This document shows, piece by piece, positions 1 through 64,000 of a DNA stretch of 64,000 nt. Each line of letters begins with the position of its first letter. Position 1 is the stretch's first letter. The stretch comes from Phycisphaerae bacterium. Lineage in GTDB: Bacteria > Planctomycetota > Phycisphaerae > UBA1845. The translations under genes and the position numbers were made by a program. Below the pieces are notes generated by a model, which saw only the letters and a list, made by a program, of their open reading frames with translations, was not told the DNA's origin and ran no database searches. The stretch is from contig JAJVHU010000003.1 in the NCBI GenBank assembly GCA_022072505.1, positions 1 to 64,000 on the forward strand. Direction: 5' to 3'.

Positions 1-35
1 CGTGATCTGACTCCAAAGCGGGTATCCTTTCCGGC

Positions 36-1406
36 ATGGCCCGGAAGACCGAATCCACTGCCGAACCGCACGCTCCGGAGGCCCCGCCAACCCAGCGGGC
101 GTACACCCTCCGCCTGCGCGGCGCCGATCAGCAGGACACCACCTGGCGCGATGCCCTCTGGGCGACCCACGAAGCCATCAATCATGGAACCAAAGCATTC
201 GGCAACTGGCTGCTGACGCTTCGCGGCGGCCTGAGCCATGAACTGGCCGAGCCGCCACCTGCCAAGGGCAAGAGACGCACTGACGAAGAAACAGCCGCGC
301 TCCGGAAGAACCGGCGCATCCTGCTTGCACTGTCATGGCTGAGTGTCGAGGATGAACGCGGCGCACCAATGGGCCTTGCGCGGGTTGCGACGGGCACGGA
401 CAGCGAAGCCGCTCGCCGGGAAAAACTCATCGCCGCCCTGCGAGCGATTCTCACCGCCCGCCGGGTTGCCCAGAAGGAAATCGAATCGTGGGTCGCGGAC
501 TGTGGCGACTCCCTCTCGTCGAGAATCCGCGACGACGCGGCTTGGATCAACCGCAGCGCCGCATTCGACACCGCGAAGGCCGAAATCGGCCCTTCGCTTA
601 CGCGCGACGAAGTGTGGGACGTTCTCGAACCGTTCTTCGCCAGCCGAGAATCGTACTTCGCTCAAATCGAGTTGGCAGAGGATGACTCGGGCGCGGAGGA
701 GAAGGCCAAAGACCTGGTGCAGAAAGCGGGGCAGTGGCTGAGCAGCCGGTTCGGCACGGGGACCGGGGCTGATTTTGAGTCTATGGCCAAGGTGTACGCC
801 GCGATGGTGAAGTGGGCCGCGGGTGCGCCGTCGTTTCGGTCCGGTGCGGCTGCTCTGGCCGGATTGGGCGAATCGCTTTCGCGATTCAAACCCGAATCGA
901 CCGACACCGACGGGATTCTTGCGCTCATCAGCGGACCGGGCTATAAGAGTGCGACCCGCAACATCGTCAAGTCGTGGGGAGACCGTGCGGGCACGGTGCC
1001 GAAAGCCGATCTCGCGAAGTTCGCCGATGCCGCGACTGAGGACGAAGCCAAGTGCAAGGCCAATGTTGGGGGCAAGGGCCGCCGCCCGTGGTCGGATCAG
1101 GTTCTCGCCAGCGTCGAGAAGGCGTGCGGCTTCACATATCTCCAGAAGAACGGCCCCGCGCGTCATTCAGAATTTGCGGTCATGCTCGATCATGCCGCAC
1201 GCCGCGTGTCAATCAGCCATTCATGGATCAAGCGGGCAGAGGCGGAGCGCAGGCGATTTGAAGCCGATTCCCAGCGACTCAGCCAGGTTCCCGCCGCGAC
1301 CAAGGTCTGGCTCGACACGTTCGTGCAAGACCGCAGCGGAACGTCGGGCGCTGCTGCGGCGGGGGCTGGATCGTCGGCGTTTGCGAGCGTTGCGGAGTCG
1401 CGTTAG
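36..1406 (+). CDS. Truncated Cas12b-like protein (N-terminal recognition-lobe half only)
   Basis: The 456-residue product resembles the N-terminal part of type V-B effector Cas12b (C2c1), an RNA-guided DNA nuclease. Seen: after a short tail, an YTLRLRG strand, then ALWATHEAINHGTKAF and NWLLTLRGGL (residues about 22-65), a VEDERGAP segment near 105, and ARHSEFAVMLDHAARRVS with WIKRAEAERR near 385-410. These match my memory of planctomycete Cas12b WED/REC regions; no alignment was run. Family members are about 1,100-1,500 residues and carry a RuvC nuclease and Nuc domain after this point; here the frame ends in an Ala/Gly/Ser-rich stretch and stop, and the next gene starts 94 bases on. No RuvC-like sequence follows in another frame. 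No cas1, cas2, cas4 or array lies downstream; upstream is outside the window. It is a decayed or internally deleted cas12b, or less likely a repurposed RNA-binding fragment. The first ATG in the window is used; no ribosome site is obvious. Confidence 0.72.
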   Translation: MARKTESTAEPHAPEAPPTQRAYTLRLRGADQQDTTWRDALWATHEAINHGTKAFGNWLLTLRGGLSHELAEPPPAKGKRRTDEETAALRKNRRILLALSWLSVEDERGAPMGLARVATGTDSEAARREKLIAALRAILTARRVAQKEIESWVADCGDSLSSRIRDDAAWINRSAAFDTAKAEIGPSLTRDEVWDVLEPFFASRESYFAQIELAEDDSGAEEKAKDLVQKAGQWLSSRFGTGTGADFESMAKVYAAMVKWAAGAPSFRSGAAALAGLGESLSRFKPESTDTDGILALISGPGYKSATRNIVKSWGDRAGTVPKADLAKFADAATEDEAKCKANVGGKGRRPWSDQVLASVEKACGFTYLQKNGPARHSEFAVMLDHAARRVSISHSWIKRAEAERRRFEADSQRLSQVPAATKVWLDTFVQDRSGTSGAAAAGAGSSAFASVAESR

Positions 1407-1499
1407 GTTTTTCTCATCGTGCAGGGAAACGGCGGCTGCGGGGTGCAGGAACGCCGGACCTCGTTAAAGTGCGCCGTTGGCGCAGGAGATAACCTACCT

Positions 1500-2648
1500 A
1501 TGACGCTCTGGATGAGTCTGATGGTCACGATGGCGGGCGCGTCTTCCCTGGCGTTGCCTCAGGAGGATCCGATGCCGCAGGAAGAAACCCAGGAAGAACC
1601 GAAGACGGATCCGATCAAGCCGGCTTCGCCCGGCGGCGGGCTGCTGGCGGTGATCGTGACGAACAAAGGCAATCTCTGGGTCACGCTGTTCCCGGAGCAG
1701 GCGCCGGTGACGGTGGCGAACTTCGTGAACCTCGCCCAGCGTGGGTATTACGACGGGGTCACGTTTCACCGGGTCGAGCCGAACTTCGTGATTCAGGGGG
1801 GGGATCCGACGGGTACGGGGCGCGGGGGTCCGGGGTACCAGTTCGAGGATGAGTTCGACGCCCTGCTGCGGCATGACGCTCCGGGCATTCTCTCGATGGC
1901 CAACGCGGGACCGGGCACGAACGGCAGCCAGTTCTTCGTGACGCATCGGGCGACGCCGCACCTGGACGACCGGCACAGCGTGTTCGGAAAGGTGATCGAG
2001 GGGCAGGAGGTTGTGAACGAGATCGCGAAGGGTGACGCGATGATCGGGGTGATGATCCTCGGCGACGCGGGAAAGCTGCTCGGCGAGCAGTCGCAGAACG
2101 TGGACCGGTGGAACAAGATGCTCGACCGGAAGCACCCCGCTCGGGAAAGCGCGATTCCGGAGGACCAGCGCAAGGAGATCGAGAGTCAGGCGTCGCGCAT
2201 GCAGGCGAAGGCGGCGCAGGTCCGCTCCCAGCTTGAAAAGGCCGCCCGGGATCGCAAGCAGGCCGAGGAAAAGCAGGCCGCGGACTTCGGAAAGAAGCTT
2301 GAGCAAGTGCGGTCAAAGGGCACGACGAGCGATTCCGGTCTGATCTTCTGGGACGAGAAGGTCGGCGACGGCGCTTCACCGAATCCCTCGGGTCAGGTGA
2401 CGATTCATTACACCGGGTGGCTGGAGGACGGGTATCAGTTCGACTCGTCGCGCGACGGCGAGCCGATGACGCACCGGTCGACCGGGTTCGTGCCGGGGTT
2501 CAACGAGGGGTTGGCGACGATGAAGGTCGGCGGAAAGCGCTGGCTGATCATTCCGGGTCCGCTGGGGTATCCGCGCGGCGTTCCGCAGGCGAAGATCCCC
2601 GCGGGGGCGACGCTGGTGTTCGAGATTGACTTGCTGGAAGTGCATTGA
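1500..2648 (+). CDS. Cyclophilin-FKBP fusion peptidyl-prolyl cis-trans isomerase
   Basis: Predicted exported double prolyl isomerase of 382 residues. An N-terminal hydrophobic segment (about residues 1-20, ending ASSLALP) is followed by a Pro/Glu-rich linker, then a cyclophilin domain (about 42-190) with the [24 protein letters not shown] and [12 protein letters not shown] blocks. A charged Gln/Lys/Glu helix, probably coiled coil (about 215-270), leads to a C-terminal FKBP domain (about 275-382) with [36 protein letters not shown] and the closing [12 protein letters not shown] strand. Both domains catalyse prolyl isomerisation in protein folding; together at the cell envelope they would act as a periplasmic foldase (inference). 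The start at 1500 has AGGAG at 1484-1488, better placed than the in-frame GTG at 1419. It follows the Cas12b fragment without a clear terminator. Confidence 0.9.
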
Positions 2649-2700
2649 CTCGAGGCCCGGCACGGCGGTCGAAGCAACGGCGCCAGGTCGTCGATACCAG

Positions 2701-2880
2701 GACGCTGTTTCAAAACCGAGCCGCGCGGCTTCAGCCCGCGCGAATTCTGCCGAGGATTCCAGCGGGCGGAGTCGGCGGGCGACCGTTTTGAAACCGCCTG
2801 TAAGGCTGAATCGTCATTTTCGATTTCGCGGCGCGCTACGAGACGAGCGTTCGCGCGGGCTGAAGCCCGCGGCTCGGCGG
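2701..2880. repeat. Intergenic palindromic element (GTTTCAAAAC-type end)
   Basis: The 313-base gap between the isomerase gene and the lipoprotein holds no gene. It contains gacgctgtttcaaaac (2701-2716) and an inverted gttttgaaac (2785-2794). A second, near-perfect inverted pair of about 26 bases lies at 2718-2744 and 2850-2875 (gagccgcg..cttcagcccgcgcgaa). The left end matches the ends of elements at 23842 and 59872, so this is a diverged member of a dispersed family. Confidence 0.6.
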
Positions 2881-2961
2881 GCGTTCCGCCTTCGTGAATA
2901 AGGATTGGGTTGCGGACAAGGGCGTCGGCGCGAAAAGCGCGCGCCAACAGGGAGGTTCATA

Positions 2962-3861
2962 ATGCTGATTCGATGGATAAGCTTGTGCTGCGCGGGGGTG
3001 TTCGGCGTGCTGGGGGTCGCGGGTTGCGCGCCGGGCGGCGGCAACGGGAACGACAACACGCCTTCGGGCAACGTCAACGACAACACGGACGGCAACGTCA
3101 ACGACAATGACGACGGGGACGGCGACGGTTTGACCGCGGACCAGGAAGCGGCGGTCGAGGCCGTGACGCTGCTGCTGAACGATCTTGCCGCCGCGTTCTC
3201 GGGGCTGAAGGAGATGGCGAACCCGGAGAGCTACCCGGCGGATTCGGCGTCGTTCGGAACGTGCCCGGTGGTGTCGACGTCGCGGGACGGGGCGACATGG
3301 ACGATCGGGCTGGACTTCGGCGACGGCTGCACGAACGAGTACTACGGCGACGTGACGGTTTCGGGACAGGTCACGGCGGTGGTGGATGCGGAGGCGTTGA
3401 CCGTCGAAATCACGTTCGAGGCGTTCACGGTGGATGACGCGACGGTGGACGGGACGATCAGCGCGACGCTGCTGAGCCGGCCGTCGGACCAGCTTCCCTT
3501 CGGGATCGAGGCTTCGGTGGACCTTGAAACGGACAACGGGCTGATCGTCGGGACGGTGACGGTGTTCATTTCGTCGAGCGACGGGGAGATCACGCTGACG
3601 GACGGACAGTTCACGCTGGTGGACAACGAAGACACGGCGTACGTCGTGTCGGTGGACGAGTTGGTGATGGACCCTCAGGAGCACGGGAACCTGATTCCCG
3701 AGGAGGGGACGGCGTCGTTCGAGCTGCCGACGGGCGTGGGCGACCTGACGGTGCTGGTGACCATCACGTTCACCGAGGAGTCGCCGTCGACGGGCGTGGT
3801 GCTGGTGACGGTCGGCGACGCGGAACCGGTCGAGCACACGCTGTCGTGGGTGGGCGAGTAG
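2962..3861 (+). CDS. Asn/Asp-rich secreted lipoprotein, function unknown
   Basis: A 299-residue lipoprotein that I do not recognise by family. It has a short signal peptide with lipobox LGVAGC, the modified cysteine being Cys22. A low-complexity spacer of GNGNDN / GNVNDN repeats follows (about residues 27-60), ending in DGDGDGL, a style of flexible tether typical of planctomycete surface lipoproteins. The remaining ~230 residues are rich in Thr, Val and Asp in alternating patterns that suggest beta-strands. Start: ATG 2962 with GGAGG at 2951-2955; the open frame extends further upstream but without a better start. Monocistronic by position, with 195 bases before the next gene. No catalytic motif is visible. 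Confidence 0.85.
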   Translation: MLIRWISLCCAGVFGVLGVAGCAPGGGNGNDNTPSGNVNDNTDGNVNDNDDGDGDGLTADQEAAVEAVTLLLNDLAAAFSGLKEMANPESYPADSASFGTCPVVSTSRDGATWTIGLDFGDGCTNEYYGDVTVSGQVTAVVDAEALTVEITFEAFTVDDATVDGTISATLLSRPSDQLPFGIEASVDLETDNGLIVGTVTVFISSSDGEITLTDGQFTLVDNEDTAYVVSVDELVMDPQEHGNLIPEEGTASFELPTGVGDLTVLVTITFTEESPSTGVVLVTVGDAEPVEHTLSWVGE

Positions 3862-4057
3862 CGTCCGCGGCTGGCGGCGTGAGAGGTTGATCCGAGGCGC
3901 TCCGGCGGCGCGAGGCGTCGTCGGGGCGCTTTCTTGTTGACGGCGTCCGGGCGGCGGCGCGACGGCGGCTTTCCCGCTCCTGAGGCGTCACGTACATTGC
4001 GCCGGCGGCGGCGTCCGAGCCTCTCTCGCTCAGCGCCGCGCCACGACACGGAAGGTC

Positions 4058-6049
4058 ATGACGGAAGCGCGCATGCAGCCTGATCCGCCCACCGAGCGAT
4101 CCGTCGCGGAAGCCGACGCCGCGTGGTCCACGGAGGTCCGCTTGAACGACAGAACGCCTCAGCTCACGGTGCGCGCCGTGCTGACGGGCGGACTGCTCGG
4201 CATGCTCCTGTCGATCTCGAATCTTTACACGGTGCTTCAGCTCGGGTGGGCGTTCGGCGTGGCGATCACGGCGTGCGTCCTGTCGTATCTGATGTGGAAC
4301 GCGGTGCGCGCGGCGAGCTTCGGACGGATCGCGCCGATGACGCTGCTCGAAAGCAACGTGATGCAGAGCACCGCGTCGGCGGCGGGATACTCGACGGGAA
4401 GCACGATCGGGACGGCGTTCGGAGCGCTGCTGCTTTCGACGGGTCGTCACGTTCCGTGGTGGGCGCTGGCGAGCTTCACGTTGTTCACGGCGCTGCTGGG
4501 GGTGCTGCTGGCGGCGCCGCTGAAGCGACAGATGATCAACCTCGAGCAGCTTCGGTTTCCCAGCGGGACGGCTGCGGCGCAGACGCTGCGCAGCCTTTAC
4601 TCGCGCGGCGGGGACGCGCTGCGGCAGGCGTATGCGCTGATCGCGTGCCTGGCGTTCGGCGGGGTGATCGGGCTGCTGCGGAATTACGGGCTCCTGGTGG
4701 ACCGGTTGCAGAAATTGTCGCGGTGTCCGGCGTGGCTTTCGGATCTTCATGCGAGGGTGTTTCTTCCGCATCAGCTCGAACTTCCGACGCAGGCGCTGAC
4801 GGGGGTGCGCGGGGGAAAACTGTGGAACTTCGGGTTCGACCCGGGGGTGCTGATGATCGGCGCGGGGATGCTGATCGGACCCCGCGCGGGGTTGTCGATG
4901 CTGGCGGGGGCGACGGCGCTTTACTTCGGGGTGGGGCCTTATCTTGTGTCGCTGGATCAGGCGAGCCCCGCGAGCGGGTGGACGGCGGGAGCGGAGTCGG
5001 CGCCGGTGTATGACGCGGCGAGAGCGTCGCCCGGCGCGTTGCACGTTCCGGTGACGGGGGGCCGCGTGATCCAGGTGGTGCGGTGGGGATTGTGGGGCGG
5101 ATCGTCGCTGCTGGTGTTCGCCAGCTTGACCGGTTTCGCGCTTCAGTGGCGGGTCGTGGGGCGATCGTTTCTGACGCTTGGGGGCGGCGCGAGCGGTGCG
5201 GACGTCGAGGTTCCTTTGAAGTGGTTTGCGCTCGGCATCCTTCCGGCAGCGGCCGGGCTGGTGGCGGTGCAGGTTCTTGCGTTCGGGATCAGTGCGCCGC
5301 TGGGCGTCGTGGCGGTGGGCATGTCGTTCGTGGTGTCGCTGGTGTGCTGCCGGGTGACGGGGGAGACGGACACGACGCCGATCGGTCCGATGGGCAAGGT
5401 GACGCAACTTGTGTACGCGGTGCTGCCGGGTTCGGCGGGCGACGCGGCGATCAACCTGACGGCCGCGGGGGCGACGACCAGCGCCGGAAGCAGCGCCGCG
5501 GATCTGCTGAACGACCTGAAGGCGGGCTATCTTCTTGGGGCGAACCCGCGGAAGCAGTTCGCGGCGCAGCTTGCCGGCGTGTTCTTCGGGACGGCGGCGG
5601 TGGTTCCCGCGTGGTATCTGATGGTTCCGGACGCGGCGGCGCTGAGCGGGTTCAACGTTCCTTCGGCGCAGATGTGGAAGGCGGTGGCGGACGCGCTGAC
5701 GCAGGGATTGCAGAGCCTGCCGATCAGCGCGCGCTGGGCGATCGTGATCGGGGGCATGACGGGCGTGGCGATCCCGACGGTCGGCGCGCTGTCGTCTCGG
5801 GCGGCGCGGTATCTGCCGTCGCCGATGGGGCTGGGGTTTTCGTGGGTGTTCGGGTTCAACAGTTCGCTGGCGCTGGCGCTGGGGTCGGTGATCGCGTGGG
5901 CGTGGCGGCGCGCGGCGCGGAAATCAGCGGAAGCGTACGCCGTGCCCGCGGCTTCCGGGTTTATCGCCGGCGAGTCGCTGGTGTCGGCGCTGCTGGCGAT
6001 CGCGGCGTCGGCGGCGGGGCTGGCGTGGGCGGGCGGCGCGGGCGACTGA
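4058..6049 (+). CDS. OPT-family oligopeptide/metal-chelate transporter
   Basis: A 663-residue polytopic inner-membrane protein matching the oligopeptide transporter (OPT) superfamily, which imports short peptides or metal-chelate complexes by proton symport. Seen: about a dozen long hydrophobic helices; the family-typical block LEQLRFPSGTAAAQTL (about residues 164-179) in the first half; VTGETDTTPIGPMGKVTQL in the middle (about 432-450); and AGATTSAGSSAADLLNDLKAGYLLGA (quoted in part; about 468-493). Length is normal for bacterial OPT proteins. Two starts are possible: ATG 4058, with GGAAGG almost touching it, and ATG 4073, with GGAAG five bases upstream; the N-terminus is cytosolic either way. 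The next gene begins about 40 bases after the stop and may be cotranscribed. Substrate cannot be told from sequence. Confidence 0.87.
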   Translation: MTEARMQPDPPTERSVAEADAAWSTEVRLNDRTPQLTVRAVLTGGLLGMLLSISNLYTVLQLGWAFGVAITACVLSYLMWNAVRAASFGRIAPMTLLESNVMQSTASAAGYSTGSTIGTAFGALLLSTGRHVPWWALASFTLFTALLGVLLAAPLKRQMINLEQLRFPSGTAAAQTLRSLYSRGGDALRQAYALIACLAFGGVIGLLRNYGLLVDRLQKLSRCPAWLSDLHARVFLPHQLELPTQALTGVRGGKLWNFGFDPGVLMIGAGMLIGPRAGLSMLAGATALYFGVGPYLVSLDQASPASGWTAGAESAPVYDAARASPGALHVPVTGGRVIQVVRWGLWGGSSLLVFASLTGFALQWRVVGRSFLTLGGGASGADVEVPLKWFALGILPAAAGLVAVQVLAFGISAPLGVVAVGMSFVVSLVCCRVTGETDTTPIGPMGKVTQLVYAVLPGSAGDAAINLTAAGATTSAGSSAADLLNDLKAGYLLGANPRKQFAAQLAGVFFGTAAVVPAWYLMVPDAAALSGFNVPSAQMWKAVADALTQGLQSLPISARWAIVIGGMTGVAIPTVGALSSRAARYLPSPMGLGFSWVFGFNSSLALALGSVIAWAWRRAARKSAEAYAVPAASGFIAGESLVSALLAIAASAAGLAWAGGAGD

Positions 6050-6088
6050 GCGGATCTCACGGTGTCGGTCTGCGCGGTGCGGTGCGAG

Positions 6089-6934
6089 ATGTTCCTCGGA
6101 TACAATACGAACGGGCTGCCGCATCACCGGCTGGAGGATGCGCTCGCGCTGATCGCCGAAACCGGGTTTCGAGGCGTCGCCCTGACGCTCGATCATCATC
6201 ACCTGGATCCGACGGACCGGAACACCTGTCTGCGCGAAACCGGGCGGGTAAGGCGTCTGCTGGATCAACACGACCTGCGGGTCACGGTTGAGACCGGCGC
6301 GCGGTTCGTCCTGGATCCGCGGCGCAAACATCAGCCGACGCTGGTCAGTGCGCGGGGTCAGGATCGGGCGCGGCGGCGGGAATTCATTGAGACGTGCGTT
6401 CTGGCCGCTGCGGAACTGGGCGCCGAGACGGTCTCGCTCTGGTCGGGCGCGGCGGACGACGACGCCGGTGAAGACGAGGCGTTTGCGCGTTTGATGGAGG
6501 AACTTCACCGGCTCCTGGACTTCGTGGAAAAAGCGGACCGGCGGCTGGCGTTCGAGCCGGAGCCGGGCATGTTGGTGGACACGATGGCCCGGTATGACCG
6601 GCTGATCGCAACGATGCAGCACCCTCTGCTGGGCCTGACGCTGGATGTGAACCACGTCTACGCCCTTCGGGACGGGTCGGTCCGCGAGCATGTCGAGCGC
6701 TGGAAGGGGCTGCTGTGGAACGTCCATCTTTCCGACGCTCGGCTGGGGGCGCACGAGCATCTGCCGCCTGGGGGCGGTGAAGTCGATTTCGTCGATATCC
6801 GGCAGTCGCTGGAAGCGATCGGGTACCTCGGTCCGGTTCATCTGGAACTCTCACGTCACGGGCATGACGCGGTGCGGGTGATGCAGGGAGCGTACGCCTA
6901 CCTGAACGAGCGTGGGTATCTGAATGAGCCGTGA
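6089..6934 (+). CDS. Sugar phosphate isomerase/epimerase-like TIM barrel protein
   Basis: A 281-residue member of the AP-endonuclease-2-like (xylose isomerase-type) TIM-barrel superfamily. It starts with LGYNTNG and LEDALALIAETGF, then LTLDHHHLDP, and has the metal-site type residues of the fold: FEPEPGMLVDT (about 155-165), LTLDVNHVYAL, NVHLSDARLGAHEHLPPGGGEVDF cut here to its key His/Asp/Glu, and a final HLELSRHGHDA. Enzymes of this fold isomerise or epimerise sugars or cleave lactone-like substrates using a divalent metal; the exact substrate is unknown. ATG 6089 is preferred because the conserved first strand begins there; a GTG at 6062 is in frame. Neither has a convincing ribosome site, so translation may depend on the upstream transporter gene. 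Confidence 0.75.
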   Translation: MFLGYNTNGLPHHRLEDALALIAETGFRGVALTLDHHHLDPTDRNTCLRETGRVRRLLDQHDLRVTVETGARFVLDPRRKHQPTLVSARGQDRARRREFIETCVLAAAELGAETVSLWSGAADDDAGEDEAFARLMEELHRLLDFVEKADRRLAFEPEPGMLVDTMARYDRLIATMQHPLLGLTLDVNHVYALRDGSVREHVERWKGLLWNVHLSDARLGAHEHLPPGGGEVDFVDIRQSLEAIGYLGPVHLELSRHGHDAVRVMQGAYAYLNERGYLNEP

Positions 6935-7058
6935 CGCTGCATCAGCCGACGGAACGCTGCGGTTTTGGGAAGGGGATTTTGAGGATTATCCGACCGCACC
7001 CCCTGCGGTGGAGAGAGATCCCGCCTTTGCCACGTCAGGTAGTCGTTTGAAAAACATG

Positions 7059-7106
7059 ATGAATTTTTAATTTTTCCTTGACATTATGAGGAAAATTATT
7101 CATCCT
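7059..7106 (+). promoter_or_regulatory. AT-rich hairpin overlapping a TTGACA box
   Basis: In the 286-base gap before the first secreted paralog there is a strikingly AT-rich island. It holds gatgaat (7059-7065) and tttttcc (7071-7077), which pair with ggaaaat (7090-7096) and attcatc (7098-7104) to give an imperfect stem with a TTGACATTATGA loop. The loop contains a perfect -35 hexamer TTGACA (7078-7083); at 17 bases the -10 would be catcct, which is poor. A regulated promoter is the best guess. Confidence 0.4.
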
Positions 7107-7220
7107 CAGGGGTCAGGGGCCGCGAGGCAATGCCGGGTTGCCGTGAACCTGCACAGTGCAACTGTATTTGTTCGCACGCTCGCGGGAGAAGAGCATCGAG
7201 TACAGGCAGGGGAGGAAGTA

Positions 7221-8345
7221 ATGAAAACGACGACGTGGATTGCGACGGGTGTTTTTTGTTTGTTCATCAGCGCCGGGTTCGCCCAGCAGAAGGGCGGTCT
7301 GGAGTCCGGGTTGCGGCTGCCCGAGCCGAACCTTGTTTCGATGGGTCAGAAGATCCACCCGCTTCGGGCGGTTCTGGCGGATGAGAATCGCCAGCCGATC
7401 GGTCCGTGGGTGGATCTGGGCGACAACGGGGTTGCCGAGGACTGCGGGGCGTCGCTGTGCTTCGACAACGTCGAGACCAACGGACGGGACGTGAACGAGA
7501 GCCAGCCGGGCGACGGGTATTACGGTCTGGATTGCGGGATGGGCAGCGGGCGCTGGTTCTTCGGTCCGGGATTCTGCGACACGTTCTGGATCGACGACGC
7601 GGATATGACCGAGACGTGCGACGGTCAGGACATCGGTCGGATCCAGCATGCGTTCTGGTGGGATGCCTCGGGACCGGGGTCGTCCGAGCAGGCGATGCTT
7701 TACATCGGGCTTCATGAGGATTTCAACGACTGCGCCGGCGTTGCGGGATTCCTGGGGGCGTTTTTGTTTGATTTCGGTCCGCTGCCGTCCAGCCAGGACA
7801 CCGGGGGGTATTACTACTTCGATATTCACACGTGCGGGTTGTTCGGAACCATCCCGGCGCCGGCGGACGGGCGGGGCGCTTATGAGGGCGCGTACCTGAC
7901 CGCCGACGGCGGGGCGTTTGCGACGTGCGCGCAACCGATGCTGTGGAGCACGGACAAGCCGCTGAATTACAGCGCGCAGTCGGGGCTGAAATTCGCGGAC
8001 ATCAATCCGCGCGACGGAGTCATCATTTATGCGGACGAGTGTTTCGACTACGGCGCGTTCACCTGTCCCGGGGTGGTAGGGACGGCGACGGCGATGTGGC
8101 AGAAAGGCTCGCCGAACGTGACGCCGAAGCTTCGCGCGAAGTGCGGCAACGGGTCGGTCGTGGCGCGGATCCGGGATGCGGCGCCGGGGCAGCTTGTCAC
8201 GCTTGAGCTGGACGGCATCCGGTCGCGCACCAAGGCGGTCAAGGCCAACGGCCGGTGCAAGGTCCGGTTTGATTTTGTGCCCGCCGGTCCGCACACGACG
8301 CGGGAGCTTGAGAATGAGTTGATGCGCAACGTGCCGTGCGAATAA
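7221..8345 (+). CDS. Secreted protein of unknown function, paralog of the next gene
   Basis: A 374-residue exported protein with a Sec signal peptide (MKTTTWIATG.., cleavage probably after SAGFAQ). The mature part is rich in Trp, Tyr, Gly and paired Cys: EDCGASLCFDNVETNG, GYYGLDCGMG, RWFFGPGFCDTFW, IGRIQHAFWW, then FATCAQPMLW and CPGVVGTATAMWQKG. The same ordered blocks occur in the gene at 8631, so the two are tandem paralogs. The last ~75 residues (from about 298) form a separate beta-rich domain with LRAKC, PGQLVTLELDG and a terminal Cys; it is also found at the ends of the genes at 8631, 32359 and 33917. I do not recognise the family. Start ATG 7221 has GGAGG at 7211-7215; the longer frame to 7086 has no site. 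A terminator follows at 8394. Confidence 0.85.
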   Translation: MKTTTWIATGVFCLFISAGFAQQKGGLESGLRLPEPNLVSMGQKIHPLRAVLADENRQPIGPWVDLGDNGVAEDCGASLCFDNVETNGRDVNESQPGDGYYGLDCGMGSGRWFFGPGFCDTFWIDDADMTETCDGQDIGRIQHAFWWDASGPGSSEQAMLYIGLHEDFNDCAGVAGFLGAFLFDFGPLPSSQDTGGYYYFDIHTCGLFGTIPAPADGRGAYEGAYLTADGGAFATCAQPMLWSTDKPLNYSAQSGLKFADINPRDGVIIYADECFDYGAFTCPGVVGTATAMWQKGSPNVTPKLRAKCGNGSVVARIRDAAPGQLVTLELDGIRSRTKAVKANGRCKVRFDFVPAGPHTTRELENELMRNVPCE

Positions 8346-8393
8346 GGCGTTCGCCGGCGCGGGGGACATCCGCGGTGAAACCCGGATAAGGGA

Positions 8394-8420
8394 GGCGCGA
8401 CCCGTGGGTCGCGCCTTTTT
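8394..8420 (+). terminator. Intrinsic terminator of the first secreted paralog
   Basis: Ten-base perfect stem ggcgcgaccc / gggtcgcgcc (8394-8403 and 8406-8415) followed directly by TTTTT (8415-8420), 49 bases after the stop codon at 8345. Confidence 0.85.
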
Positions 8421-8507
8421 CGTTGCGCGAGCCGCCGCCGTGACCGAAAATACCGGTTCCCGAAGCGTTCGATCAGGCGGATCGAGCCGGCTTAACAATC
8501 TCTCACG

Positions 8508-8536
8508 TTGACATCCTTTCAAGGCGGGCGAAGAAT
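8508..8536 (+). promoter_or_regulatory. Sigma-70-type promoter of the second secreted paralog
   Basis: Perfect -35 TTGACA (8508-8513), 17-base spacer, and -10 AAGAAT (8531-8536; four of six consensus bases). It lies about 95 bases before the ATG at 8631 and beyond the upstream terminator, so the two paralogs are separately transcribed. Confidence 0.6.
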
Positions 8537-8630
8537 CGGACAGGGTCTTCGGCCGAGCGTGGCGTCGACCCTTGTCGCCGGATCGTTCAGGGTCGGACGT
8601 CCGGCATCCTGCTCGACGAGGGGGGAGAGC

Positions 8631-9800
8631 ATGAACCGAAGCATGACGGGTCTGCGCCTGGGCGCGTTGTTTTTTCTGGGTGCGGGGTTTCTGGGATCGG
8701 CGGGCGCGGCGTTCGCGCGTCAGGACGGGGAGGCCGACGGATCGGTCGATCAACCGGCGCTTCAACTGGCGCATGAGCATGTCCGGGTCGTGCCGCAGTA
8801 CGCGGCGCTGGTGAACCGGCGACATGAGCTGGTGGGCGGGTGGCAGCGGATCGACGACGTTGTGATTCAGGAGGATTGCGGCGCGTCGCTGTGCTTCGAC
8901 GGGGTCGAGACCAACGGGGAGAACGCGCTCAATTCGCGTCTTGCGGACGGGTACTACGGGTTGGACTGCGGCGTCGGGGGGTCGCGGTGGTTTCTGGGCC
9001 GGAACTACTGCAACACGCTCTGGGCGAACGACTTCGACATGCCTCCGGGGTGCTCGGACGTCCACATCGGGCGGGTTCAACATGCGTGGTGGTGGCAGGT
9101 TCAGGGGACGGGGACGCGCGAGCGGTGTTACATCGAGTTTTCGTTTTACGAGAACTACTCCGGTTGCGACGGGTTCGACGGATTCGTGTCGGGCGTGGTG
9201 CTGGACTTCGGCGAACTGGAGTCGAGCCAGGGGGTGGGCTTCTACTACGTGGACCTGCCGCTGTGCCGCCTGCCGCTGGACAAGCTGCGCGGGCCCGCGG
9301 ACGGCGAGGGCGTGTACGCCGGGGCGTACTACCGCTCGTTCGGCGAGGTGACGGAGTTTGCGACGTGCGCGCAGCCGATGTTGTGGGGCCTGAACAAGCC
9401 GCTGCACTACGCGACGCAGAGCTGGGAGAGCTTCGACGACGTGACGCCGCGCGACGGGGAACTGTCTTTCCCCGATGAGTGCCGGGATTATGACACCGGC
9501 GTGTGCCCCGGTCCGCTGGGGGCGGCGACGTCGTTCTGGCGCAAGGGCAAGAAGAGCGGCGAGATGCAGATCACGCCGCAATTGCGCGTGAAGTGCCTTT
9601 CCGCGACGGTGCTGGTCGCGCGGGTGAAGAACGTCACCCCGGGCGAACTGCTGACGTTCGAGCTGAACGGGCGGATCGTGGATCAGCGCAACGCGAACCG
9701 CAAGGGAAAGGCCCGCTCTCCGAACACGGTCGTGCGGCGCGTGCCTTACACGGTCCGCGTGCCCGAGTATTTCCTGACCCGCAACCAGATCTGCGGGTGA
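8631..9800 (+). CDS. Secreted protein of unknown function, second tandem paralog
   Basis: A 389-residue exported protein with signal peptide MNRSMTGLRLGALFF.. ending near GAAFARQ. It shares the order of blocks with the 7221 gene: QEDCGASLCFDGVETNG, GYYGLDCGVG, RWFLGRNYCNTLW, HIGRVQHAWWW, FATCAQPMLWG, CPGPLGAATSFW. Cysteines are conserved between the two, suggesting disulfides outside the cytoplasm. The last ~75 residues carry the shared C-terminal domain (LRVKC, PGELLTFELNG, KGKAR, final Cys). ATG 8631 is supported by GGGGGAGA at 8621-8628. Function and partners are unknown; its own promoter suggests paralog-specific control. Confidence 0.85.
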   Translation: MNRSMTGLRLGALFFLGAGFLGSAGAAFARQDGEADGSVDQPALQLAHEHVRVVPQYAALVNRRHELVGGWQRIDDVVIQEDCGASLCFDGVETNGENALNSRLADGYYGLDCGVGGSRWFLGRNYCNTLWANDFDMPPGCSDVHIGRVQHAWWWQVQGTGTRERCYIEFSFYENYSGCDGFDGFVSGVVLDFGELESSQGVGFYYVDLPLCRLPLDKLRGPADGEGVYAGAYYRSFGEVTEFATCAQPMLWGLNKPLHYATQSWESFDDVTPRDGELSFPDECRDYDTGVCPGPLGAATSFWRKGKKSGEMQITPQLRVKCLSATVLVARVKNVTPGELLTFELNGRIVDQRNANRKGKARSPNTVVRRVPYTVRVPEYFLTRNQICG

Positions 9801-9917
9801 TCGCCGACCCCGCGATCGCCGGAGGCGCAAAGCCTGCGCCCTCGGCGCGGGCTTCATCCGCGGGTTCCGGGAGCCGATAACCTCTGTGCCGCCGCGCGGC
9901 GGCGACGGAGGTTCATC

Positions 9918-10532
9918 GTGTCGACGACGGAAATCTGTCCGCATCAGGTTCATCCCCGCGCGCTGTGCGAGAGCGATCGCGTCGGCGAGGGGACGCGCAT
10001 CTGGGCCTTCGCGCACGTGATGAACGGCGCGGAGGCGGGCGCGGCGTGCAACATCGGCGAGCACGTCTTCCTCGAGCGTGGAGCGCGCGTCGGAGACCGC
10101 GTCACGATCAAGAACGGCGTCTGCCTCTGGGACGGCGTGACGATCGAGGACGACGCTTTCATCGGACCGGGCGTCGTCTTCACGAACGACCGGTATCCGC
10201 GAAGCCCGCGGCTTGAAGCCGTGCAGGCTCGTTATGCGCACGCGGAGAACTGGCGGGAGCCGACGACGGTCGGGCGCGGCGCGTCGATCGGCGCGGGATC
10301 GATCCTCTTGTGCGGGGTGACGATCGGGGCTTTTGCGATGATCGGAGCGGGAGCGCTGGTGACGCGCGACGTGCTGGCGCATGCGTGGATGCTCGGGAGA
10401 CCGGCGCGGCGGGTCGGGTGGGCGTGCGTGTGCGGGCGGAAGCTGGACGCGGGGCTTTGCTGCGGGGCTTGCGGGCGGCGACACCGGGCGGGCGCCGCGG
10501 GGCTGATCTGCGAGGAGGCGGCTCATGTCTGA
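9918..10532 (+). CDS. Left-handed beta-helix N-acetyltransferase for surface sugar synthesis (WbpD/WlbB-like)
   Basis: A 204-residue hexapeptide-repeat acyltransferase. The repeats run through most of the protein (IGEHVFLERGARVGD, VTIEDDAFIGPGVVFTND, VGRGASIGAGSILLCG, VTIGAFAMIGAGALVTRDV) and form a trimeric left-handed beta-helix that transfers acetyl from acetyl-CoA, in WbpD/WlbB to a 3-amino group of a UDP-2,3-diaminoglucuronate precursor. The C-terminal tail has a Cys cluster CVCG..CCGACG (about residues 171-190) that looks like a small zinc ribbon, known in this subfamily. GTG 9918 has GGAGG at 9908-9912. The gene overlaps the following glycosyltransferase by 8 bases, and the third gene is a WbpB-like oxidoreductase, so the operon fits synthesis and transfer of an N-acetylated amino sugar. 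Confidence 0.85.
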   Translation: MSTTEICPHQVHPRALCESDRVGEGTRIWAFAHVMNGAEAGAACNIGEHVFLERGARVGDRVTIKNGVCLWDGVTIEDDAFIGPGVVFTNDRYPRSPRLEAVQARYAHAENWREPTTVGRGASIGAGSILLCGVTIGAFAMIGAGALVTRDVLAHAWMLGRPARRVGWACVCGRKLDAGLCCGACGRRHRAGAAGLICEEAAHV

Positions 10533-11247
10533 CGGCGGACGAGTCTGCCTGCTGATCCCGGCGTACAACGAAGAAGCAAAGCTGGGGGCGGCGCTGGATC
10601 GGGTGCCTCACGGCGTCGTGGACCGGGTGCTGGTCATTGACGACGGGTCGACGGACGGGACCGCCGGCGCGGCGCGGAAGCGCGGGGCGGACGTTCTCTC
10701 GCTGGGATGCGTGCGCGGCGTGGGGGCGGCGCTGCGCGAGGGATTACGTGCGGCGCGCCGGGACGGGTTCGACATCGCCGTCATCATGGCGGGCAACAAC
10801 AAGGACGAACCGAACGAGATCCCGGATCTGCTTGCGCCGATCCGGTCTGGAGAAGCGGACTTCGTCATCGGCTCGCGCTATCTGAAGGGCGGCGGTTACG
10901 GGGGCGACATGCCCTTCTACCGGAAGCTGGCGACGCGCCTTCACCCGTATCTGATGGGGGTGACGGCGGGAAAACGGCTGACGGAGAGCACCAACGGATT
11001 TCGCGCATTCCGCTTGTCGCTGCTGAACGACCGGCGTATCCGGCTCGATCAGCCGTGGCTCGACGGATACGGGCTGGAGGTCTACCTGCTGTTCAAGACG
11101 ATCAAGCTGGGCTACCGCCACGTGGAGGTTCCCTGCACGAAGATCTACCCGCCGAAGCGCCTGGGGACGACGAAGATGAAGCCGATCATCGGCTGGTGGG
11201 ACATGCTCAAACCGGTGTGCCTGCTGGGAAGCGGGCTGAGGACGTGA
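10525..11247 (+). CDS. Family 2 glycosyltransferase (DPM1-like)
   Basis: A 240-residue GT-A glycosyltransferase. Seen: LIPAYNEEAKL at the N-terminus, VIDDGSTDGT (about 38-47) for nucleotide binding, FVIGSRYLKGGGY, and the ESTNGFRAF block (about 155-163) typical of polyprenyl-phosphate-sugar synthases of family GT2. The position usually holding DADxQHPP reads AGNNKDEPNEI, a variant without the usual Asp pair. No C-terminal membrane helices are present. It is translationally coupled to the acetyltransferase (8-base overlap) and followed 5 bases later by the oxidoreductase. Likely transfers the operon's sugar to a lipid carrier or polysaccharide. Confidence 0.83.
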   Translation: MSDGGRVCLLIPAYNEEAKLGAALDRVPHGVVDRVLVIDDGSTDGTAGAARKRGADVLSLGCVRGVGAALREGLRAARRDGFDIAVIMAGNNKDEPNEIPDLLAPIRSGEADFVIGSRYLKGGGYGGDMPFYRKLATRLHPYLMGVTAGKRLTESTNGFRAFRLSLLNDRRIRLDQPWLDGYGLEVYLLFKTIKLGYRHVEVPCTKIYPPKRLGTTKMKPIIGWWDMLKPVCLLGSGLRT

Positions 11248-11252
11248 GGCCG

Positions 11253-12341
11253 ATGAATCAAGGGTTGATCACGGTCAATGCGATCGGGGCGGGGCGTTGG
11301 GGTCCGAACCTGGTGCGGAGTCTGCGCAACCTTCCGCTTGTGCGCGTCCACCAGGTGGCGGACCCGGACGGCGCGCGGCTTGAGTTGATCGCCCGGCGTT
11401 TCCCGGACGTGCGGACGACGACGGACGTGGCGGCGACGGTGACGGACGACGTCGCGGACGCCGTGGTGATCGCCACGCCGGTGCGGACGCATTTCGACCT
11501 GGCGCGGCGGGCGCTTCAGGCGGGGAAGCACGTGTTCGTGGAGAAGCCGCTTTGCCCGACGGTCGAGGAATGCGAGCTGCTTTCGGAACTTGCGGAGGGG
11601 CGCGGGCTGACGCTGGCGGTGGGGCATGTGTTCCTTTTCAACGCGGGCATCCGCAAGGTGCGCGAGATTCTCGACGCGGGAGCCCTGGGGCGGGTGTATC
11701 ACCTTCATGCAACGCGGACGAATCTGGGTCCGATCCGCGACGACGTGAACGCGCTGTGGGATCTGGCGTCGCACGACCTGAGCATTTTTCAGTATTGGCT
11801 GGGCACGGGGCCGAGCGAGGTGACGGCGCACGGGGAGAGTTATCTGAAGACGGGCGTCGAGGACGTCGTGCTGGCGTCGTACCGGTATCCGGGCGGGGAG
11901 ATGGCGTCGGTGCAGGCGAGTTGGCTGAATCCGCGGAAAGTGCGCGAGATCACGATCGTCGGCGAGCGGAAGATGATCGTCTGGAGCGACATGGACGTGA
12001 TCGAACCGGTCCGGGTCTACGACAAGACAGTTCAGACGCGGTCGCATGCGGCTTACGCGGACAGTCTCGGCGGATTTCAGATGCAGATCCGCGAGGGCGA
12101 CGTGGTGATCCCGCATGTGAGCGGATCGGAGCCGGTCGCGGCGGAGTGCGAGCATTTCATCGAGTGCCTCCGCGACGGGCGGCCGCCGATCAACGGCGCG
12201 GCGCTGGCGACGGACGTGGTGCGGGCGCTGGCGGCGACGGATGAGTCGCTGCGGCGGCGAGGCGCGATGGCGCCGATCGGAAAGGGCGTGAATCCTTCGG
12301 GCGGGCGTGTTCGCGCCGCGGGCGCCGCCGCCGGTGCGTGA
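11253..12341 (+). CDS. Gfo/Idh/MocA-family NAD-dependent oxidoreductase (WbpB/WlbA-like)
   Basis: A 362-residue sugar dehydrogenase. The N-terminal Rossmann domain has NAIGAGRWGPNLVRSL (about 9-24), ATPVRTHFDLARRALQAGKHVFVEKPL cut to its EKP signature (about 92-96), and VGHVFLFN. The C-terminal half has the LWDLASHDLSI block with the catalytic-type His. In lipopolysaccharide pathways such enzymes oxidise UDP-GlcNAcA at C3 before transamination. The frame is open far upstream, but ATG 11253 starts just before the dinucleotide fold and has GTGAGG at 11244-11249. No PLP aminotransferase for the middle step is present in the window, so the pathway must be completed elsewhere. The C-terminus is a low-complexity Ala/Gly tail. 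Confidence 0.85.
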   Translation: MNQGLITVNAIGAGRWGPNLVRSLRNLPLVRVHQVADPDGARLELIARRFPDVRTTTDVAATVTDDVADAVVIATPVRTHFDLARRALQAGKHVFVEKPLCPTVEECELLSELAEGRGLTLAVGHVFLFNAGIRKVREILDAGALGRVYHLHATRTNLGPIRDDVNALWDLASHDLSIFQYWLGTGPSEVTAHGESYLKTGVEDVVLASYRYPGGEMASVQASWLNPRKVREITIVGERKMIVWSDMDVIEPVRVYDKTVQTRSHAAYADSLGGFQMQIREGDVVIPHVSGSEPVAAECEHFIECLRDGRPPINGAALATDVVRALAATDESLRRRGAMAPIGKGVNPSGGRVRAAGAAAGA

Positions 12342-12353
12342 CCGTGGCGTCGG

Positions 12354-15300
12354 TCACGAGGTTGCGGCGGCGTCCGCCTTCGCCAGCATGCGTTTCAGGA
12401 CCGACGTGAGTGTCCCGGGTTCGAGGTAGCGCGGGGGCAGCCGCAGGTGGACGGTCTGGGCATCGGGCATCCTCACCGACCCCGGCGCATCCTCGAAGAC
12501 GGATTGAGCGGATGACATCCGGTCGATCGTGAACACGACATCCGGTCGGCGGAGGATGATCGAGCGGATGCCGAGGCGCCCCGCCCGGATGCGAAGCTCG
12601 GCCAGTTCGAGCAGTTGCGGCACTTCGCGCGGCGGCCGCCCGAAAGCGTCGGCCAGATCCTTCTCAAGTTGAGCGAGGTCCGACAGCGTTCGGCATCCGA
12701 CGATGCGCCGGTAGACTTCAATGCGGGCGCGCTCGGAGGCGATGTAGTCATCGGGGATGTGAGCGACGACTTCGAGTTCGAGATGCACCGGGGGCGGGTT
12801 CGGGTCGGCCTCGCCTTTCATGCGGCGGACGGTCTGATCCAGCATCTTGCAGTAAAGATCGTAGCCCACGGCGGCGATGTGTCCGCTCTGCTCCGCCCCC
12901 AGGAGGTTGCCCGCGCCGCGGATCTCCAGGTCGCGCATCGCGATGCGAAAACCCGCGCCGAGGTCGCTGAACTCCTCGATCGCTTTGAGGCGCTTGACGG
13001 CCTTGGGCTTGATCGGTTTGTCGGCGGGGAGCAGGAGGAAGCAGTACCCGCGATGCTTTGACCTTCCGACGCGCCCGCGAAGCTGGTGCAGGTCCGCCAG
13101 ACCGAAGCGCTCCGCCTGATGAATGAAAATCGTGTTCGCGGAGGGGATGTCGATCCCGCTTTCGATGATCGTGGTGCAGACGAGCAGGTCGGCCTCGCGG
13201 TGCGCGAAGCGGAACATCACGTCCTCCAGCTCATGTTCGTGCATCTGACCGTGCCCGACGAGGATGCGGGCCTCCGGGACGATCTGGCGGAGGCGGTCGG
13301 CCATCGCGTGGATCGAGCGGACAACATTGTGAACGAAGAAGGTCTGTCCCTCGCGGTTCAGTTCGCGGAGGACGGCTTCGCGGATCAGTTCCGCGGAAAA
13401 GGGAACGACCTGCGTGGCGATGCTGCGGCGGTCGATCGGAGGGGTCTGAAGGGTGCTGATGTCGCGCAGTCCGGTCATCGCCATGTGCAGCGTGCGCGGG
13501 ATGGGCGTGGCGGAAAGCGTGATGACGTCGACGGTTTCGCGGAGTTGCTTGAGGCGCTCCTTGTGCTCGACGCCGAAGCGCTGCTCCTCGTCGATGACGA
13601 CGAGGCCGAGGTTGGCGAAACCGACGTCCTTGCTGAGCAGGCGATGCGTGCCGATGACGACGTCCACCTGACCCTTGCGGGCGGATTGAATCAACCGGCG
13701 CTGCTCGGCGGCGGTGCGGAAGCGGGACAGGCATCCGATGACGAAGGGGTAGTCGGCGAAGCGTTCGCGGAAAGTCTCGTAGTGCTGCTCGGCGAGGATC
13801 GTGGTGGGCACGAGGACGGCGACCTGCCGTCCGAACTCGACGACCTTGAAGGCGGCGCGCATCGCCAGTTCCGTTTTTCCGTAGCCGACGTCGCCGCAGA
13901 CGAGACGGTCCGTCGGGCGCGGGCGGGACAGATCCTCCTTCAACTCTCCGGCGACGATGAGTTGATCCTCGGTCTCCTCGTAGGGGAAGGCGGCCTCGAA
14001 CTCGCGCTGCCAGGGGGTGTCCGCCGGGTAAGCCGTGCCCTCGGATTGATGACGCATCGCCTGAAGCCGAAGCAACGAGTCGGCGAGTTCCTCGACGGCG
14101 GCGGCGACGCGTTCTTTCGTTTTCTTCCAGCGTTTTCCCCCGAGCGTGGAAAGCGTCGGCTTGTGCCCGCCCGCGCCGATGTACTTCTGAACGAGGTCGA
14201 TCTGCGACGTGGGGACGTAGACCCGCGCGCCTTCGGCGAATTCGAGGGTGAGGAATTCCTCGAGTTTTCCGTCGTCGCCCTTGCGCATCGTCTCCATCCC
14301 GACGAAGAGGGCGATGCCGTGCAGGGCGTGGACGACGTACTCTCCGGGCTTCAGGTCGGTCCAGGACTCGATCGCCCGCCCGGTATGCACGCGACGAAGG
14401 CGGCGGCGATGCTGGTAGCGCAGAAAGACCTCATGATGCGGAACCACGACGGTACGGGTCCGCGTCCACTCAAAACCGCGATGCATCCGTCCCAGGTGGA
14501 GCCGGATCGCGTCCGGCGACGTTCCGGCGGCGGCGAGCATTTCACGAAGCCGGTCGCGCTCGCCGACGTTGTCGCACAGGACGTGGATCCGGTGCGTCGC
14601 GGTCAAGCGGTGCAGCTCCTCGATCGCCCCCTCGCCGCGTCCCTCGAAGCGCGTCAGCGACCGCACCGCGTAGTCCGCGGCGGCGTCGCCCTCCACGCCC
14701 TTTCCGAACCGCGAGAACCAGACCTGCCGGAACTTCGCCGCGGACGCCAGGAGATCCCCGATCATGAACACGCCCGAACCCTCGCGTCCGGGACCGCGCA
14801 GGCGCTGCACGTACGCCTCCGCAAGCTCCTGAATCTCGGTCGGTGCGTCGAGGGCGATGACCGACGACGGCGGGAGGTAGTCGAGCAGACTCGCCCAGCT
14901 TCCGGGACCGGCGGCGGCTTTCAAGGTCGGAAGGAGGATCGAATCCACGGCGTCGCCGGATCGTTGCGTGCCGACGTCAAACCGACGGATCGACTCGACG
15001 CGATCGTCGAGGAACTCGATCCGCGTCGGCGTCTCGTCGCCCGGTGCGAAAACGTCGAGGATGTCTCCACGCAGCGCCACGTCTCCGGGGGATTCAACCA
15101 GGTCGAGGCGCTCGTATCCGTGCTCGATCAGCCAGGTGAGGGCGTCGCGCGGGGGGCGGGTTTCCCCGGACCGCATCGCAAGCAGGCTTCGCGCCAGGCG
15201 GTCCGGCGACGGAACCGGCTGAAGCAGCGCCTGCACCGGGGCAACCAGAATCGGGCGCGGCGTGCTCGCGTTGTCAGCGACGGCGGGGCGTGAGATCATC

Positions 15301-15713
15301 GAGAGGAGACGCATGCGCTCCGCTTCAATTTCGGAGCTGCCTGCGCCATCGCCGGGTCGTCCCTCCCACGCGGGAAAGAGCAGGCAGGGGCGGTCGCTGA
15401 AGGATTCGAGATCGTCGAGGGCGTCGTCCGCCTCCTCGAGATGCGCGGTGAGGTAAAGCACCAGCGATCCCGAGGCGTGCGCGGCGCTGCACGCCAGCGA
15501 CAGGGGCGCAGAGGATCCCCAGACCCCGAAGATGGAAACCGCCCCGGGGGATTCCTGGACCCACCGCTTTGCAAGGGCCTCATGAACCGGATCGTCCGTG
15601 ACGCCCGGGATCGCAAGACTCACGCCGCCTGTGATAGGCGAACCCGCCGCCGGCGGCAATCCGCCAACGTAGTTTCGGACCTGCCGGGGAGACGATGCGG
15701 CTGGGTGACGCAT
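12354..15713 (-). CDS. mfd: Transcription-repair coupling factor
   Basis: A 1,119-residue Mfd: it displaces RNA polymerase stalled at DNA lesions and recruits UvrA. Domain order is standard: UvrB-like region (about residues 25-330), the RNA polymerase interaction domain with [16 protein letters not shown], then SF2 translocase motor with [11 protein letters not shown], Walker [12 protein letters not shown], the DEEQ box in [19 protein letters not shown], and the QLRGRVGRS motif VI; the C-terminal regulatory domain closes the protein. The frame is open to 16007, but that extension is antisense to a lipoprotein gene and unlike Mfd, so the ATG at 15713 is used. The gene is convergent with the sugar operon, with only 12 bases between the stops. 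Confidence 0.93.
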
Positions 15714-15882
15714 ATCCCGAGTAAAGGTCCGAACACTCGAAGAACTCGCGGCATCATCTCGTCGTGGTGGAAAAAGCGGGGTGTATCCCCCAACAATCCG
15801 GAGGAAGGGTCTCATGCGGCGCGATGCCCGAGATCGGGCCGGCGATTGCGATGAGGCGCGGCGGCATGTACTGGAGGGGGTT

Positions 15883-16230
15883 GTGCGACAGCGGGCGACA
15901 GCGCTCATGTTATGCGGATTGATCGGGGCGCTTGCCGGCGGGTGTGCGGCAAGCCGGGGCGGTCCGTCCGCGCCGAGGGTCCGGCCTGACACCGGCCTGC
16001 TTTTCAATCCCGGATCACTCTCTGGAGGGTACGCGGGGGCGGCGCGTGCTCCCTGGCCGGTAATCGTTGAGGCGCCGGAGGCTTACGGCGCCTCCGAGGT
16101 TCATGTGTTCTTCAGCGACCTTGCGGGAATCGTGCGGGAGGGCAAAGGCGCCGGGTTCTCGACCGGTCAGACGACGATCCGGCGTGTCGATGAGTACCGC
16201 TCCGGATACCGCGGCGGGTCCGGTCGGTAG
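15883..16230 (+). CDS. Small lipoprotein, function unknown
   Basis: A 115-residue predicted lipoprotein diverging from mfd. Signal peptide with lipobox ALAGGC, the modified cysteine being Cys21, followed by a Ser/Gly/Pro-rich spacer and about 70 residues with PWPVIVEAPE and VHVFFSDLAGIVREG. I do not recognise a family. GTG 15883 is chosen because GGAGGGGG (15872-15880) lies just upstream and this gives a compact signal peptide; an in-frame ATG at 15814 would add 23 polar residues and lie in the mfd upstream region. Confidence 0.65.
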   Translation: MRQRATALMLCGLIGALAGGCAASRGGPSAPRVRPDTGLLFNPGSLSGGYAGAARAPWPVIVEAPEAYGASEVHVFFSDLAGIVREGKGAGFSTGQTTIRRVDEYRSGYRGGSGR

Positions 16231-16434
16231 CGTGCGGATCGGGTGATACGTTGCACGTCGAGGCCCGGGCTACCGGGCAATTTCCGCGCCAGACATATTC
16301 TGTCCCCGCCCCTCGGTTCAGCGAAGTCGCCGGATTTCGCCCCGAAAACCGCGAAACCGCCGCTCCGGGCGGAGCCGACGATCGGGAGCGGTTTATGCAC
16401 GACCGGAGCAGGTTACGCCGAATCAAATTTCCTC

Positions 16435-16463
16435 TTGAACCGTCCGGCGTTGCGAACTAGACT
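16435..16463 (+). promoter_or_regulatory. Sigma-70-type promoter of the HU gene
   Basis: TTGAAC (16435-16440), 17-base spacer, TAGACT (16458-16463), 73 bases before the HU start. The rest of the 305-base gap from 16231 shows no gene. Confidence 0.6.
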
Positions 16464-16535
16464 GACTTTGTTTTGACAACACCGAACGCTGAGGCAGGTT
16501 TCCGGATTCCTCCCTTCTTGTCACCGGGAGCGCCG

Positions 16536-16913
16536 ATGGCCACGGTCACGAAGAAAGAACTGATCGATCGGATCGCGGAATCCACGGGTCACCGACGCAC
16601 GCTCGTCAAGGACGTGATCCAGAAATTCCTCGATGACATCATTGATGAGCTGGGTCGCGGGAACCGCCTTGAGTTCCGGGACTTCGGCGTCTTCGAGTGC
16701 CGTCGGCGCAAGGCGCGGATGGCGCAGAACCCGAAGACGCTGGACAAGGTTCCGGTGCCGCCGAAGCGGACGGTGAAGTTCAAGGTCGGGCGGCTGATGA
16801 AGAAGCGCCTGGCGGACACCGAGCCTCGCGTGGATCCGGCCACCGGGTTGCCTCTTGATGCGTCGTCGGGCGCCGGGCGGTCGCGCGCCGGGGCTCGGGC
16901 GGTGGGAGGATAG
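16536..16913 (+). CDS. HU/IHF-family nucleoid DNA-binding protein
   Basis: A 125-residue histone-like protein that bends and compacts DNA as a dimer. Seen: VTKKELIDRIAESTG at the N-terminus, DIIDELGRGNRLEFRDFGVFE (in part) and the DNA-arm region RRRKARMAQNPKT with the conserved intercalating Pro context, then VPPKRTVKFKVGRLMKKRL. The core of about 90 residues has normal family length; an extra ~30-residue Pro/Gly/Ser/Arg tail follows, a common basic extension in planctomycete HU proteins. ATG 16536 with GGAG at 16527-16530. A promoter is seen at 16435. Confidence 0.92.
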   Translation: MATVTKKELIDRIAESTGHRRTLVKDVIQKFLDDIIDELGRGNRLEFRDFGVFECRRRKARMAQNPKTLDKVPVPPKRTVKFKVGRLMKKRLADTEPRVDPATGLPLDASSGAGRSRAGARAVGG

Positions 16914-16941
16914 GCGCCGCGGACCGCGGTGCGATGCTCGA

Positions 16942-17057
16942 CCGGATCGGGACGCCTTACGACGCAGAGCATGACGCGGGGCACGGTGCGGATCACGACG
17001 CGAAGCATGACGCAGTCGAACCGCCGGATCGGACCGCCTTACGACGCGGAGCACGCC
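16942..17057. repeat. Degenerate direct repeats between HU and rpiB
   Basis: A ~33-base unit, ccggatcgggacgccttacg followed by acgcagagca, occurs at 16942-16974 and again with few changes at 17024-17056; a partial copy (gatcacgacgcgaagcatga) lies between at 16991-17010. The second copy overlaps the last codons of rpiB on the other strand. Confidence 0.6.
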
Positions 17058-17530
17058 CCGGTCGAACCGCCGGAGCGGGCGTCGGACTGGCAGCGAGCCT
17101 CATACTCGACGATCTTCGCCACCCGGCGTTCGTGACGCCCGGCGTCAAAGCGCGTGCCCAGCCAGACGTCGATGACCCGCCGCATCAGTTCCTCGCCGAT
17201 GAGGTCGGCAGGCAGACAAAGAACGTTGGCGTTGTTGTGCGCCCGCGAAAGCTGCGCGGTCAACTCATCGTGGCACAAGGCGGCGCGGACCCCGCGGACC
17301 TTGTTGGCCGTCATCGACATGCCGATCCCCGTCCCGCACATGAGGATTCCCACGTCGCTTCGGCAGGACGCCACGCACTCCGCCGCGGGAAGCGCGCTGT
17401 CGGGGTAGTCGCAGCTCGAGTTGCTGTTGCAGCCGAAGTCGAGCACCTCGTGACCTTTCGACGCGAGGTAGGTCTTGATCTTCTCTTTCGCCGAAAAACC
17501 GCGGTGATCGGACGCCAGCGCGACTCTCAT
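17039..17530 (-). CDS. rpiB: Ribose-5-phosphate isomerase B
   Basis: A 163-residue RpiB/LacAB enzyme interconverting ribose 5-phosphate and ribulose 5-phosphate in the pentose phosphate pathway. Seen: VALASDHRGFSAKEKI at the N-terminus with the substrate-binding Asp-His, DFGCNS, CDYPD, and the active-site region ILMCGTGIGMSMTANKVRGVRAA (in part) where the GTGIGxS loop and upstream Cys sit; HNNANVLCLPA follows. The last ~15 residues (SDARSGGSTGACSAS) are not part of the fold. Its ATG overlaps the TGA of the upstream Sua5-phosphatase fusion (ATGA, 17527-17530), so the two are coupled; the same neighbourhood (ywlC-ywlE-ywlF) is known in Bacillus subtilis. Confidence 0.93.
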   Translation of the reverse strand: MRVALASDHRGFSAKEKIKTYLASKGHEVLDFGCNSNSSCDYPDSALPAAECVASCRSDVGILMCGTGIGMSMTANKVRGVRAALCHDELTAQLSRAHNNANVLCLPADLIGEELMRRVIDVWLGTRFDAGRHERRVAKIVEYEARCQSDARSGGSTGACSAS

Positions 17531-18648
17531 GGTTGCACCTCTTGCAGTCTTCGGATCAAGGCCTGCTCGATCTGCGCCGCACACGCCTCGTAGGCGGCGT
17601 CGTCCCCGCCGAAGGGATCTTCGATCGCCCGGCGCTCATCCAGCAACCGGACCCGCGATTCCAGGTCCGGCGCGAGATCCAGAACCGCAAGGTAATGACT
17701 CGGCGTCATGACGAAAAGGTAGTCGGCCTGGCGGGCGAGGTCCGGGGTCAGGAGCCTTGGGACGTGTCCGGAAACATCGACCCCGCGCCCCGCCATCACC
17801 CGACGGGCGCCCTCGGACGCGCCGCCGCCCCCCCCGGACGTTCCCGCGGATTCAACGAGAATCCGTTTCGCCGGCAAGTCCTCCACCCGGCAGCCGATCC
17901 GCTCGGCGAGCAGACGCTTGCACAGACCCTCGGCCATCGGACTGCGGCAGGTGTTTCCCGAGCAGACGAAGAGGAGGCGCAGCACCGCCAGCCGCTCGAG
18001 CGTCCGGGCGTCGTAAACGCCTTCGCGAAGGATTTCGAACCCGTTGTCGTTCACCCGCGCGACCGTGGACGAGCGGGCGTAGCGCGTCGTCCCGGCGTCG
18101 AGCACCAGATCAACGTCGTCGCCAAGCCGGTCGATCGACTCCGCTGCCGTGGTGGGCGGCGGATCCCCTGCCCGGTTGGCGCTGCTGGCGACGACCGGGC
18201 CTCCCGCCTCACGCAGCACGGCGCACGCCAGTTCGTGATCGGGGTAGCGGATGCCCACCGTGCCGTCGAAGTAAATCTCGTCCGACGTTCGCGGACCCCG
18301 ATCCGCCGCGACCGCCTGCCGAACCGCGAGGGGGACGGAGAAGACCAGCGTCAGGGGGCCGGGCCAGCCCTTTGTCGTCATCCGCCGGGCGTAACCCGTC
18401 AGCGGGCCGACGTAGGTCTCGACGTGGGAGCGAGAACCGAGGTGGAGCGTGAAAGGCTTTCCGTCATCCCGGATCTTCAGCTCGCGCAGGCGGCGTATTG
18501 CCTCAGGGCGGTCGGCGCGGGCCGCGACGCCGTAAACGGTCTCGGTGGGAATGACCACCAGGCCGCCCCGGTCCAGCACTTCGCCCGCGGCGACGATCGC
18601 CTCCCGCTCCGCGGAAGAGTTTCGGACCTTCATGACGCGCGCCGCCAT
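17527..18648 (-). CDS. Fusion of threonylcarbamoyl-AMP synthase (Sua5/YrdC) and low-MW phosphatase (YwlE-like)
   Basis: A 373-residue two-domain protein. The N-terminal ~205 residues are Sua5/YrdC, which makes threonylcarbamoyl-AMP for tRNA t6A: GGLVVIPTETVYGVAA, KIRDDGKPFTLHL, WPGPLTLVF, VGIRYPDH, VVASSANRAGDPPPTT. The C-terminal ~150 residues are a low-molecular-weight phosphatase with the P-loop CSGNTCRSPMAEG (about 229-241) and the catalytic DPFGG loop near 345. The residue before the second P-loop Cys is Thr, as in the B. subtilis arginine phosphatase YwlE, where tyrosine phosphatases of this fold usually have Ile; arginine-phosphatase activity is therefore an inference. ATG 18648 has AGGAG eight bases upstream; an alternative ATG is at 18633. 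It overlaps rpiB by 4 bases. Confidence 0.9.
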   Translation of the reverse strand: MAARVMKVRNSSAEREAIVAAGEVLDRGGLVVIPTETVYGVAARADRPEAIRRLRELKIRDDGKPFTLHLGSRSHVETYVGPLTGYARRMTTKGWPGPLTLVFSVPLAVRQAVAADRGPRTSDEIYFDGTVGIRYPDHELACAVLREAGGPVVASSANRAGDPPPTTAAESIDRLGDDVDLVLDAGTTRYARSSTVARVNDNGFEILREGVYDARTLERLAVLRLLFVCSGNTCRSPMAEGLCKRLLAERIGCRVEDLPAKRILVESAGTSGGGGGASEGARRVMAGRGVDVSGHVPRLLTPDLARQADYLFVMTPSHYLAVLDLAPDLESRVRLLDERRAIEDPFGGDDAAYEACAAQIEQALIRRLQEVQP

Positions 18649-18863
18649 CCGGGGAACTCCTGGTGCCGGATTCTGTTCCTGCGGTTCGGGAGTGTCAACA
18701 CAATTAAGCGACTGTCGAACCTCGGCCGAACCCCGTGGCGGCGCTCGCGCTTCTCCGCCGGGGTGGCGCGGAGTAAAGTTGACGCGACGGGTCGGGGCAT
18801 CCCGGTGGGCGGATCGATGTCGGGTCGCGGGTTCGGCGCCGCACGCTTCAGGAGTTCGGAGGC

Positions 18864-21800
18864 ATGTTGAACGTGTACCTTTTTCTCGTGGGGCTGACGG
18901 GGTTTGCAGCGGCGGCGGGCAGCGCGGAAGAACCGCTCCTGACCGTGGCGGAGAAGTCCGGGTTTCAGACGACCGCCCGGTACGACGAGGTCGTTGATCT
19001 CTGCCGACGGATCGACGCCGCCTCGCCGCACGCGGCGCTGGTCGAGATGGGGCGGACCGTCGAGGGAAGGTCGATCCCGGTGCTGGTGCTGGCGGACCCG
19101 CCGGTCACAACGCCCGAGGAGGCACGGCGCGGCGGGAAGCTGGTGGTGCTGGCCTTCGGGAACATCCACGCCGGCGAAGTCTGCGGCAAGGAGGCGTTGC
19201 CGATGCTGGCGCGGGAGATTCTGGCGTCTCCGAACCCGGCGCTGCTGGACCGGCTGGTGATTCTTTTTGCGCCGATCTTCAACTGCGACGGGAACGAGCG
19301 CGTCTCGAAGGACAACCGTCCGGGGCAGAACGGACCCGCGGCGGGGATGGGCGTCCGCCACAACGCTCAGGATCTCGATCTCAACCGGGATTTTGTCAAG
19401 CTGGAAAGCCCGGAGGCGCAGGCGCTGGTGCGGTTCATCACCGCGTGGGATCCGGCGATCGTCATCGACACGCACACGACGGACGGCACGCCGCATCAAT
19501 ACACGATGACCTACGAAGGCCCGCGCCACGCGGCCGGCGATCCGCGCGTCATCGCGTACGTGCGGGAGCGGATGCTTCCGGACGTCACGCGGCGTCTTGA
19601 GGCGACCACCGGCTACCGCTCGTTCTTTTACGGAAATCTGCACGACGGAGGCGCGACGTGGAGCACCGACTACGCGGATACGCCGCGCTTCAGCACGAAC
19701 TACCTCGGACTGCGGAACCGCCTCGCGGTGCTGGCGGAGGCGTACGCTTACGCCTCGTTCAAGGACCGTGTCCTCTGCACCCGGGACTTCGTGAAACTGA
19801 TCCTCGAGCACGCGGCGTCCGACGCGGCGAAGATCCGGGAGTTGCTGTCCGAGGTGGACCGTGAGACGGTCGCGCGAGGCCGTGAACCTCGACCGGAGGA
19901 CCGCGTGGCGGTGCGCACGCGGGAAGGAGAGTACGACGGACCGGTGCGCATCGCCGGTTACGTCGAGATGGACGAACCGGGTCGCTCGGGACCGACGGAG
20001 ACGAAGCGGGATTATGAAGCCCGGCACGTTGGGCGGTCCGTTCCGACGGCGTCCATCGCCCGGGCCTTTGCCTACGCCTTCCCCGCGTCGCTGGCGCACG
20101 TGAAGGAGAAGCTCCAGCAGCACGGGATCGTCGTCGAGGAGCTGCGTGAAGATCGGGAGATGTCGGTCGAGGTCTACCGCGTCGAGGACGTGCGCCGGGC
20201 GGACCGGCCGTTCATGAAGCATGTCACGGTCAATGAGGTCGCCGTGACGGTCCGGGAGGAAAAGCGCCGCCTTCCCGCGGGGACGATCCTTGTCCGGACG
20301 GCCCAGCCGCTGGGGACGCTGGCGTCGTATCTGCTGGAGCCGCAGTCGGCCGACGGGCTGGTGACGTGGAACTTTTTTGATGATGACCTGATGGTCGGGC
20401 GGGATTTCCCGGTCCTGCGGCTGACGTCGCCGGTGGTTGTTGAGTCCGGGCCGGCGGCGGGATTGCCTCAGAATCGCGGGGGTCCGAGAGAAGTGACGTT
20501 CGCGGACGTGCTGGCGGGCCGGGAACCCCAGCTTCGCGGATCTCCGGCGGCGCCGCAGGGCTGGCTGGAGGACGGGGAGCATTACCTTCAGGTGCGCGAG
20601 AACCGTCTGTACAAGGTCCACGCGGCGTCGGGCGAGTCCACGCCGTTTCATGATCCGCAAAAGATGGCCGCGGGACTGATGAAGATCGAGGGATTCACCG
20701 AGGACAAGGCGAAGACCCTCGCGGAGGCGACCCGGTTCACGATGGATGCGGCAAGGCGGGGGGCGTTGTGGAACCGCGATGGCGATCTGTTTTACGCGAC
20801 GTTCGATGGCGAGTTCGCCGCACGGCTGACCAAGACCCCGGACCGCCGCGAGGAACTGGCCGACTTCAGTCCGGATGGGCGGTGGGTCAGCTTCGTGTCG
20901 GGGCAGAATCTCTTTGTCGTGGACGTGGCGACGCAGACGGAGCGACAACTCACGACCGACGGCGGGGGCCTGATCTACAACGGCAAGGCGGACTGGGTGT
21001 ACTACGAGGAACTCTTCAACCGCAGCGAGCGGGCGTACTGGTGGAGCAAGGACTCCGCCGCGATCTGCTTCCTGCGGCTGGACGACGGACCGGTCAACAC
21101 CTTCACGCTCGTCGATCATGAACCGGTGCGACAGCGGATCGAGGAGACGCGCTACCCGAAGGCGGGAGACCCGAACCCGCTCGTGAAGTTCGGCGTCGCG
21201 GCGGTGGACGGGAAGACGGGGCCGGTGTTCGCTGAGCTACGGACGTACGACCCGGTGCAGATCCTCATCAGCGGCGCGGGGTTCTTCCCGGGGGATGGAG
21301 CGCCGGCTTATTTCTACGTTCAGAACCGGGAGCAGACCTGGCTGGACTTCTGCACCCTGCCGCGCACCGGCGGCGAGCCGAAAGTTTTGTTCCGCGATCA
21401 GACGCAGGCGTGGATTGAAAGCCCCGGCGAGCCGAAGTTCCTCGCGGACGGGTCGTTCCTGCTGTCCAGCGAACGCACCGGCTGGAAGCACTGGTATCTT
21501 TATGCGGCCGACGGAACCCTGAAACACGCCGTCACCACCGGAGAGTGGGAGGCCCGCGGGCTGGAGGGCGTGGACGAGGCCGGGGGCTGGGTCTACGTCA
21601 CGGGAACGCGCGACAGCCACATCGCGGAGAACCTCTACCGGGCGCGCCTGGACGGGTCGGCGATCGAGCGTCTGACGCAGACGAGCGGGCATCACAACGT
21701 CAGCGTCAGTCCGAGGGGCCGTCTTTACGTGGACACCTGGAGCAGTCATGCCGCGCCGCCGCAGGTGGGCCTGTACCGCACGGACGGGACGCTGGTCCGC

Positions 21801-22667
21801 ATGTTGGACACCAACCCGGTGCGAGAGCTTGAGGAGGTTCGTCGCAGCCCGGTCGAGTTGTTTCAGATCACGATGTCGGACGGCTACAAGATCGAGGCGG
21901 CGATGATCAAGCCGACGAACTTCGATCCGTCGAAAAAGTACCCGGTCTGGTTTCAGACCTACGCCGGTCCGCACGCGCCGACGGTCCGCGATGCGTGGGG
22001 AAACGGATACACGCACGAACAAAGTCAGGCGAACGAAGGCTTCATCATCTTCAAAGCCGACCCGCGCAGCGCCAGCGGGAAAGGGGCGGTGTCCGCGTGG
22101 ACCGCGTACAAGCGACTCGGCGTGGCGGAAATGCGCGACATCGAGGAGGCGATCACCTGGGTGCGGTCGCAGCCTTATGTCGATCCGGACCGGATCGGGA
22201 TGAGCGGATACAGCTACGGCGGTTTCATGACCGCGTACTGCCTGACGCACAGCAAGCTTTTCCGGTGCGGGATCGCGGGCGGACCGGTGACGGACTGGGG
22301 GTTGTATGACACGATCTACACCGAGCGGTACATGAACACGCCGCAAAACAACCCGAGCGGGTATGCGGAAACTTCGGTGATCGCCGCGGCGGCGAACCTG
22401 CACGGGCGGTTGCTCCTCATTCACGGGACGCTCGACGACAACGTGCATATGCAGAACACGATCAAGCTTGCCGACGCCCTGATCAAGGCGAACAAGGACT
22501 TCGAGATCATGCTTTATCCGGGATTCCGCCACGGAATCTGGGGGGAGCATTACAACCGCCTCACGATGGATTTCATGAAGCGGAACCTGCTTGCCGCGGA
22601 ACCCGCGCCGACCGTTTCACCGGCGGCGGGATCAGAGGAGGCGGCCACGGCCGCGGGAACGCCGTGA
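18864..22667 (+). CDS. Exported M14 carboxypeptidase - S9 (DPP IV-like) peptidase fusion
   Basis: A 1,267-residue double peptidase. Residues 1-22 are a signal peptide. Residues ~35-300 are an M14 zinc carboxypeptidase: HAGE (His102, Glu105) and His204 as metal ligands, DLNRDF (Arg175) for substrate, Glu292 in VLAEAYAY as general base. After a linker, residues ~575-1030 resemble the DPP IV N-terminal beta-propeller, with RREELADFSPDGRWVSFV, ADWVYYEELFNRSERAYWWS (exactly 20) and the LRLDDGPVNTF region; the Tyr-Glu-Glu block corresponds to the N-terminus-binding helix of DPP IV. Residues ~1030-1240 are the S9 alpha/beta hydrolase: GYSYGG (Ser1117), LDDN (Asp1191 or 1192), RHG (His1223). Both catalytic sets look complete, so it should trim peptides from both ends. 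Next gene starts about 29 bases after the stop. Confidence 0.9.
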   Translation: MLNVYLFLVGLTGFAAAAGSAEEPLLTVAEKSGFQTTARYDEVVDLCRRIDAASPHAALVEMGRTVEGRSIPVLVLADPPVTTPEEARRGGKLVVLAFGNIHAGEVCGKEALPMLAREILASPNPALLDRLVILFAPIFNCDGNERVSKDNRPGQNGPAAGMGVRHNAQDLDLNRDFVKLESPEAQALVRFITAWDPAIVIDTHTTDGTPHQYTMTYEGPRHAAGDPRVIAYVRERMLPDVTRRLEATTGYRSFFYGNLHDGGATWSTDYADTPRFSTNYLGLRNRLAVLAEAYAYASFKDRVLCTRDFVKLILEHAASDAAKIRELLSEVDRETVARGREPRPEDRVAVRTREGEYDGPVRIAGYVEMDEPGRSGPTETKRDYEARHVGRSVPTASIARAFAYAFPASLAHVKEKLQQHGIVVEELREDREMSVEVYRVEDVRRADRPFMKHVTVNEVAVTVREEKRRLPAGTILVRTAQPLGTLASYLLEPQSADGLVTWNFFDDDLMVGRDFPVLRLTSPVVVESGPAAGLPQNRGGPREVTFADVLAGREPQLRGSPAAPQGWLEDGEHYLQVRENRLYKVHAASGESTPFHDPQKMAAGLMKIEGFTEDKAKTLAEATRFTMDAARRGALWNRDGDLFYATFDGEFAARLTKTPDRREELADFSPDGRWVSFVSGQNLFVVDVATQTERQLTTDGGGLIYNGKADWVYYEELFNRSERAYWWSKDSAAICFLRLDDGPVNTFTLVDHEPVRQRIEETRYPKAGDPNPLVKFGVAAVDGKTGPVFAELRTYDPVQILISGAGFFPGDGAPAYFYVQNREQTWLDFCTLPRTGGEPKVLFRDQTQAWIESPGEPKFLADGSFLLSSERTGWKHWYLYAADGTLKHAVTTGEWEARGLEGVDEAGGWVYVTGTRDSHIAENLYRARLDGSAIERLTQTSGHHNVSVSPRGRLYVDTWSSHAAPPQVGLYRTDGTLVRMLDTNPVRELEEVRRSPVELFQITMSDGYKIEAAMIKPTNFDPSKKYPVWFQTYAGPHAPTVRDAWGNGYTHEQSQANEGFIIFKADPRSASGKGAVSAWTAYKRLGVAEMRDIEEAITWVRSQPYVDPDRIGMSGYSYGGFMTAYCLTHSKLFRCGIAGGPVTDWGLYDTIYTERYMNTPQNNPSGYAETSVIAAAANLHGRLLLIHGTLDDNVHMQNTIKLADALIKANKDFEIMLYPGFRHGIWGEHYNRLTMDFMKRNLLAAEPAPTVSPAAGSEEAATAAGTP

Positions 22668-22695
22668 CGATCAGGCCGTGACAACGGTGAGGGAG

Positions 22696-23820
22696 ATGTC
22701 GTCAGCGGAGCAGATCAGCGGAACGGCGGCGGCGGGCGCGCCGGCATCGGGCGATGCGGACGCCGCACGGCTGCCGGAAGCGGTGGTCGCCGGGGCGGGC
22801 GTGGCGCTGATCGCGGCGGACCGCGACGGCGTCGTGCGACTCTGGAACCCGGCGGCGGCGAGGATGTTCGGCGCGGAGGCGTCGGCGATCCTCGGCACGC
22901 GCGTCGAGAACATCCTCCCGCGGGAAATCCGCGAGGTCGCCGGCGACGCCCTGCGTAGCGCCCTGTCGGATCGGGTGGCGACGGAACTCGAGTTCCGCTA
23001 TCCGGATGAGCGGGGGCGTTTTCGGGAACTCGCGGCAAACGTATCCGCGCTGACCGGGTGCGGCGGCGAGACGATCGGCGTGCTGCTTTCCGCGCGGGAC
23101 ATCACGCGCCGTTTCGAGGCTGAGCAACGCCTCGGCGAGGCACGGAAAATGTCGGCACTGGGCGATCTGGCCGGAGCGGTCGCGCATCACCTGAACAACA
23201 TCCTCGGCGGAATCACGACCACCGTGGATTTCGCCCTCGGCGCACGCGAGGCGGAGTCCTACCGGGTCGCGCTGGAGAGGACCGCGGAGCAGACGGCGCG
23301 TGCGGCCCGCCTGATGCGGAGTCTGCTGTCCTTTGCCGAGGGCGATCCGCAACGCGGCGGGAGGGAGAGGATCGGCGACGTGCTGGACCAGGTGATGCAA
23401 GCGTTGCGGCGGTCCGCGGCGTCGGCCGGCGTGTCCCTCGAGTCGTCATGCGGTCCGCTGCCCGGCTGGGAAGTTCCGCACAGCGCCGTGACCACGGCGC
23501 TGCTGGAGATCGTCAAGAACGCGATCGAAGCCAGCATCGCCGGAGGGCGCGTTGAAATCCGGGCGCGAAGCGAGGACGGAGGCGTGCGCATCGATGTTCT
23601 GGACACGGGGCGCGGTCTGCCCGCGAGCGCACTCGGACGGATCTTCGAACCCTTTTTTCGCGTTGATGAGGCGACGAAGGGACCGTCCGCCGAGCACGCC
23701 GGACTGGGGCTTTCCATCGCATACGGCATCGTGCGGGCCCTGGGCGGCTCGATCGACGTCGCCTCGGATGAGAACCAAGGGTCGTGCTTCACAATCCGGC
23801 TGCCCCCGACGCCGACGTAA
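22696..23820 (+). CDS. PAS-domain sensor histidine kinase
   Basis: A 374-residue soluble two-component kinase without membrane helices. A PAS domain (about 28-140) contains LIAADRDGVVRLWNPAAARMF (in part) and ends in LLSARDITRRFEAEQRL. The dimerisation domain has AVAHHLNNILGG with phosphoacceptor His164, then the ATPase part: N box EIVKNAIEAS, G1 DTGRGLPASALGRIFEPFF (F box included) and G2 HAGLGLSIAYGIV. The AH-x-x-NN style H box is that of NtrB-like kinases. No response regulator is adjacent, so it is an orphan kinase or works with a distant regulator. The start is uncertain: ATG 22696 is directly preceded by GAGGGAG, and GTG 22678 and 22687 are in frame. The signal is unknown. Confidence 0.85.
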   Translation: MSSAEQISGTAAAGAPASGDADAARLPEAVVAGAGVALIAADRDGVVRLWNPAAARMFGAEASAILGTRVENILPREIREVAGDALRSALSDRVATELEFRYPDERGRFRELAANVSALTGCGGETIGVLLSARDITRRFEAEQRLGEARKMSALGDLAGAVAHHLNNILGGITTTVDFALGAREAESYRVALERTAEQTARAARLMRSLLSFAEGDPQRGGRERIGDVLDQVMQALRRSAASAGVSLESSCGPLPGWEVPHSAVTTALLEIVKNAIEASIAGGRVEIRARSEDGGVRIDVLDTGRGLPASALGRIFEPFFRVDEATKGPSAEHAGLGLSIAYGIVRALGGSIDVASDENQGSCFTIRLPPTPT

Positions 23821-23841
23821 ACGCCACCGGCCGCGGGTTTG

Positions 23842-24440
23842 GACGCGGTTGCACAACCGAGCCGCGCCCGTGAGGAAGCGTTCTCCTGAGTCTCCATCTG
23901 ACTCCGGTGCGCAGCATCTTGAAGGTCTTGAGGACAAACGACGCGGCGCGCCCTGACGCCCCGGAGACGCCTCGGCGCGTGCCACGGAGGACTTCCGGGA
24001 GTAGTTCAGCGATGCATCGTCGGGGGTGGGGGCATCGAATCATGAAGTCCCGGAGGGACAACGGAGCGGCGGTGCGACAGGACGGTCGAGCGGCGGCGCA
24101 TCGCGTCAGTCGAGCGTGGTGCGGCGGGACGGTCGAGCGTGGTGCGAGAGGTCTGCGTCCTTGCGGGGTCTCTTTCGTCCCTCCGGGACTTTCGGATCCC
24201 CCGCGCGGGCTTCCCAGCACTGGCGTGCTGGGCTGTTTTCCAGCGCCCCTGCCGGGTCTAAAAACTCCCGGATGATCCTCCGGGGCACAACACATTCCGT
24301 CGACTCTTCCCCGCAGGTTCACGCCTCAGGGTCGCGTCGCAGGTTCACGCCAAATCATAAGTTCATGCGATTCCAACACCCCGCAACCGGAGCCAGATGG
24401 AGACTCAGGTCGAGCCTTTCACGCGGGTTTTGAAACAGGG
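23842..24440. repeat. ~600 bp non-coding block bounded by inverted repeats
   Basis: This stretch holds no credible gene. Its left edge (23842-23912) reads gacgcggttgcacaaccgag, then gccgcgcccgtgaggaagcg, then ttctcctgagtctccatctg actccggt; its right edge (24378-24440) carries the inverse, accggagccagatggagact, ending gttttgaaacagggtgtt. The 20-base core pair differs at one position. Inside, aagtcccggagggacaa (24044-24060) is inverted at gtccctccgggactttc (24176-24192), and cccagcactggcgtgctggg (about 24210-24229) is a hairpin. These inner segments resemble the PGG-rich intergenic repeats I know from other planctomycetes. It looks like a mobile or amplified non-autonomous element. Confidence 0.6.
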
Positions 24441-24442
24441 TG

Positions 24443-25303
24443 TTATTCTTTGTGCGCCTTGCCGAAGCCGGCCTCGCCGCGGCGGAGGGATTGCAGCAGC
24501 GCCTGAAGCGCCTTCAATTCCTCCTGCGTCGGGAGGTCGGCCGGATCGGTCGGGGCATGAAACGTGGCGATTTCGTCCCAGTTGCGGGCTTTGTCACGGT
24601 CCGGATCCTGATTCGCAATGCGCTTGAAGCGGGTCAGGAAGTCGGAAGGCTCGCGCGTCGGGACCGGGGCGCGTGAGCCGGGGCGCGTGTTCGCCGGCGG
24701 CGTGTCCAGCTTCGCGATCGACTCGCCGAGGGGATTGTGCGGCGCCTTCTCCTCCGGTCCGGTCGTGTCCACGCTGACGTGGCACAGGCGGCAGTCCACG
24801 ATCATCTCGACGCGCTTCCGCAGCGACGGCGCCGCCGCACCGTCGCCCTCGGCCTCGAGCGGCGGGACGCTTTTCGGATCGGACGGGTCCGTCCCGCAGA
24901 GAATTTCCACCCAGTTCAACGCGCCGTCGCCGTCGATGTCGACGCGATCGTCCTCCGCGCCCGGTTCCATCCTGGCCAGGGTCGGCGACACCCGCCGCTC
25001 CTGCCGCCGGACGCGCTCCTGCAATGACGCGGTCGTGCCCCTCGCGTTCAGCCGCTTCCCGTAAAGCGTCAGGTCTTTGCCTTTTTCGTCGAGGTGGCAG
25101 GTGTTGCACCGCAGGTACAGCGCAAGCAGCTCGAACTTGACCTTCTCGAGATGTTCTTCCTTCCCCGCGGCGGTCGTGCCGGCCAGCAGCATCGCCCCCA
25201 CGGCAACGGCCGTCCCTCTGTGACAAAACCGAGTCCAGGGGCTTCGGCAGCACGAACGTTCTCGAACCGCGTGCCAAGTCAGGAAGCGATGGCGTGAGCG
25301 CAT
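24443..25303 (-). CDS. Exported di-heme cytochrome c-like protein with EF-hand loop
   Basis: A 286-residue exported protein with two heme-c attachment motifs, CNTCH (Cys66-His70) and CRLCH (Cys171-His175), so a periplasmic electron-transfer or heme-sensing role is likely. Between them lies a textbook 12-residue calcium loop, DIDGDGALNWVE (122-133), followed by GTDPSDPKS, like thrombospondin-type-3 or dockerin-like repeats in planctomycete secreted proteins. The N-terminus is long and basic before a hydrophobic segment AVAVGAMLLAG (about 32-42). ATG 25303 has AGGA seven bases upstream; the frame to 25339 would overlap the previous gene. It lies 32 bases after the Pro-rich secreted protein and is probably cotranscribed. 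No axial ligand can be assigned. Confidence 0.75.
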   Translation of the reverse strand: MRSRHRFLTWHAVRERSCCRSPWTRFCHRGTAVAVGAMLLAGTTAAGKEEHLEKVKFELLALYLRCNTCHLDEKGKDLTLYGKRLNARGTTASLQERVRRQERRVSPTLARMEPGAEDDRVDIDGDGALNWVEILCGTDPSDPKSVPPLEAEGDGAAAPSLRKRVEMIVDCRLCHVSVDTTGPEEKAPHNPLGESIAKLDTPPANTRPGSRAPVPTREPSDFLTRFKRIANQDPDRDKARNWDEIATFHAPTDPADLPTQEELKALQALLQSLRRGEAGFGKAHKE

Positions 25304-25335
25304 TGAATATCCTGGTCGTGAGCCAATTCGCAGGG

Positions 25336-26292
25336 TCAACCTGGGTTTGATCCGTCCTTTTTGTCATCGGAGGGAGGGGCGGGATTCTTCGGCGCGGATC
25401 CGGATGCACCAGCGCCCGGCGTTGAGGGCGTTGGCGCGGGTTGGTCGCCGGATGCAGCGGCGGCGGGGGGCTTGCCGGTCGCAGGCGCTTGCGGTTTTTC
25501 GGTCTTCGGCGCGGGGGTCGCGGGGCGGACGCTGCGGATGAACTTCAGGATGCGTTCCTGCTGCGGCTTGAGGGTCGAGGCTTTTCCTTCAGCCCGGATG
25601 AAAAAGGGCCCTTTCGGGTGATGCACGACGGCCGCGATCATCATCTGTCCCGCGATGGGTTTTTCGCTCTTGCCGCCCTTCGTCGCGCCTTCCAACTCGA
25701 TCAGCGTCACCTTGAGCGAATTGACTTCGAATTCCTGGGCGACTTCGGCGAGGCGCGGCTTCGATCCGTCGTCCTTGATGAACCCCTCGCACCAGTTCTT
25801 CAGGACGGTGGACGCCTTGCCCTCGCGCTCAGGAACAAAGCTGACGGCGAGGACCGCCTTGTCGCGCTTCTTCTTCGGGTCGGACATTTTGAACGCATAA
25901 AGCACCTTGTCTCCGGCGTTGGGGGCGTCAAAGACCGGCCACCCGAGGGGTTCGGTAAACTCAATGAACGCCTTCTCCGGCTGGCGGGGCGGCGGCATTT
26001 TCGCATCTTTCAGGGCGGCTTCCGCGGCCTGCTGCTCGGCGATCCGGCCCGCAGCGCCTTTCTTTTTCGGCGGCGCCTTCTCATCGTCGGCGGGCTTCGG
26101 CGCGGGCTTGTCCACGTCGGGAAGCAGCGGCTTCGGCTCCTCCGGCGGCGGTTCCGCCGGTTTCTTTGCATCCGGCGGTCCATCCTGATCCTGAAGCATC
26201 GGCAGGGCTGAAGCCCCCCCTTTTGACGCCAAGGCAAGCGCAACCCCGAGAATCCAGAAAGCAGCCGTCGAGCGTTTTTCAGTATTGTGCAT
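25336..26292 (-). CDS. Secreted Pro/Ala/Lys-rich protein, function unknown
   Basis: A 318-residue exported protein that I do not recognise. A signal peptide (about residues 1-30, [17 protein letters not shown]) is followed by a Pro/Glu/Lys-rich linker (35-80), a short helical segment rich in Ala (82-95), then a globular core of ~160 residues containing [50 protein letters not shown] and [23 protein letters not shown] (in part). The core alternates strands and turns, suggesting a beta-sandwich. The C-terminal ~60 residues are again Pro/Ala/Gly-rich. ATG 26292 has GGAGG well placed. First gene of a two-gene unit with the di-heme protein. Confidence 0.75.
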
Positions 26293-26503
26293 CGTAGTTA
26301 CCTCCAGCCGATATCGCCGTGCGGCGGTTCAACCGCAATATGTTACCCCCCCGCCGCCGCCTCTGCGAATATCGCCTGATCGGCGCGCAGGGATGACTGC
26401 CGCGGGCAGACGATCTACACTTGCAGACCTCGTATGCGAGGCGGGAAGCCGCCGTCAGGCATGCGCGGACCTGCAAGCTGCGCGAACGTGGCGGGAGTTG
26501 ATC

Positions 26504-27448
26504 GTGGCGAAACCGGGCGGCAACGTGGTCATCGCCGGGGGCAGCGGGTTCCTCGGCTTGTCGCTGGCGATGCGGCTTTCGAGCGAGGGCGCTGCGGTGG
26601 TGATTCTGTCGCGGCGGGCGCCGAGGGTCGCCGGACCGTGGCGGCACAGGTCGTGGGATGCCCGGACCGTCGGAGACTGGTGCGACGTGCTCGACGGCGC
26701 GGCGGGGCTGGTCAACCTTGTCGGTCGAACGGTGGATTGCGTCAAGACCCCCGACCATCAGGATGAGATTCTTCGCTCGCGGGTCGAGTCGACGCGCGTG
26801 CTTGGCGCGGCGATGAAGGCCGTGAGGTCGCCGCCGCCGGTGTGGGTGCAGATGAGCACGGCGCACATCTACGGCGACCCTCCCGACCCCGTCTGCGACG
26901 AGGACTCCCCGACGGGATACGGACTTGCGCCGTTCGTCGGACGCGCCTGGGAGGAGGCGTTTCACGCGAGCGTGCTGACGACTCAGCGGGGCGTGGTGCT
27001 GCGGACGAGTTTTGTGATCGGGCGGGACCGGGGCGCGGGAGGCGGCGCGCTGACCCGCTTGCGCCTGCTGGTCCGGTTGGGGCTTGGCGGACCGGTCGGG
27101 AGCGGGCGGCAGGGCATGAGCTGGATTCACGAGACGGACATGAACCGGCTTTTCATCCGCGGACTGACCGACGCGGGCATGCGCGGGACGTATGTGGCCA
27201 GTTCGCCGAACCCGGTGTCACAGCGGGAGTTCATGCGGACGCTTCGGAAAGCGATGGGCATGCCGATCGGGTTGCCCGCCTTCGCGTGGATGGTGCGGCT
27301 GGGGGCGCCGCTCCTGCTGCGAACCGACCCGGAGCTGGCGTTGTACGGGCGCTATGTCGTGTCGCGGCGTCTTGCGGAAGAGGGGTTCGAGTTTGCCTTT
27401 CCGCGCCTGGACGCGGCGCTGTCGGATCTGCTTGCGACGCGGCGATGA
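26504..27448 (+). CDS. NAD-dependent epimerase/dehydratase of the TIGR01777 (YfcH/SulA) type
   Basis: A 314-residue extended short-chain dehydrogenase. The nucleotide-binding motif is [16 protein letters not shown] (about 6-21); [15 protein letters not shown] follows, then the family-typical [23 protein letters not shown] with Ser and the YG of the active region, RTSFVIG, and the [12 protein letters not shown] block characteristic of the YfcH family; [16 protein letters not shown] and a hydrophobic C-terminal stretch complete it. Substrate is unknown in most members. The open frame reaches 26285, but GTG 26504 has GGGAG at 26493-26497 and begins right before the Rossmann strand. It diverges from the secreted-protein pair at 26292. 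Confidence 0.82.
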
Positions 27449-27761
27449 CCGGCGCGCAGGGGCCGACACCCGGTTGCCCGGCGACGTGCGCCGCAGGCTT
27501 GCGTCGGCGTGCGGTTTCAGAGGTCGAGCCACGTTGAACGATCGGGCATCCCGCCTCAAAAACACGCCCGGTCCGCCGCCGCCTGGCGCTGCTTTCACTT
27601 CGTCAAATCCCGCGATAGCATCGAAATCCGTCACGCGAGGCGCTCGCCGCGTCCGACTCGGGCGCGCGGGTTGGAGCGAGCGGGCCTTGGTGAAGACGGG
27701 TCGTCTCGGGTTGTTCCAGCGAGCGGTCGCGCCCGAAGAGACAGGCCGGGTGCGTCGCGAC
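27449..27761. other. Gap with no recognisable feature
   Basis: I see no gene, hairpin terminator or convincing promoter in these 313 bases ahead of the export operon. Confidence 0.5.
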
Positions 27762-28973
27762 ATGGGACCGGAAAAAAGCACGCTAGACGCCTTGCGGATC
27801 GACCGGACTCAGCGCGGGCGCAACCGATCGGCGGCGCCGTCGGCGATCGTGATTCTTGTCCTCCTCGGCGGGGCCGCGGCGGCCTACTTCTGGACGACGC
27901 GTCCCCGCGTGATCGAGGTTCGCACGATCACGGTGCGCGCCGGGGCGTCCGGCGGGGCGGCGACGCTGCTGAACGCCTCCGGGTACGTAACGGCGCGACG
28001 GCAGGCGACGGTCTCATCCAAGGTGACGGGCAAGGTCACCGAGGTGGCGATCGAAGAGGGGATGACCGTCGAGGCGGGGCAGGTGCTGGCGCGCGTCGAT
28101 GCGTCCAACGTCGAGACGAGTCTGCGCCTGGCGGAGGCGGGTCTGGACGCGACCCGGGCGGCGCTGGGGGAGACGAAGGCGAACCTGGAGCACGCGGAGC
28201 GCGAGGCGCGACGTTTGCGGGGTCTCGCCGACAAGCAGGCGGCCAGCCCGGTGGAGGCCGATCGCGCGGAAACGGAGAGAAACGCCCTGGCGTCGCGACT
28301 CGAGCGTCAGATGGCCGAGGTCGTGGTGCGCGAGCGGGAGGTGGCGTTGTGGCGGCAGCAGCTCGACGACACGGTGATCCGCGCGCCTTTCGGGGGCGTG
28401 GTGACGACGAAGAACGCCCAGCCGGGGGAGATGATCTCGCCGATGTCGGTCGGCGGGTTCACGCGGACGGGGATCTGCACGATCGTGGACATGACGTCGC
28501 TTGAGATCGAGGTGGACGTCAGCGAGAGTTACATCAACCGGGTGGCGCCGGAGCAGCCCGTCGTGGTGACGCTGGATTCCTATCCGGACTGGCGGATCCC
28601 GGCGCGGGTGATCGCGATCATTCCGACGGCGGACCGGCAAAAGGCCACGGTGAAGGTGCGCGTCGGGTTTGAGCAGTTGGATCCGCGCATTCTGCCGGAC
28701 ATGAGCGTCAAGGTCGCGTTTCAGCAGGCTGGTGCGGATTCCGCACCGCCGCGGGAGCTGCGCATCCCGCGGAAGGCGGTGCGGCGGGACGGGGGCCGCG
28801 ACGTGGTCTGGGTCGTGCGGGAAGGGACGCTGGAGCGCCGGGCGGTGACGGTGGGCGCGGAGTCCGGCGAAGAGGTTACGATCGCCGCGGGGCTGACCGA
28901 GGGAGAGCGGATCGTCGTGGAAGGGCCGGAGAACCTGAAGGAAGGGGATCCGGCGGCGGAGGCGAAGTCATGA
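27762..28973 (+). CDS. Membrane fusion protein of an ABC export system (MacA/HlyD-like)
   Basis: A 403-residue periplasmic adaptor. One transmembrane helix (about 28-45, AIVILVLLGGAAAAYFW) anchors it. Then come the lipoyl half GYVTARRQATVSSKVTGKV.., a coiled-coil hairpin of ~100 residues (ASNVETSLRLAEAGLDATRA to EVALWRQQLDD), the second lipoyl half VIRAPFGGVVTTKNAQPGE and the beta-barrel domain with VDVSESYINRV and RVIAIIPTADRQKATVKVR (in part); a membrane-proximal domain ends the protein. It starts a four-gene operon with an ATPase and two FtsX-type permeases, all with 4-base overlaps, which is the MacAB plan. The frame is open far upstream; ATG 27762 precedes the helix but lacks a strong ribosome site. 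Confidence 0.88.
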   Translation: MGPEKSTLDALRIDRTQRGRNRSAAPSAIVILVLLGGAAAAYFWTTRPRVIEVRTITVRAGASGGAATLLNASGYVTARRQATVSSKVTGKVTEVAIEEGMTVEAGQVLARVDASNVETSLRLAEAGLDATRAALGETKANLEHAEREARRLRGLADKQAASPVEADRAETERNALASRLERQMAEVVVREREVALWRQQLDDTVIRAPFGGVVTTKNAQPGEMISPMSVGGFTRTGICTIVDMTSLEIEVDVSESYINRVAPEQPVVVTLDSYPDWRIPARVIAIIPTADRQKATVKVRVGFEQLDPRILPDMSVKVAFQQAGADSAPPRELRIPRKAVRRDGGRDVVWVVREGTLERRAVTVGAESGEEVTIAAGLTEGERIVVEGPENLKEGDPAAEAKS

Positions 28974-29668
28974 GTGGACAGAACGGGGCGCTGGTTCACA
29001 TTGAGAAGGTCAACAAGACCTTCCGTCGCGGCGCGGAAGAGATACACATTCTGTCGCAGCTCAACCTGGAGGCGCCTCAAGGCGAGTTTCTGGCGCTGAT
29101 GGGGCCGTCGGGGTCGGGGAAGACGACGCTGTTGAACCTGATCGGCGGGCTGGATCGCCCGACGAGCGGTTCCGTGCGGATCGGAGACGAGCAGATCGAC
29201 CGGATGTCGAACCGTCGGCTGGCGGCGTGGCGGGCGCGGCACATCGGGCTGGTGTTTCAGTTTTACAATCTGCTGCCGGTGTTGACGGCGGAGCGGAACG
29301 TCGAGCTGCCGCTGCTGCTGACGGGGCTGTCGTCGTCGCAGCGGAGGCGGCACGTCGAGGCGGCGCTGTCGGTGGTGGGGCTGACGCACCGCGCGAAACA
29401 TTACCCGCGGACGCTCTCCGGCGGCGAGCAGCAGCGGACGGGCATCGCCCGGGCCATCGTGACGGATCCGACGTTGCTGCTGTGCGACGAGCCGACCGGC
29501 GACCTGGACCGGAAGTCCGGGGATGAGATTCTCGCGCTGCTTCAGGCGCTCAACCGGGAGCACGGCAAGACGATCATCATGGTCACGCATGACCCGCACG
29601 CCTCGGCCCGCGCCACGCGGACCGTCTATCTGGACAAGGGGCGGCTGTCCTCGGAGAAACCGGAATGA
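28970..29668 (+). CDS. ABC transporter ATPase (MacB/LolD-type)
   Basis: A 232-residue ATP-binding subunit. Walker [13 protein letters not shown] (about 44-55), Q loop in [10 protein letters not shown], signature [15 protein letters not shown] (about 147-161), Walker [13 protein letters not shown] and the H loop VTHDPHA. This subfamily powers transporters that shuttle lipoproteins, peptides or drugs between membrane and periplasm without classic substrate channels. The ATG overlaps the stop of the adaptor gene (ATGA, 28970-28973) and its own stop overlaps the first permease (29665-29668). The signature Gln-Gln-Arg-Thr replaces the more usual QQRVA. Confidence 0.93.
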
Positions 29669-30822
29669 GGGGTCTGGGGCTGGTGGTGAGCAATCTGAAG
29701 CGTCGGAAGCTGCGGACCGCGCTGACGATGCTGTGCATCTTCGTGGCGTTTGTGTTGTTCGGTCTGCTGTGCGCGCTGAAGGAGGCGTTCACGGCGGGGG
29801 TGACGGTGGCGGGGGCGGACCGGTTGATCGTGCGTCACAAGGTGTCGCTGATCATGCTGCTGCCGGTCACTTACGGGGCGCGGATGGAGCAGGTTCCAGG
29901 GGTGTCGTCCGCGGTGCATTTCACCTGGTTCAACGGCATTTATCAGAACGAACCGAAGAACTTCTTCGCCACGATGCCGGTGAATCCCGAGGCGTTTCTG
30001 GATCTGTATCCGGAATACGCCCTGTCCGACGATCAGAAGCAGGCGTGGTCGGAGAAGCGCGCCGGGGCGATCGTCGGTCGGACGCTGGCGGAGCGATTCA
30101 ACTGGAAGATCGGCGACCGGATTCCGCTGATGTCGCCGATCTGGCCGCACAAAAGCGGCGGCGCCTGGGAGTTCGAGATCGTCGGCGTTTACGACGGCGC
30201 GAAGAAGGGGACGGACACGTCGGGGTTCTTCTTCCGTTACGACTACTTCGACGAGGGTCGGGCGCAGGGGGAGGGGATGGTCGGCTGGTACGGCGTCCGC
30301 GTGAACGACCCGGATCATGCCGACGAGGTCGCGCGGGCGATCGACGCGGAGTTCGCCAACTCGCCTTACGAGACCAAGGCCGAGCCCGAAGGGGCGTTCG
30401 CGCAGGGCTTTGTCCAGCAGATCGGCAACGTGCGCACGATGCTGCTTGCGATCCTGAGCGCCGTGTTCTTCACGATCCTGCTGGTGGCGGGCACGACGAT
30501 GGCGCAGGCGGTGCGGGAGCGGACCGCGGAGATCGGCGTGCTCAAGGCGGTGGGCTTCGGGAACGGGCGGGTGCTCGGGCTGGTGCTGGCGGAGTCGCTG
30601 GTGATGACGGCGGCGGGAGGGCTGGCGGGTCTGGGGGCGGCGTGGTTGTTCACCGCGCAGGGCAGTCCGGTTCCGGCGATGTTGCCGGTGTTTTATCTGC
30701 CGACGGACGCGCTGATCGCAGGGGTCGGGATGGTGTTGGCGCTGGGGATTGCGGCTGGTCTGCTTCCGGCGTTGAGCGCGATGCGGCTTCCCGTCGCGGT
30801 CGCATTAAGGAAACACGTGTGA
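29665..30822 (+). CDS. FtsX/MacB-type permease, first of two
   Basis: A 385-residue permease with the FtsX topology: one N-terminal transmembrane helix (about 15-38, LRTALTMLCIFVAFVLFGLL), a large periplasmic domain of ~220 residues (LIVRHKVSLI to QIGNVRT), then three helices (about 258-280, 305-335, 350-375) with the family-typical ERTAEIGVLKAVGFGN loop and final ALSAMRLPVAVALRKHV. It pairs with the ATPase just upstream and with a second permease of the same type downstream; two different permeases imply a heterodimer, unlike the homodimeric MacB. Coupled by ATGA and GTGA overlaps on either side. Confidence 0.9.
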   Translation: MRGLGLVVSNLKRRKLRTALTMLCIFVAFVLFGLLCALKEAFTAGVTVAGADRLIVRHKVSLIMLLPVTYGARMEQVPGVSSAVHFTWFNGIYQNEPKNFFATMPVNPEAFLDLYPEYALSDDQKQAWSEKRAGAIVGRTLAERFNWKIGDRIPLMSPIWPHKSGGAWEFEIVGVYDGAKKGTDTSGFFFRYDYFDEGRAQGEGMVGWYGVRVNDPDHADEVARAIDAEFANSPYETKAEPEGAFAQGFVQQIGNVRTMLLAILSAVFFTILLVAGTTMAQAVRERTAEIGVLKAVGFGNGRVLGLVLAESLVMTAAGGLAGLGAAWLFTAQGSPVPAMLPVFYLPTDALIAGVGMVLALGIAAGLLPALSAMRLPVAVALRKHV

Positions 30823-32006
30823 TCAACTGGTTGACGCAGATTGTGACGTTGACGCGGTTCAGCCTCGGGACCGTGCCTCAGCGCAAGGGGGCGGCGACGG
30901 CGGCCGCGGTGGGGATCGGCGGCGTGGTTGCGGTCCTCGTGGGCGTGCTGTCGATCGCCGAGGGCTTTCGGGCGGCGATGTCCTCCTCGGGGGATGACGA
31001 TCTGGTGATCGTCCTGCGAAGCGGGGCGGACAGCGAGATGACCAGCGGGTTGTCGCGCGAGGAGACCCGCCTGATCGCGGACGCGCCGGGCATCGCGCGC
31101 ACGGCGGACGGACCGCTGGCGTCCAGCGAGTTGTTCGTCATCATCAATCTGCTGAAGCGCTCGACGGGCACGGACGCGAATGTGCCGTTGCGCGGCGTGA
31201 CGAACGGCGCGGCGGTGCGCGGCGACCTCGAGATCGTCGAGGGACGGGCGTTCGAGCCGGGGCGCAACGAGGTGATGGTCGGCGTCGGCGCGGCGCGGGC
31301 GTTCGCGGGGCTGGAGGTCGGGCAGCGGATCCGGGTCGCGCAGGTGGACTGGGAGGTCGTGGGCGTCTTCAAGGGGGGCGGCGGCGCGGCGGAATCCGAG
31401 ATCTGGACGGACGCGGCGGTGCTGCAACCCGCCTTTCAGCGAGGAGACTCCTTCCAGTCCGTGACCGCGCGGCTGACCTCGGCGTCGGCGTTCGCGGCTT
31501 TCAAGGACGCGTTGACGACGAATCCACAATTGCAGGTCAAGGTGTTCAAGCAAAACGAGTACCTCGCCGAGCAATCGAGCATGTTGACGGGATTCATCGA
31601 GAGCATCGGCGTGTTCATCGCCGCGATGATGGCGCTGGGGGCGGTGTTCGGCGCGTTGAACACGATGTTCAGCGCGGTGGCGGCGCGGGCGCGGGAGATG
31701 GCGACGCTTCGGGCGCTGGGGTTCGGGTCCAGTCCGATCGTCATCTCGGTGCTGCTTGAATCCGTGATCCTGGCGGTCGCCGGCGGAGGCGCGGGGGCGT
31801 TGGCGTCCTACCTCGCCTTCGACGGGTTCCAGGCGGCGACGATCAACTGGCAGTCGTTCAGCCAGGTGGCCTTCGCGTTCTCGGTGACCCCGCCACTGCT
31901 GGTCTTCGCGATCCTCTGGGCGGTGGGGATCGGGGTCGTGGGCGGTCTCTTCCCCGCGATCCGCGCCGCGCGGATGCCGGTGGCGGCGGCGCTGCGGGAG
32001 GTCTGA
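30819..32006 (+). CDS. FtsX/MacB-type permease, second of two
   Basis: A 395-residue permease of the same plan as its neighbour: N-terminal helix (GIGGVVAVLVGVLSIAEGF), periplasmic domain (about 50-260), then three helices with AARAREMATLRALGFGSSP, SVLLESVILAVAGGGAGAL and AVGIGVVGGLFPAIRAARM. The GTG start at 30819 overlaps the TGA of the first permease, with AAGGA at 30808-30812. Sequence differs clearly from the first permease, supporting a heterodimeric channel. Last gene of the operon; a GC hairpin lies at 32166, well beyond the stop. Confidence 0.9.
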   Translation: MINWLTQIVTLTRFSLGTVPQRKGAATAAAVGIGGVVAVLVGVLSIAEGFRAAMSSSGDDDLVIVLRSGADSEMTSGLSREETRLIADAPGIARTADGPLASSELFVIINLLKRSTGTDANVPLRGVTNGAAVRGDLEIVEGRAFEPGRNEVMVGVGAARAFAGLEVGQRIRVAQVDWEVVGVFKGGGGAAESEIWTDAAVLQPAFQRGDSFQSVTARLTSASAFAAFKDALTTNPQLQVKVFKQNEYLAEQSSMLTGFIESIGVFIAAMMALGAVFGALNTMFSAVAARAREMATLRALGFGSSPIVISVLLESVILAVAGGGAGALASYLAFDGFQAATINWQSFSQVAFAFSVTPPLLVFAILWAVGIGVVGGLFPAIRAARMPVAAALREV

Positions 32007-32165
32007 ACGTCCTCGCGCAGGCGCGACGAGGGGAATCGCCACCGGAGCCTGGCGAATCCTTAAGACGGTGGATTGCGGGCCTTGAGATGACTTCGGGCGG
32101 GATACCCACAGAACGCCCGGTCTCGGCGGTCTGCTCGAAGTCGTGCCCATCGCGCTATGATAACC

Positions 32166-32195
32166 AAGCGGCCGGGACGTGAATCCCGGCCGCTT
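32166..32195. terminator. GC-rich hairpin between convergent genes
   Basis: Twelve-base perfect stem aagcggccggga / tcccggccgctt (32166-32177 and 32184-32195) in the 352-base gap between the permease stop and the lectin-like gene on the other strand. There is no long T run on either side, so it is a weak or factor-assisted terminator. Nothing else is seen in the gap. Confidence 0.5.
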
Positions 32196-32358
32196 CCCCC
32201 TCCTCACGAAGTTGTGGCGTCAAGTCGGAATCGCGTCCCCCCTTCCGTCGAACGCGGTTCCGCCTGGAGTCTGCGTCATTGCCGGGCGCGACTGGCGGAT
32301 CGCCGGTCGCGCCCAGAGCAGCGGTTCCCGGTCCACTACAGGATTCCGCGGCAGCACC

Positions 32359-33360
32359 TCACTCGCAGGTCACGGTCGTCGAGAATCCGCAGGCGGGAAT
32401 CTGCACGTCGTGCTCGCCGTTGGCGACACCTTTGAATGTAAGCTTGGCCTTGCCCCGGTCGTTGGTGCGCCCGATCTGCGCCGAACCGCCGTCCAGCACG
32501 GCGGTGGTCAGGCAACCCGTGGGGGCCTGCTTCACCTTGACGGTAATCTTGCCGCGGCGACAGGAGGCCGAGACCGTCCCGCAATCCTCGCAGGGCGCGC
32601 CCTCGGCGAAGGACCAGTTCACGACGTCGTGGTTGTCGGCGAGGAAATCCGCGCCGGTCGCGGAAGTAAAGCCGACCCAGGCGTTTCCGCCCTTGTCGAG
32701 AATGTTATCCCCGCGCACGTTCATGAGGTCGATCGCGGCGGTGAGCACGGGCGTGGCGAGGTCGTCGATGTAGACGTTCATGACGCCACCGGCGTATTGC
32801 ACGCGGGCGGTGTGCTCGGCTTCATCGTTCAGATCGACGGGCGACTCGACGATCCCGAGGGAGAACTCGTCTTCCCAACGATTTTCGTTCGCCCCGTCGC
32901 TCTGGATCGAGATGTGATTGGAGGATTCCGGGTCGAAGCCGAAGGTGTCGAATTCGACCGCGAGGCTTTGGGCGATGCCGCCCTGGCCGTTGTCGCCGTA
33001 CCCCATGCCGCTGCCGCCGCTGCCGAGGGCGTCCGCGCTGTCGTTCTGGACCAGGAAAGCCAGGCCGTCCGCGCCGTCGTCCGCGTTGTTGAACATGCGG
33101 AAGGTGAAGACGGTGTCGAAGCCGCCGTGAACGTGGTTTTTTTCCAAGGTGTACCAGGCGGCGCCGCGCTCGTCGCCCGCGGTGCCGGTGAGCCGAAGCA
33201 CCCGTCCCTGCACGCCGGTGCTGCCGACGAGGGTCAGGCCGGAGGGGTCGCGGAAATCGCTGTAGTTGAAGTCCGCGGCGAGCGCCGCGCCGGCCAGACA
33301 GACCGAAAGGATGACCGAAACACCGAGGCTCATTCGCGACGATCGGATAGCCGTTTGCAC
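32359..33360 (-). CDS. Secreted legume-lectin-like protein with shared C-terminal domain
   Basis: A 333-residue exported protein. After the signal peptide (LGVSVILSVCLAGAALAA), the mature part has the L-type lectin pattern: DFNYSDFRDPSGLTLVGST, an FDTVFTFRM strand, ADGLAFLVQND, QSLAVEFDTFGFDPESSNHIS (in part) and VYIDD, ending WVGFTSATGADFLADNHDV; Asp and Asn in EFDTFGFD fit the metal/sugar site of this fold. The final ~75 residues, after CEDCG, are the beta-rich domain also ending the proteins at 7221, 8631 and 33917 (TTAVLDGG, TNDRGKAKLTF, terminal Cys pair). GTG 33360 has GGGGAGAG five bases upstream; the frame is open to 33435. Probably binds carbohydrate at the cell surface. Confidence 0.82.
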   Translation of the reverse strand: MQTAIRSSRMSLGVSVILSVCLAGAALAADFNYSDFRDPSGLTLVGSTGVQGRVLRLTGTAGDERGAAWYTLEKNHVHGGFDTVFTFRMFNNADDGADGLAFLVQNDSADALGSGGSGMGYGDNGQGGIAQSLAVEFDTFGFDPESSNHISIQSDGANENRWEDEFSLGIVESPVDLNDEAEHTARVQYAGGVMNVYIDDLATPVLTAAIDLMNVRGDNILDKGGNAWVGFTSATGADFLADNHDVVNWSFAEGAPCEDCGTVSASCRRGKITVKVKQAPTGCLTTAVLDGGSAQIGRTNDRGKAKLTFKGVANGEHDVQIPACGFSTTVTCE

Positions 33361-33454
33361 AGAATCTCTCCCCTTACGTTTCAACTGCGCGATCCGCGCC
33401 CGCGGACCGCGTTCCGGAATTGCTTCCCTCGCCATGGGGGAAGTCGTTATGCGA

Positions 33455-33482
33455 GTGATAGTAATGACAGATAGTCGGTAAA
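33455..33482 (-). promoter_or_regulatory. Possible sigma-70-type promoter of the lectin-like gene
   Basis: On the minus strand TTTACC (33482-33477), 16-base spacer, TATCAC (33460-33455), about 95 bases before the GTG at 33360. Both boxes match four of six consensus bases. Confidence 0.4.
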
Positions 33483-33591
33483 TGGAAGGGGTGCGCGATT
33501 ATCGGAAGCAGGCGGCGGACGATGATCGGCAGACCTGTCGGGTTTGAAGGAACCCTGCAAAATGGTGGACGGCGCAATTGGGGGCACGCGA

Positions 33592-33741
33592 ATGGACATG
33601 ACAAAAAACCGTCACCGGTCGGCACGGTTTCGACAGCTTCTGGCGAGCCAGGCGGTGTGCCTCCCCGGAGCGATCCACGCGCTGTCGGCGCGGCGGATCG
33701 AGCGGGAGGGTTTCGAGGCCAGGTGTTTTTCGGGGGCGGAC
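33592..33741 (+). pseudogene. Decayed N-terminal fragment of a prpB paralog
   Basis: The frame encodes RFRQLLASQAVCLPGAIHAL followed by SARRIEREGFEARCFSGA, which matches the start of the intact methylisocitrate lyase-like gene at 37194 (RFKKLRAILSDHAVCMPGAI, SARLIEREGFEAMYLSGA). After about 50 codons the similarity ends abruptly near 33741 and the frame runs on as unrelated sequence. Bases 33682-33739 match 37283-37340 at roughly four in five positions by eye, so the copy is old. The fragment and the intact gene lie in the same orientation on either side of the M36-like protease gene. Confidence 0.75.
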
Positions 33742-33791
33742 CCGGTAAGGGCGCTGTTCAGAGCGAGCGGGCTTTGCGACCCAGGAAAAGA

Positions 33792-33822
33792 CCCGGCGCG
33801 ACGAGTGAGTCGTCGCGCCGGG
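33792..33822 (-). terminator. Intrinsic terminator of the M36-like protease gene
   Basis: Thirteen-base perfect stem cccggcgcgacga / tcgtcgcgccggg (33792-33804 and 33810-33822). Read on the minus strand it is followed by TCTTTTCCT, and it lies 95 bases after the protease stop. Confidence 0.8.
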
Positions 33823-33916
33823 TGTTCTGAGTTGCGCGGGCGTTTTCCGTCGAACGAGCGGACCGTCGGTTCCGGTTCGTCCGGCTGGAATCCGGCCTCG
33901 CAGCGCCGCCGCCCGG

Positions 33917-36757
33917 TTACGGGTTGCAGCTCGTGGTTCCGCAGACGGCCGGGCATTCGTCCACGCAGATCGTGTGTGATCCGCCGGACACGCCGGTCCA
34001 GATCGCTTTCGCCTTGCCGCGACTGTTGGTCACGACGTTCTGCGAATCCGATCCGTCCAGAGTCAGGGTCAGCGGAGTGCCGCCGGGCAGCGACGACTTG
34101 ACCACGCCCTTGAGCTTGAAGGATCCGTCGCGGCACGTCGTCTTGAGCTGGCTGATGAGCCCGCAATCCACATCGGAGCAGACGAACCGGTTGATGGACA
34201 CGGCGTCCACGCCGGCTTCGGTGACCGAGTCGTTCGGGTTGTCCGTCGCACTGAATCGGACGCGGACCTGCGCCGTGGGCGCGACGTAGTCCGCGACGTT
34301 GACGGTGCGCTGCACCCAGCCGTCGAAGTGCCCGACGCTTTCGACCGTCGTCCAGGTTGAGCCGTTGTTGTTGGACAACTCGACGGTAAGCCGGTCGATG
34401 TCGCGGTCATCATTGGTGAACCAGCGCGCGTAGCTGAGGACGTACTCACCCGGCGCGGACAGATCCAGCGTCGGCGACAGCAGGCGCGTCGGTCCGCCGT
34501 CCACGTCGGAGTTGCCGGACACGTTGTCCGTGACGTAGCAGGAGCCTGACCCATCAAAGTCGGCCGGCGGGTCTCCGCGACCGCCGTTGACGGGCACTCC
34601 GCGGGTCCAGGGTCCGTCGGTCAGGTTCTCATTCTGAACCGTCCAGCCCTGGTTGGTCTGGAAGTTATCGGTGAAGACGACGACCTGGCCCGCACCGGCG
34701 CTGTAGTTCCCGCCCTGCGGATCGCGGTCATTGCCGCCGCCGGTGGTCATCGCGCTAAGGAAGAAATCCACCGCGCTCCCGCAGGCCACGCCGGGGAGGG
34801 TCGCCTCGAACACGCGGCCTCCGAGGTTGTTCAGACCGACCGCGGTGAATCCGCCTCCGTCGACGCGGTAATTAAGGCGGGGACTGTTCTCGTCCAGTTC
34901 GCCCGCCAGGTCGTCGATGCGCACCTCGAACGTCGTCGCCACGTTGGGCGTCAGCGACGTCGGAACGCCGTCGGGATACGAGAAGCTGAGCAGCTCGAGC
35001 GGCGGCGCGTCCATGTTGTGCTCGCCGAACCCCGCGGCGATCTGGGCGTAGTGGGGCGTGCCGTTGCCGATGTCGCCGTCGGTGTCGTCAAGCGTCAGGT
35101 AATCGATGGTGATGTCCGGCGCGATGCCGCCGCCGGTGTGCATCAGGATCGAATTCACCGCAAGGCGGCTCAGGATATCCAGGTACGTGTCCGGATTCGT
35201 CTGAAGCAGCTCATCGCGCGTGCTCCAGACGCAGCCGGAGATCAACTGACCGCAGAAGTGAATCTCCCCGTTGCACGGATATTGCAGATTGTTGTTGGCG
35301 TTGCGGATGCCGTTGTTGCAGTTGTTCTGGAATCCGTAAGCGAGCACCGGATTATCGACGATGAGCACGCCCATCACGTCGCCCATCCCCTCGCCGTATT
35401 CGTTCTGCCCGCTGCCGCCGACCTGCACGAGATGGTGGCCGTACTCGTGATGCACGACCGTATCAAAGGCCGTGTTCGCGCAGCCTCCGCCCGCTGAGTA
35501 AAAGTTGATCGAGCCTCCGTCATAAAAGGCGTTGCAGGTGCTCGAGAGATTGACGTTGACCCGGAATTCCTGCTGGTTGTTGATCGTCGGGTAATTCGGG
35601 TTCTGGACGAGGGCGAAATCGCGCACGATGTTGGACTGCACGTACGCGTTGACCTCCGCCCGGATCGAGGCGTTGTTGTTCGCCGCGTTGTGCATGAAGT
35701 GGGCGGGGCCCGGCGGGGTCACCTGCTGCGTCAACACGGCGGCGTCCGCGCCGTTGCTGTACCGCACGCGGAACCAACGCCCGCGCACGCCGGATTCAAC
35801 CGTCACGGGGGTGTTCCCGCCGTGCGGAATGACGAAGTTGCCGGCGGCGTCCGCAAAGGCCGTGTTGCCGCCCTGAACCAGGACGCGGGCATAAGGCATG
35901 ACAAAGGGGATTTCATCGCCGCAGATGTCCGCACCCACTCCGGTCGGCGTCGCCATCCCGCTCACGCTTCCCGTCACGTCGATGTGCCGGATCTGGTTCT
36001 CATCGAAAAGAACGGCGCCGGTCAGGGCGTCCACCAGAAGCAGGCGCTTGGCGTAGCCTTCCTGGTTCACCTGTCCGTTGTCCGCGAGCAACTGCATCGC
36101 CAGCGTCGGCTGCACCCGCATGTCCTCGACGCCCGCCCAGATCACCGGTTCGAACGCGAGAACGCCGGTCAATTCGGGGTGAACGTTCTGAGCAGACTGG
36201 AACGCGGATTCGACGTTCAACCCGGCGAGCGCGTCCCCGGTCACCGTGTATCCGCCCAGATCCCGCAGACCGGAGGACACCAGCACGAGCGGGTAATCCG
36301 CTTCGTTGCGGACCAGGAGGCGGACGTCCGCGCGGAACACGGGCACGCCGTCCTTCACCTGGCGGTAGGACATAAGCGTGAAGCGATAACGATCCTCATC
36401 CGGAAGATACATCACGGGCACGGTCGAGAGGTTGTCGCCGATCAGACCGCCGGGGACGAGGTCGGCCGCCTCGACTCCGAACACGTCGCTGTAAAGCCCG
36501 AGGAACCCGAGCGCGGAGGCTTCGGGCGACTCGCCGCTGCTGAACGCCTGTCCGTAAACGCGCGTGACCCGCCCGTTCAGGATGAACAGATCGGACCCGG
36601 GATGATCCGCGCGGAACATCGACCACGCCGGGACGTCCTCGGCGACCGGTTCGCCGATCGAGCCTCGCCCGCGATCGGCCGCCCACGTCGTGGCGGCGGA
36701 CGCCAACAGGACGACCCACGCCGCACCAGCGCAAAAGCTCACCTTCCTACCCTGCAT
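33917..36757 (-). CDS. Secreted M36/thermolysin-like metalloprotease with C-terminal domains
   Basis: A 946-residue exported protease. Signal peptide (1-27, VVLLASAATTWAA), then a FTP/PepSY-type propeptide (about 40-225, with GLYSDVFGVEAADLV and YRFTLMSYRQVKDGVPVF, in part). The catalytic domain has HEYGH (His437-His441) with Glu456 in YGEGMGDVMG as the third zinc ligand, the gluzincin layout of M36 fungalysins and M4 thermolysins; NNCNNGIRNANN and STRDELLQTNPD follow. C-terminal part: an Ig-like region (about 575-690), a jelly-roll MAM-like region (GWTVQNENLTDGPWTRG to VRFSATDNPNDS, in part) and the shared ~75-residue end domain with LTLDGSD, TNSRGKAK and a terminal Cys cluster. ATG 36757 has GGAGGA upstream; the open frame continues to 37462 only as antisense of prpB. 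Secreted protein degradation is the likely role. Confidence 0.88.
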   Translation of the reverse strand: MQGRKVSFCAGAAWVVLLASAATTWAADRGRGSIGEPVAEDVPAWSMFRADHPGSDLFILNGRVTRVYGQAFSSGESPEASALGFLGLYSDVFGVEAADLVPGGLIGDNLSTVPVMYLPDEDRYRFTLMSYRQVKDGVPVFRADVRLLVRNEADYPLVLVSSGLRDLGGYTVTGDALAGLNVESAFQSAQNVHPELTGVLAFEPVIWAGVEDMRVQPTLAMQLLADNGQVNQEGYAKRLLLVDALTGAVLFDENQIRHIDVTGSVSGMATPTGVGADICGDEIPFVMPYARVLVQGGNTAFADAAGNFVIPHGGNTPVTVESGVRGRWFRVRYSNGADAAVLTQQVTPPGPAHFMHNAANNNASIRAEVNAYVQSNIVRDFALVQNPNYPTINNQQEFRVNVNLSSTCNAFYDGGSINFYSAGGGCANTAFDTVVHHEYGHHLVQVGGSGQNEYGEGMGDVMGVLIVDNPVLAYGFQNNCNNGIRNANNNLQYPCNGEIHFCGQLISGCVWSTRDELLQTNPDTYLDILSRLAVNSILMHTGGGIAPDITIDYLTLDDTDGDIGNGTPHYAQIAAGFGEHNMDAPPLELLSFSYPDGVPTSLTPNVATTFEVRIDDLAGELDENSPRLNYRVDGGGFTAVGLNNLGGRVFEATLPGVACGSAVDFFLSAMTTGGGNDRDPQGGNYSAGAGQVVVFTDNFQTNQGWTVQNENLTDGPWTRGVPVNGGRGDPPADFDGSGSCYVTDNVSGNSDVDGGPTRLLSPTLDLSAPGEYVLSYARWFTNDDRDIDRLTVELSNNNGSTWTTVESVGHFDGWVQRTVNVADYVAPTAQVRVRFSATDNPNDSVTEAGVDAVSINRFVCSDVDCGLISQLKTTCRDGSFKLKGVVKSSLPGGTPLTLTLDGSDSQNVVTNSRGKAKAIWTGVSGGSHTICVDECPAVCGTTSCNP

Positions 36758-37193
36758 CTTGGTTCCTCCTCGCATGTTTGCGCGGCGCCTGGACGCCTTC
36801 GCCGCGCCATCGGATCGTTTCCTTTTGACCACCCCTCCGCGCCCCGTCCCCGGCGCGGCGCGGTCCGCGGCGAACGATATGCGGCCTGAGCCCGCATGTT
36901 GGTGTGCCGTCCCCCGAACCCGCTCTTGATAAGGGTAGCCGATTCGGCGGCGGGGTCCAAGAAAATTCCGATAATGTTCACAGAACCTCGACCTGCCGCC
37001 CGCCGCACCGGTTCGACGAGGCCCACGGTTCCGGGGGGCTGCGCTGTCCACGAGCGTCAGGCCGGGCGTGTCACGGTCATCCCTGAATCTGAGGTCCACG
37101 GACGCCGCCCCCCCCGGGGCGACTTCAGCGGATCTGTCGGACTCCACGCAGACCTGTAACATAAGGGAACAGACAAAACAGGGGCGCACGCCA
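36758..37193. other. Divergent intergenic region between protease and prpB
   Basis: These 436 bases hold no gene. On the minus strand TTGGAC (36960-36955) and TACCCT (36937-36932), 17 bases apart, could be the protease promoter, but the match is weak (three of six bases at -10). On the plus strand no ribosome-proximal promoter for prpB is convincing. Confidence 0.35.
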
Positions 37194-38042
37194 ATGAACA
37201 CAACCGTGAACCAGGGCCGATTCAAAAAGCTCCGAGCGATCCTGTCGGACCACGCCGTCTGCATGCCCGGGGCGATCAACGCGCTGTCGGCACGCCTGAT
37301 CGAGCGGGAGGGGTTCGAGGCGATGTATCTTTCCGGGGCGGTGCTGGCCAACTGCGTGGGCGGCGTTCCGGACGTCGGGTTGATGACGCTGACGGAGGCG
37401 CGGGAGCATGCGGCGCGGATCGCGTCGGTCACGTCGATCCCGATCCTGATGGACGCGGACACCGGTTACGGCGGACCCGACAACGCCGCCCGCACGGTGC
37501 GCGAGCTGGAGGGTGTCGGCGTCAGCGCGATTCATCTCGAGGATCAGGAGTTTCCGAAGCGCTGCGGACATCTGGAGGGCAAGAAGCTCGTTCCGGAGCA
37601 CGAGTTTTGTGAAAAGATCGCGGCGGCATCGGCGGCGAAGACCAGCCCGGACTTCCTCATCCTCGCCCGCACCGACGCTCGCGGGGTCACCGGGTACGAC
37701 GACGCCGTGCGGCGGGCGCACCTGTACCTCCAGGCCGGGGCGGACGGCGTGTTCCCCGAGGCGCTTCAGTCACGCGAGGAGTTCGCCCGCTTTGCGCAGG
37801 ACGTGCCGACGATCCTGCTGGCGAACATGACCGAGTTCGGCAAAACGCCGATGCTGACGGTCGAGGAGTTCGGCGCGATGGGCTATCGCATTGTCATCTT
37901 CCCGGTGACCCTGCAGCGGATCGCGATGAAGGCGATGGAGGAATGCCTGCGCGTGCTCAAGACCGAGCGGACTCAAAGCGCCGTCGTCGATCGGATGCAG
38001 ACCCGTCAGGAATTGTACGACCTGCTGGAGTATGAGGCGTAG
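37194..38042 (+). CDS. prpB: Methylisocitrate lyase / PEP mutase family enzyme
   Basis: A 282-residue member of the isocitrate lyase superfamily. Seen: AVCMPGAINALSARLIE, FEAMYLSGA (substrate Ser-Gly), ILMDADTGYGGP (about 84-95) with the metal-binding Asp pair, HLEDQEFPKRCGHLEGK containing the catalytic KRCGH loop (about 123-127), LARTDARG and ANMTEFGKTP. The Cys-bearing loop and overall length fit methylisocitrate lyase of the propionate methylcitrate cycle, which releases pyruvate and succinate; other lyases of the family cannot be excluded because prpC and prpD are not nearby. ATG 37194 starts the conserved N-terminus; GGGGCG upstream is a modest ribosome site. A decayed paralog fragment lies at 33592. 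Confidence 0.85.
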   Translation: MNTTVNQGRFKKLRAILSDHAVCMPGAINALSARLIEREGFEAMYLSGAVLANCVGGVPDVGLMTLTEAREHAARIASVTSIPILMDADTGYGGPDNAARTVRELEGVGVSAIHLEDQEFPKRCGHLEGKKLVPEHEFCEKIAAASAAKTSPDFLILARTDARGVTGYDDAVRRAHLYLQAGADGVFPEALQSREEFARFAQDVPTILLANMTEFGKTPMLTVEEFGAMGYRIVIFPVTLQRIAMKAMEECLRVLKTERTQSAVVDRMQTRQELYDLLEYEA

Positions 38043-38150
38043 ACGGCTGGGTTACGAAGCGAGTTCGCGGGGGTGACGAGTGAGCCGGACCTCAAAGAGG
38101 GCGGTGCATTCGTCAGCGGTTTGTTTCCGAGCACGGGTTCCCTCGGCAGG

Positions 38151-38219
38151 AAGAACGCTTCCTTACGGGCGCGGCTCAGTTGGACGGGCGCGGCTCGGTT
38201 GGACGGGCGCGGCTCGGTT
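38151..38219. repeat. Dispersed element copy with three tandem 19-base units
   Basis: The segment begins aagaacgcttccttacgggc, as in the copy at 59907, and then carries the 19-base unit ggacgggcgcggctcggtt three times (38163-38181 with three changes, 38182-38200, 38201-38219 identical). It sits between prpB and the sigma-factor gene. Confidence 0.75.
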
Positions 38220-38271
38220 GACGGAGCGAGTCGGCGGGTTGCGTTCGCACGGGGTTGGCGGCGCGCGTATC

Positions 38272-39177
38272 ATGGCGCCGATGGACGCCGAGAAGGGAGA
38301 CGCTTTCCTGGTCGAGGGCATCCGCGCGGGGGATCAGCGCGCGTGGCGTCAGCTCATCGAGCGGTATCAGGGGCGTCTGCTGGCGTTCGCGCGATCCCGC
38401 GCCCCGTCCTTTGCGGACGCGGAGGACATCGTGCAGGACACCTTCGTCGGCTTCGCCACGTCGCTGGCGAATTTCGATGCGTCGCGGTCGCTGGAGACCT
38501 ACCTCTTCACGATCGCCCGGTACAAGCTTTTCGACCTGCTGCGGCAGAAGCGCCTGCCGACCCAGCAGCCGTCGGGCGAGGGAGAGGACTGGCTGGAGCG
38601 CGTCTCGCCGGCATCGGGCGAGTCGCCCAGCGGCGCCGCGGTCGCGTTGGAGGAGGAGGCGCGTCAGCAGCGCCTTCTGGCGGACATGCTGCGGCGGTTG
38701 ATCCACGAGCTGCGCGATCGGCAGGCGTTCGACGATCTTCAGGTGATCGAGCTTCTGTTCTTCGTGGGTCGTCGGAACCTTGACGTGGCGGAGGTGCTCG
38801 ACCTCGATCAGAAGGCGGTGGCGGGGATCAAGTTCCGGGCGATCCAGAAACTCCAGCGCTATCTCGAGGAGGCGGATCCGAAGACGGCGGCCTGCGCGGA
38901 GGGCGAGTTGGGCGACGTGGCGGTGTCGTCGGTGTGGCGCGCGCACCGCCTGACGTGCCTGAAGCGCAGCACGCTGGGGGCGTACGCGATGGGCGTCCTC
39001 GAGGAGCCCTGGCGGAGCTTCACCGAGTTTCACCTCGACGTGGCGGGGTGTCCGCTGTGCGTGGCCAACCTTCAGGATCTTCAGGCGGAGGAAGATCCGA
39101 ACCGCCCGGCGACGGACGTGGAGCGGATGTTTCAGTCGAGCGTGGGGTTTTTGAAGAGCACCGGCGGAGCGACGTGA
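38272..39177 (+). CDS. ECF-type RNA polymerase sigma factor with C-terminal extension
   Basis: A 301-residue sigma-70-family factor. Region 2 (about 15-85): AWRQLIERYQGRLLAFARSR, DAEDIVQDTFVGF, TYLFTIARYKLFDLLRQKR. Region 4 (about 135-195) has DLQVIELLFFVGRRNLDVAEVLDL then the helix KAVAGIKFRAIQKLQ. The last ~85 residues contain WRAHRLTCLKRSTLGAYAMG and FHLDVAGCPLCVANLQDLQ, a Cys/His segment common to planctomycete ECF factors; it may sense a signal or replace a separate anti-sigma protein (inference). No anti-sigma gene is adjacent. ATG 38272 is used; ATG 38281 is also possible and neither has a strong ribosome site. Confidence 0.85.
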   Translation: MAPMDAEKGDAFLVEGIRAGDQRAWRQLIERYQGRLLAFARSRAPSFADAEDIVQDTFVGFATSLANFDASRSLETYLFTIARYKLFDLLRQKRLPTQQPSGEGEDWLERVSPASGESPSGAAVALEEEARQQRLLADMLRRLIHELRDRQAFDDLQVIELLFFVGRRNLDVAEVLDLDQKAVAGIKFRAIQKLQRYLEEADPKTAACAEGELGDVAVSSVWRAHRLTCLKRSTLGAYAMGVLEEPWRSFTEFHLDVAGCPLCVANLQDLQAEEDPNRPATDVERMFQSSVGFLKSTGGAT

Positions 39178-39223
39178 GTCTGGCGACGAGTCGGGAGCGA
39201 GGGATCCGGCGGAAGTATTCTGC

Positions 39224-40486
39224 ATGTTTACGTTGATCGAAGCCTTGAGGTTCAGAAGCTTGCGTTACGTGCATCGCTCCCTCGGTCCGTTCCACGTTCT
39301 GGTCGGTCCCAACGCAAGCGGCAAGACGACGTTCCTGGACGTCGTCGGATTCATGAGCGATTTTGTGCGCGGCGGACTGGACGCGGCGATTCAGGAGCGT
39401 ACGCAGAACCTGCACGATCTGTTCTGGAAGCGCGGGGGGGAGTCGTTCGAGCTGGCCGTTGAAGTGCGTTTCCCGGAAGCCCGGCGGGCGCTGCTTCCGG
39501 ACCGGGAATTCAGCCTGATCCGGTATGAGCTTGCCGTGGGGATCGATCCCGAGACGAATGAGAATTGCGTCGTCGCCGAGCGCGGGCTGTTGAAGAAGGA
39601 GCCGCCTCCCGAGCCCGTCGTTCCCCGCTCCCTCTTTCCCGATGTTTCCAGGGAACCCGGCACGCTGCTGACACCGGACAAGGCAACCGGAAAGCGGGTC
39701 GTGCTGAGCAAGAAGCCCGGAAAGAACGTCAACTACTCGCCGGAAACCTACAGCGAAGCCGGCAAAGGCTGGGTGACGCCGTTCAAGCTAGGTCCACAGC
39801 GATCCGCCCTTGCAAGCCTGCCCGATGATGAAAAGAAGTTTCCCGTAGCGACCTGGTTCAAGGAGTTTCTGGGGACGGGGATTCAACGCCTGACTCTTAA
39901 CAGCCTGCTCATCCGCAGGGCCAGCCCGCCGGGGCAGATTCGCGGATTCAAACCGGACGGTTCAAACCTCCCTTGGGTTGTTCACGACTTGAAACAGCAT
40001 CACCCGAAACATGCCCGAGACTGGCTCGAACACGTTCGCACCGCCCTCCCGGAGATTGAATCGATCGACACGCAGGAGCGTGCGGACGACCGCCATCGCT
40101 ACCTGACCATCACCTACCAAGGTGGAATTACGGTTCCTTCATGGGTCGTCTCCGACGGAACGTTGCGTTTGCTTGCGCTGACGTTGATTGCCTATCTGCC
40201 TGCGCCGGCAAGCGCTTATCTGATTGAGGAGCCCGAGAACGGCATTCATCCTCGTGCCGTGGAGACGCTGCTTCAGTCGCTCTCCTCCGTCTACGATTCT
40301 CAAGTGCTGGTCGCCACGCACTCGCCCATCATTCTCAGCAGCGTCGAGGCGTCCAGCGTGTTGTGCTTCGCCAAGGGATTGGACGGCGCCACGGACATCG
40401 TGCGTGGCGACCAGCACCCCAACCTGCGGACGTGGCGCGGCGAGGAGAATCTCGGCGTCCTCTTTGCGGGTGGCGTTCTGGGATAG
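39224..40486 (+). CDS. AAA ATPase of a putative two-gene defence module (AAA_21/OLD-like)
   Basis: A 420-residue ABC/SMC-type ATPase. Walker A is GPNASGKTTF (28-37); the signature-like VSDGTLRLLALTL lies near 307-319, Walker B AYLIEEPENGIHPRA at about 332-346 and the H loop VATHSPIILSS near 367-377. Between them is a ~230-residue insert with mixed helices. This is the layout of OLD/AAA_21 ATPases that work with nuclease-like partners. The following gene, 5 bases on, encodes a TOPRIM-like protein. Architecture recalls PARIS (AriA/AriB) and the MAD3-MAD4 pair of the MADS system; orthology is not established. Local base use is less GC-rich than the neighbours (34 of 60 in 40141-40200), hinting at transfer. 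Confidence 0.8.
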   Translation: MFTLIEALRFRSLRYVHRSLGPFHVLVGPNASGKTTFLDVVGFMSDFVRGGLDAAIQERTQNLHDLFWKRGGESFELAVEVRFPEARRALLPDREFSLIRYELAVGIDPETNENCVVAERGLLKKEPPPEPVVPRSLFPDVSREPGTLLTPDKATGKRVVLSKKPGKNVNYSPETYSEAGKGWVTPFKLGPQRSALASLPDDEKKFPVATWFKEFLGTGIQRLTLNSLLIRRASPPGQIRGFKPDGSNLPWVVHDLKQHHPKHARDWLEHVRTALPEIESIDTQERADDRHRYLTITYQGGITVPSWVVSDGTLRLLALTLIAYLPAPASAYLIEEPENGIHPRAVETLLQSLSSVYDSQVLVATHSPIILSSVEASSVLCFAKGLDGATDIVRGDQHPNLRTWRGEENLGVLFAGGVLG

Positions 40487-40491
40487 TCAAC

Positions 40492-41139
40492 GTGGCCTTT
40501 GATAAAAAGGATGCTGTGCTTCTCGTGGCGGACCGGGACATTGAGGCGACCGTCACGGGCTTGCTGTCCCGCACGCCGTCGCTGGACATCCGTAAAGTAA
40601 CGTTCGATGTGTTCCGGCATCCCTATCGTGATTCCGGCTGCCGGACGCGGGCCGCCGAGTTCCTGCGTCCGATGGCGGATCGTTACGCTCATGCGTTGGT
40701 TCTGTTTGACCACGATGGCTGCGGATCGCCTGATACGACGGCGGAGGAACTGGAGAACATGGTTGAACAGAAACTGGCGCCGGTCTGGTTCGATCGTGCC
40801 GGCGTGGTCGTGCTCGAACCGGAACTCGAATCCTGGGTCTGGAGCGACTCGCCGGAAGTGGCGCGGATCCTGGGATGGGCCGGTTCCGGAGATGAACTGA
40901 TTCCCTGGCTAAGATCGCTGGGGTACTGGCCCGCAAACGCCAGGAAGCCCGTCGATCCCAAAGCGGCGATGATCCGCACATTACAAGAAACGCGCAAACG
41001 CCGTTCTGCGGCGATATTTGAGGAACTCGCGGCGCGAGTGAGCTTCAGGAAATGCACGGATCGAGCCTTCTTGAAAATGTGCCGACTGCTGCAATCATGG
41101 TTCGAATGCAAACCCGGCGCGAAGCGAGACTTGGACTGA
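40492..41139 (+). CDS. TOPRIM-like partner of the ATPase (putative defence effector)
   Basis: A 215-residue protein directly after the ATPase gene. Features consistent with a TOPRIM-type fold: an N-terminal strand VLLVADRDIEATV (about 10-22) with an acidic residue, ALVLFDHDGCGS (about 66-77) with the Asp-x-Asp pair, and VVVLEPELESWVWSD (about 107-121) as in DUF4276/DUF3226-like proteins. Helices rich in Lys/Arg follow (RTLQETRKRRSAAIFEEL). TOPRIM partners of OLD-like ATPases cut or nick nucleic acid when the sensor is triggered, for instance tRNA in PARIS; here that is inference. GTG 40492 begins five bases after the ATPase stop, with only a weak ribosome site, so coupling is likely. A MAD4-like identity is possible. 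Confidence 0.65.
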   Translation: MAFDKKDAVLLVADRDIEATVTGLLSRTPSLDIRKVTFDVFRHPYRDSGCRTRAAEFLRPMADRYAHALVLFDHDGCGSPDTTAEELENMVEQKLAPVWFDRAGVVVLEPELESWVWSDSPEVARILGWAGSGDELIPWLRSLGYWPANARKPVDPKAAMIRTLQETRKRRSAAIFEELAARVSFRKCTDRAFLKMCRLLQSWFECKPGAKRDLD

Positions 41140-41152
41140 ACGGAGGGAATCC

Positions 41153-43102
41153 TTGAAGCCATCCACGACTCATCCCACCTCAAGGTTGGCGCGGAGGCCT
41201 TGTGCGAGGCTGGCGGCGGCGTTGTTTCCGCTGGCCATCCTTTCTCAATCCGCGGCGCAATCGCCCCTTCAGGAACGTTACACCAAGACGGAGCATCAGA
41301 TTCCGATGCGCGACGGGGTGAAGCTCTTCACCGCGGTGTACGCGCCGAAGGATACGTCGCGGACGTATCCGTTTCTGATGCGGCGCACGCCTTACGGCGT
41401 CGGGCCTTACGGGGAGGGGCAGTTCTCGCACCGCATCGGACCCAGCGATCTGCTGGAGGGGGACGGGTACATCTTCGTGCTCCAGGACGTGCGCGGCACG
41501 CACATGTCGGAGGGGACGTTTGTGAACATGACGCCGCACGTGCCCGACAAGAAAAGCCCGTCGGACGTGGACGAAAGCAGTGACGCGCATGACACGATCG
41601 CGTGGCTGCTGGAGCACGTGCCGAACCACAACGGGCGGGTGGGGATGTGGGGCATCTCCTACCCGGGCTTTTACTCCTCCGCGAGCATGATCGACGCGCA
41701 TCCGGCGCTGAAAGCCGTGTCGCCGCAGGCGCCGATCGCGGACTGGTTCTTCGACGATTTTCATCATCACGGGGCGTTTTACCTGCCGCACGCGTTCAAC
41801 TTCATCGTGGGCTTCGGAAAGCCGCGCCCGCTGCCCGTGCAGCACCGGCCGTGGGGTTTCTCGCACGGCACGCCGGACGGATATGACTTTTACCTGAACC
41901 TCGGGCCGCTCTGCGACGTGCCGACGAAGCACTTTCAGAGCGAGAACCCGATGTGGGACGAGATCGTGGAGCATCCGGATTACGACGAGTACTGGCGGAA
42001 GCGGAACATCCTCCCGCACCTGAAGAAGGTGGCCCCCGCGGTGATGACGGTCGGGGGCTGGTACGACGCGGAGGATCTTTACGGCACGTTCGAGACTTAC
42101 GCCGCGATCGAGCGTCAGAATCCCGGGGTGTTCAACATTCTCGTCGCGGGGCCCTGGGACCACGGCGGCTGGGGGCGGCGCGACGGCGACCGGCTCGGCA
42201 ACCTGCACTTCGGCGAGAAGACGTCGGTGCATTATCAGGAGCAGATCGAGCGCGTGTTCTTCAATCATTTTCTGAAGGACGAGGGGACGATGACGCTGTC
42301 GGAGGCGCACCTCTTCGAGACGGGGGAGAACCGCTGGCGGACGTTTCCGCAGTGGCCTCCGAAAGAAGCGCAGATGAGGCGCGTGTACCCTGCCGGCGGC
42401 GGGGCGCTGACGTTTGACGCCCCGACCGTCGAGGGGTTCGACGAGTTCATCAGCGATCCGGCGAAACCCGTGCCTTACACGGAGGAGATCACGGTGCAGA
42501 TGACGCGGGAGCACATGACGGACGATCAGCGCTTCGCGGCGCGGCGTCCGGACGTGCTGACGTATCAGACGTCGGTGCTCACGGAGCCGCTGACGCTCGC
42601 GGGACCGATCGCCGCGGAGTTGTGGGTTTCGACGACGCAGACCGACGCGGACTGGATCATCAAGGTGATCGACGTGTTCCCTCCGGACGCGAAGGCGCCC
42701 GAGGGGTTCTCGCCGAGCCGGCCGTGGGGCGGGTATCAGATGATGGTGCGCAGCGAGGTGATCCGCGGGCGCTACCGCGACAGTTATGAGAAGCCCGCGC
42801 CCTTCCGCCCGGGGGAGCCGACGCGCGTGCGGCTGAAGCTTCAGGACGTGCTGCACACGTTCAAACCGGGGCATCGCCTGATGATTCAGGTGCAAAGCAC
42901 GTGGTTCCCGCTGGTGGACCGCAACCCGCAGAAGTACGTGCCGAACATTTACAAGGCGGTTGCGGAGGATTTCGTGAAGGCGACGCACCGGGTGTACCGG
43001 TCGCCGCGGTTTGCGACGCACTTCGAGGTGGGCGTGCTTCCGGCCGAGCCGACGCCCGCGGTTCCGCCCGCGCCCGCGGCCGGCTCGCCGCCGGCGGGCT
43101 GA
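41153..43102 (+). CDS. Exported CocE/NonD-family hydrolase (X-Pro dipeptidyl-peptidase S15-like)
   Basis: A 649-residue exported serine hydrolase. Signal peptide about 1-36 (RLAAALFPLAILSQSAAQ). The catalytic alpha/beta domain begins IPMRDGVKLFTAVYAP, has the oxyanion-region Tyr in RRTPYGVGPYG, YIFVLQDVRGTHMSEG, and the nucleophile elbow GMWGISYPG with its Ser; PWDHGGWG carries the catalytic His and GWYDAEDLYG the Asp region. A C-terminal jelly-roll (about 455-620; LAGPIAAELWVSTTQTDADWIIKV in part) is typical of the CocE family. Substrates range from cocaine to proline-ended peptides and acylated antibiotics; here unknown. TTG 41153 has GGAGGG at 41142-41147. Confidence 0.88.
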   Translation: MKPSTTHPTSRLARRPCARLAAALFPLAILSQSAAQSPLQERYTKTEHQIPMRDGVKLFTAVYAPKDTSRTYPFLMRRTPYGVGPYGEGQFSHRIGPSDLLEGDGYIFVLQDVRGTHMSEGTFVNMTPHVPDKKSPSDVDESSDAHDTIAWLLEHVPNHNGRVGMWGISYPGFYSSASMIDAHPALKAVSPQAPIADWFFDDFHHHGAFYLPHAFNFIVGFGKPRPLPVQHRPWGFSHGTPDGYDFYLNLGPLCDVPTKHFQSENPMWDEIVEHPDYDEYWRKRNILPHLKKVAPAVMTVGGWYDAEDLYGTFETYAAIERQNPGVFNILVAGPWDHGGWGRRDGDRLGNLHFGEKTSVHYQEQIERVFFNHFLKDEGTMTLSEAHLFETGENRWRTFPQWPPKEAQMRRVYPAGGGALTFDAPTVEGFDEFISDPAKPVPYTEEITVQMTREHMTDDQRFAARRPDVLTYQTSVLTEPLTLAGPIAAELWVSTTQTDADWIIKVIDVFPPDAKAPEGFSPSRPWGGYQMMVRSEVIRGRYRDSYEKPAPFRPGEPTRVRLKLQDVLHTFKPGHRLMIQVQSTWFPLVDRNPQKYVPNIYKAVAEDFVKATHRVYRSPRFATHFEVGVLPAEPTPAVPPAPAAGSPPAG

Positions 43103-43108
43103 TGCGAC

Positions 43109-44509
43109 ATGCCGGGAGGTTGGCTGCAAAAGCTGGCGACGGCGCCGCTCCTCGGCAGCGCGGCCGCGACCGTGCAGGCGTGGCGCGTAGCGCGCCGTCG
43201 GTACGGGCGCGTGTACGAGGCGCTCGTGCCCGAGATCGAGCGCCGGTCGCGGATGAGCCGCGACGAGATGCGGGCGCACTGCGACGAGCGGCTGGCGGTG
43301 CTGCTCGGTCATGCGTATGCGCATGTGCCGCATTACCGGGAGGCGTGGCGGCGTGCGGGGATCCTTCCGCAGGATCTCCGCGCGATCGACGACCTTGCCC
43401 GTCGTCTGCCGTTGCTGTCCCGGGAGGAGGCGCGAGCGGCGCCCCAGCGGCTTCTTGACGAGCGTCTTGCGCCGTCGGCGCTGGTCCGCCTGTCCACCAG
43501 CGGCAGCACGGGCTCGCCGCTGACGCTGTTCCGCACGCCCGAGGCCGAGGCGACGTCCTACGCCTTCTTCGAGGCGCGCTGCCGGCGACCCGCGGGGATG
43601 CAGTTCGGACGCCTTCCCTACGTCATGATCGGCGGACAACTCGTCGCGCCGGTCACGCGGGATCGCCCGCCGTTCTGGGTTTACAACTACGCGTGGAAGC
43701 AGCTTTATCTTTCCAGCTACCACCTGTCGGAGCGCTTTCTCCCGCATTACGTCAAGGCGCTGCGCCGCCGCCCGTATCACGCGATCCTCGGATATCCTTC
43801 GAGCCTGCACACCGTCGCGCGGCATCTGCTGGAGCGCGGCGAACCGCCGATCCCGATGCGCTGCGCGATCACGAGTTCGGAAACGCTTCTTGAACATCAG
43901 CGCGAGGCAATCGAGCGGGCGTTCGGCTGCAAGGTGTTCGATCAATACGGCGCGGGCGAGCTTTGCGTCTTTGCCGCGCAGTGCGGGCGAGGGTCAATGC
44001 ACGTCAGCCCTGATTACGGACGGATCGAAGTGATCGGCGACGACGGGCGACCTTGCCGACCCGGAGAAACGGGCGAGCTCGTCTGCACCAGCCTGATCAA
44101 CTTCGGGCAGGTGTTCATCCGGTATCGCATCGGCGACCGCGGGGCGATCGACGAAGGCCGGTGCGCGTGCGGGAGCGCATTGCCCGTCCTGTCGCGCCTC
44201 GAAGGGCGGGTGGACGAGGTGCTTCGGACGCGCGACGGCCGGGCGATCGGACGGCTGGACCCGGTATTCAAGGGCGTCGAACATGTGCGCGAGGCGCAGA
44301 TCGTTCAGGAAGAGGCGGATCGCTTCGTCGTCCGCGTCGTACCGGCGCCCGGGTATGACGCGGGGAGCGCGGAGTTGATCCGGCGGAACCTGAGCGACCG
44401 CGTGGGCGACGTGCGGATCGACGTGGTGACGGTGGAAGCAATTGAACGCACCCGGGCGGGGAAGTTTCGCGCGGTGATCAGCCGCGTCAATCCGCCGCGG
44501 AACCCCTGA
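43109..44509 (+). CDS. Adenylate-forming enzyme of the phenylacetate-CoA ligase/CapK type
   Basis: A 466-residue ANL-superfamily protein. An N-terminal helical region is followed by the nucleotide-binding STSGSTGSPLTLF (about 131-143), SSYHLSERFLPHYV, ILGYPSSLHTVA, CAITSSETLLEHQ, VFDQYGAGE (about 275-283) and GELVCTSLINFGQVFIRYRIGD (in part) with the ATP-binding Asp. CapK-type relatives are often found near polysaccharide genes and may activate an acid for transfer; the acid here is unknown. The C-terminal domain is present (FVVRVVPAPGYDAGSAELIRR, in part) but lacks an obvious acyl-CoA-ligase hinge Lys except RAGKFRAVI near the end. It starts 6 bases after the hydrolase stop. Confidence 0.83.
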   Translation: MPGGWLQKLATAPLLGSAAATVQAWRVARRRYGRVYEALVPEIERRSRMSRDEMRAHCDERLAVLLGHAYAHVPHYREAWRRAGILPQDLRAIDDLARRLPLLSREEARAAPQRLLDERLAPSALVRLSTSGSTGSPLTLFRTPEAEATSYAFFEARCRRPAGMQFGRLPYVMIGGQLVAPVTRDRPPFWVYNYAWKQLYLSSYHLSERFLPHYVKALRRRPYHAILGYPSSLHTVARHLLERGEPPIPMRCAITSSETLLEHQREAIERAFGCKVFDQYGAGELCVFAAQCGRGSMHVSPDYGRIEVIGDDGRPCRPGETGELVCTSLINFGQVFIRYRIGDRGAIDEGRCACGSALPVLSRLEGRVDEVLRTRDGRAIGRLDPVFKGVEHVREAQIVQEEADRFVVRVVPAPGYDAGSAELIRRNLSDRVGDVRIDVVTVEAIERTRAGKFRAVISRVNPPRNP

Positions 44510-44552
44510 AGCCGCCTCAGTCGCGAGCGCTTGCGGCGGCGAATGATGTGAC

Positions 44553-46094
44553 ATGACCTACCTTATCGCGTCCATCCCCGTGCAGAACGTCGAGGCGGCC
44601 GCGGAAGCGGTGCGACGCGCCGCACAGGCCGGAGCGGACGGCGTCGAACTTCGGATCGACGGCTACGACGGCGATATCGGCGGCCTCCGCCGCCTGATGG
44701 CGGAGCATCCGGGACTGACGTGGGTTGTCACCTGCCGCAGCGCCGACGAAGGCGGGCAGTACCCTGGCGACACGATGCAGCGCGTGTCGAGGCTCATCGA
44801 GATGGCGCGAGGCACGGGGGCGTGGGTGGACTTCGAACTGACGGACTGGGAGCGCTCCGCGAACATCCGGCAGAAGGTGTTGCTGGCGGCGGGAGGCGTC
44901 GCGGAACAGGACGGACACGCCGGCGCGACGGGAAAAACGCCCGAGGCGCCGAGGAGGCGCCTGATCCTTTCGGCTCACGAATTTCAACGATCGATGACGG
45001 ATGCGCGATCGCGCGTCGAGCGGATCTCGGCGGGCGGTCATGCCGCGGCGGCGAAGGTCGCGTGGATGCCGGCGGACATCAGCGACAATTTCGCGGCGTT
45101 CGACCTGCTGCGGGATGCGGCGGCGGGGGCTTTCGGCGACCTGCGCGTGACGGCGATCTGCATGAGCGAGGAAGGCGTCCTCTCGCGCGTGCTGGCGAGG
45201 AAGCTCGGCGCGTTTGCGACGTACGCGGGCGTCGACGCCGCGAGCGCCACCGCACCGGGACAATTGAGCGTCCCGGAACTGTGCGGCTTGTACCGATGGG
45301 GGCGGATCGACGCGAGCACCCGCTTTTACGGCGTCATCGGCGATCCCGTGGCGCATTCGCAAAGCCCGGCGTTCTTCAACGCGCGGTTCGAGGCGGACGG
45401 CGTCAACGCGGTCTACCTGCCGCTGCGCGTGCGCGGCGGGGACGCGCTCCGAAGGTTCATCGAGGGGCTGCGGCGGCGTCCGTGGCTGGACGTCGGCGGG
45501 TTCAGCGTCACGATCCCGCACAAGGAGGCGGCGCTGGCGCTGGCGGATGAAGCCGGCGACGCTTTGACCCGGCGGATCGGCGCGGCGAACACGCTGGTCT
45601 GGCGCGACGGCCGGGTCGTCGCCTACAACACCGACGCGGCGGCGGCGCTGGACTCGATCGCGGCGCGAATGAACTGGTTGCCCGAAGACTTCCACGGCGT
45701 CACTGCGGACGTGCTCGGGTGCGGCGGGGCGGCGCGGGCGGTGGTCGCGGCGCTGGCGGACCGCGGGTGTCGCGTGCGGATCTACGCGCGGGATGGGCGT
45801 CGGGCGTCGGCGCTGGCAAAGGATTTCGACGGCGAGGCGTTCGGCTGGGAGCAGCGCCTTCGCAGCGACGGACAACTGCTGATCAACGCCACGCGCGTCG
45901 GCATGACGCCGGATGAGCATGACACGCCGATGCCCCCCGACGCGCTGGCCGGACGAACGCTGGTCTTCGACCTCGTATACACGCCGCCGGAAACCCGCCT
46001 GATCCGCGAAACCGCCGCCGCCGGCGCCCCCGCGCTGGGCGGGCTGGACATGTTCCAGCGACAGGCGGAGGCACAATACGCAATCTTTTCATGA
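44553..46094 (+). CDS. aroDE: Bifunctional 3-dehydroquinate dehydratase / shikimate dehydrogenase
   Basis: A 513-residue fusion of two consecutive shikimate-pathway enzymes. Residues 1-250 are type I dehydroquinase: GADGVELRIDGY, VVTCRS, VDFELTD, ILSAHEF with catalytic His142, and AAKVAWMP with Schiff-base Lys168. Residues ~255-513 are AroE: FYGVIGDPVAHSQSP, SVTIPHKEA with catalytic Lys324, GAANTLV, NTDAAAALDSI, the NADP loop VLGCGGAARAVVAAL and INATRVGMTP. The same order of fusion is known in plants and some bacteria such as chlamydiae and planctomycetes. All key residues look intact. ATG 44553 is close to the end of the preceding ligase gene but with 43 bases between. Confidence 0.93.
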   Translation: MTYLIASIPVQNVEAAAEAVRRAAQAGADGVELRIDGYDGDIGGLRRLMAEHPGLTWVVTCRSADEGGQYPGDTMQRVSRLIEMARGTGAWVDFELTDWERSANIRQKVLLAAGGVAEQDGHAGATGKTPEAPRRRLILSAHEFQRSMTDARSRVERISAGGHAAAAKVAWMPADISDNFAAFDLLRDAAAGAFGDLRVTAICMSEEGVLSRVLARKLGAFATYAGVDAASATAPGQLSVPELCGLYRWGRIDASTRFYGVIGDPVAHSQSPAFFNARFEADGVNAVYLPLRVRGGDALRRFIEGLRRRPWLDVGGFSVTIPHKEAALALADEAGDALTRRIGAANTLVWRDGRVVAYNTDAAAALDSIAARMNWLPEDFHGVTADVLGCGGAARAVVAALADRGCRVRIYARDGRRASALAKDFDGEAFGWEQRLRSDGQLLINATRVGMTPDEHDTPMPPDALAGRTLVFDLVYTPPETRLIRETAAAGAPALGGLDMFQRQAEAQYAIFS

Positions 46095-46145
46095 ATTCCG
46101 CCGGACACCGCGTAACGAGAGCCCGGTTGAGGCGGAACTGTCGTT

Positions 46146-47642
46146 TCAAGTGATGTCGACGACCGACGCCAGTTCGCCGGAGTCAACCGGTTCGGTTCTG
46201 GGGTTGTGCTCGTCGTGGGACCAGCGGCCGTCGATGCGGAGGCGGTAGCGGTGTCGTCCGCGGGGAATGAGGAGGCGCATCTCGAATTCGCCGTCGCGCC
46301 CGGGGGCGGCGCCGGCGAGTTGCGGCGTCCAGTCGTTGAAGTCTCCGGCGATCTCGATCCGCGTCGCGCCGGGAACGTGATAGCGGAAGAGGACCGTCTC
46401 GCCTTCCTGAACGACGCCGTAAATCCGCTCGATCCGCTCGCTGATGCGGGCGTGGTCGGGGTCTCGCTCCGCGGTGAACGCCGGGAAGGCGTCCAGATCC
46501 ACGCGCGGCGGAGTTGAGTCGGCGGCGGGCAGGTCGATCGGCGACCGTCCGCCCGCGATCGGCGAGCGATCGACGAGCGCTGCGCCCGCGCCGTTGAGCA
46601 GGGCGCGGCGTGCCGAGACGGCGTCCGGGACCGGCGACGTGCGCGGCGCGGCGGGGAACGCCGGGATCGCGTCGTCCGCATCAGGCGACGCGCCATCGTC
46701 CTCGACGCGCAGGACGCTTCGCCCGTTGATCGGCAGGTCAAGGCCCGGCCGCTGCGGGGGGCGCAGACTCAGCAGAGCGTGCGTGGTCGAAAGGAGGCGA
46801 TCGGTCTCTTCCGCGAGTCGGTTCGCCTGAAGCAGGATGCGGGCCATCGGGGAAGGCTCGGCGTCCTCCACGAGGATTTCACGCACCAGGCTTTGAAAAT
46901 CCTTCGCTCCGGAGCTGTTGGGGGCGAACTCGCAGATCGGCTGACCCAGCCCCGCGCCTTCCTTCAGTTTGATGTTGAAGTTGAGGACGGTTTCGAAGAC
47001 GGCGGAGCCGAAGCGCTGGCGCAGTTCACTGAGAATGTCCCGCGCCTGCCGGGTCCGCACGTCATACTGGTTGGCGAGAATCCGCACCGTCAGCGGCTGC
47101 TTATGCCGGACGGTGAACTGCTTGATCGAATCCAACTGCCGGGTCAGCCCGTGCAATGAAAAGTAGCCGGTGTCGACGGGGATGATGACCAGATGCGCGG
47201 CGCGCAGGCCGTTGCGCATGAGCGGTCCCCAGTGCGGCGGGCAGTCCACGACGCAGTCGTCAAACCCGGAAGCGTAGCGGGCCAACGCCGAAGTCAGGAG
47301 TTCGTCCGCCTGGTCGAGACCGTGCGCGCGGGCTTCGAAGTCGGCGAGGTCGGCCTTGGCGGGGGCGAGTTCGAGATACGGCGCGATCTGCCAGGTGATC
47401 TGGGAGAGGGGGATCGGTTCGGGTTCGAACTGGGTGAGCAGCACATCACCGATCGAGAAATCGAGCTGATCCTCCGGAACGGCGAGTCCGACGGCGCAAT
47501 GACTCTGCGGATCGAGGTCGAGGAGGAGCACACGGCGTCCCTGGTCCGCGAGGGTCGCGGCGACATTGATCGCCACCGTGGTCTTTCCGCAGCCGCCTTT
47601 CTGGTTGGCGACGGTTATGACGCGAGGTCTGATGCTGTCCAC
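46146..47642 (-). CDS. ParA-family ATPase fused to a CBM48 (glycogen-binding-like) domain
   Basis: A 498-residue two-domain protein. Residues 1-260 are a ParA/Soj ATPase with the deviant Walker A KGGCGKTTVA (15-24), LLLDLDPQSH (about 38-47), DDCVVDCPPHW and IIPVDTGYFSLHGLTRQL; such ATPases position DNA or protein cargo on the nucleoid. A linker rich in Ala/Pro/Asp (about 300-395) joins a C-terminal ~85-residue early-set domain (RYHVPGATRIEIAGDFNDW, FEMRLLIPRGRHRYRLRIDG) like the AMPK/isoamylase CBM48 module, which binds glycogen-type glucans. The pairing suggests glycogen or carbohydrate-body positioning, or a non-catalytic use of the fold (inference). GTG 47642 has GGGGA seven bases upstream. 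Not beside parB. Confidence 0.87.
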   Translation of the reverse strand: MDSIRPRVITVANQKGGCGKTTVAINVAATLADQGRRVLLLDLDPQSHCAVGLAVPEDQLDFSIGDVLLTQFEPEPIPLSQITWQIAPYLELAPAKADLADFEARAHGLDQADELLTSALARYASGFDDCVVDCPPHWGPLMRNGLRAAHLVIIPVDTGYFSLHGLTRQLDSIKQFTVRHKQPLTVRILANQYDVRTRQARDILSELRQRFGSAVFETVLNFNIKLKEGAGLGQPICEFAPNSSGAKDFQSLVREILVEDAEPSPMARILLQANRLAEETDRLLSTTHALLSLRPPQRPGLDLPINGRSVLRVEDDGASPDADDAIPAFPAAPRTSPVPDAVSARRALLNGAGAALVDRSPIAGGRSPIDLPAADSTPPRVDLDAFPAFTAERDPDHARISERIERIYGVVQEGETVLFRYHVPGATRIEIAGDFNDWTPQLAGAAPGRDGEFEMRLLIPRGRHRYRLRIDGRWSHDEHNPRTEPVDSGELASVVDIT

Positions 47643-47905
47643 GTCGCGGTCCCCGCGAGGCTCGTGGCAAACGAATACGGCGGCGCTGCCTCCTGCTTCG
47701 CCGAAGCTGAGCCTTCTCAGACGAACCGGGACTTAGGTGGGTGATTGCCCCAGTCCGCCGAGTGCCCCACACGTGGCATTTCACGATGCCACTTCACTGT
47801 CATCTTGTATCGGGCGACACCCCTTGATCTCTTGAGGGATTATCGGACAGGCTGGGCGCGATGAGATTGCAACACGTTTACAATTAAGGAGTTGCGGGCG
47901 GTAAA

Positions 47906-47935
47906 AACGATCAATTCACAGCGAAATTGATCGTT
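47906..47935. promoter_or_regulatory. Perfect 11-base palindromic site, probable operator
   Basis: aacgatcaatt (47906-47916) and its exact inverse aattgatcgtt (47925-47935) with an 8-base spacer, in the 480-base divergent gap between the ParA-CBM48 gene and the triple-repeat lipoprotein. The AT-rich site stands out from the GC-rich surroundings and is just downstream of TTTACA (about 47875). No gene is seen elsewhere in 47643-48122. Confidence 0.55.
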
Positions 47936-48122
47936 ACAAGACTGAGGAGCCGACGGCGGCGCGGAGGCTTGCGGCACGTCGGGAGCGCAAAACCTCCGGT
48001 TCCGTCGGGACAATTCACCGCCTCCGTCAGCCTGCCGATATCCACGGATATCCGCGAAACCCGCGCTCAATAACCGTGGCGATGACACCGTTGCGCCGCG
48101 ATCCGGATCAGGAATTGACCAC

Positions 48123-49616
48123 ATGAAGAATCTGTTGAATGCGCCGCTGGCGATGATGCTTCTGACGATTGCGGGGACCGGCCTGGCCGGCTGCGGGCTG
48201 GGCTACCTGGACGAGGATGATCTGCCGTCGGAGGTGGCGGTTCGGATCGAGAACGCGTCGGACGAGGATATCTTTGTGACGCTGGACGCGGCGGAGAATT
48301 CGGGAGACGCCGGCAGCGACGGCATGACGCCGCAGGGAGAGAGCGGCGACGCCACGGCCCGGGTGAAATCCGGCGGGCTTGCCGCGAAGACCTCGGTGAT
48401 CCGGGTTCCGCCGCACTCGTCTTCGCTGGGGACGGTGACCTGCGGCGAGGGGTTGAGCGTCGTTGCTGAAGTCGGCGATATCGGGGGGATCCCGGTGACG
48501 CTTGCCGGCGTCGGGGCCGGGGCGGACGGCTTTGATGAGGGGAGCCTCGGACTGGAAGGAGAACGTCTGCTGGTTCCCGGAGTTCACTTTGCGTGCTCGG
48601 ATACGCTGATCGTTCGGATCGGTGCGGGTCTTTCCGGCGAGATCGAGCGCGTTCCCGAAGGGGTCGAACTGCCGGAACCCGATGTGGGCGACGACGGCGG
48701 GTCAAACGACAACGTTGATGACGGATCGGGATCCGCGGATCAGGCGGTCGGGTTCCGGCTTCAGAACGCGACGGATTCGGCCGTGGAGTTCGTGATTGCT
48801 CCGGTGGACGAAGACGGAGAGGAGGCCGGAGAGGAGACGGTAATCCGGGTGCCGGCGCGGCAGTTCAGCAGCGGGATGGCGGCATGCGGTCCGACGTACG
48901 TGGTTTCCGCGACGGTTCCGAGTCCGTCGGTGGTCGTGCCGGTGACGTTGCTCGGCGCGGGGAGCGGAACGCCGGGGTTTGACGGAGGCAGCGTCGGCGA
49001 GGAGGGCGAGCGGATTCTTGCGTTCAGCGAGCATTACGGCTGCGGCGACGCGATCGTGGCGACTTTGACCAGCGACGGCGGAGCGTCCTCGGGCGACGGC
49101 GGCGCGGTGGGTTCGGGGACGGTGGAAGTGTACGCGAGCGGAGAGAGCATTCCGGACCCGGATCTCGGCGACGAGGACGGCGGGGATGACGGATCAGCGC
49201 GCCTTGTCGTGGCGATCCGCAACGAGACGGAGAGCTTTGTTCAGGTTCGGCTCACGCCGGAAGCCGGAAGCTCGGCCGGGACGGCGGTCGACGTCCGGCT
49301 TCCGCCCGCGGGGACCAGCACCGGCGAGCTGGCGTGCGCGGATTCGTACACAGTCGCCGCGTTTCATCTCGAGAGCGCGGACAGCACGGCCGAGGAAGGG
49401 TTTCACACGATCGTACTGACGGGGGCGGGCACGGGGACGGAAGGCTTCGACGGCGACAACGTGGGCACGGACAATACACGGCAGGTTCTCGTCGGGACGC
49501 ATCTGACGTGCGACGCCGTGCTGGTCATCACGTTGTCGGCGACGAACAACGCGGTCGATCCCGAGTCGGGTGAGACGACGTTCGGGATCGGGGACGGCGT
49601 GCTGGCGGTGGAATGA
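48123..49616 (+). CDS. Lipoprotein with three tandem beta-rich repeats, function unknown
   Basis: A 497-residue lipoprotein with lipobox GLAGC (Cys24). Three units of about 130-150 residues follow, each with the same order: a VxIxN strand (VAVRIENAS, VGFRLQNAT, LVVAIRNET), a VIRVPP/VIRVPA/DVRLPPAG strand, a Cys in TVTCGE / MAACGP / ELACAD, then LxGxGxGxxGFDxGxxGxExxR (GVGAGADGFDEGSLG; GAGSGTPGFDGGSVG; GAGTGTEGFDGDNVG) and a second Cys in VHFACSD / EHYGCGD / THLTCDA. Each unit therefore holds two Cys that may form a disulfide. Linkers are Asp/Gly/Ser-rich. I do not recognise the repeat as a named family. ATG 48123 has AGGA about ten bases upstream. Confidence 0.83.
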   Translation: MKNLLNAPLAMMLLTIAGTGLAGCGLGYLDEDDLPSEVAVRIENASDEDIFVTLDAAENSGDAGSDGMTPQGESGDATARVKSGGLAAKTSVIRVPPHSSSLGTVTCGEGLSVVAEVGDIGGIPVTLAGVGAGADGFDEGSLGLEGERLLVPGVHFACSDTLIVRIGAGLSGEIERVPEGVELPEPDVGDDGGSNDNVDDGSGSADQAVGFRLQNATDSAVEFVIAPVDEDGEEAGEETVIRVPARQFSSGMAACGPTYVVSATVPSPSVVVPVTLLGAGSGTPGFDGGSVGEEGERILAFSEHYGCGDAIVATLTSDGGASSGDGGAVGSGTVEVYASGESIPDPDLGDEDGGDDGSARLVVAIRNETESFVQVRLTPEAGSSAGTAVDVRLPPAGTSTGELACADSYTVAAFHLESADSTAEEGFHTIVLTGAGTGTEGFDGDNVGTDNTRQVLVGTHLTCDAVLVITLSATNNAVDPESGETTFGIGDGVLAVE

Positions 49617-49708
49617 GCGAGCGTCGCCGACCTGGGCCGCGGCGGGAATCCCCGCGGGGCTGGTCGGTCGTTGTTCCCCCTTGCGGGGATCGCGTATGAT
49701 CCCGCCGC

Positions 49709-51238
49709 ATGATCGCCCGGATGCACAGCGTGGCGTTTCACGGGATCGAGGCCCTGCCCGTCGAGGTGGAGGTGGACGTTGCGCGGAGCGGATTCTCCGG
49801 CGCGTCGCTGGTCGGTCTGCCGGACGCGGCGGTGAAGGAGAGCATCGAGCGGGTCCGCAGCGCCCTGCACAACAGCGGTTTTTCGTTCCCCCGGTTCAAG
49901 ACGCTGGTGAATCTCGCCCCGGCGGACCTTCGGAAGGAAGGTCCTCTTTTTGACCTGCCGATCGCGCTGGGCATTCTGCTGGGCGACCGGCAGATCCAGT
50001 CCGACCTCAGTGAGCACTACCTGATCCTCGGGGAGCTGGCGCTGGACGGGCGGGTGCGTCCGATCCACGGGGCGCTGTCGGCGGCGATCCTCGCGCGGGA
50101 GGAGCGGCGTCGAGGGTTGATCGTTCCGGCGGAGAACGCGCGCGAGGCGGCGGTGGTGGAACAGGTGGAGGTGATTCCGGTGAGTACGCTGACGGAGGCG
50201 ATCGGCTTCCTGACCGGGCAGCTTCCGCTGGACGCGGCGAAGGTCAACTTAAGCGAGATTTTCGCATCGGCGTCGGCGTACGACTGCGACTTCGCGGATG
50301 TTCGCGGGCAAGAGCACGTGAAGCGGGCGCTGACGGTGTCGGCGGCGGGAGGGCACAACCTGCTGCTGATCGGTCCGCCGGGTTCGGGCAAGACGATGCT
50401 GGCGAAGCGGCTCCCGACGATCCTGCCCGCGCTGACGCTCGAGGAGTCGCTGGAAACGACGCGAATACACTCGGTGGCGGGGGAGTTGAAGCAGACCTCG
50501 GCGCTGTTGGCGACGAGGCCGGTGCGCACGCCGCATCACTCGGCGTCGATGCCCGCGCTGGTGGGGGGCGGGGCGGTGCCGAAAGCGGGGGAGGTGTCGC
50601 TGGCGCATCACGGGGTGTTGTTCCTCGATGAGTTTCCGGAGTTTTCACGGGCGGCGCTGGAGGCGTTGCGGCAGCCGCTGGAGGACGGCGAGGTCACGAT
50701 CGCCCGGGCGCAGCACACGGTCAAGTATCCGGCGTCGCTGATGCTGGTGGCGGCGATGAACCCGTGTCCGTGCGGATATTTCGGCGACCCCCGGCGACGG
50801 TGCAACTGCAACCCGCTGCTGATCGAGCGCTACCTGGGGCGGATCAGCGGTCCGCTGGTGGACCGGATCGACATCCACGTCGAGGTTCCGGCGGTTCCGC
50901 TTTCGGAGCTGCGCGGAGCGCGGGACGGGACGCCGTCGGAAGTCATGCGCGAGCGGGTGACGCAGGCGCGTCGGCGTCAGCGGTCGCGGTTCTCCGATCA
51001 GCCGACGATGACCAACGCCCGCATGAACGGCAAGCTGCTGCGGAGGCATTGCCGCCTTGACGAACCGGGGGAGTCGGTCCTGAGACAGGCATTGAGCGAC
51101 CTGGGATTGTCCGCGCGGGCGCACGACAAGGTGCTGCGCGTGGCGCGGACGATCGCCGACCTCGAAGGCCGCGACGACATTCACGCCGAGAACGTGATGG
51201 AGGCGATCCAGTACCGGCGGCTGGACCGCGCCGTCTGA
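49709..51238 (+). CDS. comM: YifB/ComM-family AAA ATPase (magnesium-chelatase-like)
   Basis: A 509-residue ComM-type helicase, known in other bacteria to aid branch migration during natural transformation and recombination. N-terminal Lon-protease-like domain (1-175): GLPDAAVKESIERVRSAL, NLAPADLRKEG, DLPIALGIL. The AAA+ core has GQEHVKRALTVSAAGGHNLL (20 residues), Walker A GPPGSGKTMLAKRLP (about 219-233), LFLDEFPEF Walker B, and AAMNPCPCGYFGD with the Cys cluster CPCG..CNCNP typical of the family. The C-terminal domain includes SARAHDKVLRVARTIADLEG. Length is standard. It lies 92 bases after the repeat lipoprotein and is probably monocistronic. Confidence 0.93.
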   Translation: MIARMHSVAFHGIEALPVEVEVDVARSGFSGASLVGLPDAAVKESIERVRSALHNSGFSFPRFKTLVNLAPADLRKEGPLFDLPIALGILLGDRQIQSDLSEHYLILGELALDGRVRPIHGALSAAILAREERRRGLIVPAENAREAAVVEQVEVIPVSTLTEAIGFLTGQLPLDAAKVNLSEIFASASAYDCDFADVRGQEHVKRALTVSAAGGHNLLLIGPPGSGKTMLAKRLPTILPALTLEESLETTRIHSVAGELKQTSALLATRPVRTPHHSASMPALVGGGAVPKAGEVSLAHHGVLFLDEFPEFSRAALEALRQPLEDGEVTIARAQHTVKYPASLMLVAAMNPCPCGYFGDPRRRCNCNPLLIERYLGRISGPLVDRIDIHVEVPAVPLSELRGARDGTPSEVMRERVTQARRRQRSRFSDQPTMTNARMNGKLLRRHCRLDEPGESVLRQALSDLGLSARAHDKVLRVARTIADLEGRDDIHAENVMEAIQYRRLDRAV

Positions 51239-51327
51239 CGCCTGCGCGCCGCGGCTGCGGCGCGTGACGTCCGCCGGGGGCGCGATAGGATGCGCGGGCC
51301 GGGCGAGCGGTCGGAGCGGGCGCAGTG

Positions 51328-53352
51328 ATGGACGCACACACACCTTCATCGGGATCTCCTTCTCCTTCACCCGGCGCCGCGGCGCCGCTGACCACGTTTT
51401 CCGGATTGCGGACCGCGGGTCTTGCCCCGACGCCGGTCTCCGGCGCGCGCATGCCGGGCAGTCCCGGGTCCGGATCCTCCGGGGAGATGTCGCGCGGCGC
51501 GATGATCGGCTGGTTCGTGCTCATGCTGCTGGTCGGGCTGGGGGCGCGGGCGGGGTTGAGTCTGCGTCCGGGGCTGACGGATGACACCGAGTTGTTCGAG
51601 GCGTGGTTGCGGGGCGCGGGGCAGCACGGGTTGAGCGGGTTCTACGACCAGGTCGGCGGCGCGAATTATCCGCCGCTGCACATTCTGACGCTGCGGGCGC
51701 AGGCGTGGCTGCTGGAGCAGGCCGGGGTGGATCTGGTTCTGCCGGAGTCGTCGCGGACGATCCGCGTTTTTCTGCGGGCGCCGGCATGCGCGGCGGACGT
51801 TCTGATCGCGCTGGTGCTTTACGGGATGTGCGCGCGGCGGTGGGGACGGCGCGCGGGTCTGGGCGGAGCGGCGCTGTATTTCCTGAACCCGGTGTCGTTG
51901 TACGTGTCGGCGTACTGGGGGCAGGTGGACAGCATTCACACGTTTTTCGTGCTGGCGGGGCTGGCGGCGCTGAACCGGGATCGCCCGCTGCGGTCGGGGG
52001 TGGCGATCGGGCTGGCGATGCTTCAGAAGTTTCAGAGCATCACGTTTTTGCCGCTGTTCATTTTCGATGCGTACCGGTGGCGGGGGGTGCGAGGCGTAGG
52101 CGCGGCAGGGGCGGGGTTTGTGCTGTCAGCGCTGGCGGTGATGGCGCCGTTTGCAGCGGCGGGATCGGACAAGCCTGAGGGACGGTTTTCGGTCGCGAAG
52201 GAGGCGCTGGAGCGCGGATACCTGCGCGTGCTGGGACAGTACCCGCGGCTTTCGATCAATGCGTACAACCTCTGGCACGTGGGCAATCATCACCTGATCG
52301 GCGACCGGAATCCGCCGCGCATCCTGATCAAGGCGGCGGCTTCGGGGCAGACGAGCGTGGCGCGTGACGCGAAGTGGTACCTTCAACTGACGTGGAGGCG
52401 GATCGGGTCGATCCTTTTTGTGCTTTTTGTGGCGACGGTGCTGGCGATCTACGCCCGGAGGCATCTGCCGGAGGACCGGGCGCTGGCGGCGGGGTTGCTG
52501 GGGCTGACGTTTTTCCTGTTTCCGACGGAGATGCATGAGCGGTATGCGTACCCGGTGATCGCGGTGCTGGTTCCGTGGGCGGTGGTCGGCGCGTGGCGGG
52601 AGCGGTGGTTCTGGGGGTTGAGCGTGCTGCTGCTGCTGAACCTGACCGGTCCGCTGCCGGTGACGCAGATTACGTCCGAGGTTTCGGTCGGGGTGCTGCT
52701 GCTTTTTGCGGCAGGGATGCTGATGATCGCCGTCGGATCTGGGGGGGGGAGCGGAAGCGCCGCGTTGACGGGGACCAGCGGGGCGGCGCTTGCGACGCCG
52801 ACCGGCGCGGCGGGGGGGCCGCCGGCGCGACGGGTGCTGGTGACGTGGTTCTGCCGCCTGACTTTCCTGAGCTGGGTGGCGGCGCTCAACGTGGCGTGCG
52901 TGCTGGTCTACCTGGGATCGGTGGCGGCGTGGCCTCGGGAGGGCGGGGTCGTTTACTTGTCGGAACTTCCCGCGAAATCGGCGCGTCAGCAGTACGCGTC
53001 GGTGCAGGCGGATGCGGAGGTGGACGGCGGTCCGCTTTTTGTCGGCGGGCGGTATTACTTCCGCGGACTGGGGACGCACGCGTCCTCGCGGGTGGTGTAC
53101 GACGTACCGCCGGGTTACACGCGTTTTCGGGCGCTGGCGGGCGTCAACGGGCACTTCGGCGGGGTGGCGCGCGTGACGGTTCTGGTGGACGGCGAGCGGG
53201 TTCAGCAGAGCGACCCGCTCAGCGCGGCGACGGCGCCGTTCGAGGTGGACGTGGACGTCGCCGCGGCGCGGGAGCTTATTCTGATCGTCGAGCCTAACGG
53301 ACCGAACACCGGCGACCACGTGGACTGGGCGGACGCGCGGTTCGTGAAATGA
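51328..53352 (+). CDS. Membrane-embedded glycosyltransferase (GT-C type) with C-terminal NPCBM domain
   Basis: A 674-residue polytopic protein. A Pro/Ser-rich tail of ~50 residues precedes about 10-12 hydrophobic helices with the GT-C-type acidic loop LTDDTELFEAWL near residues 73-84, GGANYPPLHI, and FFLFPTEMHERYAYPVI, a block typical of polyprenyl-phosphate mannose/glucose-using transferases. The last ~130 residues (about 545-674) are soluble: GRYYFRGLGTHASSRVVYDV, FRALAGVNGHFGG, VTVLVDGERV, VEPNGPNTGDHVDWADARF (in part), matching the NPCBM carbohydrate-binding module. That module would face the periplasm and hold an acceptor glycan (inference). ATG 51328 with GGAG about ten bases upstream; a GTG directly precedes it. 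Confidence 0.85.
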   Translation: MDAHTPSSGSPSPSPGAAAPLTTFSGLRTAGLAPTPVSGARMPGSPGSGSSGEMSRGAMIGWFVLMLLVGLGARAGLSLRPGLTDDTELFEAWLRGAGQHGLSGFYDQVGGANYPPLHILTLRAQAWLLEQAGVDLVLPESSRTIRVFLRAPACAADVLIALVLYGMCARRWGRRAGLGGAALYFLNPVSLYVSAYWGQVDSIHTFFVLAGLAALNRDRPLRSGVAIGLAMLQKFQSITFLPLFIFDAYRWRGVRGVGAAGAGFVLSALAVMAPFAAAGSDKPEGRFSVAKEALERGYLRVLGQYPRLSINAYNLWHVGNHHLIGDRNPPRILIKAAASGQTSVARDAKWYLQLTWRRIGSILFVLFVATVLAIYARRHLPEDRALAAGLLGLTFFLFPTEMHERYAYPVIAVLVPWAVVGAWRERWFWGLSVLLLLNLTGPLPVTQITSEVSVGVLLLFAAGMLMIAVGSGGGSGSAALTGTSGAALATPTGAAGGPPARRVLVTWFCRLTFLSWVAALNVACVLVYLGSVAAWPREGGVVYLSELPAKSARQQYASVQADAEVDGGPLFVGGRYYFRGLGTHASSRVVYDVPPGYTRFRALAGVNGHFGGVARVTVLVDGERVQQSDPLSAATAPFEVDVDVAAARELILIVEPNGPNTGDHVDWADARFVK

Positions 53353-53388
53353 AGGGTTCGAGATTGTTTGTTGCAGAGAGCGAGAGCG

Positions 53389-54159
53389 ATGGCCGAAGAA
53401 ATCCTGATCGAGACGCGGGATCGGGTGGGCGTGATCACGCTGAACCGTCCGAAGCAGCTTAACGCGCTGAACCTGGAGTTGATGAAGCAGCTCGTGGCGG
53501 CGCTGGAGGCGTTCGACGCGGATGAAAACGTCCGAGCGATCGTGCTGGCGGGGAGCGAGCGGGCGTTCGCGGCCGGGGCGGACATCCACGACATGGCGGA
53601 CTCGAACGTCGTCGAGCAGGTGAAGCGGAACCAGTTCGCGCGGTGGGAGCGCATCCGCCGGATCAGCAAGCCGATCGTCGCGGCGGTGTCCGGGCATTGC
53701 CTGGGCGGCGGGTGCGAACTGATGATGCACTGCGACATCATCATCGCTTCGGAGACGGCGCAGTTCGGGCAGCCGGAGATCAACCTCGGCGTGATGCCCG
53801 GCGCGGGCGGGACGCAGCGCCTGACGCGAGCGGCGGGCAAAGCCGTCGCGATGGACGTGATCCTGACGGGGCGGGCGCTTTCGGCGGCGGAGGCGCTGGC
53901 GGCGGGGCTGGTCAGCCGGGTCGTGCCGAAGGAGCACGTCCTCAGCGAGGCGATGAAGGCGGCGCGGTTGATCGCGCAGAAGGCGCCGCTGGCGGTGCGG
54001 TTTGCGAAGGAGTCCGTCCTGAAGGCGCATGAGACGGCGCTGTCGGAAGGGCTCGAGTATGAGCGGAAACTTTTCTACCTGCTTTTTGCGACGCAGGATC
54101 AGCGCGAGGGCATGAAGGCGTTCATCGAGAAACGCAAGCCGAACTTCACAGGGGAGTGA
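53389..54159 (+). CDS. Enoyl-CoA hydratase/isomerase family protein (crotonase)
   Basis: A 256-residue crotonase-fold enzyme that adds water to 2-enoyl-CoA in fatty-acid or amino-acid breakdown. Seen: VGVITLNRPKQLNALNLELM, the oxyanion-hole segment FAAGADIHDM, AVSGHCLGGGCELMMHCD with the first catalytic Glu (about 108), and FGQPEINLGVMPGAGGTQRL with the second Glu (about 128). Both Glu residues are present, so a hydratase is more likely than a one-Glu isomerase. Length is normal. ATG 53389 begins the conserved N-terminus. No other beta-oxidation gene is adjacent; the downstream neighbour is serA, 45 bases on. Confidence 0.92.
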   Translation: MAEEILIETRDRVGVITLNRPKQLNALNLELMKQLVAALEAFDADENVRAIVLAGSERAFAAGADIHDMADSNVVEQVKRNQFARWERIRRISKPIVAAVSGHCLGGGCELMMHCDIIIASETAQFGQPEINLGVMPGAGGTQRLTRAAGKAVAMDVILTGRALSAAEALAAGLVSRVVPKEHVLSEAMKAARLIAQKAPLAVRFAKESVLKAHETALSEGLEYERKLFYLLFATQDQREGMKAFIEKRKPNFTGE

Positions 54160-54204
54160 CGCGCGGCGTCGCGTCCGAGCCGGCGCGGGGATGTGAGCCG
54201 AAGC

Positions 54205-55812
54205 ATGAGCGACATTCGCATTCTCGTCGCGGACAAGATCGCGGAGCCGGGCCTTGAGCTGCTGAAGAAGGCCCGGCCCGGAGTCTCGTTCGACGTTCGC
54301 GAGGGGCTGTCCCCGCCGGAGTTGGCGCGGACCGTCGGCGAATATGACGGCATGCTGGTGCGGTCGGCGGTCGACGTCACCGCGGAGGTTCTCAAGTGTC
54401 CCGGGAGGTTGTCGGCGATCGCGCGGGCGGGCGTCGGCGTGGACAACATCGACGTGGAATCGGCGACGCGGGCGGGGATTCTCGTCCTGAACACGCCGGA
54501 TGCGAACACGGTCTCGACGGCTGAACACACCGTCGCGATGCTGCTGGCGCTGTTCCGGCGGATTCCGGATGCGCATGCGCACGTGCGCGGCGGACAGTGG
54601 AAGCGGAGCCAGTTCACGGGCGACCAGGTGGCGGGGAAGACGCTCGGCGTGGTCGGATTCGGGCGGATCGGGCGGGCGGTGGCGAAGCGGGCGCTGGGGC
54701 TGGACATGCGGGTGGTCGCGTTCGACCCGTTTGTGGCCGGGGACACGGCGCTGGAGGGAGCGGTCCGGCTGGTGCGTTCGCTGGATGAACTGCTGCCGCA
54801 ATGCGACTGCGTGACGCTTCATGCGAGCCTGTCGGACGACAACCGGGCGCTGCTGGGGGCGGAGCAGTTCCGGCGGATGAATCGCGGGTCGCGGGTGGTG
54901 AATTGCGCGCGCGGGGCGCTGATCGACGAGGAGGCGCTGGCGGAGGCGCTGAAGACCGGGCATCTGGCGGGGGCGGCGATCGACGTTTACGAGAACGAGC
55001 CTCCGGCGGGCAGTCCGCTGCTGGCGGCGCCGAACGTGGTGCTCACGCCGCACCTGGCCGCCTCGACGGTGGAGGCGCAGACGGCGGTGTCGGTCGAGGC
55101 GGTCGAGGTTCTTCTGGCGTACCTCTTGCGCGGCGAGATCCGGTCTGCGGTGAACGTGCGTTCGCTGCCGGCGCATCTGTCGTCGCGTGAGCGCGCGGTC
55201 GTGGATCTGATGGATCGGATGGGTCGCGTCCTGTCGGCGTGGTGCGAGCAGGGGCTGCGCGCGGTGCGGGTCGACGTGTTCGGCGAGGGGTTCGCGAAGC
55301 TGGGAGAGACGTTGGCGCGGCAGGCGGTGGTGGGCCTTCTGAACCCGCATCTGGACGTTCGCGTGAACGTGGTCAACGCCGCGGAACAGGCGCGGCAGCG
55401 CGGCATCCGTCTCGAACACGGGGTTCACGGACCGCGCGACGGCCGGGGCGAGAGCGTGACGCTGACGATCGAGACGTCCGCGCAGCCGCATACGATCGAG
55501 GGGACGGTGTACGCGGAGATCGGCGCAAGAATCCTGGCGATCGACGGATATCGGATGGAGATCGTGCCGGACCGGCAGCTGATTCTGATCTTCAATGACG
55601 ATCGGCCCGGCGTGATCGGCCTGGTGGGGCGGCTTCTCGGGGAGGCCGGGGTGAACATCGCGGACATGGCGCTTTCGCGGCGCGGCAAGACGGCGCTGAT
55701 GCTGCTGAAGCTGGACGCGGGGCTTCCCGACGCCTTGCGCCGCGAGCTGGAGTCGTGCCGTCCGCCGATCCTGTCGGTGACGACGGTGAGCCTGCCGCCG
55801 CTGAGCGAGTAA
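54205..55812 (+). CDS. serA: D-3-phosphoglycerate dehydrogenase (long form)
   Basis: A 535-residue SerA, first enzyme of serine synthesis, oxidising 3-phosphoglycerate with NAD. Seen: ILVADKIAEPGLELL, LVRSAVDVTAEVL, ARAGVGVDNIDVE, the NAD loop TLGVVGFGRIGRAVAKRA (about 148-165), CDCVTLHASL, GSRVVNCARGALIDEEAL with the catalytic Arg, and LTPHLAAST with the catalytic His. Residues ~320-455 form the intervening ASB domain, and the C-terminal ACT domain (about 460-535; RQLILIFNDDRPGVIGLVGR, VNIADMALSR) probably mediates serine feedback. This is the long mycobacterial-type layout. ATG 54205 is used; GTG 54193 is an alternative. Confidence 0.95.
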   Translation: MSDIRILVADKIAEPGLELLKKARPGVSFDVREGLSPPELARTVGEYDGMLVRSAVDVTAEVLKCPGRLSAIARAGVGVDNIDVESATRAGILVLNTPDANTVSTAEHTVAMLLALFRRIPDAHAHVRGGQWKRSQFTGDQVAGKTLGVVGFGRIGRAVAKRALGLDMRVVAFDPFVAGDTALEGAVRLVRSLDELLPQCDCVTLHASLSDDNRALLGAEQFRRMNRGSRVVNCARGALIDEEALAEALKTGHLAGAAIDVYENEPPAGSPLLAAPNVVLTPHLAASTVEAQTAVSVEAVEVLLAYLLRGEIRSAVNVRSLPAHLSSRERAVVDLMDRMGRVLSAWCEQGLRAVRVDVFGEGFAKLGETLARQAVVGLLNPHLDVRVNVVNAAEQARQRGIRLEHGVHGPRDGRGESVTLTIETSAQPHTIEGTVYAEIGARILAIDGYRMEIVPDRQLILIFNDDRPGVIGLVGRLLGEAGVNIADMALSRRGKTALMLLKLDAGLPDALRRELESCRPPILSVTTVSLPPLSE

Positions 55813-55883
55813 GATGCCGCTTTGGCGCGCCGTCGGCGGAACCGGCGCGCGATCAGAACGGTTCTTTCGCACACACGAACCTG

Positions 55884-56861
55884 ATGTCATCGACGGGACA
55901 AGTCGGAGGGGAGGTCTGCCTCGGCGTGGACGTCGGAGGCAGCAGCATCAAGGCGGGCCTGGTGGACCGGGACGGGAAGGTCGTCGCGTCCGCGGTCATG
56001 TCAACGCCGGTCGGGCCTGACGCGGCGGTGGAGACGATCGCGCAGATGTTTGATGCGTTGCTGCGCGAGGGGCGCGTGGCGCGGTCGGGCGTGGTCGGCG
56101 TCGGCGTCGGAACGCCGGGACCGCTCAGCCCCAGCAAGGGTGTGATCTACCGCTGCGCGAACCTTGAGGGCTGGATCGACGTGTCGATCCGCGACCTGGT
56201 ATCGCGTCGCCTCGATCTTCCGGTGGTGTTCGACAACGACGGGAACCTGGCGGCGTTCGGGGAGTACTGGGCGGGCGCTGGGGGGCGCGGTGGCGACATG
56301 ATCGCGCTGACGCTGGGGACGGGCGTCGGATGCGGGATCATCATCGAGGGTCGGATTCTTCACGGACATTTTGAGAACGCGGCGGAGGTCGGGCACATCA
56401 TCGTCGAGCGTGACGGCCGGCCGTGCCCCTGCGGACAACGAGGATGCCTGGAGCAGTATGCGTCAGCGGCGGGCCTGACGAAGCGGGTCAAGGAAGCGCT
56501 GGCGGCGGGGGCTGCGTCACGGCTTGGCGACGACCACGGGCGTCATCTTGACGAGATCACCAGCCGGTCGATCGCGGAGGCGGCCCGGGAGGGGGACGCG
56601 CTGTGTGCTCGGTTGTGGCGCGACGCATGCGCGTATCTGGCGATCGCGTGCATCAATCTGCAACACGTCATCAACCCCGCTACGATCGTGCTGGGAGGGG
56701 GGCTTGCCGAGGCGGGGGACTTTCTTCTGGATGGCGTCCGGGGCGCGTTCCTGCATCATCGCTGGAGGCTGGCCGATGATTTTCCGGTGATCCGGCGTGC
56801 GGTCCTGGGGTACGACGCCGGAATGATCGGGGCGGCGGGATGGGCGTGGGCGACCCGGTGA
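55884..56861 (+). CDS. ROK-family glucokinase-like sugar kinase
   Basis: A 325-residue ROK kinase phosphorylating glucose or a related hexose. The ATP loop is LGVDVGGSSIKAGLVD (about 12-27), then VGVGTPGPLSPSKGVIY, NDGNLAAFGEYWAG with the catalytic-type Asp-Gly-Asn, LGTGVGCGIIIEGRI, and the ROK signature EVGHIIVERDGRPCPCG with zinc Cys CPCGQRGCLEQ. VLGGGLAEAG near the C-terminus is the adenosine loop. All motifs are intact. ATG 55884 is 71 bases after serA; the ribosome site is weak, so coupling is possible. Glucokinase for glycolysis is the best guess from similarity of motifs. Confidence 0.9.
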   Translation: MSSTGQVGGEVCLGVDVGGSSIKAGLVDRDGKVVASAVMSTPVGPDAAVETIAQMFDALLREGRVARSGVVGVGVGTPGPLSPSKGVIYRCANLEGWIDVSIRDLVSRRLDLPVVFDNDGNLAAFGEYWAGAGGRGGDMIALTLGTGVGCGIIIEGRILHGHFENAAEVGHIIVERDGRPCPCGQRGCLEQYASAAGLTKRVKEALAAGAASRLGDDHGRHLDEITSRSIAEAAREGDALCARLWRDACAYLAIACINLQHVINPATIVLGGGLAEAGDFLLDGVRGAFLHHRWRLADDFPVIRRAVLGYDAGMIGAAGWAWATR

Positions 56862-56994
56862 GACATTTTTCCCGGCGGCGTCAGCGCCCGCGGTTTCAGA
56901 AGATACCTGAGATATCCGGCACGATCTTCGGTAAGATAGGAAGGAGCCGCGTGGCAGGGGGAGCGGCGGGCGCGGGTCGAAGGGGGAAAAAGAG

Positions 56995-57924
56995 ATGAGA
57001 CGTCAGGAATCGCGGCGGAAGGCGTTTACGCTGATCGAACTTCTGGTCGTGATAGCGATCATTGCGCTGCTGATATCGATCCTCCTTCCGGCGTTGTCCC
57101 GGGCACGGGCGCAGTCGAAGCGGACGGTCTGCACGACGCGCCTGCGCACGCTCGGTCAGGGGCTGGTGCTTTACGGCAATGAGAACGGGGATTTTCTGGT
57201 TCCGGGGCGTCTGCCGCGGGTCAATGATTTTCACTGGAGCGTGGAGATCGAGGGGGGCAAGAAGTATCGACCGACGTTTCTGGCGATGATGGGGACGCAG
57301 GTGGGGATCCCCGCGTTCGATCACCCGATGCCGGATCGCACTCAACAGGATCGGTTCGGCGAGCCGGGAGACCAGCAGAATTACAGCAATGAAGTGTACG
57401 TCTGTCCCGAGGCTCCGGACTGGACGGACGAGCGGAATGCGTGCTTCGGGTACAATTACCAGTTTCTCGGGAATTCGCGTCTGCGATCGGATGCCGACGA
57501 CGACAAGGACTTCAGGAACTGGCCGGTGACGCTGGTGCGGATCAAGTCTCCGGGTTCGTGCGTGGCGGTGGCGGATTCGATGGGTACGGCGGCGACGTTC
57601 GGGCGACGAGAGCGAATTCAATACGAGAACAACGCGCGGATCGCCGAGATGCTCGGAAACGAGGGGTTCAACCTGGATCCGCCCCTGGTGGATCCCACCA
57701 ACGGCGAGATGGCCGGGTTCCCGCTGGATCGCACGGCGATTCACGAGCGTCATCTGGGCAAGGCGGCGACGCTGTGGGTGGACGGACACGTCGACGCCCA
57801 GAGCTTGAAGGAGCTGGGTTATGAAGTGGATCCGGAAGGGCGGGTGCTCTTCGGGACGACCGCGACAGCGAACAACCGCTTCTTCAGCGCGGACCAGCGG
57901 AACGAGCCGTGGCTGGAGGAATAA
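56995..57924 (+). CDS. Prepilin-like secreted protein with H-X9-DG motif
   Basis: A 309-residue planctomycete-type pseudopilin. The leader [11 protein letters not shown] is followed by [21 protein letters not shown] (cut; residues 12-32), the class III prepilin N-methylation segment with cleavage between Ala10 and Phe11 replaced here by KAFTLIE, so cleavage is before Phe. The C-terminal half has [17 protein letters not shown], the H-X9-DG motif that names a large planctomycete family. The protein is probably processed by prepilin peptidase and assembled in a type II secretion or pilus-like apparatus; members are numerous per genome. GGGGGAAAAAGAG precedes ATG 56995. No pilus genes are nearby. 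The middle region has [12 protein letters not shown] and paired Cys. Confidence 0.9.
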
Positions 57925-58020
57925 CCCGGCAGCCGGTTCCGCGACAGCCGGCGTGCGTCCGGTGCGCGCTCCGGGATAGGCATCCGTAACCGGCCCCCCG
58001 CGACGACGCAGACGTCGTAG

Positions 58021-58096
58021 CAACAGCCGTCCGGCGGAAGGCGGAGCACCTCATTACGGACGCGGCTCGACGGGCGCGGCTCGGTATTACATCAAC
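58021..58096. repeat. Diverged copy of the dispersed intergenic element
   Basis: ggaaggcggagcacctcatt, then acggacgcggctcgacgggc and gcggctcggtattacatcaa. It keeps the doubled cgggcgcggctcggt motif of the copies at 38163 and 59922, but the terminal GTTTTGCAAC is altered. It lies between the pseudopilin and Hc1-like genes, converging. Confidence 0.45.
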
Positions 58097-58112
58097 GCCC
58101 AAGGCGACACGA

Positions 58113-58310
58113 TCAGCCGGCGGCGTGCCCCTCTTCGGTGGAGCGTTCCTCAAGGATCTTCTTTCGCACGTCCTGAGCGGCGTTTTTGATGTCCTGCATT
58201 TTCTTGCGGACGCGGGTTCCCGCCGCCTTGTTGCCGCCGGCGGCCTTGGCGACGTCTTCTTCCGCTTCCTCCACGAGTTGCTTGAGCTTCTCGAATTCCG
58301 GCATCGGCAT
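58113..58310 (-). CDS. Hc1-type histone H1-like nucleoid protein
   Basis: A 65-residue Lys-rich protein: MPMPEFEKLKQLVEEAEED, VAKAAGGNKAAGTRVRKKMQ, DIKNAAQDVRKKILEER. It fits the small N-terminal type of Hc1-family (chlamydial/planctomycete histone H1-like) proteins, which compact DNA. AGGAG lies eleven bases before ATG 58310; ATG 58304 is also in frame. A longer open frame exists to 58490 but without support. Convergent to the pseudopilin gene. I am fairly sure of the family because the GGNKAAGTRVRK block is characteristic. Confidence 0.8.
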   Translation of the reverse strand: MPMPEFEKLKQLVEEAEEDVAKAAGGNKAAGTRVRKKMQDIKNAAQDVRKKILEERSTEEGHAAG

Positions 58311-58662
58311 AGTCAGATAATCTCCTTCCCGGGATGTCCGCAGTCCGCAGACTAAGGCAATATCGGCGAAAAGTGCCTTCCGGGGCGAGTGTAACGATGA
58401 ATCGCCCGGCAGGAAAGCGCCGCCTGCGCATCCGGGGCGGGTAAGCACACGTGGAAAATCGATCCACGCGCAGCCCCCAAATTGCCTCAACCGCTCAATA
58501 TTGTGTTAATTCAGGAAGTTTACGCGCTTGGACCGGCAAGGATCGACCTTCCGATAAGTATCGGGTCGGTGCCGAACGACGGGTGGCCGGTGACGCGCCG
58601 GCGTGTTCCGGGCGGTGGTTCGGTCCAGAACGTCGGGGTTCTCCGCCAGGGGGTTTCGGAAG
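58311..58662. other. Divergent gap with a possible promoter for the TPR protein
   Basis: On the plus strand TTGCCT (58482-58487), 17-base spacer and GTTAAT (58505-58510) each match four of six consensus bases, about 150 bases before the TPR gene. Nothing else is recognised in these 352 bases. Confidence 0.35.
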
Positions 58663-59871
58663 ATGAGCGACGGACGGGTGTTTGCGTTCCTGATCGGGTT
58701 GACGACGGCGTGGGTTCGGGGCGGGGAGGCTCCTCCGCATCAGATCGTTCACTCGGCGCAGTTTGATGTCGAGTACGAGGTCGGGGAAGTCGCGCTGCCG
58801 CTGACGACGGTGGAGCTGTGGTATCGACGCGAATCCGGGTCGGCGTGGGAATGCTACGGAAAAGATGCGGATCGGCAGAGTCCGGTGAGATTCGTCGCGC
58901 CGTCGGAGGGGTTTTATGAGTTGTTTCTGATCGCGGGGAACACGACCGGAATTTCCTCTCAGCCGCCGTTGCCGAAATCTGAACCGCATCTGCGGGTGTT
59001 CGTGGATTCGACGCCGCCGGCGGCACAGTTGCACCCGGCGAGGATCGAGTTGCGGGACGGCCGGCGCGTGCTGGTGGTGCGCTGGTCGGCGCTGGATGCG
59101 CATCTGCTGCCGCGCGGCATCGAGCTTTCGTACCAGGGCGACGGGGAATCGACGTGGCGGCTGATCAGCGACGAGCGTCTAAGCAACTCGGGTCAGTATG
59201 ACTGGCTGATCCCGGCGGACTTGACGGGTTTGATCCGGCTGCGGCTTCGAGCGTACGACCGGGGCGGACACGCGGGGGAAGCGTTGAGCGATCCGGTGGA
59301 CGTGACGGCGCCGGTCGCGCCGCAGGCGGCTTCGAGGGCGTCCGTCGCGCGGAGCACGACCGAGGCGGCGAGGGCGGCGCGACTGCTGGCGGAGGCGCGT
59401 GAAGCGCGACAACGCCGATCGCTGCGGCTTGCGCTGGCGCGGGCGACGGAGGCGGCGCGGCTGGATCCGACCAATGTCGAGGCGATTGCCGAGCTGGGGA
59501 GCGTTCTTTACGATCTTGGAGAGCGGGATCGGGCCGGGGATGCGTTCGAGTTGGCGCTCGGTCTTGACGCGGGGCATCGGGAATCGCGGTCGGGGTTTGC
59601 GCGGGTGCTGGTGCAGCGGCACGAGCTGGAGCGAGCCGGCGAACATCTGCAATACCTTGTCGGTCGCGATCCGAACGACGCGCGGACGTGGATGGATCTT
59701 GGCGACGTCATGCTGAAGCGCGGGGACGACGTCGGGGCGCGGGAGTGCTACCACCGGGCGGCGACGGCGGATCCTCGGGCGACGGACGTGGCGGCGGCGG
59801 TGCAGAAGCGGCTGGACAATCTTGACGTTCTGCGGCGGCGGTTCAGCGGCGCCGCGGCGGGATCGGATTAA
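58663..59871 (+). CDS. Exported protein with beta-sandwich and TPR repeats
   Basis: A 402-residue protein. A short hydrophobic N-terminus (VFAFLIGLTTAWVRGGEA) could be a signal peptide. Residues ~25-220 look like two Ig/fibronectin-like beta-sandwiches (TTVELWYRRESGSAWECYG, VRFVAPSEGFYELFLIAGN, FVDSTPPAAQ, and RWSALDAHLLPRGIELSYQG, in part); the STPPAA phrase is frequent at domain borders of such repeats. Residues ~250-400 are TPR-like helical hairpins: ALARATEAARLDPTNVEAIA, ELGSVLYDLGERDRAGDAFE, LALGLDAGHRESRSGFARVL and WMDLGDVMLKRGDDVGAREC. Likely a scaffold at the envelope. ATG 58663 is chosen over 58603 because AGGGGG lies nine bases upstream. The stop directly abuts a repeat element. Confidence 0.78.
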   Translation: MSDGRVFAFLIGLTTAWVRGGEAPPHQIVHSAQFDVEYEVGEVALPLTTVELWYRRESGSAWECYGKDADRQSPVRFVAPSEGFYELFLIAGNTTGISSQPPLPKSEPHLRVFVDSTPPAAQLHPARIELRDGRRVLVVRWSALDAHLLPRGIELSYQGDGESTWRLISDERLSNSGQYDWLIPADLTGLIRLRLRAYDRGGHAGEALSDPVDVTAPVAPQAASRASVARSTTEAARAARLLAEAREARQRRSLRLALARATEAARLDPTNVEAIAELGSVLYDLGERDRAGDAFELALGLDAGHRESRSGFARVLVQRHELERAGEHLQYLVGRDPNDARTWMDLGDVMLKRGDDVGARECYHRAATADPRATDVAAAVQKRLDNLDVLRRRFSGAAAGSD

Positions 59872-59950
59872 GACGTTGTTGCAAAACGGCCGGTACAGAC
59901 GGGAAAAAGAACGCTTCCTGACGGGCGCGGCTCGGTTTTGCAACAGCGTC
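59872..59950. repeat. 79 bp element with inverted GACG(C/T)TGTTGCAAAAC ends
   Basis: The segment starts gacgttgttgcaaaac (59872-59887, directly after the stop codon) and ends gttttgcaacagcgtc (59935-59950), which are inverse copies with one mismatch. Between them lies agaacgcttcctgacgggcg cggctcg. Its right half matches, in reverse, the copy at 23842-23884, and in direct orientation the start of 38151. It occupies nearly all of the space before holA. Confidence 0.8.
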
Positions 59951-59964
59951 TAAGAGGAAGCGAC

Positions 59965-60987
59965 GTGGCGGCACGCGGGGCACAAGCAGACGGTGCGGCG
60001 CCGGTGGAGGCGCCGGTTCGCGCCGTGGTCTCGGAGGACGGTTTTCTGCGTCGGCGGGCGCTGCGGGGGATTCTGGGCTCCCTGGAGCGAGCGTCCGGCG
60101 GCGACCTTCATATCTCCGACTTCGACGGCAGGCAGGCGGCGTTGGCGGAAGTGCTCGACGAGGCCCGGACGGTGTCGATGTTCGGGGGGCGTCGCGTCGT
60201 CGTGGTCGAGGACGGCGAGACCCTTGTTTCGCGGCACCGTGAGGCGATCGAGCGATACCTGGAGGATCCGTCGCCGACGGGGGTGATCGTGCTGGTGTGC
60301 GCGTCGCTGGACAAGCGGACGCGGGTGTACAAGGCGCTGGCGGCGGGCGGGGCGGTCGAAGAGATCGAGACCTTCCGCGGGCGGGCGCTGACCGGCTGGC
60401 TCATCCGCCACGCGCAGCAGGAATACGGGAAAGCGCTTTCGGAGCGGACGGCGGCGCTGATCCGGGAGCTGGCGGGCGACGAGATGGGCCTGCTGGACAT
60501 GGAGCTGGCGAAGCTGGCGACGTACGTGGGCGATCGACGGGATATCCGCGAGACGGACGTGGAGGCGCTGCTGTCGACGTGGCGCGAGGAGAACGTTTTC
60601 GCGCTGCTGGACGCGATGGCGGACGGAGACACGGCGGCGGCGATCGCGCACTGGCGACAGGTGCTGGCGACGGATCCCGCCGCGAAGGACCGGTCGATCG
60701 GCGGGTTGGCGTGGGGGGTGCGGCGGTTGCTTCAGGCGCGTCGGGCGCTGGACGAGGGGCAGTCGGTGTTCCGGATTGCATCGGGCATGTTGCGCGGCGA
60801 TGCGCACGTGGTCGAGCGCCGGTTGTCGCGGGTGACGGCCCGTCAGATCGAGAAGCAGCTTTCGGACCTTCACGCGGCGGAGCTGGCGATCAAGACGGGC
60901 GGAAGCGCGGCGCTGGCGATCGAGAAGTGGATCGTGACGCACAGCGCGGGCGGGCGGCGCGCGACGACGGCGCGGGCGATGTCGTGA
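59965..60987 (+). CDS. holA: DNA polymerase III delta subunit
   Basis: A 340-residue HolA, the clamp-loader subunit that opens the sliding clamp. Seen: an N-terminal VVSEDGFLRRRALRGIL, ISDFDGRQAALAEVLDEART, VSMFGGRRVVVVEDGE, the VIVLVCASLDKRTRVYKALA strand/helix, CxF replaced by GGAVEEIETFRGRALTGWL, IRELAGDEMGLLDMELAKLA, and the collar domain NVFALLDAMADGDTAAAIAH. All are typical delta-subunit blocks. GTG 59965 has AGAGGAAG upstream and is preferred to the TTG at 59938, which lies inside the repeat element. Length is normal. Confidence 0.88.
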   Translation: MAARGAQADGAAPVEAPVRAVVSEDGFLRRRALRGILGSLERASGGDLHISDFDGRQAALAEVLDEARTVSMFGGRRVVVVEDGETLVSRHREAIERYLEDPSPTGVIVLVCASLDKRTRVYKALAAGGAVEEIETFRGRALTGWLIRHAQQEYGKALSERTAALIRELAGDEMGLLDMELAKLATYVGDRRDIRETDVEALLSTWREENVFALLDAMADGDTAAAIAHWRQVLATDPAAKDRSIGGLAWGVRRLLQARRALDEGQSVFRIASGMLRGDAHVVERRLSRVTARQIEKQLSDLHAAELAIKTGGSAALAIEKWIVTHSAGGRRATTARAMS

Positions 60988-61061
60988 TGACGCGGCGCCG
61001 GCGGAGATCGTGAGGCGAAAAAAAAAGGGCGGGAGGATTCCGCCCGACGGAGGCGATCGGC

Positions 61062-62564
61062 ATGGACGCCGGACAAGGATCGGATGCGCGCCGCGCATCC
61101 TGCGACGAAAGGAATCATGCGGACCCGAGAAGGCGAGCGATCCGGGAGGTTCGCGCTCTGCCCGCGGCCTTCCGTCGGTTCGAAACTCGCGGGGCCGCGG
61201 TCTCATCTCGTTTGTCGCGCGTGTTCCCCCTGGATCCTGCTGAACGACGTCGAAGCAAAGGAACCGCGGCGCGGGGATGCGCGTCGCGTCATGGCGCCGT
61301 CCTTGCATGCGCGACCGCCTGGTTCCTGCTGGCGAGCATAACCGGGTGCCTCAACCGAGGTCAGGCGGCGCCGAAGGGGGCGGTCGCGTTCGACCCTCAG
61401 GAATCCTGGCAGGACACGGACGCGCCCGCGGAGGCGGCGCCCGACGAGACCGCGATCGTTCAGACGGACATCGATGAGTTTCTCGAGGAACTCCGCCGCG
61501 CGCAGCCGTCATCCGGGGCGGGTTCGACGTCGTCGGATGTTCCGCCCGCGACGCAACAAGCCCCCGTCGCCCGGACCGCGGACGCCCGGCCGATCGACGG
61601 AGATGACAGGGTCTCGTCCAAGACGGACGGCGCCAACGCAGCGGTTTCGATCGATGCGGATGCGCCCGGTCCGGCGATCGAGGCCGCGGCGGAATTGTCC
61701 GGGGACTCTGCGGTTTCGACCGAGTCCGCGCCGGCGCTTCCGGTCATCAAGGTCGTGCGCGTCGCCCGGGGGGCCGGGCCGACGGCGAGTGACGCCGGAT
61801 CGTCCCCTGCGCCAGCGGAAGTGTCGAACCAGCCGGTGGACGCGTCGCCGCCGGCCGCGCGTCTGTCGATTTCGGAATACCTTGAGCAACTCGGCAGCGA
61901 GGAATGCGAGCTGAGTCCGGTGGAGCGTGCGTGGCGGGGAAGCCTGATCGGTCTGGCGCTGGGGGACGCGGGGCGCGCCGCGGACCTCTCCGCGGAGCTG
62001 GCGCCGAACCAGCGGGAGTTGTTGACCGTCGCGGCGGATGCGATCAGCGCGGCGCGGCGCGCGATGCTGGATCCGGCGACCGGGGCGAACGCGGCGCTGG
62101 CTGCGGCGCAGCAGCTTCAGGAGATCCTCTCGCCGCTCGCCGATCTTTCGATGCCGACGACCGCACTGTGCCGCCGCGTGCTGACCTTCGGCGTCTACGA
62201 AGCGATGCCGGCGGATCAGTTCGTCGCCGGGCGGGTGAATCACACGATCCTCTACTGCGAAGTCCGGAACTTCGCCTCGCAGCCGGAGGAGGGCGTCTAC
62301 GTCAGCCGGTTTGAAAGCCGCGTCGAACTGCTGACGGCGGACGGACGATCGGTCTGGGAGCAGCCGCCGGCGAACATCGAGGACCGCTGCACGCGGCGCA
62401 GAAGCGACTTCTTCATCGCCCACCGCCTGACGCTGCCGCCGACGATCCCCGCGGGGGAATACGTGCTGAAGGTCGAGCTGCACGACAAGCTCGCGGGCAA
62501 GATGAACGAGTCCGCGACGCCGCTGACCCTCCTGGGCGGACTCTCGCTGACGCGGGGGGAGTGA
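61062..62564 (+). CDS. Lipoprotein with C-terminal beta-rich domain, function unknown
   Basis: A 500-residue frame with a lipobox SITGC (Cys96) after a hydrophobic segment LACATAWFLLA. The 95 residues ahead of the Cys are unusually long and basic, so the real start may be a later GTG or TTG (for example GTG 61221); ATG 61062 is kept because GGAGG (61049-61053) is well placed. Residues ~100-285 are a low-complexity Ser/Ala/Asp/Pro spacer with IDEFLEELRRAQ and ISEYLEQLGSEEC. The final ~200 residues hold helices (GDAGRAADLSAELAPNQREL) and a beta domain (NHTILYCEVRNFASQPEEGV, RRRSDFFIAHRLTLPPTIPA, YVLKVELHDKLAGK), a pattern I have met in other planctomycete envelope proteins. Function unknown. 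Confidence 0.72.
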   Translation: MDAGQGSDARRASCDERNHADPRRRAIREVRALPAAFRRFETRGAAVSSRLSRVFPLDPAERRRSKGTAARGCASRHGAVLACATAWFLLASITGCLNRGQAAPKGAVAFDPQESWQDTDAPAEAAPDETAIVQTDIDEFLEELRRAQPSSGAGSTSSDVPPATQQAPVARTADARPIDGDDRVSSKTDGANAAVSIDADAPGPAIEAAAELSGDSAVSTESAPALPVIKVVRVARGAGPTASDAGSSPAPAEVSNQPVDASPPAARLSISEYLEQLGSEECELSPVERAWRGSLIGLALGDAGRAADLSAELAPNQRELLTVAADAISAARRAMLDPATGANAALAAAQQLQEILSPLADLSMPTTALCRRVLTFGVYEAMPADQFVAGRVNHTILYCEVRNFASQPEEGVYVSRFESRVELLTADGRSVWEQPPANIEDRCTRRRSDFFIAHRLTLPPTIPAGEYVLKVELHDKLAGKMNESATPLTLLGGLSLTRGE

Positions 62565-62766
62565 GCGGAGGAGGCGACGCACGACTGGCGCGGGGGCGGC
62601 TCAAACCGCGGATTGACGGTCAAAAACCTGCAAGAGACAATCAAGCGTCCTGAATCGGATGCTCGCTCAACGATCCGGGAGTGCGAAGCGTCGCTTTGCA
62701 CGTGCAGACGGGCGGATTGAATCCCCTGGGATTCCGGGCGTATTTCGCGATCAGGACGCCGGCCTC

Positions 62767-63747
62767 ATGCCGCAGATCGAACTGGTTGGGTTGTCGAAGA
62801 CCTTCAAGGTTCCCGAGCGCGACCCCGGGCTGGGCGCCGCGCTGCGCAGCGTCTGGCGCCGGAAGCACCGCGAGGTCCGCGCCGTGGACGGGATCGACAC
62901 GTCGATCGACGCCGGCGAGATCGTCGGCTTCCTCGGTCCCAACGGCGCGGGCAAGACGACGACGCTGAAGATGCTCGCCGGACTCCTGCACCCCACCGCC
63001 GGCAGGGCCGCGGTGCTCGGGTTCACCCCCTGGAGGCGCGAGGACACCTTTCTGCGCCGGATCAGCATGGTGATGGGGCAGCGCAGCCAGCTCGCCTGGG
63101 ATCTGCCCGCGGCGGATTCCTTCCTCGTGCATCTGGCCGTCTACCAGGTGGACCGCGCGGAGGGCAAGGCGGCGCAGGATGAACTCGTCGAGCTGCTCGA
63201 ACTCGGCGACGTGCTGAAGAAGCCGGTGCGGACGTTGTCCCTGGGCGAGCGGATGAAGTGCGAGCTGTGCGCGTCGCTCCTGCATCGTCCGGCGGTGCTC
63301 TTCCTCGACGAGCCGACGCTGGGCCTGGACATCACGATGCAGGCCCGCATCCGCCAGTTCATCGCCGACTACAACCGCCGGACCGGGGCGACGATCATCC
63401 TCACCTCGCATTACATGGCCGACGTCACCGCGCTGTGCAAGCGGATCATCGTCATCGACAAGGGCAAGCTCCTCTTCGACGGGCAGCTCGCGCAGCTCTC
63501 CGCGCGCCTCGCCCCGTTCAAGGTGATCGCCGTCGATCTGAACCAGGACGTCGACGGGTACGACTTTGAGCGCATCGGCGGCGTCCTCGCCCGGGAGGGG
63601 CGGAAGGTCACGCTCCGCGTCCCCAAGGCCGACGCCGCCGCCGCAACCACGCGCCTTCTGGCGGACCTGCCCGTGCTCGACCTGACGATCGAGGATCCGC
63701 CCATCGAGGACGTGATCAAGCGGGTTTTCGCGGGGGAAGGAACGTGA
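62767..63747 (+). CDS. ABC-2-type transporter ATPase (COG4586/viologen-exporter-like)
   Basis: A 326-residue ATP-binding subunit. Motifs: LVGLSKTFKVPERDPGLGAA (longer than usual first strand/loop), Walker A GPNGAGKTTTLKML (about 58-71), Q loop VMGQRSQLAWDL, signature LSLGERMKCELCASLL (about 157-172), Walker B VLFLDEPTLGLD, H loop LTSHYMADV. The MGQRSQLAWDLPAADSF stretch and LGERMK signature are typical of the COG4586/viologen-exporter-type ATPases. Residues ~225-326 form a C-terminal regulatory domain. The partner permeases are presumably downstream, but the next 250 bases instead show a toxin-like start, so they must lie elsewhere or beyond the window. ATG 62767 begins the domain; the frame is open to 62659. 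Confidence 0.9.
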   Translation: MPQIELVGLSKTFKVPERDPGLGAALRSVWRRKHREVRAVDGIDTSIDAGEIVGFLGPNGAGKTTTLKMLAGLLHPTAGRAAVLGFTPWRREDTFLRRISMVMGQRSQLAWDLPAADSFLVHLAVYQVDRAEGKAAQDELVELLELGDVLKKPVRTLSLGERMKCELCASLLHRPAVLFLDEPTLGLDITMQARIRQFIADYNRRTGATIILTSHYMADVTALCKRIIVIDKGKLLFDGQLAQLSARLAPFKVIAVDLNQDVDGYDFERIGGVLAREGRKVTLRVPKADAAAATTRLLADLPVLDLTIEDPPIEDVIKRVFAGEGT

Positions 63748-63788
63748 CGCAAAGCGAGAAGCCCGCGCGATGAAGCGTCCGCAGGGCT

Positions 63789-63797
63789 TGCTATAAT
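63789..63797 (+). promoter_or_regulatory. Extended -10 promoter
   Basis: TGCTATAAT (63789-63797): a perfect TATAAT with the TG extension, 53 bases before the GTG of the partial gene at the window edge. The -35 region is weak, which is usual for extended -10 promoters. Confidence 0.55.
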
Positions 63798-63849
63798 CGT
63801 CGTGTGGAAATCCTGGCCCGGATAAAGCGTCTTGGCGGCGCTCGGAAAC

Positions 63850-64000
63850 GTGAGGTTCACCGCCAAGGCGCAGGACGAAATGATGGAGGATGATCTGGGG
63901 CCCGACGAGGTCGTGCAGTCGATCCTCAATGCCGACGCGATCGGGAAGACTTTGCGATCCTCCAGTCCGCGGCGCCGCTCGACGAAGGAGAGGCTCTATG
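63850..64000 (+). CDS. Partial small toxin-like protein (DUF4258-like), cut by window end
   Basis: Fifty codons are visible: VRFTAKAQDEMMEDDLGPDE, VVQSILNADAIGKTLRSSSP, RRRSTKERLY, then the window ends in frame. The FTxHA/AQDEM opening and TLRSxSPRR..ERLY ending resemble DUF4258-type toxins of toxin-antitoxin pairs, in which the next gene is often an MqsA-like antitoxin. Start is GTG 63850 or TTG 63832; an in-frame stop at 63823 limits it. The extended -10 promoter at 63789 supports independent transcription. The other end and any antitoxin lie beyond the window. Confidence 0.5.
   Translation, partial: MRFTAKAQDEMMEDDLGPDEVVQSILNADAIGKTLRSSSPRRRSTKERLY

Follow-up and report, generated by a model that had tools for sequence, protein, structure and literature searches.

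Four exported proteins encoded in the window (the whole 64-kb stretch of DNA that was analysed) were found to end in the same small domain, about 127 copies of which are present in the 4.67-Mb host genome. This tail was classed as a C-terminal domain of the sorting or anchoring type that falls outside every family tested, and it has probably not been described before. A preliminary description, made from the sequence alone, had reported a C-terminal domain of roughly 75 residues common to the proteins at 7221, 8631, 32359 and 33917, and had inferred a module for sorting, anchoring or secretion. The shared domain held, the length held approximately (about 75-83 amino acids), and the functional proposal was supported as a class; which of the three functions applies was not resolved, and no partner was found. 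The supported reading was strengthened because relatives fill the same position with dockerin, GC-type dockerin or IPTL-CTERM-like signals, which are depleted in the tail-rich genomes.

Tail-bearing genes in the window

The four genes and their parts were located as follows:

7221..8345, + strand: exported protein with unassigned body and C-terminal tail (from its translation); signal peptide at about 7221-7283 (MKTTTWIATGVFCLFISAGFA)
8115-8342, + strand: Ig-like tail of the 7221 protein, divergent, with two Cys, ending NVPCE-stop; profile E 5e-23
8631..9800, + strand: tandem paralogue of the 7221 gene, with signal peptide and tail (from its translation)
9564-9797, + strand: tail of the 8631 protein, the most divergent of the four, ending QICG-stop; profile E 1.9e-20
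32359..33333, - strand: exported L-type (legume-like) lectin with C-terminal tail; PF00139 at residues 20-245, E 2.4e-22
33277-33333, - strand: signal peptide of the lectin protein
32362-32595, - strand: lectin tail, ending TVTCE-stop; used as query when the whole genome was first searched
33917..36757, - strand: exported zincin with choice-of-anchor J domain and tail; HEYGH at residue 437; signal peptide at about 36680-36757
34193..34675, - strand: choice-of-anchor J domain (NF038128) of the 33917 protein; E 1.2e-7, 32.1 bits (cutoff 30)
33923-34168, - strand: tail of the 33917 protein, canonical, with an NSRGKAKAIW motif, ending SCNP-stop; profile E 1.8e-27

No Pfam or NCBIfam family matched the body of the 7221 protein. 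The lectin body named in the preliminary description was confirmed. The M36 protease body was plausible and remained unconfirmed, as the 33917 protein has a zincin motif but matched no Pfam family; it is likely to be a fungalysin-like protease. Its choice-of-anchor J domain is the last domain of the body and lies directly ahead of the tail. An initial Cys, which had been thought common to all four tails, was not, the first and third Cys being missing from those of 7221 and 8631.

Compared pairwise by BLASTP, the four tails gave E values from 1e-13 to 6e-4; a lack of significant similarity, named beforehand as one outcome that would refute the shared domain, was thus not observed. A profile made without the window contig, from 103 tails encoded elsewhere in the host genome, matched all four, with E values of 1.2e-24 (33923-34168), 1.2e-14 (32362-32595), 3.2e-12 (8115-8342) and 7.5e-6 (9564-9797). 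As a control, all 257 window ORFs were shuffled 20 times and also reversed, and the same profile then gave zero matches. Chance similarity among the tails was ruled out by the leave-contig-out profile together with the shuffles.

Exported proteins without a tail, such as the lipoproteins encoded at 2905 and at 48123, are also present in the window, and the tail is therefore selective. Between the lectin and protease genes, a 100-bp segment (33640-33739) shares 81% identity with 37242-37341, the start of an isocitrate-lyase-family gene at 37107; it is a degraded copy of part of that gene and hints that the region was once duplicated in tandem.

Domain sequence and predicted fold

The consensus of the tails reads C-x(5-8)-L-x-A-x-C-R-x-G-K-x(4)-K-V-x(3)-P-x-G-T-x-[LV]-T-[LF]-x-L-D-G-x(6-9)-N-x-R-G-K-A-K-x-K-[WF]-x(5)-G-x-H-x-V-x(3)-[ED]-C-x(6-9)-C-[PEG]-stop. 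Its four Cys columns were occupied in 96, 94, 102 and 106 of 108 tails, respectively, and are presumed to form two disulfides. A seven-stranded Ig-like sandwich was predicted by AlphaFold2, with a pLDDT of 87 from 27 sequences, and a pLDDT of 96 and pTM of 0.84 from 43 sequences.

Tails and bodies differed in composition. In 97 proteins, the net charge per 100 amino acids was +3.9 for the tail and -7.1 for the body of the same protein (Wilcoxon p 1e-17). Lysine made up 7.3% of tail residues and 0.95% of body residues, and the ratio K/(K+R) was 0.50 and 0.15, respectively. Each of the three lysines of the RGKAKxK strand was a Lys in 60-67% of tails. Since the carrier proteins otherwise favour Arg, this suggests that the tail lysines matter.

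No Pfam or NCBIfam family scored above cut-off for the tail, and no solved homologue was found by sequence (best E 0.16). Foldseek searches with the tail model returned only generic Ig-like domains (best E approximately 0.01), some of which are CBMs, and no description of the domain was found in the literature searched.

Copy number, position and export in the host genome

A single tail used as protein query was enough to reveal about fifty sites across the host genome. The total count comprised 109 copies found by profile A2 (E <= 7e-5) and 18 of a divergent subtype, marked by a KVVxxDxSHDG motif, found by profile A5. In 111 of the 119 copies examined the tail ended no more than 15 residues from the stop codon, and a few proteins contained tandem or internal copies. 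The last Cys, described at the outset as terminal, was normally the second-last residue (exactly one residue follows it in 88 of 111), so this claim held only in part; the final residue was Pro in 78 of 111, and Cys-Pro-stop was the commonest ending.

A hydrophobic N-terminus, called by a simple hydrophobicity rule for signal peptides, was present in 97 of the 111 C-terminal carriers, the remainder being mostly short fragments or proteins with uncertain starts. An SPase I-like AxA motif was recognised in 92 of 96 N-termini, and few were lipoprotein-like. The sole kinase among the carriers has, judged by its sequence, a cytoplasmic kinase domain followed by a transmembrane segment and then the tail on the outside. 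Neither random positions nor cytosolic carriers, the two other outcomes that would have refuted the preliminary description, were therefore encountered. The gene for this membrane Ser/Thr kinase with its extracytoplasmic tail (L247:16811-18580, in G000:C5) adjoins three genes with tails as well as a gene for an ECF-type sigma factor.

The domain also occurs alone, as a 99-residue protein consisting only of a signal peptide and the domain (L147:9305-9601, - strand, in G000:C23; L149:6982-7278; L150:10183-10479), which has been kept in three of the inspected genomes of the host genus. In these three genomes its gene lies next to a further tailed gene, an ABC exporter and paired genes for a histidine kinase and a response regulator. 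At two further loci (L098 and L109, in G000:C40 and C64) broken or very short tail remnants lie amid intact tailed genes, which suggests a rapid turnover of tail modules.

Carrier bodies and the C-terminal slot in relatives

The bodies that bear the tail are unrelated to one another and include kelch (15 of 94), FG-GAP and BNR/sortilin propellers, S8 and M14 peptidases, beta-helix proteins, PHB depolymerase, CHRD and lectin. Among them are the NCBIfam choice-of-anchor B, J, Q and V families; the name choice-of-anchor denotes families with interchangeable C-terminal anchors.

Choice-of-anchor B proteins were gathered from 114 genomes of the order, and the C-termini of thirty were read. The C-terminus was the tail in G000, G348 and G349 (host genus) and in G356. 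In many other genomes it was either a dockerin, PF00404 scoring above cut-off in 4 of 10 scanned ends and more weakly in 4 more, or a GC-type dockerin (NF041540). In G368, G375 and, by eye, G367, the proteins ended in an IPTVSQWG-helix-arginine arrangement resembling IPTL-CTERM; for two of them the model gave weak scores. The choice-of-anchor B proteins of G361, G363 and G362 (L165, L173 and L179) carry a GC-type dockerin that terminates in CVPSCP, so that Cys-Pro-stop occurs in the order on a second kind of ending.

The tail thus fills a slot that is held by dockerin or IPTL-CTERM-like signals in relatives. The five tail-rich genomes had 21, 8, 6, 18 and 7 dockerin matches, whereas the median for 46 other members of the family was 42 (Mann-Whitney p 7e-4). 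None of the five had IPTL-CTERM, which occurred in 40 of the 46. As the five tail-rich genomes are monophyletic on rpoB (support 1.0), the replacement of dockerin and IPTL signals amounts to one evolutionary event resting on a single clade, so that there is less independent evidence than the p value implies.

Distribution and spread

Within the order, four genomes of the host genus and G384, of the sister genus, were the only ones with at least 49 copies each; a few other relatives had one to four copies. The domain was C-terminal in the low-copy relatives G351, G355, G382, G373, G356 and G357. In G335 and G338 (L128 and L129; another family of the order) it lies directly ahead of a dockerin-like end, and in G364 it is internal; in these three genomes it cannot be a terminal anchor, because it is not at the end. 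The arrangement in G335 and G338 could be ancestral, the domain having begun beside an anchor and later taken over the end. Samples of 293 and 391 other genomes of the phylum, in which few candidates were scored per genome, yielded either nothing or four weak, partial and internal Ig-like matches of about 25 bits. A contig search with a subset of tails found only three named MAGs (JABWBH01, JADZBE01 and BroJett003).

Tail DNA in the array on contig C6 was 83-92% identical between genes with unrelated bodies and unrelated flanking DNA. Because near-identical tail DNA is joined to unrelated genes, the tail is a module that spreads at the DNA level, through copying or gene conversion. The array (L045, G000:C6:2709-16939) consists of seven tailed genes with unrelated bodies, and identity of the tail DNA over all seven is 80-92%.

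Proposed role and rival explanations

The reading preferred here, on balance and without great confidence, is that the tail is a portable folded C-terminal sorting or anchoring module acting after Sec export through an envelope receptor; both the localisation and the receptor are inferred. The carrier would be exported by Sec and cleaved by SPase I, and the tail would fold outside the cytoplasm into its seven-stranded Ig-like sandwich. Two disulfides would hold the sandwich together, the final one closing the C-terminal strand. One envelope receptor common to all carriers would then read the Lys-rich outward face (the N-x-R-G-K-A-K-x-K strand) and the invariant C-terminal edge, and would either retain the carriers at the cell surface or deliver them there. 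The basic tails set against acidic bodies suggest that the binding partner may be a receptor of acidic character or a surface polymer that is anionic. Whereas IPTL-CTERM and LPXTG signals are clipped, the tail would probably stay on the protein. The neighbourhoods of eleven regions revealed no receptor, translocon or processing enzyme beside tail genes; apart from assorted genes, those inspected (tail clusters, the stand-alone domain and two sister-genus loci) contained only an ABC exporter, a two-component system and an ECF factor. A bolder version is conceivable but less likely than not: a new surface-delivery system confined to one planctomycete clade, similar to the T9SS CTD by convergence, would read the Ig-like tail through a receptor or translocon of its own in the outer envelope, and would have replaced dockerin and exosortase signals on more than 100 proteins.

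The tail could instead be an outer-membrane export signal in the manner of the T9SS CTD, recognised in the periplasm by a new dedicated translocon, with or without removal of the tail. This remains possible, though rather unlikely. In its favour, the combination of a Sec signal peptide with a C-terminal seven-stranded Ig-like domain and conserved Lys matches the T9SS CTD plan (PMC11285876, PMC10202324), and many cargoes are of extracellular type. Against it stand the absence of SprA and of any T9SS CTD model match to the tails, and the tags replaced in relatives serve docking or anchoring, not export. Alternatively, an ordinary accessory Ig-like module, binding polysaccharide or matrix or acting as a stabilising cap, may have been amplified in one lineage without any sorting role. 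The nearest families are indeed the generic Big_3_5 and Big_1 (below threshold), and Foldseek found only generic Ig-like domains, CBMs among them; the best argument is the position ahead of a dockerin-like end in G335 and G338, to which the internal copy in G364 and the tandem copies in a few proteins may be added. This explanation is nevertheless unlikely, given the strict terminal site, the Cys-Pro-stop ending, the functionally unrelated carriers, the dockerin depletion and IPTL-CTERM absence in the same clade, and the presence of the tail on a transmembrane kinase. That the tail truly belongs to the T9SS CTDs (type A, B or C), or to the signals of the PEP-CTERM, IPTL-CTERM or LPXTG type, is all but excluded: location and cargo style are similar and two exosortases are encoded, but there is no SprA, no CTD or CTERM match and no C-terminal helix or basic cluster, and IPTL-CTERM is absent from the tail-rich genomes.

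How planctomycetes place their surface proteins is poorly known. With the tail on roughly 3% of genes (a rough estimate), its profile annotates more than 100 otherwise hypothetical proteins per genome and offers a handle for finding the receptor. The clade also presents a wholesale switch of sorting tags, together with the spread of a tag between unrelated genes by copying at the DNA level.

Comparison with known systems

The preliminary description had likened the tail to the C-terminal domains of type IX and PEP-CTERM substrates while calling its motif different, and this held, as no CTD or CTERM model matched. The nearest described plan is the T9SS CTD (type A/B, Bacteroidota), a C-terminal Ig-like seven-stranded sandwich with a conserved Lys on Sec cargo (PMC11285876, PMC10202324), which is of similar size and fold and is likewise carried by many unrelated Sec-exported cargoes. 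The tail differs in that the CTD motifs are replaced by a Cys-Pro ending and by conserved Cys residues in two pairs, and the described T9SS CTDs are said to be confined to Bacteroidota. T9SS CTD models did not match any of 10 tails (E <= 1), nor did they appear among the best-populated families of 94 full proteins; the translocon protein SprA (TIGR04189), which alone was searched and not PorV, PorU or the motor, went unmatched (E <= 1) in the host genome, which is 95% complete. Membership among the T9SS CTDs was rejected by sequence, on the lack of both CTD model matches and SprA.

With the IPTL-CTERM and PEP-CTERM signals (TIGR04174, TIGR02595) the tail shares a C-terminal position, lineage-specific expansion and diverse signal-peptide carriers. 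It is, however, a folded domain of about 80 amino acids without their motif-helix-basic cluster: the aligned tails showed no C-terminal membrane helix or basic cluster, and no CTERM model matched 10 tails. The host genome encodes two exosortases (EpsH-family genes) and no IPTL-CTERM proteins. Membership in PEP-CTERM or IPTL-CTERM was rejected on the missing helix and basic cluster, the missing CTERM matches and the absence of IPTL-CTERM from the tail-rich genomes.

Big_3_5 and Big_1 (PF16640, PF02369) are probably distant fold relatives, scoring 18-21 bits on some tails, with a best score of 20.7 bits against a Pfam gathering cut-off of 35.5. Domains of these families are usually internal repeats, whereas the tails are single and terminal. 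Type I and GC-type dockerins (PF00404, NF041540) occupy the same slot of choice-of-anchor B proteins in relatives; the tail is all-beta and Ig-like where the dockerin is EF-hand-like and calcium-binding, it has no known cohesin-type partner, and PF00404 did not match the tails. The general traits of a sorting or anchoring domain are nonetheless met, the tail being terminal, borne only by exported carriers and interchangeable with other anchors on the same bodies.
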